A stretch of 64,000 nt of DNA from Archangium primigenium (lineage in GTDB: Bacteria > Myxococcota > Myxococcia > Myxococcales > Myxococcaceae), in contig NZ_JADWYI010000001.1 in NCBI RefSeq assembly GCF_016904885.1, positions 620,001 through 684,000 of the forward strand, given 5' to 3'. A model generated the notes under the pieces. The model had not been told where the DNA came from, did not search any database, and saw nothing but the letters and a program-made list of their open reading frames with translations. Position 1 is the stretch's first letter. Every line of letters starts with the position of its first letter. Below, one piece after another: positions 1 through 64,000 of this stretch. Both the position numbers and the translations under genes were made by a program.

Positions 1-1
1 G

Positions 2-202
2 GGCACGGACGCGGCCCATGACGTCACGCGCCTGGGCGAGGCCATCTCCCAGGCGGAGCGCGAGGGCCAGCGGTTGAACCAGGAATGGGAGCGATTGCGG
101 TGGAAGCACCGACTGGAAGCACTCACCGCGCCCGCGCCGCATCGGGTCGACGATCATCCTCTGACGAACATCCGGGGCGCACAGGCATCGCCGTACGAGT
201 GA
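2..202 (+). CDS. C-terminal end of an unrecognised protein (5' end outside window)
   Basis: An open frame enters from the window edge and runs 66 codons to TGA at 200-202. The visible part is rich in Glu, Arg and Gln (for example LGEAISQAEREGQ), suggesting a helical or coiled-coil tail, and ends in a short polar stretch. No family can be named from this fragment. Codon third positions are G/C-rich, as in real genes nearby. A shortened copy of part of this tail recurs just after the stop. Real coding sequence is likely; function is unknown. Confidence 0.5.
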   Translation, partial: GTDAAHDVTRLGEAISQAEREGQRLNQEWERLRWKHRLEALTAPAPHRVDDHPLTNIRGAQASPYE

Positions 203-215
203 CCCCGACGATCCA

Positions 216-247
216 CCAGGCGGAGCATCAGGGCAGCGGTTGAACCC
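216..247 (+). repeat. Imperfect direct repeat of the preceding gene tail
   Basis: Bases 216-247 repeat bases 49-81 with a few changes. Both carry CCAGGCGGAGC and then CAGCGGTTGAACC. The first copy lies in the coding tail of the upstream gene and the second just after its stop, so it may be a remnant of a local duplication or deletion. Confidence 0.5.
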
Positions 248-265
248 AAGGGGGGGTCGCCTACG

Positions 266-727
266 ATGCGGACACGAACGAGAGGTACGCGCCATGCCCG
301 ATTCGCGAGCGTCACCGCACTCCTGATTGCATCGGGATGCATGGGGACGCAGGTTCAATTCAGGACGGTCATCGCTCGGACTGGAGACGAACTTGGTGGA
401 TGGCAGGCAGCATGTGTGGAGGCCTTGTTCCAGAACATGACGACCCATGACTCTCACGTCTGCCTGGTGGGCATTGGAATGCCCGTGCGCACCCGAGCCC
501 AAGGGCTGATCTCCTCGTGGGACGCCTCCGATTTCGCCGCGACGTGTATTCATGAGGCTTCGGATCGCGTCGTCAGACCATCGCCTCCTTCTGTTCCCTC
601 CGCGCTGGCCTGCATGAACTTCAAGGCCGAGCTGGCGCGTCTCCTCAATGAAAGAGTCATGGGCTCCCGAGTGACCTTGAGGTGCGATGCGGGCATTCCG
701 CGCACCCGACTGGGATTCGAGCCGTGA
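266..727 (+). CDS. Unrecognised lipoprotein
   Basis: The 153-residue product starts with a basic segment and a hydrophobic stretch ending in the lipobox IASGC, with the lipidated Cys at about residue 25. It should therefore be an outer-envelope or periplasm-facing lipoprotein. The mature part holds several Cys residues that could form disulfides. No domain is recognised. The stop overlaps the GTG start of the next gene (GTGA, 724-727), so the two are probably translated as a unit. Small lipoprotein/cytosolic pairs like this are common in myxobacterial accessory regions, sometimes as immunity proteins, but nothing here proves that role. Confidence 0.75.
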   Translation: MRTRTRGTRHARFASVTALLIASGCMGTQVQFRTVIARTGDELGGWQAACVEALFQNMTTHDSHVCLVGIGMPVRTRAQGLISSWDASDFAATCIHEASDRVVRPSPPSVPSALACMNFKAELARLLNERVMGSRVTLRCDAGIPRTRLGFEP

Positions 728-1263
728 AACCTTCCACCGAGGAATTGCTCGCCGTCGCACGCACGTATTGGCCCTCGAGCCTGGAGGCCTCCCTGCACCC
801 GGAGACCTGTCCGGAATATCAACGGCTCCAGGAACGATGGCGACAGGAACTCGCGCGTCTGGATCGATGGCACGCCTTCCTCGACGTGCTCAAGAACGAC
901 CTGCCAGGATTCATCGTGGGGGACGCGACCGCCACCGTGGATGCTTGCTGGCGATGTGCCGTCTACCCGCGGGAGGGCAATGCTTCTCTGTCGGATTGGG
1001 CGGTCGTGGGCTGCGTGAGCATCCTGGCCCCGGTTTCCACGCTCTACGCCGTCCACCAAGGAGAAATCTTCTCCCCACCGCCTTCCGAGATGCGGGCGAT
1101 CTCGGACATGCTCACCCGAAGCATCGAATCGACGTGGAAGGTCGTCGCGCTTTCGCGGGACATCACCCAGACGCCTGTCCCGCTCTGGGTGGATCCGCAC
1201 CGTCCCCCGAACACCACACTCTTCCATGCACTCTTCACGAGTCAACCTGAGAGTCTGCCTTAG
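724..1263 (+). CDS. Unrecognised 179-aa protein, coupled to the lipoprotein
   Basis: I chose GTG at 724 because it overlaps the upstream stop in the typical GTGA arrangement; an ATG 14 codons earlier would lie inside the previous gene. The product begins MKPSTEELLAVARTYWP, has no signal peptide and looks cytosolic. It contains two Trp-rich segments and a middle section with aliphatic strands (WAVVGCVSILAPVSTLYAV). No family is recognised. The coupling to an adjacent lipoprotein suggests joint function. The stop is shared with the end of a possible small gene on the opposite strand. Confidence 0.7.
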   Translation: MKPSTEELLAVARTYWPSSLEASLHPETCPEYQRLQERWRQELARLDRWHAFLDVLKNDLPGFIVGDATATVDACWRCAVYPREGNASLSDWAVVGCVSILAPVSTLYAVHQGEIFSPPPSEMRAISDMLTRSIESTWKVVALSRDITQTPVPLWVDPHRPPNTTLFHALFTSQPESLP

Positions 1264-1461
1264 AAGATGTCATCGAAAAAAGATGCTTCATCGCGGTAAT
1301 GCTGTTGTAACGACTGCTTGTGCCCTGCGAGGAACAGCAGGAATGGCCCCGTGATATGTGCAAATCCCGAGACTGAAGGATCGACCTTACCCATTTTCCG
1401 CCAGTTCGATAACGCAAGCGGAGCATTGATCGAGCACATCGGACAGCGGAATCCTCAACAT
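1260..1461 (-). pseudogene. Possible small frameshifted gene
   Basis: On the minus strand a 59-codon open frame runs from ATG at 1439 to TAA at 1260-1262, ending HKQSLQQHYRDEASFFDDIF, which reads like genuine protein. Its first third is less convincing. A second frame starting at ATG 1461 gives MLRIPLSDVLDQCSACVIEL and then hits a stop at the point where the first frame becomes protein-like. One base change near 1389-1393 would join them into a protein of about 67 residues. GC is lower than in the neighbours. It could be a decayed gene, a small intact gene from 1439, or chance. Confidence 0.3.
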
Positions 1462-1649
1462 TGCAAACCCGCGATCAGGCACGCAGTTTTACTGAAAAGC
1501 CACACCCGCCGACCGAGGGCTCGACTCAACGATTGATCAACATGGCTTCAGGAGATGGCCACCAAGGCGACAAACCCGTAGGAGCGGCAGGCGGTGACCA
1601 TTCTCTCTTTGGACCCTAAACAGCCGTGTTCCTCCCACGCACTCAGCAG
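1462..1649. other. Intergenic stretch, no gene seen
   Basis: With the remnant above this forms a gap of nearly 390 bases between convergent genes. Base composition is closer to even than in the rest of the window. I see no ORF of convincing composition, no terminator hairpin with a T run and no inverted repeat worth naming. Confidence 0.4.
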
Positions 1650-2201
1650 TTACTGTAACAGCCACTGCTGGGAAGCGGAGTTGTTACAGGCGTAGATCTC
1701 CACGATGGTCCCCTGGCTCGCCACTCCCCCCCTAACATCGAGGCAGTAACTCGGGTTAAGCACGGTGCGGAATTCATTGTCGTTTCTAATCCATCGCTGT
1801 GCGGCGGTGCCATTGCAGTAATAAATCTGCACGGGAGTGTTTGGCGCACTTGATCCGCCCTGGACGTCGAGACAGAGATTGACGTTCAGGGCGCTTCGAA
1901 GCTCCTGCGTGTTGGGATTGTATGCCCATTGCTGAGCATACGTGCTGTTGCAGGCCCAGATATGAACTGGAGTCTCCGAGACTGGAGTGCCCATCCTTAC
2001 GTCAAGACAGAAAAAGGCGCTGACTCCGCTGCGATACTCCACGAAGGGGTAAGTCAGAGATTGCGCTGCCGTCGGCGGGCTATCGTCTTGCGCCGATCTT
2101 TCGAGCACATCTTCAGGCGCACCACATCCCAGTGCGGCCAAGCCTGCACCGAGCAACGCAGTGAACGATACAGTGTGCTTAAGAGCTGTTTGGGCGTTCA
2201 T
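1650..2201 (-). CDS. Ricin-type beta-trefoil lectin lipoprotein
   Basis: I chose ATG at 2201 because GGGGAGG lies 5 bases upstream; the in-frame GTG four codons earlier would consume that site. The 183-residue product has an export signal ending in the lipobox LAALGC (Cys26). Residues 60-183 hold three repeats, each with a CLDV motif and a QxW motif (AQQWAY, AQRWIR, SQQWLL). This is the signature of the CBM13/ricin B beta-trefoil, a carbohydrate-binding fold. It probably sits on the cell surface or in the periplasm binding sugars; no catalytic domain is attached. The gene stands alone, divergent from the DUSAM gene. Confidence 0.88.
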   Translation of the reverse strand: MNAQTALKHTVSFTALLGAGLAALGCGAPEDVLERSAQDDSPPTAAQSLTYPFVEYRSGVSAFFCLDVRMGTPVSETPVHIWACNSTYAQQWAYNPNTQELRSALNVNLCLDVQGGSSAPNTPVQIYYCNGTAAQRWIRNDNEFRTVLNPSYCLDVRGGVASQGTIVEIYACNNSASQQWLLQ

Positions 2202-2355
2202 GTTCCTCCCCACTGATCAGGCGGCCTTGCCTGAAGAATCATGCAAGTCATTGAATCAACGCAAGTTCATCCTCGCAACCGACAGCGTTAAAATAAATGC
2301 CTGGAAGTGACGCATCGGACACATCTGGGTAATGTCGATACTGAAGGGAGGCACC

Positions 2356-3144
2356 ATGTCCGACGAAGTCAATTGGGACCGCATCCGAGCGCTGGCGCAG
2401 CGGGTACTGACGCAGGGCGAGCCGCTGGAGCTTTCAGTCGAGACCCGGGCCTTGTTGATCCAGAGCGCCCAGGAGGTGGCCCTCGACACTCAGGACGCGG
2501 AAGACGCCCTGCGGAGTGTGCCCACGGCGACCAGCCTTCTCGGGGAGATTCGCCAACGCATCCGGGAGGGAGCGAACCGCCTGAGCGAGGCCGAGGACCA
2601 GGTCGAGGAACTTCAGGAGAAAGGCAGCCTGAGCGAGGCGCAACACGTCCTCCGTGACCTCCTCGCGGTGGAGCACGTCCCCTTCTACCGACAGCAGGCC
2701 AGGCGCCTGCTCGACGACCTGACGAAACTCGCCGAGGTCCTCGCGACCGGACGGCTCCATCCGGACCTGCACGATCGGCAACAGCTCGCCACGCTCTCGC
2801 TGCGCATTCAGCGAGGACACTCACTGGAACTCACCGAGGACGTGCGTGCCCTTCTGCGTCGCACCGCCCCAACGGCGGCCATCACCGACGCCGAGACGGA
2901 AGAGGCCTTGAAGAGCCGGGAAGGAGCCGAGGCCCTCATGGATGTCATTGTCTCTCGCTTCCGGGAGGCCCAGAGCCGGTTCCTGCACGCGATGTACCGG
3001 ATGACGAGTCTCCGGGACGAGGGAGACCTCGAAGGCGCGCGTCAGCAGTTGCGGGCCGTGCTCGCCGTTGAGCTCGTTCCTCGGTATCGACAGATGGCCG
3101 CTGAGCAACTGCGGGGCCTCGACCCTCCGGCCCCGCAGTCGTGA
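2356..3144 (+). CDS. DUSAM-domain protein with two tandem copies
   Basis: ATG at 2356 follows GGGAGG at a good distance and gives 262 residues. The protein holds two copies of the myxobacterial DUSAM domain, roughly residues 5-120 and 125-255. Each copy has a Trp- or Leu-rich start, a LELS/LELT segment followed by RALL, and an ending of the type GDLEGARQQLRAVLAVELVP followed by YR. Copy 1 ends in the variant LLAVEHVPFYRQQA. DUSAM is a paralogous family of unknown function in myxobacteria. No signal peptide or membrane segment is visible, so it is probably cytosolic and helical. The gene is monocistronic, convergent with the protease gene. Confidence 0.85.
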   Translation: MSDEVNWDRIRALAQRVLTQGEPLELSVETRALLIQSAQEVALDTQDAEDALRSVPTATSLLGEIRQRIREGANRLSEAEDQVEELQEKGSLSEAQHVLRDLLAVEHVPFYRQQARRLLDDLTKLAEVLATGRLHPDLHDRQQLATLSLRIQRGHSLELTEDVRALLRRTAPTAAITDAETEEALKSREGAEALMDVIVSRFREAQSRFLHAMYRMTSLRDEGDLEGARQQLRAVLAVELVPRYRQMAAEQLRGLDPPAPQS

Positions 3145-3160
3145 TCGTGAACTACCGGGT

Positions 3161-5014
3161 TCAAGCCGCCTGCTGGGCCTGGGCCTGATGGGCTTCCATG
3201 GTCCGGTGGCGACTGAGGTACTGCGCGTAGGCGTTCACCAGCGCGTCCCCGTCCGCCATCTTGCTCAGGCAGATGGAGCGCTTGCCGCCGAACAGGCCCG
3301 CGTCCTTGAGCACGATGTCCAGGTACTTCTTGAACAGGCGCTCGTCCGTGCTCACCGACTTCACCTGCTCGAACGGCACCGGCTCCTCCCACTCGCTGTA
3401 GCTCACGCCCGCGAAGTCCAGCCGCGCCTCGGGGCCTCCCGGCTCCTTGGCCTCGAACGTCAGCGGCGGGAAGTGCTTCTCCACGTGCTCGCGCTCCTCG
3501 GGCGTGGACGGCACGTAGCGGTAGGCCCGCATCAAGTCATGCGCCTCGGAGAAGCGGGACTCGTACACCCCCCACAGCCGCGCCTCGATCGCCTCCGCGT
3601 CCAGGATCGCGCTCACCCACGAGTCCGTCCCCGGCGTGAGCAGCACCTTCACCACCTCGTCCGGCTCCAGCTTCTCCCCCACGTTCTCCAGGCGCGCGGC
3701 GAGCTTCGGGTGCGAGTCGAACGGGTGCGGCGTCACCGAGCCATACAGGTCCTCGTGCACCGTCTGCGAGCCCGCGTACTCCGCGAAGCCCAGCGCCACG
3801 CGCTCGGCGATCGCCACCTGCTGGTGCTGCTCGTTGCCCTCGAAGAGCGAGGACTCCACCCGGCCCCGGAAGTTCGCGTACGCGCCCACCTTCATCAGCG
3901 AGCGCGCGATGTCCTGGCCCGACGTGAGCCCCGCGGCGAGCTTGTCCGCGGCGAACTCGGCCGCGCGCTGGCCCCGGCTGAGCGCCAGCTCGAACAGGCC
4001 CCGGTAGGCCAGCATGAAGTGGAAGATGGGCAGCGTCACCAGGCCTTCGCGCAGCGCGTGCAGGTACTGCCCGAAGCGCGCCAGCATCGGCGCCAGGCGC
4101 TTGCTGTGTCCCGTGTCTCCCCCGAGCAGGTGCCCCATCTCGTGCGCGAGCACCGCGTCCGCCTCGGACTTCCCGAGCAGGCGCAACAGCGACAGGCTCA
4201 CGAACAGCGTGCGCCCCGTGAGCACGCGCTCGCCCACCCGCACCTCGCCCTCGGTGACGAAGAAGTTCGTGTCGATGCCCGCCAGGATGTGGTCCGGCGG
4301 CGGCGTGCCCAGCCGCGCGCACAGGCCCCGCACGTGCGCCCACAGCTCCGGCGCCCGCGCCTCCTCCAGCGCCTCGGCCTCCACCTCGAAGTCCATGGCC
4401 GGGCGGCGGAAGATGGCCTGCAAGAGCTTGAACACCGCCATGGCCGCCAGCACGCCCACGATGATGATGAGCTTGGGCACGTAGCGCTGGAACCACACCG
4501 CCGTCATCCAATAGGACAGCCACACGGCCAGCCCGCCCTGGGCCACCGCCTGGACGGCCCCCGTCACCCGGAGCACGTTCCAGCCCACCATGAAGCCCGC
4601 GTACTCCAGGGGCCGCGAGACGAACGCCGCCAGCGCGCACAGCAGCGCCAGCACCGCCGAGGCCAGGCCCAGCCCAATGGCCCCGAGCGCCACGAGCCGC
4701 ATGCCCTGGAACTGCTCCACGTCCGAGCACCCCTCGCCCAGGCCCTGGCGGAACGGGGCCAGGTCCTCGGAGTCACTCAGACACGCCGCCGAGGCCGGCA
4801 CCGCGCGGAAGAAGGCCAGGGCCGCCTCGCGCTCGCTCTCGGTGAGCGCCGCGTCCTGGGTGTACTGCTCCTCCACGGCGGCGAGCAGCCGCGCATCGAA
4901 CCGGTCCATGGCGTGGCCGCCAAACCACAGCCCGAAGAGCGGCAGGGCGAAGAGCCAGAGGGCGGGCAGCGCGTAGACGCGCAGGAAGCTCGGCAGGGAC
5001 AGCTCGGAACGCAT
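3161..5014 (-). CDS. M48-family membrane metalloprotease
   Basis: The 617-residue product has a hydrophobic N-terminus (about residues 12-34) and further membrane segments before residue 220. The zinc motif HEMGH is near residue 291, followed by GGDTGHSKR. This is the layout of the M48 (HtpX/Ste24-like) integral-membrane proteases, which cleave membrane or misfolded proteins with a zinc ion. A conserved region AAEFAADKLAAG near residue 350 probably supplies the third zinc ligand. The C-terminal 250 residues form a soluble extension longer than in HtpX. The gene is the last of three on this strand but lies about 125 bases downstream of the next, so it may have its own promoter. Confidence 0.9.
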   Translation of the reverse strand: MRSELSLPSFLRVYALPALWLFALPLFGLWFGGHAMDRFDARLLAAVEEQYTQDAALTESEREAALAFFRAVPASAACLSDSEDLAPFRQGLGEGCSDVEQFQGMRLVALGAIGLGLASAVLALLCALAAFVSRPLEYAGFMVGWNVLRVTGAVQAVAQGGLAVWLSYWMTAVWFQRYVPKLIIIVGVLAAMAVFKLLQAIFRRPAMDFEVEAEALEEARAPELWAHVRGLCARLGTPPPDHILAGIDTNFFVTEGEVRVGERVLTGRTLFVSLSLLRLLGKSEADAVLAHEMGHLLGGDTGHSKRLAPMLARFGQYLHALREGLVTLPIFHFMLAYRGLFELALSRGQRAAEFAADKLAAGLTSGQDIARSLMKVGAYANFRGRVESSLFEGNEQHQQVAIAERVALGFAEYAGSQTVHEDLYGSVTPHPFDSHPKLAARLENVGEKLEPDEVVKVLLTPGTDSWVSAILDAEAIEARLWGVYESRFSEAHDLMRAYRYVPSTPEEREHVEKHFPPLTFEAKEPGGPEARLDFAGVSYSEWEEPVPFEQVKSVSTDERLFKKYLDIVLKDAGLFGGKRSICLSKMADGDALVNAYAQYLSRHRTMEAHQAQAQQAA

Positions 5015-5139
5015 GTGAGGGACCCGGTGCGGGAGAGGCCGCCGAGCCTAGCCCGGGACCCGACTTCACGGGCAGCCCCCCCTCCCCCAGGCCATGACGT
5101 GACGCGGTACCCGCCGGGGCCCGCGCTCCAGGCGAGCCG

Positions 5140-5466
5140 CTAGGGCGCCCCGTGCAGGGCGGACAGGAACACCGCCTGGCGCTCCTGCATGAACGCCACG
5201 CACTCGGCGATGACGGTGGGCGGCGGGAACACCGGCGCCTTCATGAAGTCCACGATCGCCGCCTTGACGCCCTCGTAGAGGTCCGGGTTGAAGGGCTCGC
5301 CGGGCCGGGAGGCGACGAGCAACTCGTGCATCTTGGTCAGCAGGGGCCTGGCCGTGCCGGTGGCGCTCTCCGCCTCCTGGGACAGCGTCGTCAGCAGGCG
5401 CTGCCGCAGGGCCTCCAGCTCGGGCGGCTCGACGGGGACCTTCGGGACATTCGGCGTCTGGGACAT
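5140..5466 (-). CDS. Small unrecognised soluble protein (108 aa)
   Basis: The frame begins MSQTPNVPKVPVEPPELEAL, has a Pro-rich start and then looks helical (ALRQRLLTTLSQEAES; KAAIVDFMKAP; AECVAFMQERQAVFLSAL). No signal peptide, membrane segment or recognised motif is present. It lies 50 bases downstream of the 322-residue gene on the same strand, so they may be co-transcribed. The frame has the expected third-position GC bias. Function unknown. Confidence 0.7.
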   Translation of the reverse strand: MSQTPNVPKVPVEPPELEALRQRLLTTLSQEAESATGTARPLLTKMHELLVASRPGEPFNPDLYEGVKAAIVDFMKAPVFPPPTVIAECVAFMQERQAVFLSALHGAP

Positions 5467-5516
5467 GGGCGGGCCTCGGTGGGACAGGAGGAAGACGGCG
5501 CTCCGCCCACCATAGC

Positions 5517-6485
5517 TCAGTGCTCGGCCCGCTCCTCCACCTGCTCGCCGGGCGGCTCGGGCCGCTCGCCGAACATCTCCGTGAGGATCCGCTCCGCCGC
5601 GTCCGCCAGCACGTCGCGCTCCAGGCGCATCTCCTCGCCGAAGAAGCGCTGGCCCACCCGCGTGTCCAGCGCGTGCATGCCCAACAGCGCGAAGGCCTGC
5701 GCCTCGTCGAAGCCCGTCTCCGATGCCAGCACCCGCTTGCCGGGCTGCAGGTCCTCCTGGTCGAAGCGGCCCTCCCACGTCTCGCCGAGCGTGACGGAGA
5801 AGTACTGCAGGGCCACGTTGCCCGGCCGCGACATGTGCGCCACCGCCACCACCGCGCGCAATTGCTCGCGCTCGTGTGCCGTCATCGTGCGCGTCCAGCC
5901 CTCCACCGTGGCGTGCATGGTCTCGATTTGATCGCGCGCCGCGTCCTCCGCGTTGCGCATCAGGTCCGGCACCCACTCCCGCGTACGGGCGGACAGCACG
6001 CCCGGCTCCACCCGGCCCGCGGCCAGCACCCGCTCGACGAGCGCCCGCGTGCTCCCGAGCAGCCGCCGCTGCCGGGCGAGCGCCTCGGGAGGGAAGCCCC
6101 GCGCCTCCAGCCCGTCCAGCACCCGGGTGAGCGGGCCCCGCAGGGACTCCAACCGCTCGCGCCGGCGGGCCTCCAGTTCGCCGCGCGCGTCCTCCAGCAG
6201 GACGTACACCGCGAGCGGCAGGTGGTTGATGGCCTTGAGCTCGTGGTAGCGGCGGGTGCGCGCGGGGCCCTCCTCGCGCCGCGCGCCGTGGCGCAGGATG
6301 AGCACGTCGTCGATCTGCGCGATGACCGGGCCCCCGTGCGCCACCAGCGCGTCGCGCCGCTCGGCGTAGATGTCCCGGAAGGTGTCGTTGAGCGCGAGCA
6401 GGGGATCTCCCGGCTCCAGCGCCACGGAGGACGCCGGGGACGGAGCACCCGCGGCGCGGGAGGAGGCGAAGGGGCAGTCGGCCAT
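5517..6485 (-). CDS. Unrecognised helical cytosolic protein (322 aa)
   Basis: The 322-residue frame starts MADCPFASSRAAG and contains long amphipathic helices full of Arg and Glu (RRERLESLRGPLTRVLDGLE; ARDQIETMHATVEGW). There is no signal peptide and no catalytic motif I recognise. It includes a segment HMSRPGNVALQYFSVTLGETW and a mention-worthy acidic C-terminus. The gene is divergent from the duplicated small genes to its right and leads a possible two-gene unit with the 108-residue gene. Function unknown. Confidence 0.75.
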   Translation of the reverse strand: MADCPFASSRAAGAPSPASSVALEPGDPLLALNDTFRDIYAERRDALVAHGGPVIAQIDDVLILRHGARREEGPARTRRYHELKAINHLPLAVYVLLEDARGELEARRRERLESLRGPLTRVLDGLEARGFPPEALARQRRLLGSTRALVERVLAAGRVEPGVLSARTREWVPDLMRNAEDAARDQIETMHATVEGWTRTMTAHEREQLRAVVAVAHMSRPGNVALQYFSVTLGETWEGRFDQEDLQPGKRVLASETGFDEAQAFALLGMHALDTRVGQRFFGEEMRLERDVLADAAERILTEMFGERPEPPGEQVEERAEH

Positions 6486-6595
6486 GGGCCCAAGGTAAGA
6501 CCGGAGCGCCCTGCCGGCACCTCTCGTGTGCTGGGTGACAGTCCAGGCCGTCCGGGCCCGCCGGGCTCCACTCCTGGACGCTTCCGCGCGGGCAC

Positions 6596-6623
6596 CATCC
6601 GTGCTGCCATGCGAGGGCCATGA
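6596..6623 (+). promoter_or_regulatory. Conserved leader with 4-codon ORF overlapping the start
   Basis: CATCCGTGCTGCCATG (6596-6611) is identical to 7155-7170 before the paralogous gene. Its final ATG opens a four-codon ORF (MRGP) whose TGA at 6621-6623 overlaps the ATG of the following gene at 6620. The second copy has the same arrangement. Translation of the mini-ORF could deliver ribosomes to the real start; duplication alone could also explain the match. Confidence 0.45.
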
Positions 6624-7057
6624 ATGCCCTCGCGCGAGAGTGGAGGATCGGAGAGAGCCTCTTCCAGTTCGAGCCTCCGGACCTCCTCCGGGCGAGCTAC
6701 CACGGCCGCCTGTGTGAACAGCAGGCCGTGCACTTCCTGCGCGTCTACGAGGAGGTCTTCACCGCGACGGGCCCCTTCTTCCTCCTGGGGGACATGCGGA
6801 CCGCCACGGGGCTGGAGCCGGATGCGCAGCGCTACCTCAACGATCACATCCAGTACGACTGGCTCCGGGGCGTGATCTACATCAACGCGCGGCTGGCCCA
6901 CCGGGCCCTGTCCGCCGGCTTCCTCCTGGCCTCCGAGATGACCCGCGCGCAGACCAGCCCCCTGACCGGGAGGATCCACTTCGCCACCAGCGAGGAGGAG
7001 GCCCGGGGAATCATCGCGCGGCTGCGCGTCGGCGGGGGCGGGCGGTCCACCGGCTGA
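6620..7057 (+). CDS. Small SpoIIAA/STAS-like protein, copy 1
   Basis: The 145-residue product reads EWRIGESLFQFEPPDLLRAS and later YLNDHIQYDWLRGVIYINAR, alternating strands and helices in a way that suggests a small alpha/beta fold such as the SpoIIAA/STAS-like proteins seen in myxobacteria. That fold is an inference; no catalytic residue is visible. It is about half identical to the next gene, clearly a tandem duplicate. It has no export signal. An in-frame GAGGG lies just before the ATG, and the start overlaps the stop of a four-codon leader ORF. Confidence 0.75.
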   Translation: MNALAREWRIGESLFQFEPPDLLRASYHGRLCEQQAVHFLRVYEEVFTATGPFFLLGDMRTATGLEPDAQRYLNDHIQYDWLRGVIYINARLAHRALSAGFLLASEMTRAQTSPLTGRIHFATSEEEARGIIARLRVGGGGRSTG

Positions 7058-7154
7058 ACCCGGAATATCCCGCCAGAACGGAAATTTAGGGTCGGGGTGC
7101 GGACCCGGTGCCGTCAGGCGTGAGATGGGCAAGCGAGGGCTTCTTCGCGGGCGG

Positions 7155-7182
7155 CATCCGTGCTGCCATGGCGAGCGCATGA
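7155..7182 (+). promoter_or_regulatory. Second copy of the leader with 4-codon ORF
   Basis: The 16-base block seen at 6596-6611 recurs at 7155-7170. Its ATG opens the mini-ORF MASA, whose TGA (7180-7182) overlaps the ATG of the second paralogue at 7179. The peptide sequence is not kept between copies but the length and the overlap are. Confidence 0.45.
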
Positions 7183-7610
7183 GCCCCCGCACACGAGAAT
7201 GGAGGATTGGAGGGCACCGCTTCCGCCACGAGCCTCCGGACGTGCTGCGCGCGGACTTCCAGGGCCGGCTGTACGAGCAGGAGGCCATCCAGCTGATGCA
7301 CCTTTACGAGGAGGTGTCCCGCGTGGAGCCCTTCTTCCTGCTCGTGGACGTGGGCGAGGCCGAGGGGATCGACCCGGATGCCCAGCGCTACCTCAACGAT
7401 CACATGAGCCCCACGTGGATGCGCGGCATCGTCTACTTCCACGCGCGGCTGGTGCACCGGGCCGTGGCCGCCGGGCTGCTGCTCGCCTCGGAGATGGCCC
7501 GCGCGGAGGTGAGCCCCCTGCGCGGCAAGGTGCACTTCGCCGCCACCGAGCAGGACGCCCGGGCGCTCATCGCGCGCATGCGCGCCGGGGAGGACGTGCT
7601 CCCTCCCTGA
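7179..7610 (+). CDS. Small SpoIIAA/STAS-like protein, copy 2
   Basis: ATG at 7179 aligns exactly with the start of copy 1 (MSPRTREWRIGGHRF against MNALAREWRIGESLF); the longer frame from 7125 has no match upstream. The 143-residue product shares EPPD, YEQ/CEQ, YLNDH, RGI/VIY and LLASEM with copy 1. The predicted fold and lack of an export signal are the same. The pair are adjacent, in the same orientation and about 120 bases apart. The shared leader shows the duplication included the translation start region. Confidence 0.78.
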   Translation: MSPRTREWRIGGHRFRHEPPDVLRADFQGRLYEQEAIQLMHLYEEVSRVEPFFLLVDVGEAEGIDPDAQRYLNDHMSPTWMRGIVYFHARLVHRAVAAGLLLASEMARAEVSPLRGKVHFAATEQDARALIARMRAGEDVLPP

Positions 7611-7656
7611 GGAAGGGAGCCGCGCGTGCCCATTCCGTCCACGCGGACGGACTCCT

Positions 7657-10600
7657 ATGCTCGGCCGGGTGAGCCTCCAGACGCCTCCCGGTGCCGGGTA
7701 CGAAGAGGAACTGCACTGCGCCCTCGCTGAGGGGCTCGTGTCGCGCGACGAGGTGGAGTCCCTGCGCGCCGAGGCCCTCCGGCTCCAGCGCAGCCCCCTG
7801 GAATTGCTGCTCGAGCGGGGCCAGCTCTCCCCGGACAGCCTCCTGTCCCTGCGCGGCCGGGCCTCGCCCTTCGAGGCCCCCGCCACCCAGCGCCCCGGCG
7901 CGCCGCCGCCCCCGCCGTCCGCCGAGCCCGCCTTCCCCCTGCCCGGCTGGGAGCGCTACCAGCCCGTGCGCTTCCTCGGCCAGGGCGGCATGGGCCAGGT
8001 GTTCCTCGCGTATGACCCGCGCCTGCGCCGCAACGTGGCCCTCAAGTTCGTGCGCGATGGCGACCCGCAGCTCGCCCAGCGCTTCCTGTCCGAGGCGCGC
8101 GCCCAGGCCCGGGTGCGCCACGAGCGGGTGTGCGAGCTGTACGAAGTGGGGGAGATCCACGGCCGGGCCTTCATCGCCATGCGCTACGTGGAGGGGCGCC
8201 ACCTCGGGCAGCTCGCCCGGGAGCTGACGCTGGAGCAGAAGCTCTCCGTCATGCGGGACGTGGCCGAGGGCGTGCACGCCGCCCACCACGCGGGCCTCAT
8301 CCACCGCGACCTCAAGCCCTCCAACATCCTCGTGGAGCGGCGCGAGGACGGCACGCTCAAGCCCTACATCATGGACTTCGGCCTGGCGCGCGACTGGCAC
8401 GAGGAGCACACCGCCTCGGGCGACGTGCTCGGCACGCCCCACTACATGGCGCCCGAGCAGGCCCGGGGCGAGGTGGGCCGACTGGACCGGCGCGTGGACG
8501 TCTACAGCCTGGGCGCCACCCTGCACCACGTGCTCGCCGGCACCCCGCCCTTCCTGGGCCACAACGCCCTGGAGCTGCTCACCGTCATCCAGACCCAGGA
8601 GGCCCCCGCCCTGCGCGTGTCCCACCCGGACATCCCCGTGGACGTGGAGGCCATCGTCCTCAAGTGCCTGGAGAAGGACCGCTCGGCCCGCTACGACTCG
8701 GCGCGCGCCCTGGGCGAGGACCTGGAGCGCTACCTGTCCGGCGAGCCCGTGCGCGCGCGCCGCGCGGGGCCCGGCTACCGGCTGCGCAAGCGGCTCAAGA
8801 AGCACCGGGGGCTCGTGGCCCTGGGCACCACCGCCGCCGTGGGCCTGGGGCTCGCGCTCGGCCAGGCCGCGCTCACGCGCCACCAGGTGGCCACCCGCGA
8901 GCGCCTCGCCCGCCAGTTCACCGAGCGCGTGGAGCGCCTGGAGGCCCAGGCCCGCTACTCCGCCCTGGCCCCCCTGCACGACATCCGCCCGGACCAGCGC
9001 GCCCTGCGCGAGGACATGCGCGCCCTGGAGGCGGACATCCACGAGCAGGGCGGCGCCGCGCGGGCCCCGGGCCAGTACGCGCTCGGCCGCGCCCTGCTCG
9101 CCCTGGGAGACCCCTCCGGGGCCCTCGAGCGGCTCGAGGCCGCGTGGCGCGAGGGCTACCAGGAGCCCCGCGCCGCCCACGCGCTCGCGCTCGCGCTCGG
9201 CCAGCTCTACCAGCAGGGGCTGCCCGAGGTGGAGTGGGTGAAGGATCCCGTGCAGCGCGAGGCCCGCCGGCGCGAGCTGGAGCGGCGCTACCGCGACCCG
9301 GCCCTCGGCTACCTGCGCCAGAGCGGGGGCGCCGGGGTGTCCTTGTCCGGCCATGGCGCGGCGCTCCTGGCCTTCTACGAGGGGGACCACACGCGCGCCC
9401 TGGCCCAGCTGGACGCGCTGGGCCCCGTGCCCTCCTGGCTCCACGAGGTGCCCCTGCTGCGCGGCGACGTGCTCCAGGCCCGGGCCTGGACCCACCGCAA
9501 CGCCGGGCGGCGCGCCGAGGCGCTCGCGGACCTGGAGGCCGCCCGCGCCGCCTACACCGCCGCGGCCACCATCGGCGAGAGCGACCCCGCGGTGCCCACC
9601 GCCCTGGGCACGCTGGAGCTGGGCGCGCTCGTGCTGGAGCTCTACGGCCCGGGCGACGTGCGCACGCCCTACACCCGGGGGCTCGAGGCCATCACCCGGG
9701 CCCTCACCGCCTCCCCCGAGCACCCCACGGCGCGGCTGGTGCGCGCGCGGCTGCACCGCCGCATGGGCGAGGCCCTGCTGCAACAGGGCGGCGACGTGCT
9801 GCCGCTCGCCCAACAGGCCGCCGTCGAGGCGCGCGCCGTGCTCGCCCTCGCCCCGGCGCACTCGCTGGCCTGGCGCGAGCTCGCGCGCGACCTGCGCCTG
9901 GAGGCGCGCTACCGCCAGGAGCACGGCGAGAACCCCGCCGAGTCCCTGCGCGCGGCGCGCGAGGCCTTCGAGCGCGTGGCCCCGGTGGACCGCGACTACG
10001 GCTTCCACACGGAGCTCGGCCACCTGCTGAAGATCTCCGCCGACGCCGAGGAGCAGCGCGGAGGCGATGCCCTCGCCGCGCGGCGGGGGGCGCTCGACGC
10101 CTACCGGGCCGCCATCGCGCTGGACCCCGGGCTCGTGGACGCGTGGCTCAACCTGGGCACCGTGCTGTACCAGCGCGCCACGAGCCCCCACGCGCCGGAC
10201 GCGGACGGGGACCTGGACGAGGCCGAGCGGACCTTCGCGCGGGCCCGGCGCCTGGATCCGGCCCACGTGGTGGCCGTCTACTACGGCGGCCAGGTGCACG
10301 AGTGGCGCGCGCGCCGGAGCCTCAACCGCGGCGGCGTCCCGGACGCGGAGCTGGAGCGGGCCCTGGCCCTGTACCGCCAGGGCCAGGCGCTCAACGGCAA
10401 GCTGCCCCAGTTCCCCAACACCCTGGGCGGCGCGCTCCTGTGGAAGGCGGAGCTGGCGTGGGAGGCGGGAGGGGAGCCGGGCGCCGCGCTCGACGAGGCC
10501 CGCGCCTGCTTCGAGAAGGCCCGCGCGCTCGCGCCCCAGCAGGGCTTCGCGGACAACAACCTGGGCGAGTGGCACGCCCAGCGCGCGCTCCTGCTCCTGC

Positions 10601-11268
10601 GGCGCGGCGAGGATCCCACGCCCAGCGCCCGGGCCGCCCTGGACGCCTATGCCCAGGCCCTCGCGCGCCTGCCCAAACAGGCCCAGCTCCAGGCGAACCC
10701 CGCCAAGGTGCACCACACCCTGGCGCTCTGGGCGCTGCGGCGGGGGGAAGACCCTTCCGCCGAGCTGGAGCGGGCCACGCGCGCCCTGGACGCGGCGCTC
10801 GCGCTGCGCCCCGGCATGGGCTACGCGCTGCGCTACCAGGGCGAGGTGGAGTCCGTGCGGGCCCGTTGGCTCGCGCACGGGGGCCGGGCCCAGGAGGCCG
10901 ACTTCGAGCGCGCCGCGCGGGCCTTCGCGCGCGCCCTGGAGGCCGACCCCGAGTGGCCCGAGTACCGCCTGGCCGCGGCGCTCCACCAGGGCGAGTGGGC
11001 CGCGTGGCGCACGAGCCGGGGAGACGACGCGCGCCCCGTGCTCGACGAGGGGCTGCGCCAGCTCGAGGGGGCCCTGGCCGCGCGGCCCACCTGGGCCCGG
11101 GCGCGGGCCGCGCGGGCCGGGCTGCTGCGGGCCCGGGCCGAGCTGCCCTCCACCTCCCCGGCCGAGCGGGAGGCGGGGCGGCGCGAGGCGCGCGAGGCGC
11201 TGGAGCAGGCCCTCGCGCACAACCCCCACCTCACGGCGGAGGACGGTACCCGGCTCAGCGCCCGTTGA
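7657..11268 (+). CDS. Hanks-type Ser/Thr kinase with TPR tail
   Basis: The 1203-residue product starts with an 80-residue non-catalytic segment, then a protein kinase domain at about 95-365. The kinase has the glycine loop GQGGMGQVFLA, the catalytic loop HRDLKPSN, DFGLAR and the APEQ segment, all the residues needed for activity. A basic stretch leads to a membrane-spanning segment near residue 385-405 (LVALGTTAAVGLGLALG). The remaining 750 residues are Ala-, Leu- and Arg-rich helical repeats of TPR type, probably binding partners outside the membrane. Kinase-TM-TPR proteins are a standard myxobacterial signalling class. GTG at 7669 is an alternative start. Confidence 0.92.
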   Translation: MLGRVSLQTPPGAGYEEELHCALAEGLVSRDEVESLRAEALRLQRSPLELLLERGQLSPDSLLSLRGRASPFEAPATQRPGAPPPPPSAEPAFPLPGWERYQPVRFLGQGGMGQVFLAYDPRLRRNVALKFVRDGDPQLAQRFLSEARAQARVRHERVCELYEVGEIHGRAFIAMRYVEGRHLGQLARELTLEQKLSVMRDVAEGVHAAHHAGLIHRDLKPSNILVERREDGTLKPYIMDFGLARDWHEEHTASGDVLGTPHYMAPEQARGEVGRLDRRVDVYSLGATLHHVLAGTPPFLGHNALELLTVIQTQEAPALRVSHPDIPVDVEAIVLKCLEKDRSARYDSARALGEDLERYLSGEPVRARRAGPGYRLRKRLKKHRGLVALGTTAAVGLGLALGQAALTRHQVATRERLARQFTERVERLEAQARYSALAPLHDIRPDQRALREDMRALEADIHEQGGAARAPGQYALGRALLALGDPSGALERLEAAWREGYQEPRAAHALALALGQLYQQGLPEVEWVKDPVQREARRRELERRYRDPALGYLRQSGGAGVSLSGHGAALLAFYEGDHTRALAQLDALGPVPSWLHEVPLLRGDVLQARAWTHRNAGRRAEALADLEAARAAYTAAATIGESDPAVPTALGTLELGALVLELYGPGDVRTPYTRGLEAITRALTASPEHPTARLVRARLHRRMGEALLQQGGDVLPLAQQAAVEARAVLALAPAHSLAWRELARDLRLEARYRQEHGENPAESLRAAREAFERVAPVDRDYGFHTELGHLLKISADAEEQRGGDALAARRGALDAYRAAIALDPGLVDAWLNLGTVLYQRATSPHAPDADGDLDEAERTFARARRLDPAHVVAVYYGGQVHEWRARRSLNRGGVPDAELERALALYRQGQALNGKLPQFPNTLGGALLWKAELAWEAGGEPGAALDEARACFEKARALAPQQGFADNNLGEWHAQRALLLLRRGEDPTPSARAALDAYAQALARLPKQAQLQANPAKVHHTLALWALRRGEDPSAELERATRALDAALALRPGMGYALRYQGEVESVRARWLAHGGRAQEADFERAARAFARALEADPEWPEYRLAAALHQGEWAAWRTSRGDDARPVLDEGLRQLEGALAARPTWARARAARAGLLRARAELPSTSPAEREAGRREAREALEQALAHNPHLTAEDGTRLSAR

Positions 11269-11274
11269 ACCGGC

Positions 11275-11613
11275 TCAGAACTCCGTGGTGACGTCCAGGC
11301 CACCCCCGAGCGTCCCCGGCGGCTCGGGGTCGTGATGGGGAGGCGTGCACCCCCCCTCCGGCCGCGCCTGGAAGTAGTAGCGCCGGGTGGTCACCGTGCT
11401 CGTCACCATCGGATCCTGCGAGTTGCTGAGCGGCGAGCTGCCGTCGAGGTCGAACGAGGAGCGCGAGAAGGGCGTCCCGTCGGTGAAGACGACACACACC
11501 TTGTCCGTGCGGCCATCGAGCACGAAGTCCACCGTGTCGCCCGGGCGGACCACCGGCGGGTCGGGGTTGTAGGTGATGTCGCTCGGGCCAATGGTGACGG
11601 TTTGATTTGCCAT
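11275..11613 (-). CDS. Small cupredoxin-like protein (112 aa)
   Basis: ATG at 11613 is preceded by AAAGG and gives MANQTVTIGPSDITYNPDPP; the longer frame has no such site. The product is short and strand-rich with VVRPGDTVDFVL, the kind of segment found in cupredoxin-like Greek-key folds. Copper ligands are not complete enough to claim a blue-copper site. No signal peptide is visible. It lies just downstream of a sigma54 activator gene and has a -24/-12 promoter of its own 78 bases before the start, so it is a likely target of that activator. Confidence 0.65.
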   Translation of the reverse strand: MANQTVTIGPSDITYNPDPPVVRPGDTVDFVLDGRTDKVCVVFTDGTPFSRSSFDLDGSSPLSNSQDPMVTSTVTTRRYYFQARPEGGCTPPHHDPEPPGTLGGGLDVTTEF

Positions 11614-11688
11614 GGATGTCTGCCTTTCTGACCCCCCGCCATAGCAACCCACGACGCCGTGCGCCATGGACGGCGTGTCCAAGAACCC

Positions 11689-11722
11689 ACGCCATTGACG
11701 TGCCCTGACATGTCAATGGCGT
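11689..11722. promoter_or_regulatory. 11-bp perfect inverted repeat with internal palindrome
   Basis: ACGCCATTGAC (11689-11699) and GTCAATGGCGT (11712-11722) are perfect inverted arms 12 bases apart. The 10-base palindrome TGACATGTCA (11706-11715) lies across the spacer and one arm. One arm overlaps the -12 element of the predicted sigma54 promoter. There is no T run, so a regulator-binding site is more likely than a terminator. Confidence 0.6.
11691..11705 (-). promoter_or_regulatory. Predicted sigma54 (-24/-12) promoter
   Basis: Read on the minus strand the site is GGGCAC-GTCAA-TGGC, against the consensus TGGCAC-N5-TTGC. The invariant GG and GC have the exact 10-base spacing. It faces the small cupredoxin-like gene that starts at 11613, and a sigma54 activator gene lies immediately upstream. 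Confidence 0.55.
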
Positions 11723-11730
11723 GTCAACGC

Positions 11731-13362
11731 TCAGCGCAGGTCCAACCCCAGCTCCCGCACGCGCCGCTGCAGGCCGCGCCGGGACACCTCCAGCCGGCGC
11801 GTCATCTCGTCCAGGTTGCCCGCGCACTCGTGGAAGCACCGGGAGATCTCCTCCACGGTGAGGTCGCCCGCGGTGCGCAGGCTCGTGCTCTTGTCGATGA
11901 GCACGTAGAGCGAGGGCCGGGTGATGCCCAGGCGCAGGGCGGCGGCCTTGAGGTCCCACCCGCTGGCGCGCAGGGCCTCGACCAGCTCGGTGTCCGTCAC
12001 CTCCGAGGGCTTGCGGCGCGGCTCGGGCTCGGGCGCGGCGGCGCGCTCGGGCTCCCGGGAGGACTCCCTCGCGGACTCCCGGCCGCTCGGCGCCTCGGCC
12101 TCGCCGGAGACGAGGCCCGCGTCCAGCTCCCGCTCCAGGCGCGGCGTGGCCTTGAGCGCCCCCTGCCCCCGGCTGCCGATGACGAGCTGGCGCGCCAGGT
12201 TGCGCAGCTGCCGCACGTTGCCAGGCCAGCCGAAGCGCACCAGCCGCACCGCCAGCGCCGAGGGCAGCCAGGGCTCGGCCGCCGAGGAGCGTGACTCCAG
12301 CCGGTGGCCGTCCCCGAGCGCCTCGGCCTCCTGCCGGGCGAAGTGCTGGAAGAGCAGGCCAATGTCCTCGCGGCGCTCGCGCAGGGGCGGCACCTGCACC
12401 TCGTACCCGGCCAGCCGGTGCAACAGCGGCGCCTTGAACACGCCCTGGCGGATGCGCTCCTCCAGGTCCGCGTCCGTGGCGGTGATGAGGCGCACGTCCA
12501 CGGCCACCGGCGAGTGCCCGCCCACCGGGTACACCTCGCTCGTCTCCAGCACCCGCAGCAGCATGACCTGGACCTCGGGGGGCGCCTCGCCCACCTCGTC
12601 CAGGAAGAGCGTGCCGCCGTGCGCGGCGCGGAAGAAGCCCTCGCGCTCCTGGGTGGCGCCCGTGTACGCGCCCCGGCGCGCGCCGAACAGCTCCGCGGCG
12701 GCGAGCTCCTTGGGAATGGCGCCCAGGTTCACGCTCACGAAGGGCCCCTGGCGCCGGGGGCTGCGTTGATGGATGGCCCGCGCCACCAGCTCCTTGCCCG
12801 AGCCCGTCTCGCCCCGCACCAGCACGGGCACCTTCAGGTCCGCCACCCGCACCACGTCCTCGCGCACCCGGCGCATGCCCGCGCCATGGCCCACCATGCC
12901 CAGGTCGTCCGCGCCCGCCCCGTCGCTCGCGGGCGTCAGGTGCAGCAGCAGCACCACCCGCTCGGCGAGCACCAGCGACACCCCCACCGCCAGCTCCTCG
13001 GGGCCGAACTCCCGGCTGCCCGTGAGCGGCGCGTCCTCCACCCACACCTGGGTGCCGCCCGGCTCCACGCGCAGTCGCACCCGGCCTTCCCCCACGCCCT
13101 CGAACACCAGGGGCTTGCGGCTCAAGAAGGTGTCCGCGAGCGGCAGGCCCAGCGTGGCCCCCGGCGGCACGAAGTCCGGCCCCACCCGGGACACCGCCAC
13201 CGAGCCCACCGAGAGCAGCGCCCCCAGCACGAGCCGCTCTCCGGCCCGCATCGGCGAGGGGTGGGAGACGATGGTGAGGCAGGGCGTGGGTCGCGAGGGC
13301 TCGGGCCGCTCGCGCCGGGGCGTGGCGGCCGTGGAGATGTCCGTGAACGGCTGGTCCTTCAT
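11731..13362 (-). CDS. Sigma54-dependent activator with FHA-like N-terminus
   Basis: ATG at 13362 (MKDQPFTDISTAATP) is chosen; the upstream frame is Pro/Arg-rich filler. Of 543 residues, about 30-165 form an FHA-like sensory region. The AAA+ domain follows with Walker A GETGSGKE, Walker B GTLFLDEVGE and a sigma54-contact loop reading GAYTGA instead of the usual GAFTGA. A Fis-type helix-turn-helix lies near residues 450-490, and a second helical segment with MTRRLEVSRRGLQRRVREL ends the protein. Such proteins bind upstream DNA and open sigma54 promoters with ATP. The nearby -24/-12 site and inverted repeat suggest its target is the adjacent small gene. Confidence 0.9.
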   Translation of the reverse strand: MKDQPFTDISTAATPRRERPEPSRPTPCLTIVSHPSPMRAGERLVLGALLSVGSVAVSRVGPDFVPPGATLGLPLADTFLSRKPLVFEGVGEGRVRLRVEPGGTQVWVEDAPLTGSREFGPEELAVGVSLVLAERVVLLLHLTPASDGAGADDLGMVGHGAGMRRVREDVVRVADLKVPVLVRGETGSGKELVARAIHQRSPRRQGPFVSVNLGAIPKELAAAELFGARRGAYTGATQEREGFFRAAHGGTLFLDEVGEAPPEVQVMLLRVLETSEVYPVGGHSPVAVDVRLITATDADLEERIRQGVFKAPLLHRLAGYEVQVPPLRERREDIGLLFQHFARQEAEALGDGHRLESRSSAAEPWLPSALAVRLVRFGWPGNVRQLRNLARQLVIGSRGQGALKATPRLERELDAGLVSGEAEAPSGRESARESSREPERAAAPEPEPRRKPSEVTDTELVEALRASGWDLKAAALRLGITRPSLYVLIDKSTSLRTAGDLTVEEISRCFHECAGNLDEMTRRLEVSRRGLQRRVRELGLDLR

Positions 13363-13549
13363 GGACGGCAGTCTACCCGGCCACCCGACGTGGGGCCGAG
13401 GCGGGAGTGACTCGACCCGAACGGGCCGCGAGGACGGGGAGGACGGGCGTTTGGAGAACAGGATGGGGAGCGCCATGCCGGAGGACAAAGCATCGCGCGT
13501 GCCAGGGCCCCTCGCGCACCCCGCGTGAGGGTCACCCGGACGCGCGCGC

Positions 13550-14710
13550 TCACTCCATCTGCGAGGACACGATGGGGTTCTCAGCCGCCGTCTGGCGGGG
13601 CAGGTCCGGCCACCAGCGCGTGGGCGCCGGCGGGGCCTCGGGCTCCAGGCTCTCGCCGGGTCGCGCCTGGGTGATGCGCACCTCGGCCGTGCGCGCCGCC
13701 ACGAGCGCCCGCTCGATGGGCTCGGTCCACGTGTGCGGGGCCAGGTTGACCAGTCCCCAGTGCACGGGCACCAGCACCCGCCCGCGCAACATCCGGTGCG
13801 CGGCCACGGCCTGCTCGGGCCCCATGTGCCAGTCGGGCCAGGGCTTGCCGTACTGCCCCACCTCCAGCAGCGTCACGTCGAAGGGCCCCAGCCGCTCGCC
13901 GATGTCCCGCAGCGCGGGGAACAGCCCCGTGTCCCCCGAGTAGAACGCCCGGTGCGTGGGCCCCCTCAGCGCGAAGCCGCCCCAGAGCGTCGCGTTGTTG
14001 TCCAGCAGGTAGCGGCCAGACGCGTGGCGCGCGGGCGTGAGGGTGATCTCCAGGTCCCCCACGCGCGTGTGCTCCCACCAGTCCAGCTCCACGATCCGCG
14101 CCTCGGGGATGCCCCAGGAGGCCAGGTGCGCGCCCACGCCCAGCGGCACCACGAAGCGCGTGTCCCAGTCCTTCATCGCCACCAGGGTCGTGTGGTCCAG
14201 GTGATCGTAGTGGTCGTGCGAGATGACGACGGCGTCCACGCGCGGCATGTCCTCGAGCGCGAGCAGCGGCGCGTACCAGCGCTTCGGGCCCACCCAGGTG
14301 AGCGGCGAGGTGCGCTCGCCCCAGAAGGGATCCGTGAGCACGCGCTGGCCGTCGATCTCCACGAGGTTGGTGGAGTGCCCGAGCCAGGTGACGCGCAGCC
14401 CCGTGGCCGGCGGGGTGTCGAAGCGCCGGGGATCCACGGGCGCGGTGGGCACGGGAGCTGTGGGCGTGCTCTCGAAGGCGCGCTCGAACAGCATGCCCAC
14501 GCTGCCCCAGGCGTCATTGATGATGGACTGGGGATTGACGAACTGGCCGTCCTTCCACTGGGGCGAGCGCTCCATGCGGGCGCGGCGCTCGCCGGTGGCG
14601 CGCCGGCCGAACGCCTCCCACCCGTCCACCACCGCGAAGCCGACGGCGAGCACGCCCACCGCGCCCACGCCGAGGGCCGTCCGCGACAGCCAGGCTTTGA
14701 TGCGACTCAT
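13550..14710 (-). CDS. Metallo-beta-lactamase-fold hydrolase
   Basis: ATG at 14710 overlaps the stop of the TetR gene (ATGA). The 386-residue product has one N-terminal membrane segment (about residues 9-28) and then an MBL domain with HDHYDHLD, the zinc-binding HxHxDH signature. Later ligands include the His in PARHASGRY, the Asp in SGDTGL and a C-terminal His in VHWG. The spacing and the WLGHSTNLVEID start resemble the NAPE-phospholipase D/RomA branch rather than true beta-lactamases. Substrate is unknown. It is translationally coupled to a TetR repressor, so expression is probably induced by a small ligand. Confidence 0.9.
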   Translation of the reverse strand: MSRIKAWLSRTALGVGAVGVLAVGFAVVDGWEAFGRRATGERRARMERSPQWKDGQFVNPQSIINDAWGSVGMLFERAFESTPTAPVPTAPVDPRRFDTPPATGLRVTWLGHSTNLVEIDGQRVLTDPFWGERTSPLTWVGPKRWYAPLLALEDMPRVDAVVISHDHYDHLDHTTLVAMKDWDTRFVVPLGVGAHLASWGIPEARIVELDWWEHTRVGDLEITLTPARHASGRYLLDNNATLWGGFALRGPTHRAFYSGDTGLFPALRDIGERLGPFDVTLLEVGQYGKPWPDWHMGPEQAVAAHRMLRGRVLVPVHWGLVNLAPHTWTEPIERALVAARTAEVRITQARPGESLEPEAPPAPTRWWPDLPRQTAAENPIVSSQME

Positions 14711-15294
14711 GAGACCTCCAGGAGGGGCAGACACAGGGCGCGCACGGCCACGGTGATGCCCTTGATGAATTCGTCGCGGGTGGCGACGCGATGCTTGAGC
14801 CCGGTCGCGGTGACGACGAGCGTGTCGGCGAGCTGGCGCGCGGTGAGGCCCACGGGCTTGTAGGCGGACATGCCCCGGGAGGCCCGGAGCGCGCGGGCGA
14901 GCGCCTCGGCGAACAGGTCCTCGTGCTCCTCCACCAGGGTGCCGAGCAGCGCGTGGCTCGCCTCCACCAGGTCCAGGGCGTCCGGGTTCGCCTTGCCGGC
15001 GAAGCGGCCATACCCCTCGTCCAGCGCCCGCGCGAGCCGGGTGTCGAGCGGCAGGGTGGCGTCCTCCAGCACGGCCGAGGCGGTACGCAGGGTGCTGTCG
15101 AGGAACTGGCGGATGGAGGCCCGGAACAGCTCCTCCTTGGTGGAGAAGTGAAGGTAGAGGCCCTGCCGGGAGATCTGCGCGGCCCGGGCCACCTCGTCCA
15201 TGGAGGTCTTGCGGTAGCCATGGCGCACGAACACGCCCATGGCCGTGTCGAGCAGCGCGCGCCTGCGCGAGTCTTCCCCGGAAACGTCAGCCAT
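14707..15294 (-). CDS. TetR-family repressor
   Basis: ATG at 15294 (MADVSGEDSRRRALLDTAMG) gives 195 residues, the family's usual size. The N-terminal helix-turn-helix is complete: TSMDEVARAAQISRQGLYLH followed by FSTKEELF. The C-terminal helices form the ligand and dimer domain. The gene overlaps the metallohydrolase gene, and a 32-bp near-perfect palindrome begins 8 bases upstream of the start, as expected for an autoregulated operator. It probably represses this two-gene operon until a ligand binds. Confidence 0.92.
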   Translation of the reverse strand: MADVSGEDSRRRALLDTAMGVFVRHGYRKTSMDEVARAAQISRQGLYLHFSTKEELFRASIRQFLDSTLRTASAVLEDATLPLDTRLARALDEGYGRFAGKANPDALDLVEASHALLGTLVEEHEDLFAEALARALRASRGMSAYKPVGLTARQLADTLVVTATGLKHRVATRDEFIKGITVAVRALCLPLLEVS

Positions 15295-15301
15295 ATGGAC
15301 A

Positions 15302-15333
15302 AGGTTGACAGCATGGGCCCATGTTGTCAACCT
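15302..15333. promoter_or_regulatory. 32-bp palindrome, likely TetR operator
   Basis: The left half AGGTTGACAGCATGGG and the right half CCCATGTTGTCAACCT are inverted copies with one mismatch in 16. The element contains TTGACA on both strands and sits 8-39 bases upstream of the TetR start. Size, symmetry and position fit autorepression by the adjacent TetR protein. Confidence 0.72.
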
Positions 15334-15506
15334 GGGCCAGGGGACGCCGGCCCCTCGCTCCGAGGCGAGGAGCCGCCGCCTCGTCGCCCCGTGACGCGGT
15401 GTCCGAAAAGGAGGGATCCCTCGAAAACGGACACGACTCGCAACGGAAGCGCGGACCGAGCCGCTTTGCGGCGATGAGACCGCAAAGCAGAGGAATGTTC
15501 GTCTTC

Positions 15507-15941
15507 TCAAAGTGGACGCTGTGGCTCGCCATCGAGCAGACGTCGAAGCAGACGTCCATTCTTGTCAATGGCATAGGTCGCGCCAGAGTCCAGCGAATGG
15601 AACTTCTCTCCACAGCTCGCGGGATTGTAGTCAATCCTCACGAAGACGATGTCTCCCTTTTGGATCGTCTGGTAGGTGTGCGAAGCCTGCTTGTCCCAAC
15701 AAGCCTCGTCGGCGCGGTCGCGCCCCAGGAAATCATCCGCCGCGACCCGGATCGCCTGGAGCACCACGCCGTCCGTCACTACCTTGGCCTCAGAGGCGTT
15801 GAAGCGTGGCAATACGAGGGTCAGGTCCTGTGATTCTGGCCGCTCCCCGGTCACCGCGCAGTCGCAGCCGAGGAGCCTTCCGATGTGGGCACAGCCCGAG
15901 AGCATCAGGGTCGACAGGAGGGCGACGGAGAGGTTCTTCAT
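15507..15941 (-). CDS. Small lipoprotein, paralogue of the one at 58.4 kb
   Basis: ATG at 15941 starts a signal with lipobox LMLSGC (Cys17); product 144 residues. The mature part contains AIRVAADDFLG, a short Cys-containing stretch and GATYAIDKNGRLLRRL at the end. The same order of motifs occurs in the lipoprotein at 58381-58842, so both belong to one unnamed family. The gene follows the JAMM-like lipoprotein gene by only 10 bases and is probably in its operon. Base composition is less GC-rich than the window average. Role unknown. Confidence 0.75.
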   Translation of the reverse strand: MKNLSVALLSTLMLSGCAHIGRLLGCDCAVTGERPESQDLTLVLPRFNASEAKVVTDGVVLQAIRVAADDFLGRDRADEACWDKQASHTYQTIQKGDIVFVRIDYNPASCGEKFHSLDSGATYAIDKNGRLLRRLLDGEPQRPL

Positions 15942-15951
15942 GGACGCACCC

Positions 15952-16671
15952 CTATCTCTCTTCGTAGAGGATGTCGAAGTCATCGCCCACCCACTCCACC
16001 CGGCCATATTCTTCGTCCTTCCACGCGCCTCCATCTCCCACGGACCACTTCAGCAACTGTCTGGTCAAGGGAATATACTGGAAGAATCCGTCGCAGGTCG
16101 GATTGCCTCGCTCCGAGCGAGAATAGAACGCGACAATGGAAAGAGGCACCTGTCGGCCTTGAGCCTCCGCGGAGAAGCCGTGAACCGCGCCCTGCTCGAC
16201 GATGAACCGGATGTCATTGCGCGAGATTTCTCCTTCATAGGGATGGTTGTGAATAACGAACATGTACTGGATTTCCTCGGCACGATAGCGTGGATCCGAC
16301 ACGGTCGAGGGGAGGCTGCACTGACGTCTCCGCGCGTCGTCTTGAACGGCGCTCACCGCCAGCATGCTCATCTCATACATTCCATCGGGCGTGTGGTAGA
16401 TCCACGCGCAGTACTCGCTCGACGTGCGCCAGTAGAGTTCAAAGTTCGGAGAGTCCGGCCGACCCGCGATGGCATTGGGCAGTCCGAGGACCCGAGGACA
16501 CGCCGCCATCAGTGCGTCCTGACGTGACCGAAAGGGGCCGAAGCCGGGCATGGGCCCGGGGATGACCTCCAGTCGTTCACCCGGACGAGGTTGGACGACC
16601 CCTGGAATGGCTGGAGAGGCGCATCCCAACAAAAGCAGGTGCGATAGGCACCATCGCCATCGGGCGCTCAT
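15952..16671 (-). CDS. Lipoprotein with JAMM/RadC-like metal-binding motif
   Basis: The 239-residue product has a short signal ending in LLLLGC (Cys17). Near residue 143 it reads HNHPYEGEISRND, closely matching the HxHP...SxxD pattern of JAMM/MPN and RadC-type domains, with one residue fewer between the His pair and the Ser. Those domains usually bind zinc and hydrolyse isopeptide or peptide bonds, and they are normally cytosolic, so an exported lipoprotein form is unusual. A palindrome TGAGGATTCCTCA (16671-16683) overlaps the ribosome-binding site. The next gene, 10 bases on, is another lipoprotein, suggesting a functional pair. Confidence 0.72.
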   Translation of the reverse strand: MSARWRWCLSHLLLLGCASPAIPGVVQPRPGERLEVIPGPMPGFGPFRSRQDALMAACPRVLGLPNAIAGRPDSPNFELYWRTSSEYCAWIYHTPDGMYEMSMLAVSAVQDDARRRQCSLPSTVSDPRYRAEEIQYMFVIHNHPYEGEISRNDIRFIVEQGAVHGFSAEAQGRQVPLSIVAFYSRSERGNPTCDGFFQYIPLTRQLLKWSVGDGGAWKDEEYGRVEWVGDDFDILYEER

Positions 16672-16816
16672 GAGGATTCCTCAGCCAGTCGCGTGACTTG
16701 ATGTCCGCCCCGCACGCTACCACGGAGCCTGGGTCTTCACGCCCCGTGCACCCGAGGGGGGCCGACCCATTTGTCACTGGCGGCCGGGTCCTCCGACCGT
16801 TAGGCAGGGCGGGCGC

Positions 16817-18286
16817 ATGCGTACCACCCACCGCCCCCTCACCACGCTCGCCCTCGCCCTCTGCCTCTTCATGGCCGCCCTGGAGATGACCGTCATCTCC
16901 ACCGCCATGCCCACCGTGGTCAGCGATCTCGGAGGCCTGCACCACTACGCCTGGGTCTTCACCGCGTACATGCTCGCCTCCACCATCACCGTGCCGCTCT
17001 ACGGCAAGCTCGCGGACCTCCACGGCCGCAAGCCCATCCTCCTCTTCGGCATCGGCCTGTTCCTCGTGGGCTCCATCGCCAGCGGGCTCGCCACGTCGAT
17101 GAGCATGCTCATCGCCTTTCGCGTGCTCCAGGGTCTGGGCGCGGGCGCCATGCAGCCCGTCTCCCTCACCATCATCGGGGACATCTACACGCTCGAGCAG
17201 CGCGCCCGCGTCCAGGGGGCCTTCAGCGCCGTGTGGGGCATCGCCGGCCTCATCGGGCCCCTCACCGGGGGCCTCATCGTGAAGTACCTCACCTGGCACT
17301 GGATCTTCTTCATCAACGTGCCCATCGGCCTGGGCGCCGCGGCGCTGCTCGTGTCCCGCTTCCACGAGAGCATCACCCCGACGAAGCGCGCCATCGACAT
17401 CCCCGGCGCGCTGCTGCTGTCGGCCACCGTGGTGGCCCTGCTCTTCGGCGTGCAGGGCCTGGGCCTCAACCTGCTCGCCCTGCCCGTGGCGCTCGTGTTC
17501 CTCGCCGTCTTCGTGCGCGTCGAGCAGCACGCCGTGGAGCCCATCCTCCCCCTGTCCCTCTTCCGCATCCGCGCCATCGCCGTGTCCTCCACCGCGGGCG
17601 CGCTCTTCTCCGCGGCCCAGTTCGGCGCCACCACCTATGTGCCCCTCTACGTGCAGGGGGTGCTCGGGGGCTCGCCCACGCTCGCGGGCGGGATGATCAC
17701 CCCCATGATCGTGGGCTGGCCGCTGGCGAGCCTCGTGGCGGGCAAGCTCATCCTCAAGACGGGCTTCCGGCCGCTCATCGTCTCGGGGCTGGGCATGTCG
17801 GCCGTGGGCACCACGCTCATGGCGCTCTTGCTCAAGCCGGGCGCGTCCATCCTCGTGCCGCAGCTCGCCATGGGGCTGTTCGGCATGGGCCTGGGGTTCG
17901 CCTCCACCGCGCTGCTCATCGCCGTGCAGACGAGCGTGGGCTGGGAGCTCAGGGGCGTGGCCACCGCGAGCAACATGTTCTTTCGCACCATCGGCGGCGC
18001 CGTCGGCGTGGGGCTCATGGGCGGCGTCATGGTGCACGCGCTCTTGCGTGACGCGCGCATCCCCGCCTCCGCCGCCAATGACCTGCTCGGCCCCGAGCAT
18101 GGCCGGGGGCTGGCTCCCGAGGTGCTGCGCTCGCTCGGCGACTCGCTCGGCTCCGGCCTGGCCATCAATTTCTGGCTCATCTGTGCCTCGGCGGTGCTCG
18201 CCTTCGGCGCCGGGCTGTTCTTTCCCCGCACCCGGAACACGACACTCCCCGTCCCGCCTCCGCCGGATGTGATGGCCTCGCACTGA
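16817..18286 (+). CDS. MFS multidrug exporter, DHA2 (EmrB/QacA) type
   Basis: The 489-residue product is almost entirely hydrophobic, with about 14 predicted membrane helices. It has the family's early motif LEMTVISTAMPTV, the loop 2-3 motif GKLADLHGRKP and the motif C-like GPLTGGLIVKYL. DHA2 exporters expel drugs or metabolites in exchange for protons. It stands alone and is divergent from the lipoprotein operon. The start at 16817 is in the usual position relative to the first helix. Confidence 0.93.
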   Translation: MRTTHRPLTTLALALCLFMAALEMTVISTAMPTVVSDLGGLHHYAWVFTAYMLASTITVPLYGKLADLHGRKPILLFGIGLFLVGSIASGLATSMSMLIAFRVLQGLGAGAMQPVSLTIIGDIYTLEQRARVQGAFSAVWGIAGLIGPLTGGLIVKYLTWHWIFFINVPIGLGAAALLVSRFHESITPTKRAIDIPGALLLSATVVALLFGVQGLGLNLLALPVALVFLAVFVRVEQHAVEPILPLSLFRIRAIAVSSTAGALFSAAQFGATTYVPLYVQGVLGGSPTLAGGMITPMIVGWPLASLVAGKLILKTGFRPLIVSGLGMSAVGTTLMALLLKPGASILVPQLAMGLFGMGLGFASTALLIAVQTSVGWELRGVATASNMFFRTIGGAVGVGLMGGVMVHALLRDARIPASAANDLLGPEHGRGLAPEVLRSLGDSLGSGLAINFWLICASAVLAFGAGLFFPRTRNTTLPVPPPPDVMASH

Positions 18287-18298
18287 GAAGCCCCCCCT

Positions 18299-18313
18299 TG
18301 TTGCCGGGCAACA
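18299..18313. other. 15-bp palindrome after the MFS gene
   Basis: TGTTGCC-G-GGCAACA is a perfect palindrome 13 bases after the exporter stop. There is no following T run, so it may be a weak terminator or a regulator site. The rest of the 250-base gap to the next gene holds an AT-rich block (about 18421-18475) that probably contains that gene's promoter. Confidence 0.35.
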
Positions 18314-18538
18314 CGGGATGCAAGGGTTTGCCGGGCGGCCAACGGACTGACACTCCACGAAGGCGCGCGCGTGGAGGCTGGCCAACGCGCTCGCGGATTC
18401 CCTCTCCTTGCGTTGGAGCCTTTTCCACAGTGAGGTTATTTCGTTTTATCAGGATTAACGCGTCTATGTATTGATGGGGGACCGGCCGGAGACGGGCTGG
18501 GACGGGCGCGGCGGGGCCCGTCGCGTGGGGGGAGCACC

Positions 18539-21382
18539 ATGGACACGAAGCGCATCATCCACGGGAGCATCCGTGGAGGTTTGATGGCGTTGGCGCTGGT
18601 CGGATGTGGGCGCACGGGCGCCGAGGAGCCACGGTCCCAGGCCCTCGCGGATCAGGCGCTCGCCAACCGCTGCGAGGCCACGCCTCCCCCCGGCGCCCCC
18701 TTCCAACCCGAGCTGGAGTGGGCCTGGACGGGCGGCGGGGTCTTTCCCAATCACACCAACGTGATCATGACGCCCGTGGTGGTGGACACCAATGGGGATG
18801 GCGTGCCCGACGTCGTCTTCAACTCCTACGAGGGGGAGAACTTCACGAGCAAGGGCATCCTCCGCGCGATCGACGGGGCCACGGGCCGCGAGTTGTGGGC
18901 GGTGACGGACCCGGCCCACCGCGTGCGGGGCGTGTCGAACATCGCCGCGGGCGACATCGACGGAGATGGCCGGGTGGAAATCTGCACCGTGCATGAGAGC
19001 GGGCAGGCGCTCTTGTGTTTCGAGCACGACGGCACGTTCAAGTTCCGCACCTCGCAGCCGGGCAACAACTGGGGCGGCCCGTCGCTGGCGGACCTCGACG
19101 GGGACGGGCAGGTGGAGATCCTCAACGGCCACGCGGTGTTCTCCGCCACGGGCATGCTCAAGTGGCTGGGCGTGGATGGCGCGGGCGGCCCCACCACCGG
19201 GCCCATCTCCTTCGCCACGGACATCGACGGGGACGGCGTGCTCGAGGTCGTCAACGGCCGCTCCATCTACCGCGCGGATGGTCGGCTCAAGTGCTCCAAC
19301 CCCTTCGTCGGCCATGGGCTCGCGGGCGTGGGGGACTTCGATGGGGACCCCGCCGGCGAGGTGGTGGTGGTGTGGAGCGGCTTCGTGTCCCTGATGGATG
19401 ACGACTGCGCGCTGCTCTGGACGGTGCCCATTCCCGGGGGCGGCGTGGGCGGGGCGCCGACGATCGCCGACATGGACGGCGATGGCTCACCCGAGGTGGG
19501 GGTGTCCGGCACGGATCGCTACACCGTCTTCACGGCCCAGGGCCAGGTGAAGTGGACGAGCCCCACGCGCGATCACAGCTCCAGCCGCACGAGCTCCGCC
19601 GCGTTCGACTTCGACGGGGATGGCAAGGCGGAGGTGGTGTACGCGGACGAGCAGCGGCTGCGCATCCACGACGGCACCACCGGGGCGGTGCGGATGGAGG
19701 TGCCCCACAGCTCGTGCACGAGCTACGAGAACCCGGTGGTCGCGGACGTGGATGGGGACGGCAACGCGGAGCTGCTCGTGGCGCAGAACACCACCTGCGG
19801 CCTGGGGGACCACGCGGGCCTGCGCCTGTACCGCGAGCGGCGCGACCGTTGGGTGAACACCCGGGGCCTGTGGAACCAGCACGCCTACTCGGTCGTCCAC
19901 ATCAACGACGATGGCACCCTGCCCGTGCGCCCCGTGAGCCCCTGGCTCCGGGGCTTCAACGCGTTTCGCGCCAACAGCCAGGGCGCCCCGGGCCTCTCGC
20001 CGCTCGCGGCGCCGGACGTGATGATGGTGGAGGGGGTGAAGTCCTCGTGCGACCCCACCACGCTCGGGCTGACGCTGAGCGCGTGGGTGCGCAACGTGGG
20101 GGACGCGGCCACGTCCGCGGGCCTGCCGGTGGCCTTCTACCAGGGAGACCCCGACGCGGGCGGCACCCTGCTCGGCACGGGCACGGTGGCCACGCGGCTC
20201 CTGCCGGGGGCGGAGGCCCGGGTGGAGACGCGGCTCGCCCGGGTGCCGGGCCTGCGCGCCAAGGTGTGGGCCGTGGCGGATGACACGGGCACGGGCACGG
20301 GCCGGGAGCACGAGTGCGAGGAGCGCAACAACACCACCGTCAACGAGGTGAGCCTGCAGTGCGCGCCCTCGGCCTCGGCGCTGTGGACGCTCACCGCCTC
20401 CATGCGCCGGCCCCGGCTGCAGCACACCGCCACCCGGCTCGCCGATGGCCGGGTGCTCGTCACCGGTGGCTTCGACGCCTCCTCGGAGCTGTATGATCCC
20501 GTGGCGCGCACGTGGGCCCCCACGGGCGCCACGCTCACGCCCCACCGGGGCCACACCGCCACCCGGCTCGCCGACGGCACCGTGCTGCTCGTGGGCGGAG
20601 GCCAGGAGGCCTTCACGCTCGTGCACGCCGAGCTGTACACCCCGGCGAGCGGCACCTGGAAGGCCACCGCCTCGCCGCGCGCCCTGCGCTACCACCACAC
20701 CGCCACGCGGCTCGCGGACGGCCGGGTGCTCGTCACCGGGGGCCTGAGCGGCGAGTACGGCGGCGCGCCCCTCGCGGCGGCGGAGCTGTATGACCCGGCC
20801 ACCCAGACGTGGAGCCCCGCGGGCGAGGCCGGCACCCCGCGCGGCCACCACACCGCGAGCCCGCTCGCCGATGGCACCGTGCTGCTCGTGGGCGGCGTGG
20901 ACGCGGCGGGCCGGGCGCTCGCCTCGGCGGAGCTGTACGACCCCGCCACGGGCCGCTTCACCCCCGTGCCGGGCCCGCGCCTGGGCCGGGCCCACCACAC
21001 CGCCACGGTGCTGCCCGACGGGCGGGTGCTCGTGGTGGGGGGCACGGAGCTGGGCGCGAGCGGCCCGTCGCTCACCGAGCTGTACGACCCCGCGAGCCGC
21101 GCCTGGGCTCCGGCGGGGGCGAGCCGCACGGCGCGGCGCGACCACGTGGCGCACGTGCTGCCCACGGGCCGGGTGCTGGTGACGGGCGGCTACCACGAGT
21201 CCGCGGGCATCCTCACCGCGTCCGAGCTGTACGAGCCCGCGCGCGGGCTGTGGAGCGACACCGCGCCCTTGCACGTGGATCGCTACCAGCCCGCGGCGGT
21301 GCCCCTGGAGGATGGCACCGTGTTGGTGGTGGGCGGGGTGAGCAACGCGAGCCCCGCCTCGGCCGAGTTCTACACGCCCTGA
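18539..21382 (+). CDS. Secreted lipoprotein with FG-GAP and kelch repeats
   Basis: The 947-residue product has a signal ending ALVGCG (Cys23). Residues of about 60-480 carry eight calcium-loop repeats of the DxDGDG type (DTNGDGVPD, DIDGDGRVE, DLDGDGQVE and others), typical of FG-GAP/VCBS integrin-like propellers. A CARDB-like beta-sandwich follows at about 490-600. The last 330 residues hold seven kelch/galactose-oxidase-like repeats (HTATRLADGRVLVTGG and variants). It should be a surface or secreted adhesion-type protein with two propellers; no catalytic residues are evident. A good start is given by GGGGGGAGCACC before the ATG. It is monocistronic. Confidence 0.88.
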   Translation: MDTKRIIHGSIRGGLMALALVGCGRTGAEEPRSQALADQALANRCEATPPPGAPFQPELEWAWTGGGVFPNHTNVIMTPVVVDTNGDGVPDVVFNSYEGENFTSKGILRAIDGATGRELWAVTDPAHRVRGVSNIAAGDIDGDGRVEICTVHESGQALLCFEHDGTFKFRTSQPGNNWGGPSLADLDGDGQVEILNGHAVFSATGMLKWLGVDGAGGPTTGPISFATDIDGDGVLEVVNGRSIYRADGRLKCSNPFVGHGLAGVGDFDGDPAGEVVVVWSGFVSLMDDDCALLWTVPIPGGGVGGAPTIADMDGDGSPEVGVSGTDRYTVFTAQGQVKWTSPTRDHSSSRTSSAAFDFDGDGKAEVVYADEQRLRIHDGTTGAVRMEVPHSSCTSYENPVVADVDGDGNAELLVAQNTTCGLGDHAGLRLYRERRDRWVNTRGLWNQHAYSVVHINDDGTLPVRPVSPWLRGFNAFRANSQGAPGLSPLAAPDVMMVEGVKSSCDPTTLGLTLSAWVRNVGDAATSAGLPVAFYQGDPDAGGTLLGTGTVATRLLPGAEARVETRLARVPGLRAKVWAVADDTGTGTGREHECEERNNTTVNEVSLQCAPSASALWTLTASMRRPRLQHTATRLADGRVLVTGGFDASSELYDPVARTWAPTGATLTPHRGHTATRLADGTVLLVGGGQEAFTLVHAELYTPASGTWKATASPRALRYHHTATRLADGRVLVTGGLSGEYGGAPLAAAELYDPATQTWSPAGEAGTPRGHHTASPLADGTVLLVGGVDAAGRALASAELYDPATGRFTPVPGPRLGRAHHTATVLPDGRVLVVGGTELGASGPSLTELYDPASRAWAPAGASRTARRDHVAHVLPTGRVLVTGGYHESAGILTASELYEPARGLWSDTAPLHVDRYQPAAVPLEDGTVLVVGGVSNASPASAEFYTP

Positions 21383-21392
21383 GGCCCGGGGC

Positions 21393-23459
21393 TCACTCGC
21401 CCGTGCGAGGCGTGGTGGCCTCGCACAGGTGCTCGATGAAGTCGGGCAGGAGCTGGGCGGAGAGCACCCAGATGCGGCCCTCGCCCAGGTCGCGCAGGCC
21501 GGCGCGCTCGGTGTAGCCGGTGGCCTTCTCCTCGGCGTAGTGGATGAAGGCGTCCAGGCCGCGCGCGCGGTACCAGGCCGCGGCGCCGGCGAGCAGCGCC
21601 AGCATCGCGTCCTGGGCCTCGGGCGAGCCAGCGTCCTCGAGCGGGATGATGCGCAGGCCGTTGAGCACGTGGAAGAGGTTGAGCCCCGCGTGCGCCGACT
21701 CCATCACCCCCACGGCGATGGCCCGGCCGTCCTTGCGCGCCACGAGCACCCGCCGCTCGCGCTCGAGCCGCGCCTCGCTCCACTGGCCCTTGAGCCGCGC
21801 CAGGTCCAGGCGCTCGGGCACCAGGTCCAACGCCTCGCGGTAGGCCTGGGGCCGGGTGCGCTCGAGCCGCTCGAACATGGCGCGCAGGTCCTCGGCCGTG
21901 GCCTCCTCCAGGCGGAAGCCCTCGGGCACGTGCCAGTCCTTCCGGGCGTCCGCCTCCATGAGCCGGAAGGGCAGGACGCACGCCTGGCCGGTGTGCTGGT
22001 ACCACTCGGCGAAGTCGAGCGCGGTGAAGCGCACCCAGCGCACGTTCGCCTCGCAGTAGGCGAGGAACCACTTCACCTCGGGATCCGTCTGCGCGGGCTC
22101 GAAGCCGCGCAGGTAGATGTCGCGCAGGGCCTCGCGCGCGGTGCCGCGGCAGCGCTCGTCGGGCGGCTGGTGCCGGGCGAGGTGGTGCGCCATCCAGCTG
22201 CCGGAGTAGGGCTTGAGCCAGGACAGGCTCGCCTCCACCGTCTCGCTGCCGGGGATGGGGCGCACCACGCGGTAGCCCACCCGGGGCCGGCGGTGCAGCC
22301 GGGCGTGGGCCTCGCGGTACTCGTCCTGCATGCGCTTGAAGTCCTCGGGGCTCTTGCCGGACAGGCGGAAGTAGCCCGAGCGCTCGAAGAGGTTCCACGT
22401 GCCCTTGTCCCAGGCGCCCGCCACGCGGGTGTTGGGGTGGCTCAGCTCCTCCACGAGCGCGCGCCAGTCGGCCGTGTCCTCCTCGCGCGCCTCCACCTTC
22501 ATGCCGCAGCGGCGCAGGGAGGCGGTGCCGGAGATGTTGCGCACCTCGCCCTTGAGGCGCACGGGCCGCCCACCGGGCAGGCTCACCTCCAGCTCGGGCA
22601 GCACGAGCCCCGGGTAGAGCAAGTCCTCCCCCGGCTCGGTGGCGAAGGACAGGCCCTCGTAGGAGATGTCCATGAGCTCGCGCTCCACGCGCACCTGGGG
22701 CCAGAGCGGGTGGGCGAAGCGCGCCACGCACCCGCCCCAGGCCGCGGCGCGCCGCAGCCGCCGGTGGCGGTAGCGCACGAGCTCGCGCGGCATGGGCACG
22801 CTCCAGAGCCCATCGTCATAGTGCGCCTCGTGCACGGGGAAGTGCATGACGGAGGAGAAGCCGAACACCTCCAGCATGAAGGGCCGGGGCGGCAGCACGC
22901 CGCCGCGCACCTCCCACGCCACGCGCCCGTCGTACTTGTCGAAGAGCGCCGCGCTCAGCTCCACGTCCCCCGCCTCCGAGCGCGCCATGCCCCGGCAGCG
23001 CCGCGCGGTGAGCGCCTCGAAGATGCGGCCGATGCGGTCGGGCCGCGTGATGTGCTCCTTCCAGATGGGCGAGGCGTGGGGCGTCTCCAGCTGCCCCTGA
23101 TCACGCCAGCCCTCGAGCATGGACACGATGTGCCGGCCCTGGGCGAGCGGCGGCGCCACGAAACGCAGGCTCAACTCCGGCAGCGCCTCGGGCGCCGTCG
23201 GGACATGCACGTTCACCACCTCGGCCCGCAGGCACGTGGCCTCCCTCCCCACCCCCAACATGACGTTGGCCCGCTGCCCCGGCCTGAGCGCCGTGGGCTT
23301 CTGCAGACACACCGTCAAATGCTCCGGCGACAACTGCACCAGCCTGCCCGCCGGCAGCACCTCACCTTCCACGGAAGCTACCGCCGCCAACCCTGCGCTC
23401 ATTCGGTAGCCCAGGACGCTCTCTCGGGCTCGCATGCGCTCCGCCTTCTTCGTCGCCAT
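21393..23459 (-). CDS. PilZ-type protein with GNAT-like C-terminus
   Basis: ATG at 23459 (MATKKAERMRARESV) has GGCGGAG upstream and gives 688 residues. An N-terminal beta region (about 15-110) resembles a PilZ/YcgR-N barrel. A second region near 290-350 has RHRRLRR and later MDISYEGLSF, matching the RxxxR and (D/N)xSxxG halves of a PilZ c-di-GMP site. The last 200 residues (FRLEEATAEDLRAMFERLER, then VLVARKDGRAIAVGVMES) look like a GNAT/FeeM-type acyltransferase fold. No membrane segment is seen. It may link c-di-GMP to an acyl-transfer or protein-binding activity; the C-terminal assignment is an inference. Confidence 0.65.
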   Translation of the reverse strand: MATKKAERMRARESVLGYRMSAGLAAVASVEGEVLPAGRLVQLSPEHLTVCLQKPTALRPGQRANVMLGVGREATCLRAEVVNVHVPTAPEALPELSLRFVAPPLAQGRHIVSMLEGWRDQGQLETPHASPIWKEHITRPDRIGRIFEALTARRCRGMARSEAGDVELSAALFDKYDGRVAWEVRGGVLPPRPFMLEVFGFSSVMHFPVHEAHYDDGLWSVPMPRELVRYRHRRLRRAAAWGGCVARFAHPLWPQVRVERELMDISYEGLSFATEPGEDLLYPGLVLPELEVSLPGGRPVRLKGEVRNISGTASLRRCGMKVEAREEDTADWRALVEELSHPNTRVAGAWDKGTWNLFERSGYFRLSGKSPEDFKRMQDEYREAHARLHRRPRVGYRVVRPIPGSETVEASLSWLKPYSGSWMAHHLARHQPPDERCRGTAREALRDIYLRGFEPAQTDPEVKWFLAYCEANVRWVRFTALDFAEWYQHTGQACVLPFRLMEADARKDWHVPEGFRLEEATAEDLRAMFERLERTRPQAYREALDLVPERLDLARLKGQWSEARLERERRVLVARKDGRAIAVGVMESAHAGLNLFHVLNGLRIIPLEDAGSPEAQDAMLALLAGAAAWYRARGLDAFIHYAEEKATGYTERAGLRDLGEGRIWVLSAQLLPDFIEHLCEATTPRTGE

Positions 23460-23874
23460 GGGGAACTCCGCCTTCGGATTCCGCCAATGTGGACACACGA
23501 CCCAACCTGTGCAGCACCACCGGAAGGCGCGACGGGGGCGAAGCGTTGCGCACCAACCCACGCCCGTCCGGATGACCACTGCCCGACACTTCCCCCTCCC
23601 CCGGGACAGCTCTTGCCCCGACCCCCCCCGCGCCGCAGGACAGGGCCTCTCCAGCTCTCCTGGAATTTTACTCTGACTCTTGAGAATGGGAAAAAAGACT
23701 GGAAAAACAAGGATTTCCCGACGATGGAAAGCCGCCAGTCCGGGGAGCGAGGTTTGACTGGAAGGCAGACGAATTCCGCCCCCATGCGAAAAACGAGGGG
23801 GCGACTTCCGCCCTGAAATCCACGGGACTGACTTCCGTGGGAGGTGGGGGCTCCTATAGGCTCGGCGCCCTCCA
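23460..23874. other. Divergent promoter region with hairpin
   Basis: This 415-base gap separates divergent genes and has no credible ORF. It contains AT-rich runs around 23665-23735 and a hairpin CGCCCCC (23777-23783) to GGGGGCG (23797-23803) with an A-rich loop. CCACGG...CCGTGG (about 23821-23841) is a second small inverted repeat. A TATAGG sequence 18 bases before the kinase start could be a -10 element. Confidence 0.4.
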
Positions 23875-26238
<2,364 letters not shown>

Positions 26239-26243
26239 GTCCC

Positions 26244-26843
26244 ATGAAACGTCACGCGCCCTCCGCCGAGCGCAACCGCGAGCCCCTCCTGTCCGTGCTG
26301 CGCGAGGTGCTGCCCGAGCACGGCACGGTGCTCGAGGTGGCCAGCGGCACCGGCCAGCACGCCGTCCACTTCGCCCGCGCCCTTCCCGGCCTCGTCTGGC
26401 AGCCCACGGACATGGACCCCGAGGCCCGGGCGAGCATCGAGGCCTGGCGTCGGGAGGAAGGCGTGCCGGGCCTGCGCGCCCCGCTCGCCCTGGACGTGCG
26501 CGCCGAGGACTGGCCGGTGGCCCACGCCGACGCGCTCGTCGCCATCAACCTGGTGCACATCTCCCCGTGGGAGGCCACCCAGGCCCTGTTCCGGGGCGCC
26601 GCGCGGGTGCTCGGCCCCGGAGCGCCGCTCGTGCTCTACGGGGCCTACTTCGTGGAGGGCGAGCCGCCCGCGCCGAGCAACCTCGCCTTCGACGCCTCCC
26701 TGCGCGAGCGCGACCCGGCCTGGGGCGTGCGGCGCCTGGGCTCCGTCACCGCCGAGGCGCTCGCCCACGGCCTCACCCGCGAGCGCGTCATCCCCATGCC
26801 CCACCACAACCTCACCCTCGTCTTCCGCGCCCCGTCCCGGTGA
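26244..26843 (+). CDS. DUF938-type SAM-dependent methyltransferase
   Basis: ATG at 26244 (MKRHAPSAERNREPLLSVL) gives 199 residues; a TTG at 26235 overlapping the kinase stop is possible. The start matches the DUF938/METTL26 family, whose members open with P(S/A)AERN. The AdoMet site is VLEVASGTGQHAVHFA, followed by acidic TDMDPEA. It is probably a cytosolic methyltransferase; the family's substrate is not established. It lies 5 bases after the kinase-PEGA gene and may be co-transcribed. Confidence 0.85.
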   Translation: MKRHAPSAERNREPLLSVLREVLPEHGTVLEVASGTGQHAVHFARALPGLVWQPTDMDPEARASIEAWRREEGVPGLRAPLALDVRAEDWPVAHADALVAINLVHISPWEATQALFRGAARVLGPGAPLVLYGAYFVEGEPPAPSNLAFDASLRERDPAWGVRRLGSVTAEALAHGLTRERVIPMPHHNLTLVFRAPSR

Positions 26844-26875
26844 GGGCGGCCGTCGTGAGGAGGTAGGGCCCGGTC

Positions 26876-27970
26876 CTACGTTGTCCCCAAGTTGTCCACA
26901 AGTGCGCGAGGCGCCTCGGGGGGCAGGGACAGGGTGAGGGAGGAGAAGAGCAGCTTGAGGGCCCAGTCGCGGGCGACCATGAGCTTGGTGGCGCCGAGCA
27001 CCCAGCGCACGGTGCGCCGGGACACCTTCACGGGCTTCTTCTCCAGCACGGCGGCGTTGCCGTGCAGCTTGCGCAGCGTCATGACGGCGAGGAACAGGGG
27101 CCAGAGGCAGAACAGGCGCAGGCCGTGCTCCTCGCGCGGCAGCTGCATCACGTAGTCGAAGGCCTGGCGCAGCTCGCGGTGGGCCACCGCCACGAGCTGG
27201 CCGTGGGCGCGCATGGCGGCGCCCCGGTGCGCGGGCTCCAGCAGCGTCTCGGGCGTCAGGCCGTGCTGGGCGAGCAGGGTCCGGGGCAGCCAGCAGCTGC
27301 CGCGCTCCAGGTCCTCGCGCACGTCCTTGAGGATGTTGGTGAGCTGCAGCGCGTTGCCGAACGCCACCGAGCGCGGCTCCAGCCGGGCGGCGCGCCGGGC
27401 CACCTCGGGCGAGTACCACTGGAAGAGCCGGGTGAGCATCTCGCCCACCGTGCCCGCCACGTAGTAGCAGTACTCGATCGTCTCCTCGAGGCTCTCCAGG
27501 CCCAGGCCCCCCGCGGACGCGCGGCCCTTGGCGCCCATGCGGCCCATGCCCTCGGACATGATGCGCACGCACTGGGCCACGTGCTCGCGCACCGGCGGCG
27601 CGTGCAGGGCCAGGCCCCGGAGCACCTGCGGCAGGCCCTCCACCAGGCGCACCTCGGCCTCGGGGGCCTGGGCGCGCAGCACCCCCACCGCGCGCGCGGT
27701 GAAGCGCAGGGCCTCGGGCTCCCAGCCCTCGGGCAGGGTGCACAGCCGGGCGAACTCCGTGAGCAGCTCCTCGCTCGCGGGGCCGTGCGCCTCGTCCTCC
27801 AGGGTGTCGGCGACGCGGCACAGCAGGTAGGCCACCGTCACCGCCGTGTCCAGGGGCGCGGGCAGCACGGGGATGTTCAGCGCGAAGGTGCGCGACACCG
27901 CGGGCAGCACCTCGCGGCAGAAGCGCAGGGCGGACGAGGACTCCAGCGGCGGGGTCAAGGCCAACTCCAA
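26876..27970 (-). CDS. Squalene synthase (eukaryote-like type)
   Basis: I chose TTG at 27970 because AGAGG lies 7 bases upstream; GTG at 28033 would add 21 residues. The 364-residue product has the two aspartate motifs of trans-prenyl head-to-head synthases, DTLEDE near residue 65 and DVREDLERG near residue 210. It also has YCYYVAGTVGEM, the pattern of squalene synthase rather than bacterial phytoene synthase. It should join two farnesyl diphosphates to give squalene, feeding hopanoids or sterols, which some myxobacteria make. No cyclase gene is in the window. The C-terminal half is hydrophobic, consistent with membrane attachment. The last codons contain DnaA-box-like TTGTCCACA (26892-26900). 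Confidence 0.82.
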   Translation of the reverse strand: MELALTPPLESSSALRFCREVLPAVSRTFALNIPVLPAPLDTAVTVAYLLCRVADTLEDEAHGPASEELLTEFARLCTLPEGWEPEALRFTARAVGVLRAQAPEAEVRLVEGLPQVLRGLALHAPPVREHVAQCVRIMSEGMGRMGAKGRASAGGLGLESLEETIEYCYYVAGTVGEMLTRLFQWYSPEVARRAARLEPRSVAFGNALQLTNILKDVREDLERGSCWLPRTLLAQHGLTPETLLEPAHRGAAMRAHGQLVAVAHRELRQAFDYVMQLPREEHGLRLFCLWPLFLAVMTLRKLHGNAAVLEKKPVKVSRRTVRWVLGATKLMVARDWALKLLFSSLTLSLPPEAPRALVDNLGTT

Positions 27971-28435
27971 GGGCGAACCTCTCCGTGGCTCCGGGACTGG
28001 CCCATGCGCGGGCTCGAGCACGGGGGCCGACACGGGTCCATCGATCTCCCAGCGCTGAGTCACGGATGGCGGCCTTACTCCAACCGGGCCCCCGGGTGCA
28101 CGCACTCCCTTCGCCCATCGCTCGTCCCCGGCCCGCCCCGCCCGGGAGCCCCCGGCCAGGCGAGCCCTCTCCAGGCTCCCTCCCGCGCCCTGGGCCCGCC
28201 CCCCGGGGTCCTCCCGCCGTCCACCCCCGGACGCCGCCTTGGAGGCAGGGCGGGCCCTTCGCGGCCCTTTAACGGGCATCCAGGCGGCCGGGCCTCCCGT
28301 CCTCCGTCCGGCCTCGCCTTCAGGCTTCAGGGCCTGGAGTCCGGGTATTTCTACGGGACCCCCGCTTCCCACCCCCGCCAACCCCCCGGAATCACTCGGA
28401 GCGGCCCCGGTACGCTTCTGGCAATCCCAGGAGTC
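27971..28435. other. Intergenic, no gene recognised
   Basis: This 465-base GC-rich gap lies between divergent genes. Continuous open frames are composition artefacts. It should contain the promoters for the squalene synthase and the small gene at 28436. No inverted repeat or clear -35/-10 pair stands out. Confidence 0.4.
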
Positions 28436-28723
28436 ATGGCTTTCACTCAATCCACGATTCGTGAGCCGCAGCCGTCCGCGTTCACGGTCTACATTCCGGC
28501 GGCCCTCCAGACGGAGTTGGAGGAGCTGCGGTCCGACACGCGGCACCTGCTCATCGGGGAGCTGTTCCGGCTGGCGGCCCAGTCCGGGCGCGAGCGGAGC
28601 CTCTTGCCGCGCTTCGGCCCGGTGACCCTGGAGTTCCAGCTGTCCGGGTGCGACGTCACCCTGGAGCTCGACGCGGCCCGGGCCCGCCTGACCCTGGTGG
28701 CCCTGCGCGATGCCCTGCACTGA
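28436..28723 (+). CDS. Small unrecognised protein with RelE-like topology
   Basis: ATG at 28436 follows CAGGAG and gives 95 residues (MAFTQSTIREPQPSAF). The order of elements is a strand (FTVYIP), a long helix (ALQTELEELRSDTRHL; GELFRLAAQ) and C-terminal strands (VTLEFQLSG, DVTLELD, RLTLVALRDAL). That resembles the RelE/ParE toxin layout, but key catalytic residues are not identifiable and no antitoxin gene is adjacent. The fold is an inference from pattern only. The gene is followed by the DnaA-box cluster. Confidence 0.6.
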   Translation: MAFTQSTIREPQPSAFTVYIPAALQTELEELRSDTRHLLIGELFRLAAQSGRERSLLPRFGPVTLEFQLSGCDVTLELDAARARLTLVALRDALH

Positions 28724-28765
28724 GGCGGGGCGCTCCGGGTCCGGGGACTCCCGTCCGGGGGCCGG

Positions 28766-29015
28766 TTGTCCACAGTCCGAGGTTGTCCCCAGGCCCCTCT
28801 GTTTCTGTACGGGTTGAAGAGTGATCTTGATCTATTAGGGGTGACAGCAGGGGGTGTGGACTTGTGGAAAAGTCCGTAAGCACCCGAGACCCTTGAGCTT
28901 TCTCGGATATGCTACATGTGGGGAAGTTGGAGCTTTTCCCCCGCCATCCACAGGCTGGGGATCAGCCGGGGACTTATCCACAGGGCGGGGGGAGTCCATC
29001 CACAGGCCGTCCACA
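28766..29015. other. Cluster of DnaA-box-like sites (candidate origin or DnaA-regulated region)
   Basis: Seven copies of the DnaA core TCCACA, or its complement, lie in 250 bases of intergenic DNA. TTATCCACA (28974-28982) and TTTTCCACA (minus, 28863-28871) match the consensus TTWTNCACA perfectly. TTGTCCACA (28766-28774), CCATCCACA (28944-28952 and 28996-29004), CCGTCCACA (29007-29015) and a reverse AAGTCCACA (28855-28863) are weaker. An AT-richer segment (about 28800-28842, with GATCTTGATCTATTAG) lies between them and could unwind. No dnaA, dnaN or gyrB gene is in the window. Confidence 0.6.
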
Positions 29016-29040
29016 GGGGTGTGGGCTATGCTGCGCGGCC

Positions 29041-30759
29041 ATGTCCCATCCCAACGAGAGCGCCGATCCGCACCGGGGCGCGCGCATCGGCCGCTACCAG
29101 GTGATTTCCCAACTCTCCGTGGGCGGCATGGCGGAGCTGTTCCTGGGCTTCACCTCGGGGCCCGGGGGTTTTCGCAAGTACGCGGCCATCAAGCGCGTGC
29201 TCCCGGATGCCCGGAGCGACTCGCAGTTCGAGCAGATGTTCCTGGACGAGGCGCGCATCACCGCGGCGCTCAACCATCCGAACATCGGGCAGGTGTTCGA
29301 GCTGGGCCGGGATGACGAGGGCCTGTTCCTGGCCATGGAGTTCATCGCGGGGCAGAACCTGGAGCAGGTGCAGAGCGTGTGCGCCCGGCGCGAGGTGCCG
29401 CTGCCGCTGGGCTTCGGCCTGTCGGTGGTGCGCGACATCTGCCTGGCGCTGCACTCCGCGCACGGCTTCACCACGCCCGCGGGCAAGCCCTTCCCCATCA
29501 TCCACCGGGACGTGGCGCACAAGAACGTGATGGTGACGTACGAGGGCGAGGTGAAGCTGCTCGACTTCGGCATCGCCAAGGCCCGCGGGGGCCGCTCGCA
29601 CACCATGGCGGGCATGGTGAAGGGCACCACGGGCTACATGTCCCCGGAGCAGGTGCGGGGCGAGCCGCTCGATGGGCGCAGCGACCTGTTCGCCGTGGGT
29701 GTCATGCTCCACGAGCTCATCACCGGGGGGCGCCTGTTCGCGGGCCACTCGGAGGTCCAGGAGATGAAGCTCATCCTGGACGCGGAGATCCCCGAGCCCG
29801 TGTGCCGCACGGAGGCCATGCCCCCGGGGCTGGTGGCGGTGGTGTACCGGGCGCTCGAGCGCAAGCGGGACGAGCGCTACGCCAACGGCCGGGAGATGGC
29901 GCGCGCCCTCGAGGCCGCGGCCGGCGGGCGGCTCTTCGACGCCGAGCAGCGCGCGGCCTTCATGGCCGAGCACTTCCACAAGCAGAAGGAGAACACCCGC
30001 CGCCTGCTGGAGAGCGCCGACGGCATCCCGGACACGGCCGGGTCCGAGGATGAGCCGTTCGCGCCCACGGCGCTCCGGCCCGCCGCGCCCGCGCCCGCGC
30101 CCGCCCCCCGGCGCAAGCCGGCGCCCTCGGCGGAGTCCTCCCAGGGCGTGCTCACCCCGGGGCGCCGGGTGCCCGCCGTGCGCGCGGCCCCGTCGGCCCC
30201 CCCGACCGAGTCCCACGCGATGGCCTCCGCCCCGGCCGCCCCCAACCCCCCGGCCGCCGCGAAGTCCCCGGCCCCGGTGTTCAAGCTGCTCTTGCTCCTG
30301 CTGGTGGCCGGAGGGCTGGGCCTGGCCGCGGTGGGCCTCGTCCAGATGGATCGCGCGGGGGTGGACGTGGGCACGCGCCTGACGCCCGAGGAGCTCTCCC
30401 CCATCACCCCCATCGCTCCCCGCGCGGGCTCGGCCCCGGCCGATGCCCCGAAGGACGCTCCGAGGGACGCCGCCCCCGCGCGCCCCGGTGAGGACGCCCC
30501 GGCCGACGCCGACGACGCCCCGGCGCGCCCGACCGGCAAGCAGGGCTGGCTCACCCTGGTGGTGATTCCGGAGGCGGAGGTGTCCCTCAACGGCCGCGTG
30601 CTGGGCAAGACGCCGCTGTTCAAGGTCCAGGTGCCCGCGGGCCAGCACCGCCTGCGCATCAAGGGCGCGGACGGCAAGCGGCGCGAGCTGTCGGTGCCCA
30701 TCGCCGCGGGCAAGACGGCCCAGTTCAAGCTGTCCCTGACGGACATTCCCGAGCGCTGA
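29041..30759 (+). CDS. Membrane Ser/Thr kinase with PEGA domain, second copy
   Basis: ATG at 29041 (MSHPNESADPHRGARIGRYQ) starts a 572-residue protein; the longer frame would run through the DnaA-box cluster. The kinase domain (about 15-285) has SVGGMAELFLG, HRDVAHKN, DFGIAK and SPEQ. A Pro/Ala-rich linker leads to a membrane segment near 413-435 (LLLLLLVAGGLGLAAVGLV) and a PEGA domain at about 500-570. It is a clear paralogue of the kinase at 23875, with a shorter linker. The FHA-containing sigma54 activator gene follows by 80 bases; FHA domains bind phosphothreonine, so that protein is a plausible partner. Confidence 0.92.
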   Translation: MSHPNESADPHRGARIGRYQVISQLSVGGMAELFLGFTSGPGGFRKYAAIKRVLPDARSDSQFEQMFLDEARITAALNHPNIGQVFELGRDDEGLFLAMEFIAGQNLEQVQSVCARREVPLPLGFGLSVVRDICLALHSAHGFTTPAGKPFPIIHRDVAHKNVMVTYEGEVKLLDFGIAKARGGRSHTMAGMVKGTTGYMSPEQVRGEPLDGRSDLFAVGVMLHELITGGRLFAGHSEVQEMKLILDAEIPEPVCRTEAMPPGLVAVVYRALERKRDERYANGREMARALEAAAGGRLFDAEQRAAFMAEHFHKQKENTRRLLESADGIPDTAGSEDEPFAPTALRPAAPAPAPAPRRKPAPSAESSQGVLTPGRRVPAVRAAPSAPPTESHAMASAPAAPNPPAAAKSPAPVFKLLLLLLVAGGLGLAAVGLVQMDRAGVDVGTRLTPEELSPITPIAPRAGSAPADAPKDAPRDAAPARPGEDAPADADDAPARPTGKQGWLTLVVIPEAEVSLNGRVLGKTPLFKVQVPAGQHRLRIKGADGKRRELSVPIAAGKTAQFKLSLTDIPER

Positions 30760-30838
30760 GAGCCGCCCCGTCGCGGGATTTCCAGCCTCCCGCGACGGCG
30801 GTGTCCCACGGCCATGAAGCGTGTTAGCGTGCCGGGCC

Positions 30839-32203
<1,365 letters not shown>

Positions 32204-32307
32204 GCACGGGGTGACGGGCCCACGAGGGCTCGTGCTATAGGTGCGAGCCGGGCCACCCTCCGGGGTGGCTTCGCCTCTTCCACCCGTCACCTCGAGGAAT
32301 CGCCGCC

Positions 32308-32655
32308 ATGTCCACCGACACCCCCGCGCAGCCCCAGAGCCCCTCGTCCCCGTCGCCGGACAAGCTGGCCATGCTGCGCCAGATGGAGGCGATGATGACC
32401 ACCTTCGCGCAGCTCGTGAAGCTCATCGCCCCCCAGCTCGCCGCGGCCCCCGAGAACACCCCCTCCCCCCAGGCCGCCGCCGAGGAGAGCAGCAAGGCCG
32501 TGCAGATGAGCCGCGCGCTCGTCGAGGGCGCCGACGAGCTCAAGGCCCTGCTCGCGCAGATCCCCGGCTCGGACCTCAAGGAGACCGCCCAGAAGCTCGG
32601 CAAGATCGTCGAGTCCACCTCGGCCCGCATCGACTCGATCGCCGCCCAGAAGTAG
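32308..32655 (+). CDS. Small unrecognised helical protein (115 aa)
   Basis: The product has a Ser/Pro/Gln-rich start and then long amphipathic helices (KLAMLRQMEAMMTTFAQLVK; AQKLGKIVESTSARIDSIAA). No signal peptide or known motif is seen. The gene lies 104 bases after the FHA activator gene. Two half-sites of the local palindrome flank its leader: GGTGACGGG at 32210-32218 and CCCGTCACC at 32283-32291. It is probably part of the same locus. Function unknown. Confidence 0.7.
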   Translation: MSTDTPAQPQSPSSPSPDKLAMLRQMEAMMTTFAQLVKLIAPQLAAAPENTPSPQAAAEESSKAVQMSRALVEGADELKALLAQIPGSDLKETAQKLGKIVESTSARIDSIAAQK

Positions 32656-32770
32656 CCCGAGGCGTCGCCTCGAACGTCGCCTCCGCTCCCACCCCGTGGG
32701 ACGCGCGCCAGGGCCTCCGGACTCCACCGGGGGCCCTGTGTCGTTTCCGGCCCCTGCCGCGCTTCCAAGC

Positions 32771-32806
32771 GGTGACTCGAGTCACCCGGTGGTGACTCCC
32801 GTCACC
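32771..32806. promoter_or_regulatory. Two enhancer-like palindromes upstream of a sigma54 promoter
   Basis: GGTGACTCGAGTCACC (32771-32786, a perfect 16-base palindrome) and GGTGACTCCCGTCACC (32791-32806) start 20 bases apart, about two helical turns. They end 134 bases before a sigma54 promoter, normal enhancer distance. Three more copies occur upstream of the M4 protease gene. The rest of this 336-base gap holds no gene. Confidence 0.7.
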
Positions 32807-32940
32807 AGGGCCCTCGCCCCGCCCAACCCTGGCCTTCGACGCGTCGCGTTCTCCTGAGAAGTGAGAGGGAGTCATGTTTTCGCCCACTTAGGCGCTGATG
32901 TATGCCTGATGTAGGCACATGAGGGTGACCTGTAGCTCCC

Positions 32941-32956
32941 TGGATTACCTTTTGCA
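32941..32956 (+). promoter_or_regulatory. Predicted sigma54 promoter
   Basis: TGGATTACCTTTTGCA carries the invariant GG and GC with the exact 10-base spacing and a perfect -12 block TTGCA. It lies 35 bases before the ATG at 32992. Confidence 0.68.
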
Positions 32957-32991
32957 GGGTGGAAGTGTGCACCCATCGCACAGAGGCATCC

Positions 32992-33996
32992 ATGGACCTC
33001 CAACTCGCATACACGGCCATTCCCCGGCGCACCCTGGGCTTCCGGTGGGTCAGTGAGCCGCGTCCGGAGCTGCTGCCGGCCCCGAAGAAGCGGGAGGAAG
33101 CGCCGGTGGCGCCCGTGTCCGCCGCGCCGGGAGCGGGCAAGGCCCCGGCCAAGGCGGAGCGCGAGAAGGCGGAGCGCAAGGCCGCGGGCCGCGCCGGGAG
33201 CGCGAAGGCCTCCGTGCCGCCCGTGCCCGAGGAGCCCGAGGGCCGCAAGCGCCTGCGGGCCGCGATCGCGGACCGGCTGGGGCGGGATTTGGCGGACGTG
33301 GTGCAGCGGCTGGAGGGCTTCCTGGCCAACGCGAGCGCGAGCCGCTCGGGCACGGTGAACCTGTCGCTGGTGCTCAGCGAGAGCTTCGTGGCCCAGGAGC
33401 TGTGGAAGGAGCCCCGGCGCTCGCCCGAGGCCCGGGCCCGCCTGGAGTTCACCCTGGGCCTGGGGCCCCGCACGTCCCCGGCGGAGCTGGGCGGCGCGCT
33501 CGTGGCCGAGGTGCACCGCGCCTTCACCGAGTTCCGCGAGGGCCCGGCCGGCCAGGAGGCCCTCGGGCGCTACGCGGACATGCTCGCGCGCTACGAGGCG
33601 TGCGGCGTGGCGCTGGTGCTGGCGGGCCACGACACGGGCCCCATGCTGGAGGAGGTCCAGCGCCTGGGCCTCGCGGTGGCGCCGGACTTCACCCGCTCGC
33701 TGCTCCTGGAGGAGCGCGTGCTGGCGGTGGGGCCGGGGGCGTCGCGCGGTGTCCTCGCGCCCACCCAGGTGCTCGTCGCGGGGCTGAGCACCCCCCAGCT
33801 CGGCATGGTCGTCGCCCAGCTGCGCCAGCTCAATCCTCGGCTCACCAACCGCCAGCTGCGGCACGTGCTCGTCACCGTGCTCAACGAGGTCCGCCACGAG
33901 CAGCCCCGCACCCTCGGCCGCGCCCAGGTCGAGCGCATGCAGGAGCTCGCTCGCCAGCTGCTCAGGCTGCAGGTGACGGGCTACCTCTGCGCGTGA
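32992..33996 (+). CDS. Unrecognised protein, paralogue of the next gene
   Basis: ATG at 32992 follows AGAGG; product 334 residues. The first 75 residues are a Lys/Ala/Pro-rich linker; there is no signal peptide. Residues of about 85-330 form a conserved module shared with the next gene: VNLSLVLSES, ELWKEP, an HRAFTEF/HQCFEEF segment, DTGPM, RSLL, VAGLS, QLG, VAQLR and LNPRLTN. The family is not one I can name. The module is helical and has no catalytic motif I can see. Its -24/-12 promoter and enhancer-like repeats lie directly upstream. The pair are probably co-transcribed (78-base gap). Confidence 0.75.
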   Translation: MDLQLAYTAIPRRTLGFRWVSEPRPELLPAPKKREEAPVAPVSAAPGAGKAPAKAEREKAERKAAGRAGSAKASVPPVPEEPEGRKRLRAAIADRLGRDLADVVQRLEGFLANASASRSGTVNLSLVLSESFVAQELWKEPRRSPEARARLEFTLGLGPRTSPAELGGALVAEVHRAFTEFREGPAGQEALGRYADMLARYEACGVALVLAGHDTGPMLEEVQRLGLAVAPDFTRSLLLEERVLAVGPGASRGVLAPTQVLVAGLSTPQLGMVVAQLRQLNPRLTNRQLRHVLVTVLNEVRHEQPRTLGRAQVERMQELARQLLRLQVTGYLCA

Positions 33997-34074
33997 ACAC
34001 CCGGCCGGGACCCCCCATGGAATCCCCTCGCGCTTGGGTGTACAAGAACACTCTCACGCAAGGGGTCCTCCATC

Positions 34075-35316
34075 ATGAGCGTCCGGTTGGGACAGCCGGC
34101 TCCGGGCATCGCGCCCCGTCCGCAGCAGCAGCAGCAGCAGGCGCTGACGAACAACCCCAAGGTGCGCGAGCGCGAGGACCCCCGCGCGAAGGACACCGGC
34201 AAGGGCTCCTCGGGCACGGGCAAGGCGGGCTCGGGTGACAAGTCCGTCTCCGGTGGGGGCGGCGGCGCCAAGGGACTGCGCAACCGCGACGGCATGGACA
34301 ACGGCGGCCAGGTCGGCGCCTGGAACGGCGGCGGCTTCAGCGGCGTCGAGGAGAACACCAACGCGCGCTTCAAGGCCCCCGCGGGCCGCGCTGGCGGCCC
34401 CGGCTCCCAGCAGCAGGCGCTCGCGGGCTACCCCCAGCGCGAGGGCATGCAGGCGCAGCACCTGCGCGAGTCGCCCCAAGCGGGCCAGCTGGATCTGCCG
34501 CGCGGCGAGCAGCAGCAGCAGCGCGGCGCGAGCGAGCGCGAGGGCCCCAACGCCGCCCAGCTCGCGCTCGAGGGCCGCGCCCGACTGCGCGCCGCGGTGC
34601 TGGAGCGCCTGCTCAACGGCATGAAGGACGTGCACGGGCGCTTGGCCAAGTTCCTCAAGACCCCGGGCCGCCTGGGCGTGGTGAACCTGTCGCTGGTGCT
34701 CAGCGAGAGCTCCCTCACCTACGAGCTGTGGAAGGAGCCCAGCGGCGTGCCCGAGCGCCGGGCCCGCATGGCCCAGACGCTCGGCGTGCCCGTGGAGGCG
34801 AGCGACGCGCAGCTCCTGCACGCGCTCACCGTCGAGGTGCACCAGTGCTTCGAGGAGTTCGTCTCCAGCCGCCCCGGCCGGGAGATCCGCGCGGAGTACG
34901 AGGCGGTGCTCGAGGGCTACGAGGCCGCGGGCGTGCTGCCGGTGATGCCGGGCTTCGACACCGGCCCCATGCAGGCGGAGCTCACGCGCGTGGGGCTGCC
35001 CCACGACAAGGACTTCGCCCGCTCGCTGCTCATCGATCCGCGCATCCTCGCGGTGGGCATCAGCCCGGATGACGGCGTGCCGCCCCAGGTCATGGTGGCG
35101 GGCCTGAGCGTGGCCCAGCTCGGCACCATCGTCGCCCAGCTGCGCCGGCTCAACCCCCGGCTCACCAACACCCAGGTGCTCAACCTGATGATGCTGGCCT
35201 CCACGGACATCAAGAAGGCCATGCGCAAGGCGATCGGCCAGTCCGAGGTGGATGGCGTGCAGGACATGGCGCGCCAGCTCTTGCGGCTGCAGGCCGTGGA
35301 GCTGCTCTTCCCCTGA
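34075..35316 (+). CDS. Unrecognised protein with Gln/Gly-rich head, paralogue of the previous gene
   Basis: The 413-residue product has a disordered-looking first 150 residues: a six-Gln run, Gly runs and scattered charged residues. The C-terminal 250 residues match the previous gene's module (NLSLVLSESS, YELWKEPSG, GFDTGPM, FARSLLID, VAGLSVAQLG, LNPRLTN). No export signal or enzyme motif is seen. It follows its paralogue closely and is likely under the same sigma54 promoter. A shared module with different heads suggests a structural or assembly role, but that is a guess. Confidence 0.75.
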   Translation: MSVRLGQPAPGIAPRPQQQQQQALTNNPKVREREDPRAKDTGKGSSGTGKAGSGDKSVSGGGGGAKGLRNRDGMDNGGQVGAWNGGGFSGVEENTNARFKAPAGRAGGPGSQQQALAGYPQREGMQAQHLRESPQAGQLDLPRGEQQQQRGASEREGPNAAQLALEGRARLRAAVLERLLNGMKDVHGRLAKFLKTPGRLGVVNLSLVLSESSLTYELWKEPSGVPERRARMAQTLGVPVEASDAQLLHALTVEVHQCFEEFVSSRPGREIRAEYEAVLEGYEAAGVLPVMPGFDTGPMQAELTRVGLPHDKDFARSLLIDPRILAVGISPDDGVPPQVMVAGLSVAQLGTIVAQLRRLNPRLTNTQVLNLMMLASTDIKKAMRKAIGQSEVDGVQDMARQLLRLQAVELLFP

Positions 35317-35403
35317 GGCGCGAAGCTGGACGCCGCCGTCCCCCGTGCTATTCGGGACGGCGCGCGTCGCGTGAAGGCCCCTCCCCGGGTCTCCGCCGCC
35401 CCT

Positions 35404-35487
35404 GGTGACTCCCGTCACCACCTGGTGACTCCCGTCACCCCCGCCGCCCCTCGGGGCTCCCCTTCCCTCCTGGTGACTCCCGTCACC
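35404..35487. promoter_or_regulatory. Three enhancer-like palindromes upstream of the M4 protease gene
   Basis: GGTGACTCCCGTCACC occurs identically at 35404-35419, 35424-35439 and 35472-35487. The first two are 20 bases apart, the same spacing as the pair at 32771-32806. The last copy ends 74 bases before a sigma54 promoter. The surrounding 336-base gap has no gene. Confidence 0.72.
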
Positions 35488-35561
35488 CCCCCCACCCCCG
35501 CCAGTCCCCGCGGTCCTCGTCAAATCAAGCACTTGCACGGAAGTAAGCATGATGCGGCATG

Positions 35562-35577
35562 TGGCACACATCATGCT
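35562..35577 (+). promoter_or_regulatory. Predicted sigma54 promoter
   Basis: TGGCACACATCATGCT has a perfect -24 block TGGCAC and the GC of the -12 block at exact spacing. It lies 75 bases before the protease ATG at 35653. Confidence 0.7.
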
Positions 35578-35652
35578 CTATGAGTCTTACATCAACGCCC
35601 CTCACTGAACGCCCCCTTCCTCCCGCCGGTCCCCACCTCGAAAGCGCTCGCC

Positions 35653-37500
35653 ATGCAGATTTCCAACAAGAACCCGGCCGTTGCCCCCGTCGTCACCCAG
35701 CCCACCGCTCCCGCCGCCCAGGAGTCGGCCAGCGCCCCCCAGGCGTCGCAGGCCCCCGCGGCCACGGGCTTCAGTGAGAAGTCGAGCTTCACGCCGGCCG
35801 CCGCCAACCTCGCCGCCGCGGCGCGCAGCACGGGCCCGCTCAACCTCCAGAGCGCCGAGGCCCAGACGGCCATCCAGAAGTCCATGGCCCACCTGCAGCA
35901 GACGAGCACCACCCACCGCGGCATCGTCCCCAGCGCCCCGGTGTCCGCGTCGCTCTCGCCCAAGCAGGTGTTCAAGGACGACCTGGGCATGACGCACGTG
36001 CGCATGGACCGGCAGCACGAGGGCGTGAAGGTGTTCGGCGAGCAGGTCATCAGCCACCTGGACAAGGAGGGCAACGTGGCGGACGTCACGGGCTCGCTCT
36101 CCAACATCCCCACGGGCCTGGGCGCCTCGCCGGCGAAGATCACCGCGAAGGAAGCGCTCGACGTGGCCCAGAAGGCCTTCGGCAAGGAGGCCACGCGTGA
36201 GCCCACCTCCGAGCGCGTCATCGTCCAGGGTCAGGACGGCCAGTACCGCTCCGCCTACCACGTGCAGCTCGACAAGCTCGCGGACTTCAAGCCCGGCGAG
36301 GGCCCGAGCCGCATGAACTACTTCGTGGACGCCAACAGCGGCGAGCTGCTGGAGAGCTTCGACCAGATCGGCGGCTTCGAGCACGAGGTGAAGCACGCCC
36401 AGGAGCACGCCGCCGGCGAGGTCGAGGGCGACATCGAGACGCACCACCCCGGCGCGGACTCGTGCGAGGACGTGGACGCGTCCCCCGAGGAGGGCCCCAC
36501 CAAGCCCCTGCCCCCCAAGGCCCAGGGTGACGACCAGACGATGTACAGCGGCAAGGTGGACCTCTCCACCACGAAGCAGGCCGACGGCACCTTCACCCTC
36601 GAGGACAAGTCCCGCGGCGGTGGCGTGGTGACCTACGACGGCCAGAACAAGACGCGCGCCAGCGGCCAGACGAAGTTCACCGACGCGAACGACGCGTGGG
36701 GCGAGGTGACGGACGACGCGCGCACCAAGGCGGCGGTGGACGCGCACTACGGCGCCGAGATGACGTACGACTTCCTCAAGGACGTGCTCGGCCGCAACTC
36801 CCTGGACGACAAGGGCGAGAAGCTCGTGTCCTACGTCCACGTGGACAAGAACCTCGTCAACGCCTTCTGGGACGGCGAGAAGATGAGCTACGGCGATGGC
36901 GACGGCAAGACGGCCGGTCCGCTCACCACGCTGGACATCGCGGGCCATGAAATCGCCCACGGCCTGACCGAGCGCACCGCGGGCCTCGTGTACCGGGGTG
37001 AGTCGGGCGGCCTGAACGAGGCCTTCAGCGACATCATGGGCACGGGCGTGGAGTGGTACGCGTCGCAGAAGAACCCGAATGTGAAGTTCGACTGGAGCAT
37101 GGGCGAGGACGCCTGGAAGCCCGGAAACAAGACGGGCGAGGCGCTGCGCTACATGAACGACCCGACCCAGGACAACTACTCCATCGACAACTACAAGAAC
37201 TACCCGAAGCAGCAGGAGGTCCACGGCTCCAGCGGCATCGCCAACAACGCCTTCTATCTGCTCACCGAGGGCGGCAAGAACCGCACGTCGGGCCTGGAAG
37301 TGAAGGACGGCCTCGGCATGGAGAAGAGCCTGAAGATCTTCGGCCGGGCGCTCACCACGTACATGACGCCCAACACCACGTTCTCCCAGGCGCGTGACGC
37401 CACCATCAAGGCGGCCACGGACCTGCACGGCGCCAACTCGGTGGAAGTGCAGAAGGTGAAGGACGCCTGGACCGCGGTGGGGGTCGAGTCCAAGAAGTAA
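35653..37500 (+). CDS. M4 (thermolysin-type) metalloprotease lacking a signal peptide
   Basis: The 615-residue protein has the M4 order: an FTP/PepSY-type propeptide in the first 280 residues, then the catalytic domain with zinc motif HEIAH at residue 432 and the third-ligand segment GGLNEAFSD. The C-terminal domain includes the conserved HGSSGIANNAFYLL. Unlike ordinary secreted thermolysins, the N-terminus (MQISNKNPAVAPVVTQPTAP) has no hydrophobic export signal and is Pro/Ala/Gln-rich. It may leave the cell by another route or act inside, for example after lysis or during sporulation. A sigma54 promoter and three enhancer-like repeats precede it. A terminator hairpin follows. Confidence 0.92.
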   Translation: MQISNKNPAVAPVVTQPTAPAAQESASAPQASQAPAATGFSEKSSFTPAAANLAAAARSTGPLNLQSAEAQTAIQKSMAHLQQTSTTHRGIVPSAPVSASLSPKQVFKDDLGMTHVRMDRQHEGVKVFGEQVISHLDKEGNVADVTGSLSNIPTGLGASPAKITAKEALDVAQKAFGKEATREPTSERVIVQGQDGQYRSAYHVQLDKLADFKPGEGPSRMNYFVDANSGELLESFDQIGGFEHEVKHAQEHAAGEVEGDIETHHPGADSCEDVDASPEEGPTKPLPPKAQGDDQTMYSGKVDLSTTKQADGTFTLEDKSRGGGVVTYDGQNKTRASGQTKFTDANDAWGEVTDDARTKAAVDAHYGAEMTYDFLKDVLGRNSLDDKGEKLVSYVHVDKNLVNAFWDGEKMSYGDGDGKTAGPLTTLDIAGHEIAHGLTERTAGLVYRGESGGLNEAFSDIMGTGVEWYASQKNPNVKFDWSMGEDAWKPGNKTGEALRYMNDPTQDNYSIDNYKNYPKQQEVHGSSGIANNAFYLLTEGGKNRTSGLEVKDGLGMEKSLKIFGRALTTYMTPNTTFSQARDATIKAATDLHGANSVEVQKVKDAWTAVGVESKK

Positions 37501-37533
37501 TCGCGGACGTCTGAACCCAGACGGCTGAAAGAG

Positions 37534-37573
37534 ACAAGGGCCTGGCCACCGAGAAGGTGCCCAGGCCCTTTGT
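37534..37573. terminator. Bidirectional hairpin terminator
   Basis: ACAAGGGCCTGG (37534-37545) pairs with CCAGGCCCTTTGT (37561-37573) with one bulged T. It lies between convergent genes: the M4 protease gene and a lipoprotein gene. The paired A- and T-containing ends suit termination from both sides. Confidence 0.7.
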
Positions 37574-37593
37574 CCAGGTCACGCGGCTTCAGC

Positions 37594-37962
37594 TCAGTTC
37601 GTGCCGCACACGTCGGACTTGGCGCACCGGTTGTAGGCGGTGTCCAGCTGGTCGAGGATGCTGTCACACGACGTGGTCTTGATGGAGTCCAGACAGACAT
37701 CGAGGCTGGCGCCCACGATGTGGCCCTCGCAGTCGGCGGCGTCCCAGCGACCGTTCCAGAAGTCCTGGTTCTCCGCCTTGCAGGCGTCGCGCGTGGCGTA
37801 CTTCTTGTCCGGGCCGATCTGTCCGCAGGCCTCGTAGCGATCACAGCTCTCGTTGACGGCCGCCGTGACGGCATCGGCCTGCCGGTTGGTGATGTCCGCC
37901 ACCGTCCCGCACCCGAAGAGTCCCACCGCGCCCGCCAGCACCAGTCCGAGATTCATTTTCAT
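37594..37962 (-). CDS. DUF6184-type lipoprotein, copy 1
   Basis: The 122-residue product has a lipobox GLFGC (Cys18) and a mature domain with many Cys: CDRYEACGQIG, KKYATRDAC, DFWNGRW, CEGHI, LDVCLDSI. This Cys and Trp pattern matches the DUF6184 lipoprotein family, noted near natural-product genes in myxobacteria; no biosynthetic cluster is in this window. The next gene on the strand is a paralogue. Likely a disulfide-stabilised envelope lipoprotein. Confidence 0.82.
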   Translation of the reverse strand: MKMNLGLVLAGAVGLFGCGTVADITNRQADAVTAAVNESCDRYEACGQIGPDKKYATRDACKAENQDFWNGRWDAADCEGHIVGASLDVCLDSIKTTSCDSILDQLDTAYNRCAKSDVCGTN

Positions 37963-38134
37963 GGCCGGGAGTTAGGTGCGGGGTCGCCGTTCGGCAAGTG
38001 GCCCCGAGTCGACTGGGGTTCCAAGCAATCGCGCCGTCGCGGCCGACGCGTATGGGCGAGCAAGGACTCCCGGCGCGAGGGAGCGGCGAGCCGCGCGGAC
38101 ACGGCCCGTCGACCCACGAGGACGCTCAGGGGGG

Positions 38135-38524
38135 CTACGGGCCCGCGCAGATGTTCGCCTGGGGGCAGTACTCGTTGTTCACCTTGAGCTCGTCGATGAG
38201 GCTGTTGCACGAGAGCGTCCCGAGCGCGTTCAGGCACTGCGACAGCGGGCTCTGGCTGATGCGCTGGGTACACGCGCTCGCCGGCCAGCGCTCGTTCCAG
38301 AACGCCAGACGCCGGGTCATGCAGTCGTCATAGGACACGTAGGTCTTGTCCGGACCGATGGACCCACACTCTTGATAGGTGTTGCAGTTGGTCTCGGACG
38401 CCTGCCGCACCGCGGTGGCCTGGTCCGTCGGGGTGTCCCCGCCGCCGCCCCCGCTCATGTTCGAGTCGCCACACCCCACGCACGCCACCACCGCCAGCAC
38501 ACACCATCCCCGGATTTTGTCCAT
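38135..38524 (-). CDS. DUF6184-type lipoprotein, copy 2
   Basis: The 129-residue product shares the pattern of copy 1: lipobox ACVGC (Cys18), CNTYQECGSIG, KTYVSYDDC, AFWNERW and QCLNALGTLSC. A Gly/Ser linker follows the lipid site. The two genes are in the same orientation with about 170 bases between them, so they arose by tandem duplication but may have separate promoters. Function unknown. Confidence 0.82.
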   Translation of the reverse strand: MDKIRGWCVLAVVACVGCGDSNMSGGGGGDTPTDQATAVRQASETNCNTYQECGSIGPDKTYVSYDDCMTRRLAFWNERWPASACTQRISQSPLSQCLNALGTLSCNSLIDELKVNNEYCPQANICAGP

Positions 38525-38627
38525 GCCAACGAATTAGGAGTCACCTCCGGAGGCGGCAAGTCGTCCAGGGCCCCGCCGGACACTCCCGGCGTGGGGTTTC
38601 CCACAGAGCGCGTGGTACACGGGGCCC

Positions 38628-39482
38628 ATGACTGAGCAGACGGTGATCGTGACGGGAGCCAACTCGGGGGTGGGGCTGGCCACGGTGGTGGAACTGGCGC
38701 GCCGGGGCGCCACCGTCATCATGGCCTGCCGCAGCCCCGAGCGCGGCGAGGCGGCCTTGCGCGAGGCGCGCGAGCGCGCGGGCTCGGAGAAGATCGAGCT
38801 GATGCGCCTGGACCTGGCCTCGCTCGACAGCATCCGGGCCTTCGCGAGCGACTTCCGCGCCCGCCACTCCCGCCTGGACGTGCTCATCAACAACGCGGGC
38901 GTCGTCACCCTCAAGCGCCAGACGACCCGCGACGGCTTCGAGCTGCAACTGGGCACCAACCACCTGGGCCACTTCCTACTGACGCTGCTCCTGCTCGAGC
39001 CGCTGCGCCGCGCCCCCCAGGGCCGGGTGGTCAACCTGTCCTCGGGCGCGCACCAGGTGGGTGACATCCATTGGGAGGATCCCCACCTCACCCGGCGCTA
39101 CCGCGTGTGGACGGCGTATGGCCAGTCCAAGCTCGCCAACATCCTGTTCACCCGGGCGCTGGCGCGGCGGCTGCGCGGCACCTCGGTGACGGTCAACGCC
39201 TTGCACCCGGGCGCGGTGGCCACGCGCCTGGGCCAGGACCGCCAGACGGGCTTCGGCAAGACGGTGCTGCGGCTGCTCAAGCCCTTCTTCCTCACCCCCG
39301 AGCAGGGCGCGGAGACCTCGGTGTACCTGGCCACGAGCCCCGAGGTGGCCCACGTCTCCGGGGAGTACTTCTACCGCCTCAAGCCCGCCCCCACCTCCGC
39401 GCGCGCCCGGGACGAGGCGCTCGCCGAGCGGCTGTGGACCTGGAGCGAGCAACAGGTGGGGGAGCGCTGGCCGGACGCGTGA
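38628..39482 (+). CDS. Short-chain dehydrogenase (retinol-dehydrogenase-like)
   Basis: The 284-residue product has the classical SDR features: cofactor loop TGANSGVG near residue 10, NNAG near residue 88, the catalytic Ser in NLSSG and the YGQSK motif (Tyr and Lys). After the catalytic segment comes HPGAVATRLG. An Arg following the first strand (ACRSPERG) favours NADP(H). The closest broad class is the retinol dehydrogenase/WW-oxidoreductase group; the substrate cannot be told. It is a single gene, divergent from the lipoproteins. Confidence 0.92.
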   Translation: MTEQTVIVTGANSGVGLATVVELARRGATVIMACRSPERGEAALREARERAGSEKIELMRLDLASLDSIRAFASDFRARHSRLDVLINNAGVVTLKRQTTRDGFELQLGTNHLGHFLLTLLLLEPLRRAPQGRVVNLSSGAHQVGDIHWEDPHLTRRYRVWTAYGQSKLANILFTRALARRLRGTSVTVNALHPGAVATRLGQDRQTGFGKTVLRLLKPFFLTPEQGAETSVYLATSPEVAHVSGEYFYRLKPAPTSARARDEALAERLWTWSEQQVGERWPDA

Positions 39483-39609
39483 CGTCCGCGTTCACAACCG
39501 GAGAGGATCGGCCAATGGTCCGATGATGTGGGCGGCGGATCTGCCGCATGCTCGGTGAAGCACCCACACGGGGCGCACGTTCATTACCCCCGAGCAGGAG
39601 GTCTTCTCC

Positions 39610-41997
39610 GTGATCCGTCATCGCATCCTGGCCGCAGTGCTCACCCTCCCCCTCGCGGCCTGCTCGGTCGACGAGGGCCACCCGGTGCCGTCCGACCCCG
39701 ACACCCCCAGTACGCTCGCGGCCTCGGAGGCCAAGGCCGCGCTGAGTGTCATCCCCGGGGCCCTGGTGCTGGGCGCCCATGAGGACGGCGTGCCCTTCCT
39801 GGTGCGGGGCGAGTTCGGCACCCTGGGCCGCTCGCTCCGGGGCGTGAGTGCGGGCGAGACCCCCACCCTCTTGAGCGAGTCGCTCGGCCGCATCGCCCCC
39901 GTGTTCCGCCTGAGCGCGGCGGACCTGGTGTTCACGCGGGCCCAGGTGGACGAGCGGGGCCACACCCACGCGCGCTACGCGCAGACGAAGAACGGCCTGC
40001 CGGTGGTGGGCCACGAGCTCGTCGTGCACGTGGACGATACGGGCCGGGTGTACGCGGCCAACGGCTCGGCCCGGGATGGCGAGTCGCTGGGACGGGCCCG
40101 GGCCACCCTGCCCCGCGAGGACGCCGTGCGGGCCGCGCTCGGCGCCGTCGAGGGCACGCGGCTCGCCGCCCCGAGCGCCCGGCTCGTCTACTACCGCGCC
40201 CCGGCGGACGGCCGACTCCAGCTCGCCTACGAGGTGGTGGTGACGGGCGAGGGCCCCACCCTGCCCCTGCGCGACCATGTCTTCGTGAGCGCGCGGGAGG
40301 GCGTGGTGCTGGGCCGCGCCACGGAGATCCACGCGGCGCTCAACCGCGCGGTGTACACGGCCAACAACAAGACGACCCTGCCCGGCACGCTCAAGCGCTC
40401 CGAGGGCGGCGCGGCCACGGGTGACACGCACATCGACGAGAACTACGCGCACCTGGCCACCACCTACAACTGCTTCAAGACGAACTTCGGCCGCGACTCG
40501 TACAACAACGCGGGCGCGCAGCTGAAGAGCTCGGTCCACTACGACACCAACTACACCAACGCGTTCTGGGACGGCACGCAGATGGTGTACGGCGACAGCG
40601 ATGGCGTGGAGGCGGGCCCGCTGGGCAAGTCGCTGGACGTGACGGTGCATGAGTTGACGCACGCGGTGACGGAGTCCTCGTCCAACCTCACGTATGCCTA
40701 TGAGTCCGGCGCGCTCAACGAGGGCATGAGCGACATCTTCGCCGCCTATTGCGAGAGCTGGACGAAGGGCTGGTCCCTGGCGGCGCCCATCTGGATGATT
40801 GGCGATGACATCTGGACGCCGAACATCCCGAACGATGCCTTGCGCTACATGGGCAATCCCACCCAGGACGGGTACTCCACGGACTACTACCCCGAGCGCT
40901 ACACGGGCTACGCGGACTACGGCGGCGTGCACTACAACTCGGGCATCGCCAACCTGGCGTTCAAGCTGCTGGCCACGGGCGGCAAGCACCCGCGCGACAA
41001 GACGACCACGAGCGTGCCGGGCCTGGGCATGCAGAAGGCGGGCGCCATCTTCTACCGGGCCAACACGCTGTACATGACGGCCTCCACCACCTTCGCCCAG
41101 GCCAAGGCCTACACGGTGCAGGCGGCCACGGACTTGAACCACGACCCGGCGGCGGTGATCGCGGCCTGGGACGCGGTGGGCGTGGGGGGCACGACGACGC
41201 CGCCCTGCTCTTCCACCCTCACGCTGAGCAACGGCACGGCCGTCCAGGGCATCGCGGTGGGCACGGGAGACTGGAGCTGCACGTACCGGCTGACCGTTCC
41301 CGCGGGCATGGCCTCGCTGTCCTTCGACATGAGCGGGGGCACGGGAGACGCGGACCTGTACGTGAAGTACGGCGCTGTGCCGAACGAGTCCGCCTACGAC
41401 TGCCGTCCGTTCTGGGGAGGCAGCACGGAGAACTGCACCTTCACCTCGCCGCCGGCGGGCATCTACTACGTGAAGATCTACGGCTACTCGGAGGCCTCGG
41501 GCGTGAGCCTCAAGGGCACCTACGGCTCGGGCGGCACGGGCGGTGGGAGCGACGGAGGCACGGACGGCGGCGGGAGTGACGGAGGCACCGGCGACGGAGG
41601 CACGGACGGCGGGAGCGACGGAGGCACGGGCGATGGAGGCACGGACGGCGGCGGGAGCGACGGAGGCACGGGGGGTGGCGTGACCATGCTGGCCAACGGC
41701 GTGGAGACGGCGATGTACGCGGGCGCGACGAACTCGTGGCGGTGCTTCTCGGTGACCGTGCCGAGTGGCAGGAGCCAGCTGACCTTCACCCAGACGGGCA
41801 AGAGCGGCGCCACCGGCGATGGAGACCTGTACGTGAAGTACGGCGCCGTGCCGGGCGAGTACTCGTATGACTGCCGGCCCTATGCCGTGGGCAGCACCGA
41901 GACCTGCACGACGCAGGGCCCGGCGGCGGGCACCTGGTACGCCTGCACCAATGCCTTCACCGCCTTCACCAACGTCACCATGAAGGCCACCTGGTAG
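39610..41997 (+). CDS. Secreted M4 metalloprotease with two PPC domains
   Basis: GTG at 39610 has AGGAGG at ideal spacing; product 795 residues. The signal ends LPLAAC (Cys18), a possible lipobox. An FTP/PepSY propeptide (about 50-240) precedes the catalytic domain with HELTH at residue 347 and the third zinc ligand in GALNEGMSD. Two C-terminal PPC (pre-peptidase) beta domains follow (about 535-635 and 695-795), each with ADLYVKYGAVP/GDLYVKYGAVP. They are joined by a Gly/Asp/Ser/Thr linker encoded by tandem repeats. This is a typical predatory-bacterium secreted protease, in contrast with the signal-less M4 enzyme 2 kb upstream. Confidence 0.94.
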   Translation: MIRHRILAAVLTLPLAACSVDEGHPVPSDPDTPSTLAASEAKAALSVIPGALVLGAHEDGVPFLVRGEFGTLGRSLRGVSAGETPTLLSESLGRIAPVFRLSAADLVFTRAQVDERGHTHARYAQTKNGLPVVGHELVVHVDDTGRVYAANGSARDGESLGRARATLPREDAVRAALGAVEGTRLAAPSARLVYYRAPADGRLQLAYEVVVTGEGPTLPLRDHVFVSAREGVVLGRATEIHAALNRAVYTANNKTTLPGTLKRSEGGAATGDTHIDENYAHLATTYNCFKTNFGRDSYNNAGAQLKSSVHYDTNYTNAFWDGTQMVYGDSDGVEAGPLGKSLDVTVHELTHAVTESSSNLTYAYESGALNEGMSDIFAAYCESWTKGWSLAAPIWMIGDDIWTPNIPNDALRYMGNPTQDGYSTDYYPERYTGYADYGGVHYNSGIANLAFKLLATGGKHPRDKTTTSVPGLGMQKAGAIFYRANTLYMTASTTFAQAKAYTVQAATDLNHDPAAVIAAWDAVGVGGTTTPPCSSTLTLSNGTAVQGIAVGTGDWSCTYRLTVPAGMASLSFDMSGGTGDADLYVKYGAVPNESAYDCRPFWGGSTENCTFTSPPAGIYYVKIYGYSEASGVSLKGTYGSGGTGGGSDGGTDGGGSDGGTGDGGTDGGSDGGTGDGGTDGGGSDGGTGGGVTMLANGVETAMYAGATNSWRCFSVTVPSGRSQLTFTQTGKSGATGDGDLYVKYGAVPGEYSYDCRPYAVGSTETCTTQGPAAGTWYACTNAFTAFTNVTMKATW
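41530..41680 (+). repeat. Tandem repeat encoding the Gly/Asp/Ser linker
   Basis: Short units based on GGAGGCACGGACGGC and GGGAGCGACGGAGGC recur several times, encoding GGTDGG and GGSDGG units between the PPC domains. The number of units could vary between strains by slippage. Confidence 0.75.
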
Positions 41998-42018
41998 ACG
42001 CTAGAGGGAACATCCCCG

Positions 42019-42834
42019 TCACGGGAGACGCAAGTCGAGCTGGTGCTTGCGTCTCAGCGTGGCGGGGATGAGCTGATCCAGCGCGTCATAGGACAGGCCG
42101 ATGTACTCCTGGGCCGGGTTCAGCAATCGGATCAGCGTACGCGACCACAATCGTTGAACATCGGCGCCCGTACCTGTGCGCATGGCCACGCGGATGTCCT
42201 CGACCATGGGCCGGACGTACTGCTCGACACGTTGCCCGTACAAGTCGAGCAGGTCGGGCCGGTCGAGCATGCAGGCCTTGATGGTCATGGCGCCCCAACG
42301 GCTTCCGTGGCGAGGCCGGGGATACCACCTGCCCGTCTTGCTCACGGTGCCGAGAGAGGTCTGGACGAACTGGATGTGCTCGATGCCGGATTGCGTGGCG
42401 GGATCGATGAGGAGAGGCCGCTCCGCGCCGGGGGGCACGTCTCCCTCTCGCAGGGCCTCACTGCCCTCGGCGAGCGGGAACTTGTCGAGCTTGGCCGGCG
42501 CCTGATTGCAATTGCGGCAGGCGAAGAGGAGGTTCTCCCAGGTCCAGGTGAGCCACCAATAGCCATGGGTCTCGTTGGAGCCAGGCCGCCGGTCCGCGCG
42601 GGCCTTGGGTCGGAAGTGCTCGACGTCGTTGCGCTTGGACTGCTCGCGGCTCTCGCAATAGCAGCACTTGTAGTTCTGCGCTCTCCAGAGCGCATCGTGA
42701 GCCACTTTATATTTCCCGCCCAGGTCCTCTTGTGTGGGTGGACGTGTAGCGGCGAGGCGTTGAACCCTGGGAAGTTCGGTGGCCTTGGCATCGGCGAGTG
42801 TTCCAGGCTCCGCACCCCGGTGGATGCGGATCAC
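42019..42834 (-). CDS. ptuB: Septu-type HNH endonuclease (PtuB-like)
   Basis: I chose GTG at 42834: it has AGGAG 5 bases upstream and overlaps the ATPase stop in a GTGA arrangement. The 271-residue product has KCCYCE, then VEHFRPK, WENLLFACRNCN and KFPL. This is the order seen in the TIGR02646/PtuB branch of HNH nucleases (zinc CxxC pairs plus catalytic His). In Septu systems PtuB is the DNA- or RNA-cutting effector and works with the PtuA ATPase to stop phage. The two genes are translationally coupled here. Confidence 0.78.
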   Translation of the reverse strand: MIRIHRGAEPGTLADAKATELPRVQRLAATRPPTQEDLGGKYKVAHDALWRAQNYKCCYCESREQSKRNDVEHFRPKARADRRPGSNETHGYWWLTWTWENLLFACRNCNQAPAKLDKFPLAEGSEALREGDVPPGAERPLLIDPATQSGIEHIQFVQTSLGTVSKTGRWYPRPRHGSRWGAMTIKACMLDRPDLLDLYGQRVEQYVRPMVEDIRVAMRTGTGADVQRLWSRTLIRLLNPAQEYIGLSYDALDQLIPATLRRKHQLDLRLP

Positions 42835-44219
42835 GTCGGCTCCTGCATGCGAGGGACGGGTTCCCAACCCGGATCGACGCCCGCCGCGGCGAGACGCTTC
42901 TGGATGTCCCTCATCTCCTGCTCCTCTGCGTCGCTTCGCAGCGGATCCGCGATGAGGAAGCTGTAGCGCTGGAGATCCTTGCCGAGATCGGACGGATGCA
43001 GCCGGTCGATGCCGAAGAAGGTGCGGTAGATCTCGCTGCCGGTGAGCAGCGAGGGAGACTCCGGGCTCTCCTGGGCGATGACGTTGCCTTCCTCGTCCTG
43101 ACCCAGGATGACGATCTCCTCACGGGACAGCCCGGGCAGAACCATGGGCGAGTGGGTCGTCACGATGAACTGGAGCTTGGGGAAGACCCGCTTGAGCGTG
43201 GGGATGAGGCCGAGCTGCCACTTGGGATGCAGGTGCAGATCAATCTCGTCGACGAGCACCAGCCCCTCCATGTCGGAGAGAGCAATGGCCCCGTCGTTCT
43301 CCCAGAACATCTGGCCGATGATGTCGGCAATCCAGGCGATGGTGCTCTGATACCCTTGGGACAGCCAAGTAGCTGGGAGCTTCAAGGTGTCCTTGCCCAT
43401 CTTGATGTCGACGCTGTGCTTTGAGACGACGTCATTTGGATTCTTCGCCGAGCCTCGTCCGCGTATCTCGACACCCTTGGCCCGTGGGAGCAATTGACTG
43501 CTCACGAGGGCTTGATTCAACGCGTCCGTGAACTCTTCTGGATTCTCGATCATCTCCGCGAAGCCGGTACCAATCAGTCGACCCCGATCGAACAAGGAGT
43601 TGAGGCGGCTGAGGGCAGGGTCTTCGGCTTTGTCGCTCGCAAAAGGGCGAGGCAACAAGCGAGAGGTTCCATAGCCCGCCACGAACCATTGGGGAAGATT
43701 GGTAGCTCGGGCTTTCTCTACGGGATCTGTACGGATGAGACGAACTTCTACTGGCGAGCTAGGGTCATCCAACTGATGGCTATTTTCATCTCGGTAGAAG
43801 GAAGCGCCATCAAAAACGCTGTAGCCAGGATCTATGAACAGGCTCGTATCGATAAGCGGCGGCTTTTCAAGATGCTGTCCCCTTTCTGGATACTGGCGCT
43901 GCAAGTGTCTTCCCATCCCAAAGGTGAAATTGGCATTTATTGTCGTCATGCCCTTTTCACGTCGTCGGTCAGGCAATGACGGCACATCCGCGAGCTGGTT
44001 GGCGCGGATGTACCCACTTGCCGCCATGGCGATGGCCTGCAGGATGCTCGTCTTACAGAGCCCGTTCTCCCCGATGAGGACCGTCCACATCCGGGGCTGA
44101 CCCTGGGCGTCTCGCAGGTCGAGTCGGAAGTCGCGCAGGAGCTTGAGGCCGGAGACGTGGAGATCGAGGAGGTACATGAGGTTCCATGTGGGACCCAGGC
44201 GGTCCCAGGCGGACATCAT
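42831..44219 (-). CDS. ptuA: Septu-type AAA ATPase (PtuA-like)
   Basis: ATG at 44219 is preceded by GGAGG 8 bases away; product 462 residues. It has an ABC/RecF-like ATPase layout: P-loop GENGLCKTS near residue 50-58, signature-like LSQGYQS, Walker B LVLVDEIDLHLHP and the H-loop TTHSP. The P-loop has Cys55 where a Gly normally precedes the Lys. Paired with the HNH gene this is a Septu-like defence unit. The middle of the gene is noticeably lower in GC than its neighbours, a sign of recent transfer. Confidence 0.78.
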   Translation of the reverse strand: MMSAWDRLGPTWNLMYLLDLHVSGLKLLRDFRLDLRDAQGQPRMWTVLIGENGLCKTSILQAIAMAASGYIRANQLADVPSLPDRRREKGMTTINANFTFGMGRHLQRQYPERGQHLEKPPLIDTSLFIDPGYSVFDGASFYRDENSHQLDDPSSPVEVRLIRTDPVEKARATNLPQWFVAGYGTSRLLPRPFASDKAEDPALSRLNSLFDRGRLIGTGFAEMIENPEEFTDALNQALVSSQLLPRAKGVEIRGRGSAKNPNDVVSKHSVDIKMGKDTLKLPATWLSQGYQSTIAWIADIIGQMFWENDGAIALSDMEGLVLVDEIDLHLHPKWQLGLIPTLKRVFPKLQFIVTTHSPMVLPGLSREEIVILGQDEEGNVIAQESPESPSLLTGSEIYRTFFGIDRLHPSDLGKDLQRYSFLIADPLRSDAEEQEMRDIQKRLAAAGVDPGWEPVPRMQEPT

Positions 44220-44320
44220 AGCGGGGGCCTCCGCTCGACGCGCCGAGAACCGACGCCCCCTCGCTTTCGCACTCCCTTCCCGACATCCAGATTGTCCATG
44301 TTTTCACCGTTTCGACGGTT

Positions 44321-44355
44321 CGTCCCGTTCGGGGGGTTCAATCCCAGACGGGACG
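44321..44355. other. Inverted repeat in the divergent promoter region
   Basis: CGTCCCGT (44321-44328) and ACGGGACG (44348-44355) are perfect 8-base inverted arms. Beside them ACCGT-TTCG-ACGGT (44306-44319) is a second small hairpin. They lie between the divergent ptuA-like and SET genes and may be operators. Confidence 0.35.
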
Positions 44356-44424
44356 GGCGTGGGCGCGTGGGGGCTCGGGGCGCTTCTGCTATCTAGGAGA
44401 AGCGACTGCTGGGGGGGAGTTCCG

Positions 44425-44925
44425 ATGAAGAAGGTCTTCGTTGCCGAGTGCAGGCTGGGCCGAGGTGTGTTCGCCGCGGTGCCTTTCAAGCGGGGAGACG
44501 TCATCCTCACCTTCGCGGGCCAATTGCGCTCGCTGCGCGACATCCTGGGCCGTCCCGACTCCTTCAACATGCTGCAGGTCGGGCGTGACGAGTACCTGGA
44601 ATTGGAGGCGCCGGGCCTCTATGGCAACCACTCGTGCGAGCCCAACGCGGGCCTCCAGGACAACACCACGCTCGTGGCCCTGCGCGACATCCTCGCCGGG
44701 GAGGAGATCCTCTACGATTACTCCACCACCATGAGCGAGGACCCGGAGACCATGGAGTGCCGCTGCTGCACCCGGCTCTGCCGGGGCATGGTGCGCGACT
44801 TCCAGCACTTGCCGCCCGAGGTGCGCCACCACTACCTGTCGCTCGGGCTGGTGCCGGACTTCATCCTGGAGGAGCAGACCGTGCGCCTGCCCCTGTTCTT
44901 CCAGGAAGGGCTCACGGGCTCCTGA
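44425..44925 (+). CDS. SET-domain protein
   Basis: ATG at 44425 follows GGGAG and gives 166 residues. The SET signature is clear: GRGVFAAVPFKRGDVI near the start, then NHSCEPNAG and the catalytic-type Tyr in YDYSTTM. After it CRCCTRLCRG resembles the Cys-rich post-SET zinc site. SET proteins transfer methyl groups from AdoMet to lysines, classically histones but also other proteins in bacteria. It is soluble and has no partner gene. Substrate unknown. Confidence 0.85.
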   Translation: MKKVFVAECRLGRGVFAAVPFKRGDVILTFAGQLRSLRDILGRPDSFNMLQVGRDEYLELEAPGLYGNHSCEPNAGLQDNTTLVALRDILAGEEILYDYSTTMSEDPETMECRCCTRLCRGMVRDFQHLPPEVRHHYLSLGLVPDFILEEQTVRLPLFFQEGLTGS

Positions 44926-44940
44926 GCCCCGAGCCGAGCC

Positions 44941-46161
44941 TCAGCGCCGCTCGACGCGCAGGCGCAGGGACTTGGGGCCGCGCAGGACCAGGTTGCCGCC
45001 CCAGTCGAGGGTCTCCTCCTGGCCGGGGGCGAACGTGAAGCGGCGCACCCGCCGGGACAGCTCCTCGAACGCCACCCGGGCCTCGAGCCGCGCCAGCGGC
45101 GCGCCCAGGCAGAAGTGCACGCCGTGGCCGAAGGAGTAGGAGCCCTGCGTCTCGCGCGTGATGTCGAAGCGCTCGGGATCCGCGTACTTGCGCGGGTCGC
45201 GGTTGGCCGAGCCGAACAGCGCCATCACCCGGGTGCCCGCGGGCAGGGTCCGCCCCGCCACGTCCACCTCCTGGGTGGTCAGGCGGAAGACGCCCTGCGC
45301 GGGCGAGTCGTAGCGCAGCATCTCCTCCACGGCGGGGGTCACGAGCTCCGGTTGGGCGACCAGGCGCTCCCACTCGCCGGGGTGGCGCAGGAAGGCCACC
45401 ACGCCATTGCCAATGAGGTTGGTGGTCGTCTCGTTGCCCGCGACGAGCAGCAGCCGCACGAAGGCGATGAGGTCTTGCGCCGTGAGGAAGTCGTCCGCGC
45501 CGCCCGCCTGGATGAGCGCGCTGATGAGGTCCTCGCGCGGGGCACGGCGGCGCTCCTCGATGGCCTGGGCGAGGTAGTCGTGCATGGCCCGGATGCTCTC
45601 CTCCAGCCGGGCCGGATCGGCGTTGACGACGGACAAGGCGCTCGTCTTGAGCGTGTCGTCCGACCAGCGCTTGAAGTCGCGGCGGCGCTCGGGCTCCACG
45701 CCGAGCAGCTCGGCGATGACCGTCACGGGCAGGGGCGCGGCCAGTCCCTCCACCAGCTCGACCTCGTCCGTGCGCAGCAACGCGTCGAGCAGCTCCCCGG
45801 TGAGCGCGCGGATGTGCGGCTCCAGCTCGGCCACGCGTCGGGGCGTGAAGGCGCGGCCCACCAGCGCGCGCAGCTGCGTGTGCAGGGGCGGATCCGCCGC
45901 GATGAGGTTCTTGTCCGTGCGCAAGAGCGCGCGCGTCTCCTCGCCCACCCGGATGCGCCGCTCGTTGGTGTCCATGCCCCGCGAGGAGAAGAGCGTGGGG
46001 TTCTTGAGGATGGGCCCGATGTCCTCGTGCCTCAGGACGACGTACGACTGCAGCAGCTCCTCCACGTAATGCAGGGGGCCCGCCTCACGCAGGCGCGCGT
46101 ACGTGGGGTAGGGATTGGCCAGGACGGCGCGGTCGAGCAGCGTCGGAGCAGCGGATGACAT
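44941..46161 (-). CDS. Cytochrome P450
   Basis: The 406-residue product has all the P450 landmarks: the I-helix AGNETT, the ExxR pair in EEMLR and the heme loop FGHGVHFCLG with the thiolate Cys. Its length and lack of a membrane anchor fit soluble bacterial class I enzymes that use a ferredoxin. No ferredoxin or secondary-metabolite genes are adjacent, so its substrate is unknown. A perfect 12-bp inverted repeat lies 26 bases upstream of the start. Confidence 0.95.
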   Translation of the reverse strand: MSSAAPTLLDRAVLANPYPTYARLREAGPLHYVEELLQSYVVLRHEDIGPILKNPTLFSSRGMDTNERRIRVGEETRALLRTDKNLIAADPPLHTQLRALVGRAFTPRRVAELEPHIRALTGELLDALLRTDEVELVEGLAAPLPVTVIAELLGVEPERRRDFKRWSDDTLKTSALSVVNADPARLEESIRAMHDYLAQAIEERRRAPREDLISALIQAGGADDFLTAQDLIAFVRLLLVAGNETTTNLIGNGVVAFLRHPGEWERLVAQPELVTPAVEEMLRYDSPAQGVFRLTTQEVDVAGRTLPAGTRVMALFGSANRDPRKYADPERFDITRETQGSYSFGHGVHFCLGAPLARLEARVAFEELSRRVRRFTFAPGQEETLDWGGNLVLRGPKSLRLRVERR

Positions 46162-46186
46162 GGGAAGGCCTCCGCCGCTCCTGTAA

Positions 46187-46217
46187 CGGGTGTCGTTGTG
46201 AGGTGCAACGACACCCG
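46187..46217. promoter_or_regulatory. Perfect 12-bp inverted repeat before the P450 gene
   Basis: CGGGTGTCGTTG (46187-46198) and CAACGACACCCG (46206-46217) are perfect arms separated by 7 bases. It sits between the stop of the ATPase gene and the P450 start, both on the minus strand. There is no T run, so an operator for the P450 gene is more likely than a terminator, though both are possible. Confidence 0.6.
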
Positions 46218-46245
46218 GATCCGAGGCCCGTGTCGCCGGCGGACG

Positions 46246-49200
46246 TCAGTGCCAGGTCGGCTTCTGCTCGGGGGAGCCGTCCTCCGGGGGAGCGGCCGTG
46301 CCCTGGGCGCGGGTGCGCTCAGCGAGCCGGAGCAACTCGTCGTCGGAGAGCTGCTCGGTGGCGAGCGCCGAGGCATCGGCCTTGACGCGGTCCACGCGGC
46401 CATCGCGGGCGATGTGGAACTCGCCGGTGGACTGGCCGGGGATGCGGGTCGGGTCCACGCGGGCCTCGCTGAGCATGGGCTTCATCTTGTCCAGGGAGAC
46501 CTTCTCCTTCACCCGGCCGATGAACCAGGCGCGGATGGTGTCCCGGCACTTGTAGTCCAGGTCGCCGGGGCTCTGGGTGGCGAGCATGACGCCCAGGCCG
46601 GCCGAGCGCGCGCGCTTGAGCAGGTTCTCCATGGGCTGCTTGGTGGAGGGCTGGCGCATGGCGGGCAGGTACATGTCCGCCTCGTCGAACATGAGCAGGG
46701 CCTGCAAGGTGCTGGAGGGGTTGCGGTTGAGCCAGCGCGTCACCTCGATGAGCAGCTGGCTCACCCAGAAGAGCACGTTGTTGTTGTCCCCGAGGAACTT
46801 GGTGCTGACGATGGTCAGCCGCGTCTTGCCGGGCTTCGCGTGCGCGCCCCGGCCAAGCAGCAGGTCCATATCGAGTTTCTCCGCCCCGCCGTCGAGCAAC
46901 ACCCGGGCATCCAGACGCAGCCGGTCCAGGTCATTGGCGAGCGTGTCGAAGAGCTTCACGTCCAGACGGCCCACGGCATTGACGAGCAGGGGATCCTTGT
47001 CGCCGATGAACTTGACGAGGCCTTCCAGGGTGACGGTCTCGGACGTGAGCTGGACGAACTGATCGATGGCCTGCGCGAGCAGCGTGCGGCAGGACTTGTC
47101 CTTGGGGCTCTGGCGGTATTCGAGCATGCCCGCGAGCGCCTCGGCGGCGTGGCGCGTGGCCTGCTGCCGGTCGAAGTCGGACAGCGCGGCGAGCCCGTCC
47201 GGGACGATGGGGATGGACAGGGGGCGGCCGTGGGGATGGCCCGGGGTGAAGAGGGCCACGTCGATGCGCTCGCGCAACAGGGCCTGCCGGGCGGCGCGGC
47301 GGGGATCGTCCACGTCCTGGGTCCAGAAGGCCTCGGAGGCGTAGCCAGCGAGGTCGCCCTTGCGATCCACCAGGATGACGGGCTTGCCCTGGATGAGGAG
47401 CTGCTCCACCACGTTGAGCGCGAGCGTCGTCTTGCCGCTGCCCGAGCCGCCGAGGAACGCGGCGTGCCGGGTGAACTCGTCGAGGCTGAAGACGATGGGC
47501 TCGCTCCGCATGCTGTCCGTCTCGCCGATGCGCACGGGCTCCTGACGGCCGCTCTTGGGGAGGGGCAGCTCGGCGGTCTGGGCTTTCTTGGGCAGCTCGA
47601 CGGTCTTCGGTGTATCGGGGCGCTTGCGCGGCTCGACGGACGCGGGCTCCCCCTTCTTGGAAAGCGGATCGAGGGGGAAGAGCTGGGTCTGGGAGGGCTT
47701 CCGGGAGAGCTTGGGCTCTTGTTCCGCGGGCGCCTTCTGGGACGGGGTGCTCCCGGTCCGCAGCTGGTCCAGCGCGAGGATGTCGCGCAGGGACTTGAGC
47801 TGGGTGAGCGGCTGACTGCCCTTGAGCCAGGCGGCGAAGTCGGGATGGGCGTCGTGCTGCTGGTGGAAGTCACGGAACGTGAGCAGCGTGCGGATGTCGC
47901 TGTCCTCGAGCACCGCGCGGCGGCCTCCCCCGCTGATGAGCTTGCCCAGCTCCGTGGCCGCCTGGGTCTTGGGATTGCTCGGGAAGTCACTCGTGCGCAC
48001 CACCACGGGTGTGCGGCCCCGGGCGTCCTCGCGCGCCTGTTCGATCTGGTTGGCGAGCCCTCCACCCCGGGTGCCCCGGTTGCACAGGGCCACGTACAGC
48101 TTCTCGTCGCCCGGCAGGACGTCCACCGCGACGTGCTCCCCCTGGAGGTGCGTCTCGAAGCGGTGCCCCGTGTCGAGCTCCCGCGCGCTGGCCTTCAGGG
48201 CCCACACGAGCAGCTGCGCCAGCTCGGCATCCTCCTCGGGCGGGGGCGTGGAGTGGCTGGTGCGGAAGTCGTTCCAGGCCTGGTCGAGCTCCACGGGCGG
48301 TGGTTTGGGCTTCTCGATGGAGATGTCGCCCGGCTCCGATTCCTCCGTCAGCGGGAAGCGCGAGGGGACCGCCCGGGTGCGCATGGCCTGCTCACGCCAG
48401 CGCCGGCAGGCGTCGAGCACCTCGCGCGTGCTCAGGCCCGACAGCCGCTCGAAGCCCTCGTGCGGGAAGGGATAGGTGGGCTCGGCGGGATCGAACGGCG
48501 CGTCCTCGGCCGCGTAGAGCTGCTCCAGACGGCGCTCGGTGATCAGCCGGGCCTCGTCGGCGGTGCGCCGGTTTTTGAGCTCGATGGGCTCGGGGTCACG
48601 CTCGACGCGATCCAGGATGGACCGGGTGAGCCGGGCCTTGAGGCCATTCCAGAAGTCCGTGAGGCAGCTGATGACGATGATGGACGAGGGGGCCCGCTCG
48701 GCGAAGTCACACAGCAGGTGCATGGCATTGCGGAACACCTGGGCCTTGTCCGCTTCCAGGTCGAAGCCCTCCAACTGGTCCACGCACAGCACGAGCGAGT
48801 GGTTGAGCGTCGACATGAGCCTGCCCAGGTGCAGCACCATGTCCTGGGGATCCGTGTCGTGGATGCGCGGCACGAGCCCACCGAGCACCTTGCGGTCGTT
48901 GTCGGACAGGTTCTCGCAGCGCAGGTAGCGCAGGACACGGCCGCGGATGCGCGTGTCGTCGCGCTGCAGGTAGAGCAGCGCGCGCAGCAGATCCAGATCC
49001 AGCTTCTGGAACTCGGGCCGCTTCTGCAGGTCGTCCGCGGCGTTCTCCACCAGGATGGAGATCTCGTCCGGGTCCTGGTCGGGATCCGCGAGCAGGGCGG
49101 CCACCTGACCGCAATGCGAGAGCAGCACGTCGGACAGCTTGCGCAAGCCGGAGTGGGACTCGCCGGGCTCACAGTAGGGCTGATCCAACGAGTCGATGAG

Positions 49201-49551
49201 GTTGCTCAGGACGTAGCGTCCGGGGTTGGCCGTGGACGTCGTCATCTGCATGTAGCCCACGAAGCCCAGGCCGTTCTCGTGGGTGTGCGAGCGGAAGGCG
49301 CGCAGCAGGTGCGTCTTGCCGCAGCCCGAGTCGCCGAGCAGCAGCAGGATGCGTCCGGAGGGCGTGCCCGGGGGCGTGGTGGCGCGGTGGAGCATGCGCT
49401 CGAAGGCGGAGCGCGCCTCCTGGTGCACGGAGCCGACGTCGAAGGGATCTCCCCGCCACACCTCGTGCCGGTGCTGGATGGAGTGGAAGACCTCGGTGCG
49501 ATCCGACAGGAAGGCGTCGAGGCGAGCATCAAGGGTGTCGGTCTGGGTCAT
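46246..49551 (-). CDS. Double ATPase: N-terminal AAA+ plus C-terminal HerA-like motor
   Basis: The 1101-residue protein contains two complete P-loop modules. The first has Walker A GDSGCGKT (residues 73-80) and Walker B SLVLCVDQLEGF near 250, like AAA+/ORC-type switches. The middle (about 420-600) is a non-ATPase region of unknown fold, followed by a charged linker. The second has Walker A GGSGSGKTT near residue 700 and Walker B ALLMFDEADMYLP near 953, with MLATQSPGDLDY, typical of HerA/FtsK-like DNA translocases. It ends the three-gene operon with a wHTH-like protein and a Vsr/DUF559-type nuclease. Such a set suggests nucleic-acid defence. The exact family is not one I can name. Confidence 0.8.
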   Translation of the reverse strand: MTQTDTLDARLDAFLSDRTEVFHSIQHRHEVWRGDPFDVGSVHQEARSAFERMLHRATTPPGTPSGRILLLLGDSGCGKTHLLRAFRSHTHENGLGFVGYMQMTTSTANPGRYVLSNLIDSLDQPYCEPGESHSGLRKLSDVLLSHCGQVAALLADPDQDPDEISILVENAADDLQKRPEFQKLDLDLLRALLYLQRDDTRIRGRVLRYLRCENLSDNDRKVLGGLVPRIHDTDPQDMVLHLGRLMSTLNHSLVLCVDQLEGFDLEADKAQVFRNAMHLLCDFAERAPSSIIVISCLTDFWNGLKARLTRSILDRVERDPEPIELKNRRTADEARLITERRLEQLYAAEDAPFDPAEPTYPFPHEGFERLSGLSTREVLDACRRWREQAMRTRAVPSRFPLTEESEPGDISIEKPKPPPVELDQAWNDFRTSHSTPPPEEDAELAQLLVWALKASARELDTGHRFETHLQGEHVAVDVLPGDEKLYVALCNRGTRGGGLANQIEQAREDARGRTPVVVRTSDFPSNPKTQAATELGKLISGGGRRAVLEDSDIRTLLTFRDFHQQHDAHPDFAAWLKGSQPLTQLKSLRDILALDQLRTGSTPSQKAPAEQEPKLSRKPSQTQLFPLDPLSKKGEPASVEPRKRPDTPKTVELPKKAQTAELPLPKSGRQEPVRIGETDSMRSEPIVFSLDEFTRHAAFLGGSGSGKTTLALNVVEQLLIQGKPVILVDRKGDLAGYASEAFWTQDVDDPRRAARQALLRERIDVALFTPGHPHGRPLSIPIVPDGLAALSDFDRQQATRHAAEALAGMLEYRQSPKDKSCRTLLAQAIDQFVQLTSETVTLEGLVKFIGDKDPLLVNAVGRLDVKLFDTLANDLDRLRLDARVLLDGGAEKLDMDLLLGRGAHAKPGKTRLTIVSTKFLGDNNNVLFWVSQLLIEVTRWLNRNPSSTLQALLMFDEADMYLPAMRQPSTKQPMENLLKRARSAGLGVMLATQSPGDLDYKCRDTIRAWFIGRVKEKVSLDKMKPMLSEARVDPTRIPGQSTGEFHIARDGRVDRVKADASALATEQLSDDELLRLAERTRAQGTAAPPEDGSPEQKPTWH

Positions 49552-49587
49552 CGGCGTTCCCCCGGGGGCCGGTTGGCGGTGCGCGCG

Positions 49588-50580
49588 CTACAGGGCGACG
49601 AAGTGGAAGGTGGCGTTGAGGTAGCGGATCTCCGAGGCGGCGACGTCCGAGGGATCCATCAGCTCCACCATGTCGGCGCGGCTCAGGTCGAGCAGTCGCT
49701 TCTGGTTGGCCTCGAGCAGCCGCTGCTTGAAGGCGCGCTCGTCCAGCGTCGCGTCGCCGAGGTGACGCCAGACATGGGAGATGAAGACGCGATTCTCCCC
49801 GAAACGCCCGCTCGTCGCGTCCCGGGCCGCCCGCTTCACGCGCTCGGCGAAGGCGGACAGGGGCTCCTCGGCGGGCGCGGCTTTTGGCGCGGGAGCGGGG
49901 GCCGGAGCGGGCTCGGACGCGGGCAGGAGCCACGCCTGGAGCGCGGCCTGACGCAGGCTCTCCGCGTCCGTGCGCCGGGCGCCCACCTGGCGCGCGGCGA
50001 GCTGCTCCAGCGCCTGGCCGGGCTTCACCTCGCGCGAGGACTGGAGCATCCGCCCGAGCAGGAAGGACTGCACGTTCGTGAGGCTGAAGGGCTTGTCCGT
50101 CTCCACGCCCAACTGCTTCCAGCACAGCTCGTCCTGCACGGCCCGCAGCGAGCGCTCGCCCACGCGGCCCAGGCCCGTCTGCTTCTGCACGAGCACCGCC
50201 CGCAGGTCCCCCGCCCGGCCCATCTGCTCCCGGCGCGCCGGCGGCACGCCCAGGGCGCGCGCCGTCAGGTACGTGAGCCGCGCCTTCTTCCAGGTGAGGC
50301 CCTTGGGCACGCGCTCCTCGCCGAGGAAGCGCAGCGCCCGTGCCTTGCCCTCGCGCGTGAGCCCCAGGCCCTTGCGCGCCGTCTGCTCGAGGAGCCCCTG
50401 CTCGGTGAGCGCCGCGAGCGTCGTGTCGAGCTGGGCCGTCCACTCGCCGGGGCTCCAGCGGTGCGCCGTGAGCGACTTGAGCGCGCTGGCGACCCCACTG
50501 CGCGCCCCCTTGCCCTCGGCGCGCGTCAGCAACCACACCAGCACCAGCTCCCCCACGCGCGACACTTCAACCCCCTGCAT
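49588..50580 (-). CDS. Winged-helix-like middle protein of the ATPase/nuclease operon
   Basis: ATG at 50580 has AGGAGG 6 bases upstream, better than ATG at 50586. It overlaps the nuclease gene by 14 bases and precedes the double ATPase by 36 bases. The 330-residue product starts with two helical segments resembling winged helices (VGELVLVWLLTRAEGKGARS; TLAALTEQGLLEQTARKGLG). A Pro/Ala linker near 225-240 leads to a conserved-looking end with ENRVFISHVWRHLGD, RLLDLSRADMVELMDP and SEIRYLNATFHFV. No catalytic motif is visible. It may be a DNA-binding or adaptor subunit. Confidence 0.7.
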   Translation of the reverse strand: MQGVEVSRVGELVLVWLLTRAEGKGARSGVASALKSLTAHRWSPGEWTAQLDTTLAALTEQGLLEQTARKGLGLTREGKARALRFLGEERVPKGLTWKKARLTYLTARALGVPPARREQMGRAGDLRAVLVQKQTGLGRVGERSLRAVQDELCWKQLGVETDKPFSLTNVQSFLLGRMLQSSREVKPGQALEQLAARQVGARRTDAESLRQAALQAWLLPASEPAPAPAPAPKAAPAEEPLSAFAERVKRAARDATSGRFGENRVFISHVWRHLGDATLDERAFKQRLLEANQKRLLDLSRADMVELMDPSDVAASEIRYLNATFHFVAL

Positions 50581-51934
50581 CTCCATCCTCCTGGTGTGAC
50601 GGAGCCTCCACGAGGCCTTCCCGTCGGAGCGAGACGACGTCGCGCAGAGTGTCCCGGATTTCCTCCAGCCTGGCCACCACGTCTCGCGCCAGGAAGCGCA
50701 CCACCCAGTAGCCGTGGCACTGCAGGGCCAGGTCCTTGCGCCGGTCCCGGCGGTAGTCCGCCTCGCCCCGGAAGTGGTGGTAGCCGTCCACCTCGATCGC
50801 CACCCGCAGCCGCCGCGAGAGGAAATCCACCTCCACCTCCCGGCCCCTCAGCCGGAACTCGGCCTTCGCGTTGAGCTGGAACAGGCCCCGGGTGTCCGGC
50901 AGGGCCTCGAGCAGGGCGTACAGGAAGCGCTCCGCGGCGCTGCGCGCCTGATCCGCCGCCTCGGGCCCCTCCTGCACGGTGGCCTCGACCCGCCGAGAGG
51001 CCTCGCCGTAGTGCGTCAGCACCTCGTCGGGAACGCCCTCCTCCGCCAATCGCAAGAGGGGGGGGCTGGGGGTCTGCCCTTCCCCCGCGAGCCCCAGGGC
51101 CGCGAGCCGTCCGCGCACCTCCTCGGGGGACGGGGTGCCCAGGGGCAGCCAGCCCTCGCGCACGTGGGCGTGCTCCCGGCGCTCGCCGCCGCGCAGGTAC
51201 GCCTCGCCCTCGGCCGCCGACGCCTGGAGCGCCACCACCAGGGCGGGCACCGCCTCGCAGGCCTGGGACGCCAACCGCGCCGCGTCCGCGAGCCACCGGG
51301 CGTCCCCCGGACCGGACAGGAGCACGGCGGGCGCTCGCCGCTCGGGCACCAGGGCGTGCATCGCCGCCAGCGCCCGGAGCGGCTCCTGGGGCCAGAGCGC
51401 CAGCAGCGCGTCCACGGCCCCGCCGGACTTGTGGAGAACTTGTGCGGGACGCAGCAACCCCTGGCAGGCCGTGGCCACGTCTCCCGGGGGCAGGTGGGGC
51501 CAGAGCACCCGGAGGAGGACGTCGCGCTCGTGCTCGGTCTTCCCCTCCAGGCGGGCGGGCAGTGTCCCGGAATCCAGGTGGGCGGCGGCGCCGAGGAAGT
51601 CCGCGGCGAAGCGCGCGAGCGGCTGGAGGCCCTCGAGCGCCGTGAGCCATTCGCGCACGAGGCCCGGAGCGGAGGGCTCGGCGAGGAGCACGAGGGCCCG
51701 GGCGTGGGGCGCGAGCCAGGCGCGCCAGAGGGTCAGGGCGGCCACGGGGGGGCCGGCGAGCACGGTGAGGGTGGGGATGCCCTGCGCGCGCCGGCGCTGA
51801 TGCCGCTCCAGGGTGTTCGGGAGGGGAGGCGGGGAGGAGCGGGGCGCGGGCATGTCCGGGAGCGTCCCCGAGGTCCAGGCGAGGAGGCAAGCCGGGGGGG
51901 TGACGGGTGGCGGTGTCAAGCGTCGGGAGGACAT
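50567..51934 (-). CDS. Protein with C-terminal Vsr/DUF559-like nuclease domain
   Basis: I use ATG at 51934 (MSSRRLTPPPVTPPA); ATG at 51853 is an alternative, since neither has a strong ribosome site. The 455-residue product has an Ala/Leu/Arg-rich N-terminal 330 residues without a recognised domain. The C-terminus reads VEVDFLSRRLRVAIEVDGYH, then RRDRRKDLALQCHGYWVVRF. That matches the PD-(D/E)XK-type Vsr/DUF559 fold (acidic D...ExD with following His and Arg). It is first in an operon with a wHTH-like protein and the double ATPase, and is divergent from gshB. It is probably the cutting subunit. Confidence 0.72.
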   Translation of the reverse strand: MSSRRLTPPPVTPPACLLAWTSGTLPDMPAPRSSPPPLPNTLERHQRRRAQGIPTLTVLAGPPVAALTLWRAWLAPHARALVLLAEPSAPGLVREWLTALEGLQPLARFAADFLGAAAHLDSGTLPARLEGKTEHERDVLLRVLWPHLPPGDVATACQGLLRPAQVLHKSGGAVDALLALWPQEPLRALAAMHALVPERRAPAVLLSGPGDARWLADAARLASQACEAVPALVVALQASAAEGEAYLRGGERREHAHVREGWLPLGTPSPEEVRGRLAALGLAGEGQTPSPPLLRLAEEGVPDEVLTHYGEASRRVEATVQEGPEAADQARSAAERFLYALLEALPDTRGLFQLNAKAEFRLRGREVEVDFLSRRLRVAIEVDGYHHFRGEADYRRDRRKDLALQCHGYWVVRFLARDVVARLEEIRDTLRDVVSLRREGLVEAPSHQEDGDAGG

Positions 51935-52010
51935 GCTTTTTCTGTCGCGCGGGCGCACCCGTCCGTCTTACTCACCGCCCTGCTTTTCCTCCCTCCTTGG
52001 AGTCATGCCC

Positions 52011-52970
52011 ATGACCGCGCTCACCCTCGGCTTCCTGATGGACCCCCTCGAGACGGTCCGGGTGGACCATGACTCCACCTTCGCGCTGATGCTGGAGGCG
52101 CAGCGGCGGGGGCACCGGGTGCGCTACTTCGAGCAGCCGTGGCTGCGCTTCGGGGGCTCGCGCGCGGAGGCGCGGATGCGCACGGTGACGGTGCGGCGCG
52201 AGCCCGGGCGGGCGTTCGACATCCTGGACGAGGAGGTGCGGCCGCTCACGGAGCTGGATGCGCTGTTCCTGCGCAAGGATCCGCCGGTGGACGCGGACTT
52301 CATCCAGGCCACGCACCTGGTGGAGCTGCACAACGGGCGCACGCCGGTGTTCATCAACAACCCGGTGGGCATCCGCGACGCGAACGAGAAGCTGTTCGGC
52401 CTGCGCTTTCCGGACCTGATGCCCGAGACGCTCATCGCGCGCAACATGGCGGACCTGTCCCGGTTCGTGGCGGACCACCCGGCGGGCACCATCCTCAAGC
52501 CGGTGGAAGGCTTTGGCGGCCAGGGCATCGTCTTCCTGGCGCCGGGGGACCGCAACACGCGCTCGCTCCTGGAGGTGCTCACGGTGGGTGGGCGCAAGGC
52601 CATTGTGGCGCAGGCGTACCTGCCGGAGAGCCGCAACGGAGACAAGCGCATCATCCTGGTCAACGGCGAGCCGTGTGGCGCGGTGCTGCGGGTGCCGGCG
52701 AGCGACGATCACCGGGGCAACATGGCGGCCGGGGGCAAGCCGGTGAAGACGGAGCTCACGGCGCGCGAGCGGGAGATCTGCGCGCGCATCAAGCCGGCGC
52801 TCCTGGAGCGGGGCCTGTACCTGGTGGGCATCGACGTGATTGGCGACTGGCTCACCGAGGTGAACGTCACCAGCCCCACGGGCATCGTGGAGATCGATCA
52901 CCTGGACCAGGTGAGCGTGGAGGGCAAGGTGATTGATTTGGCCGAGCAGCTCGTGGGCGCGCGCACGTAG
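52011..52970 (+). CDS. gshB: Glutathione synthetase
   Basis: ATG at 52011 has GGAG 8 bases upstream; ATG at 52005 is too close to it. The 319-residue product matches GshB: start LTLGFLMDPLETV, the segment FLRKDPPVDADFI, the ATP-grasp loop KPVEGFGGQGI and the end TEVNVTSPTGI. It joins gamma-glutamylcysteine and glycine using ATP. No gshA gene is nearby. It is a housekeeping-type gene between two defence-like operons. Confidence 0.95.
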   Translation: MTALTLGFLMDPLETVRVDHDSTFALMLEAQRRGHRVRYFEQPWLRFGGSRAEARMRTVTVRREPGRAFDILDEEVRPLTELDALFLRKDPPVDADFIQATHLVELHNGRTPVFINNPVGIRDANEKLFGLRFPDLMPETLIARNMADLSRFVADHPAGTILKPVEGFGGQGIVFLAPGDRNTRSLLEVLTVGGRKAIVAQAYLPESRNGDKRIILVNGEPCGAVLRVPASDDHRGNMAAGGKPVKTELTAREREICARIKPALLERGLYLVGIDVIGDWLTEVNVTSPTGIVEIDHLDQVSVEGKVIDLAEQLVGART

Positions 52971-53023
52971 GAGCCGACAGCGGATACCCTCGCCCGGAGT
53001 GCGGCGCCGGGCGATAGTAACGC

Positions 53024-55414
53024 ATGCCCGTACGACGAGACGCCAACCGCATCGCCCTGCGCGCCGTCCGCTCCATCCTGGACGCGGCCACCGACCTGAG
53101 GCTCGAGGTCGATGGCCATGCGGTCGATGTCCGCATCGAACGCCTGCCCATCAGGCCCTGGCCCTTGTTGCGACGGGAAGATCAGGATGCGCTGGACGAG
53201 GCCGTCGACGGTCCCTGGCCCGCGGCGGTCCAGGCTGTCTGCACCTGGAAGGGGGGGTCCCAGACGCTCCGGCTCGAGGCGACCTTCTGGTCCGCCAAGG
53301 GAGATGCCTATCACCATTTCATCGCCCTGCGTGTCAACATGGCCGACACGGCACGGCAGCTCATCTGGATTTCCCTGGCATTGCTGTTGAGTGGAGAAGC
53401 GGACGGCGCCGAGTGTGAAGTCCCCACGCTCATCAGCGTCGTCAAACGCAAGGAAGAAGGCGCCGATTACGGGCTCGTCGCGTTGAAGCAGCTCGTGGCG
53501 CGCTCCGGCCTTCCCCTCTACTCTTCTTCCCGGGCTGATACCTTCCGGGTGCGACTGCCGGAAGGGGAAGTCCTGCCCAGTTCCGCCGAGGCTTTCCGTC
53601 GGCTCATCCACCTGGCCTTGCTCAAATTGCCTTTCCTGGCGCGAGAGGAAGTCGCTTCGGGCGCGATCACCCTGCCGTGGTTCCAGCCCACGCCCTCCGC
53701 GCAGCCATCGCCTTCCAAGGGGGAGCCAGACATCGTCCCCGGACGCGTGAGGCTCTTTCCGCTCCCGGGGGGCGTTCGCCAGTACAAGGCCACCCTCGAG
53801 GCCTTGCTGGAATGGATCGGTGAAGCACCTCGGACCGTGCGCGAGTTCGACGAGCATCTTCAACAGCGCTACGACGCGAGAGGGGTTGTCCCGCGCCAGC
53901 ACTATCGGAGGCTGCTTGGTCACCTGGTGCTGGTGAAGGAAACGAACGACCGGATCGAGCTCTCCGATGGTGGCCGGGCCTATCTCGACTCCCGTGACCC
54001 CCTGATGCTCTTCGATCGGCTCGATGCGGCGTACGAGGGCGTGCTCGAGACGCTTGTCATCGCGGTGGTGCTGGGAAGGGCCGGAACGCGTCAGACCCAT
54101 GACCTCTTGGAAGAATTGCTCGATGTGGACTGGCAGTCCTATCGGCAGACCAACGTCCGGCAGAACTGGCTGCTGTCCCTGGGGCTGACCGAGCGTGATG
54201 AGCAGGGTGATGCCCCCACGGAACTTGGTCTGACGGCAATGCGGCGGTACGGCGAGGCCGAGCAACTGCAAGAGAAGATCACCAGGCTGCGAACCGAGAA
54301 CCTGGAGCGCGTAGAGGCCCGTCCAGTCCTGGATGACGAAGCGCTCGATGAGGACGAGGACTCCCCCCAGGGCGACTCCTTGGCGTCAGGCGCCAGTCCC
54401 CTGGCGGATGCGGGGGAGCCGGCGGGTTGGAACGCGGACCGGCTGGACCTCACCCGGGACCATGTCCAGCCACACCTGGGCGCGCTCGAGCTTCCCGCGG
54501 GGGTGATGGAACGGGTCTGCGCGGCGCTCTCGGCGGGCAAGCACCTGCTGCTCATCGGTCCTCCGGGAACGGGCAAGACGGAGCTGGCGCACGCCCTGGC
54601 CCACGCGGCGCGGGCCGAGGGCTACTGCCGGGGGCTCTTCGAGGCCACGGCCTCCGCCGACTGGACGACGTACGAGACCATCGGTGGCTACGCGCTCGAT
54701 CGGGACAAGTCGCTGCGCTTTCGCGCGGGCGCGTTCCTCCAGGCCGTGCAGAACTGGCAGTGGCTGCTCGTGGACGAGCTGAACCGGGCGGACGTGGACA
54801 AGGCCTTCGGCGAGCTGATGACGGTGCTGGGGGGTCGGGGCACGGACACACCCTTCGAGCTCGACAGCGGACGCCGGGTGTCCATCGGCTTCGATGCCGG
54901 GCGGACCCATCGCCTCTCGCGCACGTTCCGGGTCGTCGCGACGATGAACACGTGGGACAAGACGTCCCTCTTCCGCCTGTCCTACGCCGTCCAGCGCCGC
55001 TTCGCCGTGGTCCACATCGGCATCCCCGAGGACGAGACCTATGCGCGCCTGCTCTCCCGGTCCGTGTTGGACCCGGGGGTGGATCCGCCGCTCGATGAGC
55101 CCACGGTGCGCCGGCTCTCCCTGCTCTTCCAGCGCAAGGGCCTGCTGGGCTTGAGGGACATCGGTCCCGCTGTCGCGCTGGACATCGTGCGCTACATGCG
55201 GCGGCGCGCGGCGGCGGGAGACGCTCTGGCCGAGGCCCTCGCGATGTTCCTGCTGCCCCAACTCGAGGGGCTCGATCCCGCGAGCGCCCGGAAGGCCCAC
55301 GCGCTGTTCACGGAGGCCCTCGCGGGGTGGACCTCCGAGACGGCCCTGCGGGAGCTGAAGGAGCGCTGCACGGAGGTCTGGCCTCCGGGCTCCCTCTCCG
55401 GAACGGGCGCGTGA
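53024..55414 (+). CDS. McrB/MoxR-like AAA+ protein with long N-terminal region
   Basis: The 796-residue product has about 430 N-terminal residues of unknown fold with helical, winged-helix-like stretches. The AAA+ domain is at about 470-760: Walker A GPPGTGKTE near residue 512, Walker B WLLVDELNRAD near 585 and the sensor-1 segment VVATMNTWDK. The DELNRAD form is typical of McrB-type GTP/ATPases. The next gene, coupled by GTGA, encodes a PD-(D/E)XK protein, so the pair resembles McrBC-type restriction, which recognises modified or invading DNA. The N-terminal third has lower GC than the rest. Confidence 0.82.
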   Translation: MPVRRDANRIALRAVRSILDAATDLRLEVDGHAVDVRIERLPIRPWPLLRREDQDALDEAVDGPWPAAVQAVCTWKGGSQTLRLEATFWSAKGDAYHHFIALRVNMADTARQLIWISLALLLSGEADGAECEVPTLISVVKRKEEGADYGLVALKQLVARSGLPLYSSSRADTFRVRLPEGEVLPSSAEAFRRLIHLALLKLPFLAREEVASGAITLPWFQPTPSAQPSPSKGEPDIVPGRVRLFPLPGGVRQYKATLEALLEWIGEAPRTVREFDEHLQQRYDARGVVPRQHYRRLLGHLVLVKETNDRIELSDGGRAYLDSRDPLMLFDRLDAAYEGVLETLVIAVVLGRAGTRQTHDLLEELLDVDWQSYRQTNVRQNWLLSLGLTERDEQGDAPTELGLTAMRRYGEAEQLQEKITRLRTENLERVEARPVLDDEALDEDEDSPQGDSLASGASPLADAGEPAGWNADRLDLTRDHVQPHLGALELPAGVMERVCAALSAGKHLLLIGPPGTGKTELAHALAHAARAEGYCRGLFEATASADWTTYETIGGYALDRDKSLRFRAGAFLQAVQNWQWLLVDELNRADVDKAFGELMTVLGGRGTDTPFELDSGRRVSIGFDAGRTHRLSRTFRVVATMNTWDKTSLFRLSYAVQRRFAVVHIGIPEDETYARLLSRSVLDPGVDPPLDEPTVRRLSLLFQRKGLLGLRDIGPAVALDIVRYMRRRAAAGDALAEALAMFLLPQLEGLDPASARKAHALFTEALAGWTSETALRELKERCTEVWPPGSLSGTGA

Positions 55415-56637
55415 GCACACCCTGGGAGGAGTTCCTGCGAGAGCATTTCCCGGGGTACCTGCTGCCCCATTCGCACCGCGCGCGCATCGGGGTGGACGAG
55501 GCCACGCGCTTCCTGGAGCGGCTGACGGGCGAGCCCCGGGCACTTTCCCGCCTGCTCGGCACCAGTCTCCTGGCGGGGCACCTGGAGGAGTTGCGGCGCT
55601 TCGCGCTGGACAGCCTGCCCCGGCTGGTGCGGGAACTCACGGGGCGTACGGAGGTTTATCCGAAGACGTGGGAGGGGGGCTTCCAGGGGCGCCTGGACGT
55701 CCGGGGCACGCTCCTGCGTCATCTGGCGGGCGAGGAAACCCGCTTCATCACCCGGGCGCGTCGGAGGCGGTTCGACCTTCCAGAGCAGATCCTCGTCCGG
55801 ATGACCGTGCAGCGGCTGCTGGGACTGCTGGCCGAGCTGCGCCTGGCGGGCGTGACGGCTCACCACGGCTGGAGCGCCGAGGTCCAGGCGTATGAGGGCC
55901 AGCTGGAGCATCTATTGAAGTCCACGGTGCTGCGGGAGGTACCGGAGGAGCGGCCCGGCGCCTTCCATCTGCGCGCCGCGGAGCTCGCGCGCCATGACGC
56001 CTACCACCTCGCGCGTGACTGGCATTTATACCTGGAGGCGTTGAACGCGCGCGACCCGGAGCAACTGGCGCGGCTCCTGGCCGAGGGCGCGCTCGTGCCC
56101 CTCAAGGATTACACTCGCTTCGAGCTCGCGGTGGCCATCCAGTTGATGCGGGCGCTCGAAGCGCGGCTCGAGCGTGTTCAACCTGGACGCTGGACCCTCC
56201 GCAGGACCCTGGTGGTGCCGGACCGTGACGAACTGGCGGAGTTCCGCCGGGAGGACGGGGCCTGGGTACGGCTCTTCTATAATCAGGCGATCCTGGCCTC
56301 CGGGGCGGCGGAGGCCGGTGCCCGGCACTACTTGAATCAAGGGGGCCGCATGCGACCCGATCTCACCCTGCTGGTGCATCCGCCGGGAGGGCCCGAGCGG
56401 GCCACCGTCGTGGAGATCAAGCACTCATCGAACCCGGAGACCTTGCTCGCGGGCTACAAAGAGGCCCAGCTCTATCGCTGGGAGTACGCGGAGCGGTTGA
56501 CGGGCTGGCCCAAGGCCGTGCTTGTCTCCTCGGGACCCATCGAGCGGCCTCCCCAGCGGAGCGATGACGTCATCGCCGTGGATTGGGCACACTGGGTCCC
56601 CGAGGAGGTTCTGGAGGGATTGCTCGCGGGGCTCTGA
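55411..56637 (+). CDS. McrC-like PD-(D/E)XK nuclease partner
   Basis: GTG at 55411 overlaps the AAA+ stop (GTGA), and this start is preferred over the long frame from 55327. The 408-residue product is mostly helical. Its C-terminal third carries MRPDLTLLVHP followed by ATVVEIKHSS, the D...(E)xK pattern of PD-(D/E)XK nucleases. The arrangement AAA+ followed by nuclease is that of McrBC. The nuclease should act with the upstream ATPase. A kinase-fold gene follows by 30 bases. Confidence 0.75.
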   Translation: MSTPWEEFLREHFPGYLLPHSHRARIGVDEATRFLERLTGEPRALSRLLGTSLLAGHLEELRRFALDSLPRLVRELTGRTEVYPKTWEGGFQGRLDVRGTLLRHLAGEETRFITRARRRRFDLPEQILVRMTVQRLLGLLAELRLAGVTAHHGWSAEVQAYEGQLEHLLKSTVLREVPEERPGAFHLRAAELARHDAYHLARDWHLYLEALNARDPEQLARLLAEGALVPLKDYTRFELAVAIQLMRALEARLERVQPGRWTLRRTLVVPDRDELAEFRREDGAWVRLFYNQAILASGAAEAGARHYLNQGGRMRPDLTLLVHPPGGPERATVVEIKHSSNPETLLAGYKEAQLYRWEYAERLTGWPKAVLVSSGPIERPPQRSDDVIAVDWAHWVPEEVLEGLLAGL

Positions 56638-56667
56638 TGCCGACGGAGCCCACACGGAGGGAAGCGG

Positions 56668-57768
56668 ATGAGCCTGGAACAGGAAAGACAACACGCTCAG
56701 ATCGCCTGGCTCGCCTCGGGTCGACCCCTGGAGGTGGGGGAGCGTTCCACGCTCCCCCTCCCCTTGGAGACCCTGAAGTCTCTCACGGCCGAGTCCTCGC
56801 ACGTCATCCAGACGTTCGACTCCGGGCTGACGGCCTTCGTGTATCGCATTCGCGTGGGAGGCCGGGATTGGACGCTCAAGCGTCAGCGGCCCGAGAGCCT
56901 CGTGCGCAACGTGGATGGACAGACCTCCTTCCTCAACGAGGTGCAGCGCCGCGCGGACTTCACCGCGCTCAAGGCGGACCCCGAGCGGGCGCCTCGGTTC
57001 ACGCACATCGTGGAGACACGCTATGCCTCCCTGCTCGACGGCGTCATCCTCTCGCCTTGGATTGAAGGCGAGCGGCTCCAGCGCTTCGACGCGCGGGTGT
57101 ATGACCAGCTCTTCGGCGCGATCGTGAACCTGGAACTCGCGGGCTTCTTCGAGTGGGACTTCTGCCCCGGAAACGTCCTGGATGACGGCGAGCGGGTGAC
57201 GCTCTTCGACTTCGGGTACATGTATCGCTTCGAGCCGCGCCAGCATTACAACAACAATGGCCTGGCGACACCGCTGTTCCACGGCATCGAGCGCTTCGAG
57301 ACGCGCCACTTCTTCGGCCACCTCGTGCGCAACCCCGAGCGCCTGGACGAGCGGGGCCTGCTCGCCCTGTTCCGCGAGGAGAAGACCGCCGCGCTCACGC
57401 ATTACGAGCACAAGCGCGCGCGGCTGGAGGCCCTGGGCGCCGAGGCGCACGTGTTGCGCTGGCAGGAGGACATCAACGCGCGGTGGCGGCGGGCCCTGGA
57501 CGGCGACGACGCCCTCGGGCGCCTGTACCTCGTGGAGGGCTTCCGCTCGCATGTGCTCGACCTGTTCGACGACGTGCACGGCCGCTCCTGCACGCCCACC
57601 ACGCTCACGCGGGCGGAGTGGGTGCTCGGGGTCCTGCGCGAGCACTTCACCCTGCTGCGCGAGGAGCGGGGCCTCTTCTTCGGCGACGAGGCCCTGAGCC
57701 AGCCGGAGCTGCTGCGCAAGTACGCGCAACTCCGGGAGAAAGCCCGGGAATATCAGCTTCCCGGCTGA
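56668..57768 (+). CDS. Kinase-fold phosphotransferase trailing the McrBC-like pair
   Basis: The 366-residue product has a good GGAGGGAAG ribosome site and lies 30 bases after the nuclease gene. The kinase-like core shows a Lys in WTLKRQRP, a catalytic-loop variant GFFEWDFCPGNVLDD and the metal-binding LFDFGYMY. The spacing D...N...DFG matches APH/RIO-like small kinases rather than Hanks kinases. Its substrate is unknown. The tight spacing suggests it belongs to the defence operon, though it could be an unrelated neighbour. Confidence 0.72.
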   Translation: MSLEQERQHAQIAWLASGRPLEVGERSTLPLPLETLKSLTAESSHVIQTFDSGLTAFVYRIRVGGRDWTLKRQRPESLVRNVDGQTSFLNEVQRRADFTALKADPERAPRFTHIVETRYASLLDGVILSPWIEGERLQRFDARVYDQLFGAIVNLELAGFFEWDFCPGNVLDDGERVTLFDFGYMYRFEPRQHYNNNGLATPLFHGIERFETRHFFGHLVRNPERLDERGLLALFREEKTAALTHYEHKRARLEALGAEAHVLRWQEDINARWRRALDGDDALGRLYLVEGFRSHVLDLFDDVHGRSCTPTTLTRAEWVLGVLREHFTLLREERGLFFGDEALSQPELLRKYAQLREKAREYQLPG

Positions 57769-57774
57769 GCGCCC

Positions 57775-58272
57775 CTACTGGGTCTGGCCCGTCACGGTGA
57801 GGGTGGTGGTGCACGCCTGACTGGTGGAGCGCACGTCCGTGGTGGTCAGCGTGGCGGACAGCACGCGGCGGCCGTCGCGCAGGGCGACGGTGCCGTTGAT
57901 GAGCACGTCCAGGGTGAGCGTCTGCTCGCTGCTGCGGTTGGCGAGCCGGGTGGTACGCGTCTCGACGCGGAAGGAGCCGAGCATGTCCGAGTTGGAGGCC
58001 AGGTAGACGTCCCCGGACAGGGGCACCTCCAACTGGGTGGTGGGGTCCACGACGTGCAGCAGGACCTTGCGCCGCTCGTTGCTCTGTTGAATCTCGACGC
58101 TGGGTGAGAGCAGGTAGGGGCTGAAAGGACACTCCCCCACGGGGACGCTGTCGGCGATGGAGTAGACGCCGGAGATGTCTGGACAGCCCTGGGTGCAGGG
58201 CGCCTGGGCGTTGTCACAACCCGCGGCGGCCAGCGCCAGGAGGAGCACGGAGATGCCAGTGGATCGAGCCAT
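57775..58272 (-). CDS. Unrecognised lipoprotein
   Basis: ATG at 58272 (MARSTGISVLLLALAAAGCD) gives 165 residues with a lipobox ALAAAGC (Cys19). The mature part is beta-strand-rich and includes CDNAQAPCTQGCPDISGVYS, a Cys-rich start after the lipid site. It resembles lipocalin- or sandwich-type small lipoproteins but has no signature motif. It is convergent with the kinase-fold gene, just 6 bases away. Confidence 0.72.
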   Translation of the reverse strand: MARSTGISVLLLALAAAGCDNAQAPCTQGCPDISGVYSIADSVPVGECPFSPYLLSPSVEIQQSNERRKVLLHVVDPTTQLEVPLSGDVYLASNSDMLGSFRVETRTTRLANRSSEQTLTLDVLINGTVALRDGRRVLSATLTTTDVRSTSQACTTTLTVTGQTQ

Positions 58273-58380
58273 AAGGCCCCTAGGCTGTGCACGGTCCCGG
58301 ACGCGGGCAGTCCAGGGCCTCACGGCGAGTGGAGCACCTGTGCACGTTTGGATAGAGGGGCCGACCAGTGGCGGACAGTT

Positions 58381-58842
58381 TCAGCGCCGATCGAGGATGC
58401 GACCCTTCGCGTCGATGGCGTAGACGGCGCCCGCGTCGAGGAGCTCCTCGGTCAATCCACAGCGCTTGAGGTCTGGCACGAAGGCCACGAAGACCACCGC
58501 CTCCGCCTCTCGGGCGTGCACCAGGGTGTCGTAGGTGCTCGGTCGAGACAGGCATGCGGCCACCCGGCGGTCGGGGTCCTCGGTGCTGAACGCGCTGCCG
58601 GGAGGAAGGAAGTCGTCCAGGGCGATGCGCAGCGCGGCGAGCGTGGGTCCCGAGAGTCGGGTGCCCTCCTCCATGGAGTCCGGGAACCGGACGGTGGCGG
58701 CCTCCTCGGGCGGCGCATGTTCGGGCTTCTCGAACCGGTAGAAGCCCAACCAGGAGCATCCGCTCGCCATGCCCGCGAGCAACATCAGACCCAGCGATGT
58801 CTTGAATGTGCACGACAGACCGGGCTCTTGGCGTGAAACCAT
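58381..58842 (-). CDS. Small lipoprotein, paralogue of the one at 15.5 kb
   Basis: I use ATG at 58842; the ribosome site is poor, so the start is uncertain. The signal ends LLAGMASGC (Cys29). The mature part shares AALRIALDDFL, a Cys-containing segment with STYDTL, VVFVAFVPD and GAVYAIDAKGRILDR with the lipoprotein at 15507-15941. Both are members of one small family. This copy is not next to a JAMM-type gene. Function unknown. Confidence 0.68.
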   Translation of the reverse strand: MVSRQEPGLSCTFKTSLGLMLLAGMASGCSWLGFYRFEKPEHAPPEEAATVRFPDSMEEGTRLSGPTLAALRIALDDFLPPGSAFSTEDPDRRVAACLSRPSTYDTLVHAREAEAVVFVAFVPDLKRCGLTEELLDAGAVYAIDAKGRILDRR

Positions 58843-58904
58843 GGGGGGAGCATGGGGCACTCCACTGGAGCGTCTCAAGCGCTTTGGGGATAAGAGGCTC
58901 TCTC

Positions 58905-59669
58905 GTGAGCACCTCCCTTCCCGCGGCGGATGAAACCCTCGACTCGATTGGCACCGCGGGCGTGCGGGTGTTGCAGCGCCGGGGCGGCTATCGCTTCACG
59001 CTGGACGCGGTGCTGCTCGCCGCGTTCGCCGCCGCCGAGGCCCCGTCCGTCCCGGGTCCCCTCCTGGAACTCGGCGCGGGCAGTGGCGTGGTGTCCTTCC
59101 TGCTCGCGTGCCAGTTCGGCCTCGGTCCCGTGGATGCCCTGGAATTGCAGCCCGAGGTGCATGCGCGGCTCGTGCGCGCCGTGGCCCTCAATGCCTGCGA
59201 GGGTCGGGTGCGCCCGCTGCTCGGCGACCTGCGCCAGGCGCGCGCCCTGTGGGCCCCGGGTGCCTACGCGCACGTGGTGTCCAACCCGCCCTTCCGTCCC
59301 CGGGACGCGGGCGTGCACAGCCCCGACCCCGAGCGCGCCCTCTCCAAGCAGGAGGTCGCGTGCGAGGCCGCGGACGTGGTGGCCGCGGCCCGGCATGCCC
59401 TGCCGCCCGGGGGCCGCGTGAGCCTCGTGTACCCCGCGGCGCGCGTGGCCGAGGTGCTCGGGCTGCTCGCCGCGGCGCGCTTCTTCCCCGTGGCCCTGCG
59501 CTTCATCCACGCGCGCGCCGAGGCGCCCGCCACGCGCTTCCTCGTGCATGCCGTGCGGGACCGGGCCCGGGAGCTCGCCGTGCGCCCGCCCCTCGTCGCC
59601 CATGGCGCGGGCCCCGGCGGCTACTCGCCCGAGGTGGCCGCCCTCATGGACCCCCCCCGCGCCGGGTAG
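58905..59669 (+). CDS. tRNA1(Val) A37 N6-methyltransferase-like (TrmN6) protein
   Basis: GTG at 58905 follows AGAGG; product 254 residues. It has a class I methyltransferase core with LELGAGSGVVSFLLA, the acidic residue in ALELQPE and the catalytic NPPF of N6-adenine methyltransferases (SNPPFRP). The start (YRFTLDAVLLAAFA) matches the YfiC/TrmN6 family, which methylates A37 of tRNA1(Val). Its 3' end overlaps the convergent esterase gene by 49 bases. Assignment rests on the motif set. Confidence 0.85.
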   Translation: MSTSLPAADETLDSIGTAGVRVLQRRGGYRFTLDAVLLAAFAAAEAPSVPGPLLELGAGSGVVSFLLACQFGLGPVDALELQPEVHARLVRAVALNACEGRVRPLLGDLRQARALWAPGAYAHVVSNPPFRPRDAGVHSPDPERALSKQEVACEAADVVAAARHALPPGGRVSLVYPAARVAEVLGLLAAARFFPVALRFIHARAEAPATRFLVHAVRDRARELAVRPPLVAHGAGPGGYSPEVAALMDPPRAG

Positions 59670-60658
59670 AGGTACTCCAGCACCTCGGCGAAGCGCGCGG
59701 ACCAGGCCGCCTCGGTGTGCTCGGCGCCCTCGTACACCGTGTAGCGCACGTCGTCCTCGGGCCAGCCCTTCTCCAAGAGCGCCTGGTGCAGCCGCGCGGC
59801 GTCCTCCACCGTCTCGGCCTCCTCGTGGTCGCCCTCCTGGGTGCCCATGTCCACCCAGATGCGCAGGGGCAGGGGCCCGGACAGCGCCGCCACGCGCCCG
59901 AGGATGTCCCGCTCGTCCCACCACACCGAGGGGGAGATGACGCCCAGGCGCGTGAAGGTGTCCGGGTACTTCATCCCCAGGTAGAGCGACACGAGCCCGC
60001 CCAGCGACGAGCCCGCCAGGCCCGTGCACGCGCCCTCCGGCCGGGTGCGGTACGCGCGGTCGATGAAGGGCTTGAGCTCGTTCACCAGGAAGTCGCCGTA
60101 CAGGTCCGCGCGGCCCGCGTCCGGGTACTTCTCCGTCGCCGTGTGCGTGTACTCCGGCAGGCGATCCATCCCCGTGTTGTAGATGCCCACGATGATGACG
60201 GGCTCCACCCGGCCGGCGCGCACGAGCGCCTCGGCCGTCTCGTCCACGTTCCACTCCACGCGGGCGAACGCGGTGAGCGCGTCCATCAGGTTCTGCCCGT
60301 CGTGCATGTACAGCACCGGGTAGCGGCGCGTGTCACCCGGGGTGTCGTAGCCCGGCGGCAGCCAGACGATGAGCCGGCGCGCGGGCAGCCGCGCGTCCCG
60401 GGGCTTCACCTCGTGGTGCCGCACGAGTCCGGTGAGCGTGGGCGGGGGATCCTCCGGCGCCCTCCAGGCCGCCAGTTCCACCAGGCCCGGCTCATCCTCC
60501 TCGGTGATCGCATACGCCCGCTCGGTCAGCTCCTCGCCCATCGCACCCTTCCCCGCCTTGCCCCGACCCCGCCACGTCGCCCGGAAGCCCCGCCACGTCC
60601 TCGACCCGAGCGACACCGATGCCGAGTAGAGGCTGTTCATCGCCGTGCGCAGTTTCAT
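59621..60658 (-). CDS. Alpha/beta-hydrolase esterase (enterochelin-esterase-like)
   Basis: I use ATG at 60658 (MKLRTAMNS); GTG at 60703 is an alternative. The 345-residue product has the esterase D-like core: YPVLYMHDGQNL, the nucleophile elbow GLAGSSLGG, DMGTQEG with the likely catalytic Asp nearby and a late His in EGAEHTEAAW. The fold resembles Fes/IroE enterochelin esterases and putative feruloyl esterases; the N-terminal 60 residues are linker-like with no clear signal peptide. The gene overlaps the methyltransferase gene at its 3' end. Confidence 0.85.
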   Translation of the reverse strand: MKLRTAMNSLYSASVSLGSRTWRGFRATWRGRGKAGKGAMGEELTERAYAITEEDEPGLVELAAWRAPEDPPPTLTGLVRHHEVKPRDARLPARRLIVWLPPGYDTPGDTRRYPVLYMHDGQNLMDALTAFARVEWNVDETAEALVRAGRVEPVIIVGIYNTGMDRLPEYTHTATEKYPDAGRADLYGDFLVNELKPFIDRAYRTRPEGACTGLAGSSLGGLVSLYLGMKYPDTFTRLGVISPSVWWDERDILGRVAALSGPLPLRIWVDMGTQEGDHEEAETVEDAARLHQALLEKGWPEDDVRYTVYEGAEHTEAAWSARFAEVLEYLYPARGGSMRAATSGE

Positions 60659-61047
60659 CGCCGCCCCCGGTGCATTCGCTCGGGGCGGTTCATTGCCGGA
60701 CACCCGCGCGCGGACGCGGGGCTCGGGGATGACGGGCGGCCGGAGGGCTCACGGCGGGGGGACGGGGGAGCGGAAGCGCGGAATCGCCAGGTCATGCGGG
60801 CCGGGAGGGCGACAGGCCTTTCCCGTGAAATCGGACACTAGCACGGGGCACCGACCCCTCCGCGCCCGTCTTCGGGTCCACCAGCGGACGCTTCGTTGCA
60901 ATCCCCATATCCCGGATTAAGAAGAAAATTACGCGCCACTTCGAACCCAGGTATGTACCAGGGATCAGCGGCGTGGGGAGGTGGCGTCTGGCGGTCCGGG
61001 AGGCATTCCGGCCCGGACGGGCTTCCGGCGCGGCGGGGGGGAGCGAC
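60659..61047. other. Intergenic region, probable divergent promoters
   Basis: About 390 bases between divergent genes without a convincing ORF. A short AT-rich stretch (about 60890-60935, ATCCCGGATTAAGAAGAAAATT) probably includes promoter elements of the histidine kinase gene. Frames running through it lack a ribosome site. Confidence 0.4.
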
Positions 61048-63084
61048 ATGATGGGCGAGCACCAGCACAGCGCGGGGCGGGGCGTGTCCGGAGCGTCGTG
61101 GGGACCTCCCGAGGGCGCGGAGGAAGCGGCGCGGCTCGAGGCCCTGCGCGGCTACGAGGTGCTCGACACGGAGCCCGAGGTGATGTTCGACGAGCTCGCG
61201 TGGCTGGCGGCGCGGCTGTGCGGCATGCCCATGGCGCTCATCTCCCTGGTGGATGACCGGCGCCAGTGGTTCAAGGCCCGCCGGGGCCTGGACCTGCGCG
61301 AGACGCCGCGCGACGTGGCCTTCTGTGTCCACACGCTCCGGGCGGGCCGCACGCTGGTGGTGCCGGACGCGCTGGAGGATCCCCGCTTCCGCTTCAACCC
61401 GCTCGTCACCCACGGCATGCGCCTGCGCTTCTACGCCGGGGCGCCGCTGGTCAACCCGGAGGGCTTCGTGCTCGGCACCCTGTGCGTGCTGGACACGGTG
61501 CCCCGCGAGCTCACGCTCGAGCAGCTGCACGGCCTGGAGGTGCTGGCGCGGCAGGTGATGCTGCAATTGGAGGCGCGGCGCGCGCGGCTCACCCATGTCC
61601 GGCTGGATGCCTTCCACCAGGTGCTGCACGAGTTCGTCTGGGAATGGAATCCCCAGACGGGGCGGGTGTCCTGCGGCCCGCGGCTGTTGGACCTGTTCGG
61701 CGACCGGCCGGGCCGCTCGCCGGACGGCGACGGCTGGTTCGAGCGCATCCACCCCGAGGATCGCGAGCGCGTGCAGCGGGGCTTCACCGCGGCCCAGCGG
61801 GGCCAGGATCGGCTGTGGACGGACGAGTACCGGGTGCAGCGGGGGGACGGCACGTGGGCGCGGGTGCTCAACCGGAGCATGTTCGTGCGGGACGAGGACG
61901 GGCGGCTGGTGCGGGTGGTGGGCGTGGTGGAGGACCTGACCGAGCGCCACGCGTTGCGCGAGCGCCTGGCGGTGTCCGACCGCATGGCCTCGGTGGGCAC
62001 GCTGGTGGCCGGGGTGGCGCACGAGCTGAACAACCCGCTCGCCTACGTGATGGCCAACCTGGACTACGCCCGGGACGAACTGCGCGCGGTGCCGGCGCCC
62101 GGGACGGAGGGGCTCGCCGAGGCGCTCGACGAGGCGCGCGAGGGCGCCGAGCGCATGCGCACCATCGTGCGGGACCTGAAGCTCTTCAGCCGCAAGGACG
62201 ACGAGCACCTGGAGTGGGTGGAGGTGACGCGGGCGCTCGACTCGGCGGCGGCCATGGCGTGGAACGAGGTGCGCCACCGGGCGCGGCTGGTGAAGGACTA
62301 CCAGTCCCTGCCGGCGGTGTACGCGAACGAGGCCCGGCTCGGGCAGGTGTTCCTCAACCTCGTCGTCAACGCGGCGCAGGCCATTCCCGAGGGCGCGGCG
62401 GAGCGCAACGAGATCCGCCTGAGCACCCGGGTGGACGAGTCGGGCCGGGTGGTGATCGAGGTGCGGGACACGGGCCAGGGGATTCCCGAGGAGGTGCGTG
62501 CCCGGGTGCTCGAGCCCTTCTTCACCACCAAGCCGCTGGGACTGGGCACGGGGCTGGGGTTGCCCATCTGCCAGGACATCATCACGCGGCTCGGGGGGAC
62601 CTTGTCCTTCGAGAGCGAGGTGGGGGTGGGCACGGTGTTCCGGGTGGTGCTCGCGGCGCCCGAGCCGCCCCAGCGCGAGGACGTGCGGCGCAGCGAGCGC
62701 GAGGCCCCGGCGCGGCGGCGGGGCCACCTGGTGGTGGTGGACGACGAGCCGCGGGTGCTCGCGGCGCTGCAGCGCACGCTGGGCTCGGAGCACGACGTGA
62801 CGGGCTTCACCCGCGCGGAGGCGGCGCTGGCGTGGCTGGAGCGGGGACAGCCGTGGGATTTGCTCCTGTGTGACGTGATGATGCCGGAGATGACGGGCAT
62901 CGAGCTGCACGAGACCCTGGTGCAACGGATGCCCGAGCGGGCCGGGCACATGGTCTTCGTGACGGGGGGCGCGTTCACCAAGCGGGCGCGCGCGTACCTG
63001 GAGCGGGTGGACCTGCCGCGTCTGGAGAAGCCCTTCGATCTCCAGGCGCTCCGGGCCATGCTGGACGCGCGACTTCAGACGTGA
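61048..63084 (+). CDS. Soluble GAF-PAS hybrid histidine kinase with receiver
   Basis: ATG at 61048 has GGGGGGAG at good spacing and gives 678 residues; the frame from 60973 has none. A GAF domain spans about 45-185 and a PAS domain about 200-310. The dimerisation helix carries the phospho-acceptor in GVAHELNNPL (His325). The ATPase domain has NAAQAI (N box), DTGQGIP and GLGTGLGL. A C-terminal receiver has the Asp in DLLLCDVMMP and a Lys in LEKPFD. No membrane segment is present, so it senses a cytosolic signal. No cognate regulator is adjacent. Confidence 0.93.
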   Translation: MMGEHQHSAGRGVSGASWGPPEGAEEAARLEALRGYEVLDTEPEVMFDELAWLAARLCGMPMALISLVDDRRQWFKARRGLDLRETPRDVAFCVHTLRAGRTLVVPDALEDPRFRFNPLVTHGMRLRFYAGAPLVNPEGFVLGTLCVLDTVPRELTLEQLHGLEVLARQVMLQLEARRARLTHVRLDAFHQVLHEFVWEWNPQTGRVSCGPRLLDLFGDRPGRSPDGDGWFERIHPEDRERVQRGFTAAQRGQDRLWTDEYRVQRGDGTWARVLNRSMFVRDEDGRLVRVVGVVEDLTERHALRERLAVSDRMASVGTLVAGVAHELNNPLAYVMANLDYARDELRAVPAPGTEGLAEALDEAREGAERMRTIVRDLKLFSRKDDEHLEWVEVTRALDSAAAMAWNEVRHRARLVKDYQSLPAVYANEARLGQVFLNLVVNAAQAIPEGAAERNEIRLSTRVDESGRVVIEVRDTGQGIPEEVRARVLEPFFTTKPLGLGTGLGLPICQDIITRLGGTLSFESEVGVGTVFRVVLAAPEPPQREDVRRSEREAPARRRGHLVVVDDEPRVLAALQRTLGSEHDVTGFTRAEAALAWLERGQPWDLLLCDVMMPEMTGIELHETLVQRMPERAGHMVFVTGGAFTKRARAYLERVDLPRLEKPFDLQALRAMLDARLQT

Positions 63085-63096
63085 GGCGAGGGTGGC

Positions 63097-63543
63097 TCAC
63101 GAGGGGCGGAAGCGGCCATCCGGCCCCCGGTTTCGTTCCACGTTTGGATCCCACGTGGTGTTGCTCGCCTGAGACATCTTGTGCCAAGCGAAGGCAGCGA
63201 TACCCAGACCGAAGAGGACTCCCCAGAAGTTATCTTCCTTGGACGCGGTGGGCGTGGACGCGGTGGGGGATGGGGGGGGCGGGGGGGCGGAGGCTTGTGC
63301 TTCTTCCGCCGCCGCACGTTGTTTCTGCCACGTTTGCTTGAGCAGCTCCATATCGTACCGCTTCCGTTGGGTTTGATCGCCCAGGATTTCATAGGCGGCG
63401 GAGATGGCCTTGAACTGCTCTTCCTTAACGGAATCCCCTGGATGGTGATCCGGATGGGTGGCGAGGGCGAGCCGATGAAAAGCCTTCTTGATCTCATCGG
63501 CGGTCGCGTCTTGGGCGATGCCGAGCGTTTGATAGTGAGTCAT
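63097..63543 (-). CDS. J-domain (DnaJ-like) protein with one membrane segment
   Basis: ATG at 63543 (MTHYQTLGIAQDATADEIKK) follows AAAGGA. The 148-residue product has a J-domain at 1-66 with the HPD motif in ATHPDHHP, needed to stimulate Hsp70 ATPase. A Pro/Thr/Ser linker leads to a hydrophobic segment (FWGVLFGLGIAAFAW) near residue 110-125 and a polar tail. It probably recruits DnaK at the membrane. It lacks the Gly/Phe and zinc-finger regions of DnaJ. The next gene on the strand is a small membrane protein 33 bases away. Confidence 0.88.
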   Translation of the reverse strand: MTHYQTLGIAQDATADEIKKAFHRLALATHPDHHPGDSVKEEQFKAISAAYEILGDQTQRKRYDMELLKQTWQKQRAAAEEAQASAPPPPPSPTASTPTASKEDNFWGVLFGLGIAAFAWHKMSQASNTTWDPNVERNRGPDGRFRPS

Positions 63544-63576
63544 AGGTCGTTCCTTTAGGGTCAATGGATGTGATGC

Positions 63577-63945
63577 TTAGTCGTTGTCGTTCGAGGACAG
63601 CAGCCACGTGCCAACGGCGATGGCCAAAGCAGAGCCCCAGAGCACGGGTGTCTCGAAAAAATGTTCGATGGGGTGACGGCGTGGGTCCCATTCGTCCCAG
63701 TGGATGAAGGCGCGCGTGCCATCGATTCTCAGGTGGTAGCAGCCATTGCTCCGCGGCTTGCGGTAGTGCCGACCAGATCCGATTCCGAAATGAACTTGGT
63801 ATCGGTCGTCTTCGAGCAGCCAGTGAGCCTCAGTGAGGCTGATTTCGAGCTCCTCCTGCCGAGCGAGCATGCTGACGCGTTGCTCCGCAGACGGAGAAGA
63901 GGGCGCGGGATTATTCCAAAATGGGTACGTGTAGGCGTCGTTCAT
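63577..63945 (-). CDS. Small membrane protein upstream of the J-domain gene
   Basis: The 122-residue product starts MNDAYTYPFWNNPAPSS, has a charged globular middle (WLLEDDRYQVHFGIGSGRHY; CYHLRIDG) and a C-terminal membrane segment (VLWGSALAIAVGTWLL). No family is recognised. It lies just before the J-domain gene in the same direction and is likely co-transcribed. The frame is complete; the last 55 bases of the window lie upstream of its start and probably hold the promoter. Confidence 0.7.
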   Translation of the reverse strand: MNDAYTYPFWNNPAPSSPSAEQRVSMLARQEELEISLTEAHWLLEDDRYQVHFGIGSGRHYRKPRSNGCYHLRIDGTRAFIHWDEWDPRRHPIEHFFETPVLWGSALAIAVGTWLLSSNDND

Positions 63946-64000
63946 GGTGGAGCGGCATACTGAACTTAAGTCACGTACCTGTCAACGACCTAAATCTGCA

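Follow-up and report, generated by a model that had tools for sequence, protein, structure and literature searches.

The window analyzed here is a 64-kb stretch (C1:620001-684000) of the 9.49-Mb genome of Archangium primigenium (G000); positions without a prefix are counted within it. The locus of interest, at 28766-29015, is flanked on the left by a small conserved ORF (28436-28723, + strand; 95 aa, no Pfam match), to the left of which lies a squalene/phytoene synthase gene on the - strand, and on the right by a gene encoding a Ser/Thr protein kinase with a PEGA domain (29041-30759, + strand). The original prediction had placed seven TCCACA cores, on both strands, in this interval, and all of them are present (28769+, 28855-, 28863-, 28947+, 28977+, 28999+ and 29010+), as are the two perfect consensus DnaA boxes, TTTTCCACA at 28863-28871 (-) and TTATCCACA at 28974-28982 (+). 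On the basis of density, uniqueness and orthologous positions in related genomes, the interval 28766-29015 (no strand assigned), which includes all seven boxes and the unwinding region between them, is delineated as a predicted oriC core.

The leftmost component is a distal DnaA box TTGTCCACA (28766-28774, +) that is missing from some relatives, followed by a weak box with two mismatches, TTGTCCCCA (28783-28791, +), and by an AT-richer block with a conserved TTGATC element (28799-28838, +), a putative DNA unwinding element. This block, which had been noted between the box groups from the outset, reaches 45-60% AT in 40-bp windows over ~28800-28880, compared to ~20-35% in most flanking windows, an enrichment that is modest in absolute terms. 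The DnaA-trio position (28836-28850, +) holds the degenerate run TAG GGG TGA CAG CAG, where congeners have TAG AAG AGG TAA CAG CAG. The GC-rich 12-bp spacer next to it contains a weak tandem DnaA box AAGTCCACA (28855-28863, -) and leads to the perfect box TTTTCCACA, the anchor of the putative unwinding module; these two tandem boxes (28855, 28863) are located where Myxococcus has a TTGTCCCCA-type box. The most conserved element of the locus, TGCTACATGTGGGnAA (28910-28925, +), includes a weak box TTCCCCACA on the - strand (28917-28925). The right part is occupied by four same-direction boxes (28944-29015, +; cores 28947, 28977, 28999 and 29010), with TTATCCACA among them, that are spaced by 30, 22 and 11 bp start to start, roughly in helical phase. 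The promoter region of the kinase gene overlaps this array, which ends 25 bp ahead of the kinase start codon.

Such density is far above chance, as originally claimed: when the 64-kb window was simulated 300 times with a second-order Markov model, the maximum number of TCCACA cores per 250 bp never exceeded 4, against 7 in the actual sequence. The consensus TTWTCCACA occurs only nine times in the entire 9.49-Mb genome, with two of these copies located within 28766-29015, and three same-direction cores at equally tight spacing are found nowhere else in this genome. Beyond the cluster, the window contains isolated good DnaA boxes, namely TTTTCCACA at 18421-18429 and TTGTCCACA at 26892-26900, the latter also reported previously and identical to the distal box at 28766.

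The motif TGCTACATGTGGGnAA..CCACA, derived from the conserved element, is present in one copy per genome in 59 of the 96 genomes of the family, representing 8 of the 26 genera. When a collection of genomes from 84,980 species (one genome per species) was scanned, 23 of the 24 motif matches were window-type sites; the taxa that carry the motif are Myxococcus, including M. xanthus, Corallococcus, Pyxidicoccus, Archangium and Citreicoccus. A match in Faecalimonas falls inside a repeat array and was discarded as a chance occurrence. The array spacing of 30-22-11 or 30-21-11 recurs, across Myxococcaceae, in most of the related genomes that were read. Separately, a Myxococcus-type origin was observed in a record titled Comamonas sp. 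KCTC 72670 (L131, BNCN01000009.1), for which a wrong label or contamination is the probable explanation.

A prediction of this locus already exists in the sister genus Myxococcus. For M. hansupus, similarity to DoriC entries, among them ORI92210206 from M. xanthus and ORI94030396 from M. fulvus, was used to place oriC at 8,613,829-8,614,077, dnaA being ~31 kb distant (PMC4765838). In genome G093, which we take to be that of M. hansupus given that the coordinates agree, the motif occurs once, at C1:8,613,971-8,614,013, within the published oriC interval. In M. xanthus, ori has been set at position 1 by skew, with parABS ~30 kb away (PMC3778016; cf. PMC3899335). Direct origin mapping was not found in the literature searched, most subscription journals being outside its reach. 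The present analysis contributes the unwinding module, the conservation of the site in single copy and a comparative series of origin-dnaA separation.

The unwinding module was assessed with the published BUS rule, under which a DnaA box lies 0-16 bp from at least three NAN trinucleotides on the proper strand (PMC8287927). This rule is passed by 24 of the 35 orthologous origins compared, with a 12-bp spacer in every one of them, and by 30 of 4000 random windows (0.75%); the 35 origins are related sequences, so that the 24 passes do not amount to 24 independent events. The trio run of the window itself, with only two consecutive NAN trinucleotides, fails the strict rule.

Nucleotide skew was analyzed for the window's genome over one uninterrupted 400-kb stretch and 23 samples of 20 kb. 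The cumulative GC skew drops to ~650 kb, is flat to 760 kb and rises thereafter, with the cluster located at the left edge of this floor; of the two minima, the GC one falls at 742.9 kb, close to mnmG, and the keto one at 661 kb. The opposite sign change appears in the sampled stretches at ~5.5-5.95 Mb, roughly half a chromosome away. In all four genomes analyzed, the skew is negative to the left of the cluster, positive to the right of mnmG, and near zero or mixed in between. The distance from the skew minima to the cluster is 0.6-1.0 kb for both minima in the complete genome G025, 19 kb (at +19 kb) in G002, 12-94 kb in G000 and 126-134 kb in G010, where both minima are closer to mnmG than to the cluster. 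Thus, the skew brackets the origin to the interval between the cluster and mnmG and, in G025, points at the cluster. The rightward gene run between 29 kb and 37.5 kb, proposed as a sign of a leading strand departing from this point, stands as an observation, with all genes from 29041 to 37500 pointing right; as a sign of a leading strand it is weak, since the genes in this region show only a mild orientation bias.

The dnaA gene, correctly predicted to lie outside the window, was found 60 kb to the right of the cluster, at C1:709.1 kb. The proposed comparison of gene locations gave a mixed outcome, with dnaA 60 kb away to the right and dnaN 283 kb away on the other side of the cluster; the resulting dnaN-dnaA distance is 343 kb, in contrast to most genomes of other families, in which the two genes are adjacent. 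In the genomes G012, G023, G029 and G035, dnaN still shares a contig with dnaA. The dnaA promoter was rejected as a candidate origin given that no boxes are present there in G000. From the cluster, mnmG is 93 kb and parAB 99 kb away; mnmG-rsmG, 13 parS sites and parAB are all less than 100 kb from it. The 13 parS-like sites (of the TGTTCCACGTGGAACG type; C1:746608-747658) are located directly upstream of parAB, ~98 kb from the cluster. The mnmG-rsmG gap (C1:743649-743741) contains TTGTCCACA and TTATCCACA. A pair of boxes 84 bp apart is conserved in most relatives of both classes described below, the second box overlapping the rsmG start codon; these boxes possibly represent a DnaA-regulated rsmG promoter.

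Two classes of relatives were distinguished by the arrangement of the cluster, the kinase gene and dnaA. Class II consists of the family genomes with the site and dnaA on one contig, in the order cluster, kinase, 17-87 kb, dnaA (reverse), mnmG. Class I includes G013, G005 and G008, as well as G021 with a larger gap, the assignments to both classes being based on the genomes read; in class I, only a few kb separate the kinase ortholog from dnaA, with an unwinding module upstream of the kinase gene that passes the BUS rule in three of the four genomes, and a separate cluster of 4-7 boxes is located between dnaA and rpmH. In seven of the eight class II genomes, G000 included, no TCCACA was detected within 700 bp upstream of dnaA; G025 has two. 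G058 represents another family of the order; between its dnaA and dnaN genes lies a module that combines five trios with the same 12-bp spacer and a perfect TTATCCACA box. A weaker module adjoins the 3' end of dnaA in G027. Neither genome shows a kinase match on the 3-kb locus. Two single-contig genomes that belong to another family, G044 and G056, also have three-box clusters (L005 and L007) at a distance of 95-107 kb from dnaA; the one in L007 adjoins an ORF resembling the beginning of a replicative helicase (dnaB). These clusters were considered as parallel cases and set aside, with no kinase match and no trio module discernible by eye.

Taken together, these observations strongly favor the chromosome origin among the options initially offered for the cluster: it is present in single copy and conserved across genera in a conserved box register, and relatives carry an unwinding module at this site. 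Additional evidence comes from the occurrence of the same module between dnaA and dnaN in another family, from the location of the cluster, where the skew floor begins on the left, and from the overlap with the published oriC prediction. We therefore predict, from sequence comparison, that the cluster at 28766-29015 is oriC, the DnaA-dependent origin of the chromosome, with a probability of roughly 0.93. The most substantial competitor is the mnmG-rsmG gap (C1:743.65-743.74 kb): if the working origin were located there, beside the parS cluster, the window cluster would be an accessory DnaA-binding region. This placement agrees with the GC cumulative minimum at 742.9 kb, with the presence of TTGTCCACA and TTATCCACA and of the 13 parS sites 3 kb beyond, and with the conservation of the 84-bp-apart box pair. 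However, the gap contains just two or three good boxes, and the pair is present also in the class I genome G013, in which the box clusters sit near dnaA; therefore, the pair behaves like a fixed feature of the rsmG promoter or start codon. Given also that the skew minimum of G025 is at the window-type cluster, away from mnmG, and that the published M. hansupus oriC is a window-type site, we consider an origin at mnmG-rsmG very improbable.

The two remaining possibilities do not involve a replication start at the cluster. Selection of the boxes for gene regulation, as a DnaA-controlled kinase promoter, would fit the end of the array so close to the kinase start codon and the persistent adjacency of the kinase ortholog in both classes; nevertheless, the same type of module is found beside dnaA in G058 and G027, where the kinase is not matched on the 3-kb locus, and trios with a fixed spacer suit unwinding rather than transcription, so that we assign this explanation a very small chance indeed. 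A secondary effect of DnaA on the kinase promoter, alongside the origin role, is possible. A site for DnaA titration or DnaA nucleotide exchange (datA- or DARS-like) would account for dense boxes far from dnaA. Such a control site is unlikely given the origin features: relatives carry an unwinding module, which has a counterpart between dnaA and dnaN in another family, and the cluster borders the skew floor. No second comparable cluster exists in the genome; as a full explanation, with no replication start, it appears the least credible of all.

If the cluster is oriC, DnaA would bind, melt and initiate replication at this site. DnaA-ATP might load on two tandem boxes, the strong one at 28863 and its weak neighbor, and from there reach over the 12-bp spacer to the trio-like strand, so that the AT-richer block opens at ~28799-28850. 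More DnaA would assemble on the four-box array (28944-29015) and the conserved element at 28910, and these parts may aid opening. The helicase would load next, and two forks would depart from the cluster.

Comparison with relatives suggests that the origin arose beside dnaA and was later parted from it by 17-87 kb. In the dnaA tree, the groups cluster and the root is left unplaced; because the tree does not fix the root, the direction of the separation is one that we infer, its polarity being based on two reference loci, G058 and G027. Under this scenario, the origin would be a former element of the dnaA-dnaN spacer that parted first from dnaN; the kinase gene would then have come between the origin and dnaA, and 17-87 kb would finally have been interposed in the Myxococcus-Archangium lineage. 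A broader proposal, which we offer as speculative and rather doubtful, is that the origin left dnaA stepwise, that the dnaA promoter lost most of its boxes, perhaps along with autoregulation, and that the Ser/Thr kinase gene, with its promoter in the origin, became the constant neighbor and could link initiation to signalling. We give even odds to an addition to the oriC interpretation, according to which the class I origin is bipartite, consisting of the dnaA-rpmH cluster and the kinase-side module, and class II became monopartite by losing the dnaA part. Class I genomes have 4-7 boxes in the dnaA-rpmH interval, as opposed to none within 700 bp upstream of dnaA in nearly all class II genomes; this is compatible with such a loss, as is the kinase-side module that passes the BUS rule in three of the four class I genomes. 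Conversely, the dnaA-side cluster may serve only dnaA autoregulation, and the polarity is again that of the two reference loci and an open root.

The prediction that the cluster is oriC provides a testable 250-bp origin for large, social bacterial genomes, the origins of which so far come mostly from skew and database prediction, and the relatives supply intermediate stages of origin-dnaA separation. It also opens the question whether initiation control changes when the dnaA promoter loses its DnaA boxes and whether the neighboring kinase gene matters.

Among known systems, the site is most directly comparable to the predicted oriC of M. hansupus, with which it shares the locus, a similar length (249 bp there) and a distant dnaA (~31 kb there compared to 60 kb here), although it belongs to another species of the family and its trio run is more degenerate. 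Class I genomes resemble the bipartite origins of B. subtilis, Helicobacter pylori and Clostridioides difficile in that DnaA-box regions are located on both sides of dnaA (plus the kinase gene), one of them with an unwinding module. By contrast, the dnaA promoter is devoid of a box cluster in most genomes read from the lineage of the window, where 17-87 kb separate dnaA from the site. With regard to the unwinding module, the window itself differs from the Bacillus subtilis-type BUS, composed of tandem DnaA boxes, a GC spacer and DnaA-trios, in having just two consecutive NAN trinucleotides, whereas most relatives match its geometry and strand polarity, with a spacer of 12 bp compared to the published peak of 10-13.

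Follow-up and report, generated by a model that had tools for sequence, protein, structure and literature searches.

Three genes, here called A, B and C, are encoded on the minus strand from position 51934 down to 46246 of the window, the 64,000-nucleotide stretch analysed here (positions 620001-684000 of the main contig of a 9.5 Mb myxobacterial genome). The geometry given in a preliminary description, with a 14-base overlap of A and B and a 36-base gap before C on the same strand, holds. The overlap is 14 bases if B starts at its second ATG (50580) and 20 bases from the first (50586). The open reading frame of A reaches an upstream ATG at 51934; the gene probably starts at the ATG at 51853, where relatives start, giving a protein of 428 aa. 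Residues of A are numbered as in protein P0003, counted from 51934. The genes and their domains, in window coordinates, are:

50567..51853, minus strand: gene A, putative effector (PF04480, PDB 3hrl; start from comparison with relatives)
50615..50950, minus strand: nuclease domain of A, DUF559/Vsr-like PD-(D/E)XK (39-row alignment A7)
49588..50586, minus strand: gene B, putative winged-helix adaptor, 332 aa (possible start 50580; profile and model)
50245..50583, minus strand: winged-helix domain of B, residues 2-114 (VIA-align)
46246..49551, minus strand: gene C, double ATPase, 1101 aa
48352..49494, minus strand: STAND/ORC-class AAA+ domain of C, residues 20-400 (AAA_16 3.9e-8, nSTAND1 1.1e-4)
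47752..48300, minus strand: middle domain of C, residues 418-600 (model topology and alignment)
47560..47751, minus strand: disordered linker of C, residues 601-664, of varying length (pLDDT below 50; alignments)
46324..47547, minus strand: HerA/FtsK motor of C, residues 669-1076 (VIA-align and alignment)

The Vsr/DUF559-type PD-(D/E)XK nuclease proposed for the end of A was recovered as a DUF559 domain, with matches to PF04480 (1.3e-7) and PDB 3hrl (4.9e-12). It follows a variable N-terminal region of ~300 residues. The nuclease-like residues, on which the earlier proposal leaned, are conserved: E335, D370, E381, D383, H387, D397 and D401 are invariant in the 39 relatives aligned. For B, which had been called winged-helix-like, profiles and the structure model (pLDDT 93) agree. 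Profile matches include DtxR, PadR, NsrR and TubR, and residues 2-114 align with VIA-align Z of about 11 to MarR, PadR, TubR and the retron-Ec86 effector. MukE is also among the structural matches.

C carries the two P-loop modules that had been claimed for it. Pfam places AAA_22/AAA_16 at residues 52-279 and HerA_C/DUF87 (3.5e-8 and 6.3e-7) from about residue 672, and the model has a pLDDT of 88. The first module matches AAA_16 and nSTAND1, as in the STAND/ORC class; matches to the specific ORC-CDC6-like model are weak (0.02-0.12). In a 55-row alignment, the Walker A residues G73..G78-K79, D258-Q259, R315 and R376 are invariant in the AAA+ domain, as are GSGKT, D956-E957, R982 and Q993 in the motor. 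The nearest folds to the motor in VIA-align are the C-terminal domain of DndH (7es4, Z 31.2) and HerA (4d2i, Z 30.5). HerA-NurA is among the closest structures, and the SIR2-HerA and HerA-DUF4297 complexes appear lower among the fold matches. HerA entries took up the hit lists of C in both VIA-align and Foldseek, and the AAA+ and middle domains are barely covered structurally.

The middle domain has a predicted order of helix, three strands, helix and strand, as in the endonuclease-fold core. Given this modelled topology it may possibly be an inactive endonuclease domain. The alignment contains no conserved D...ExK in this region, and profile searches found no match to a nuclease.

Distribution and genomic setting

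The operon is near-universal in seven Myxococcaceae genera (61 of 63 genomes, counted from the matches listed in a scan of 145 genomes of the order). Complete A-B-C sets are also present in Tsukamurella, Methylobacterium and Nonomuraea, with C identities of 23-25%. With one genome taken per species, at least 80 further loci were identified in Actinomycetota, Alpha-, Beta- and Gammaproteobacteria, Cyanobacteria, Planctomycetota, Verrucomicrobiota, Acidobacteriota and Polyangia. Conservation of gene order in ~60 Myxococcaceae genomes and in relatives of several phyla is far beyond chance, and the operon is genuine. The co-occurrence of the three families, by which the preliminary description proposed to check itself, is likewise confirmed by the A-B-C order in several phyla.

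Among the matches listed, 70 loci have enough upstream sequence to be checked. B is present in 69 of these and almost always abuts or overlaps C, with B-C apparently frameshifted or oddly spaced in a few; A lies immediately upstream of B in 39. B is fused to C in a Polyangiaceae genome (L189).

The genome of the window also encodes a B-C paralogue (L092, G000:C1:4980880-4985099) whose C is ~47% identical. No A gene was found there; within this genome the A profile matches the window copy only. Divergent trypsin and FHA genes adjoin the paralogue and are kept in the same genus, and we take them as neighbours rather than parts. Proteins of 740-960 residues in other Myxococcota genera (L112-L116) resemble C in its HerA part only (33-36% identity) and possibly belong to a related yet different system. 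A Minicystis locus (L297) encodes a second B-C copy without A, followed by a small NACHT/AAA_16 ATPase gene (10412-11257). In Tsukamurella (L124) the operon sits between rpsQ and rplN, within the ribosomal protein gene cluster, and ribosomal neighbours also occur at two further actinobacterial loci.

C has a patchy distribution in the one actinobacterial genus sampled, where 20 of 78 genomes encode it. Relatives were found in 3 of 72,556 plasmid records and in none of the phage records searched. A mobile or recently acquired island was rejected as a description of the operon, given its GC content (71.6%, close to the 70.6% of the window), its fixed loci in relatives and its near absence from plasmids and phages.

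The operon had been placed between a Septu-like and a McrBC-like pair. The Septu pair is real (42019-44219, minus strand; PtuB 3.5e-37, PtuA 1.2e-57). The AAA_5 gene at 53024, in the pair at 53024-56637, is McrB-like in class (8.4e-19). Its overlapping 436-aa partner, labelled McrC, has no match in Pfam or PADLOC. Low GC (61.6%, compared with 71.6% for the operon) suggests that the Septu pair is likely a recent acquisition. This setting had been taken to support a defence role, for which it is poor evidence: the GC of the Septu pair differs, relatives of the operon lie at fixed loci and the McrC label is unconfirmed. For enrichment near defence genes, also put forward as a check, raw counts were taken: BrxL, Cas or mad2 genes adjoin some relatives, and defence-family matches among 143 neighbour genes of relatives are few and scattered.

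SET-domain proteins are uncommon in bacteria. One is encoded at 44431-44922 in the window (PF00856, 1e-11).

Exchange of effectors and of alleles

At several loci A is replaced by other genes that are co-directional and closely packed with B-C, each type of replacement being represented by one to three genomes. A TIR protein and a ParA-like protein take its place in two Lentzea genomes and one labelled Nocardia (L154, L158, L176), DUF4365 and an unknown protein in Kribbella, Pseudonocardia and Actinomadura (L132, L182, L186), and a caspase (Peptidase_C14) and an EAD5-CHAT protein in Minicystis (L194). Several mycobacterial loci have B-C without an effector, beside a conserved oxidoreductase gene. 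It is established that TIR, caspase, CHAT and EAD domains occur in conflict systems (compare PMC8195603). Because A may be absent or replaced while B-C stays, the core is B-C, and A is one output among several. That effectors change while the sensor stays fixed is the strongest argument for an immune role. Thus, of the two roles offered in the preliminary description, defence or DNA processing, we infer that a conflict role is the better reading; A-B-C is probably a sensor-adaptor-effector system directed against invaders.

The HerA/FtsK fold, the winged-helix partner with its MukE match and the fixed locus would also suit a domesticated chromosome-dynamics module, active in FtsK-like pumping or decatenation and unrelated to conflict. 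Swappable TIR, caspase/CHAT and nuclease partners would be unexpected in such a module, as would patchiness in the actinobacterial genus, and we consider this role highly improbable.

In Corallococcus (g6) and in a second genus (g19), a related operon occupies a single locus, with an epimerase gene and pabC nearby. The C proteins of Corallococcus fall into classes that are ~62% identical to each other, compared with 92-96% for the flanking proteins. Ranked by identity, the 97 orthologues in the 200 kb around this locus have a median of 94.4%, and C, at 60.5%, is in the bottom three. Between genomes G059 and G069, dS is 0.71 for C and 0.49 for B, compared with 0.08-0.15 for the flanks, so that C is raised about sixfold, and the break in divergence falls within A at about residue 200. 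The gene trees disagree: the C class forms a fully supported clade, yet the flanks reject this grouping (AU p 5.6e-5), and in the reverse test the flank grouping is rejected on C (AU p 3e-59), with groups named from C identities and p values indicative. The elevated dS and the conflicting trees exclude fast amino-acid evolution as the cause of the divergence. On these comparisons, the Corallococcus variants are old alleles exchanged by recombination. Their pattern fits selection for diversity, and dN/dS values of 0.14-0.46 for C indicate purifying rather than positive selection.

A histidine kinase gene beside the operon (L108 4359-6926 and its Corallococcus orthologues) is also unusually diverged, with dN/dS of about 0.45-0.67.

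Core presence, combined with divergent alleles that cross species lines at one Corallococcus locus, is the pattern to be expected at self/non-self or immune loci. The system might accordingly be a polymorphic barrier to the DNA of other strains, acting on gene transfer, transformation or kin-level incompatibility rather than mainly against phages. The operon contains no modification or immunity gene that we could find, diversity selection is read from allele patterns, and phage pressure could give the same pattern; we think this role quite unlikely.

The main rival to an anti-invader system is DNA repair or end processing of the HerA-NurA type, in which the HerA ring would move duplex DNA and the nuclease would resect or trim ends during recombination. 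Near-universal chromosomal presence in Myxococcaceae, fixed loci in two genera, intact ATPases and nuclease, and the place of HerA-NurA among the closest structures are all in keeping with such a function. It would not be expected of a repair machine that its nuclease is absent or swapped for TIR or caspase/CHAT proteins in other lineages, that it is patchy in the actinobacterial genus or that its alleles are swapped between strains, and A is a DUF559 nuclease rather than NurA. Overall, we regard end processing as unlikely.

Proposed mechanism and significance

The anti-invader system would start from C, which may serve as both sensor and motor. Its HerA domain is predicted to form a DNA-translocating ring regulated by the STAND/ORC-type AAA+ domain, and B may couple C to DNA and to the effector via its winged helix. 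On meeting foreign or aberrant DNA, C would switch on the DUF559 nuclease of A, which could then cut the DNA of the invader, or all DNA in a suicidal response. Other lineages would use the B-C core to drive TIR, caspase/CHAT or DUF4365 effectors. The model predicts that C forms a ring, that DNA is the trigger, that the nuclease becomes activated and that the purpose is to act against invaders.

Several lines of evidence point to this anti-invader reading: the pairing or fusion of B and C, the swapped effectors, the invariant motifs, a HerA fold near that of anti-phage complexes, patchiness in the actinobacterial genus, allele exchange in Corallococcus, and BrxL, Cas or mad2 neighbours at some loci. 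Against it stand the near-universal presence in seven Myxococcaceae genera, which is unusual for a defence system, the near absence from plasmids and phages, the small number of strong defence neighbours, and the purifying, not positive, selection on C alleles. A self/non-self discriminator such as a methylase was not found in the operon, which also counts against it.

A broader reading, which we put forward tentatively and hold to be somewhat doubtful as a whole, treats B-C as an immune chassis of general use. A STAND-HerA fusion protein would sense DNA, an adaptor would accompany it, and unrelated effectors (DUF559 nuclease, TIR, caspase/CHAT, DUF4365) would plug into the two. Among fruiting myxobacteria, this chassis would have turned into a core locus with trans-species polymorphism that controls the acceptance of foreign DNA. 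That the nuclease belongs to a set of exchangeable effectors was not visible to the preliminary description, which was made from the letters alone. If the proposal is correct, HerA motors are not bound to one partner, as a single conserved, DNA-sensing double ATPase would have nucleases, NADases or caspase-like proteases as its outputs, and HerA-based defence would be linked to the STAND/TIR/caspase immunity of multicellular bacteria. It would also be a rare case of a defence-like system becoming core to a bacterial family with its alleles still being exchanged, and allele swaps in culturable strains would allow a test of what selects for diversity when an immune locus is fixed.

Relation to known systems

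PADLOC and NCBIfam gave no name for the whole A-B-C system, and a literature search found no paper on this exact operon. Several known systems share parts of it. HerA-NurA likewise combines a HerA translocase with a nuclease. It uses NurA, whereas the partner of C is a DUF559 nuclease and the operon adds an AAA+ domain and a winged helix. In M. xanthus, the HerA-like protein MXAN_4539, which we do not equate with C, decreases after mitomycin C (PMC12288472).

The C-terminal HerA domain of DndH, from DndFGH, is the best structural match of the motor. DndH has further domains, among them an REase of its own, and in profiles it resembles C in the HerA part alone. In PADLOC, this part of C also matches mad8 of the MADS system (2.3e-23). 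The mad8 model spans 314 residues and lacks the AAA+ half of C. Identity with MADS was rejected, as the match covers the HerA domain only and neither A nor B has a PADLOC match. The anti-phage complexes SIR2-HerA (Nezha) and HerA-DUF4297, among the closest solved folds, likewise pair a HerA motor with an effector enzyme. In these, HerA is a separate protein with no AAA+ fusion and no winged-helix adaptor, and the effectors are different; neither SIR2 nor DUF4297 was found in A or B by Pfam and PADLOC.

The combination had been described as unrecognised. This stands insofar as no named system matches the whole; it does not for the overall type, which resembles the predicted HerA/FtsK capture systems of Rakesh, Aravind and Krishnan 2024 (PMC10853773). 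As set out in the accessible parts of that source, the Orc/CDC6 subtype is predicted to comprise an Orc/CDC6 AAA+ protein, an inactive REase, an active REase, HerA and a wHTH (see also PMC12839542). Shared with this description are a HerA/FtsK motor ATPase, a winged helix and a nuclease, here DUF559 with invariant residues and predicted to be active. The STAND/ORC-class AAA+ domain and the possible inactive nuclease-like domain of C may correspond to further parts of it. In contrast to what these parts describe, the A-B-C operon fuses AAA+ and HerA in one chain with one DUF559 nuclease, and the effector of B-C is swapped for TIR, caspase/CHAT or DUF4365. The capture systems have a mobile neighbourhood, whereas A-B-C is fixed on the chromosome in some Myxococcaceae. 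We do not file the operon as a member of the class as there described, because a mobile gene neighbourhood was not found (fixed loci, no phage record, 3 plasmid records), the ORC-CDC6 model matches weakly and no profile identifies an inactive REase. By its predicted domains, it is a variant of this nearest published kind and would work like the HerA/FtsK capture class.
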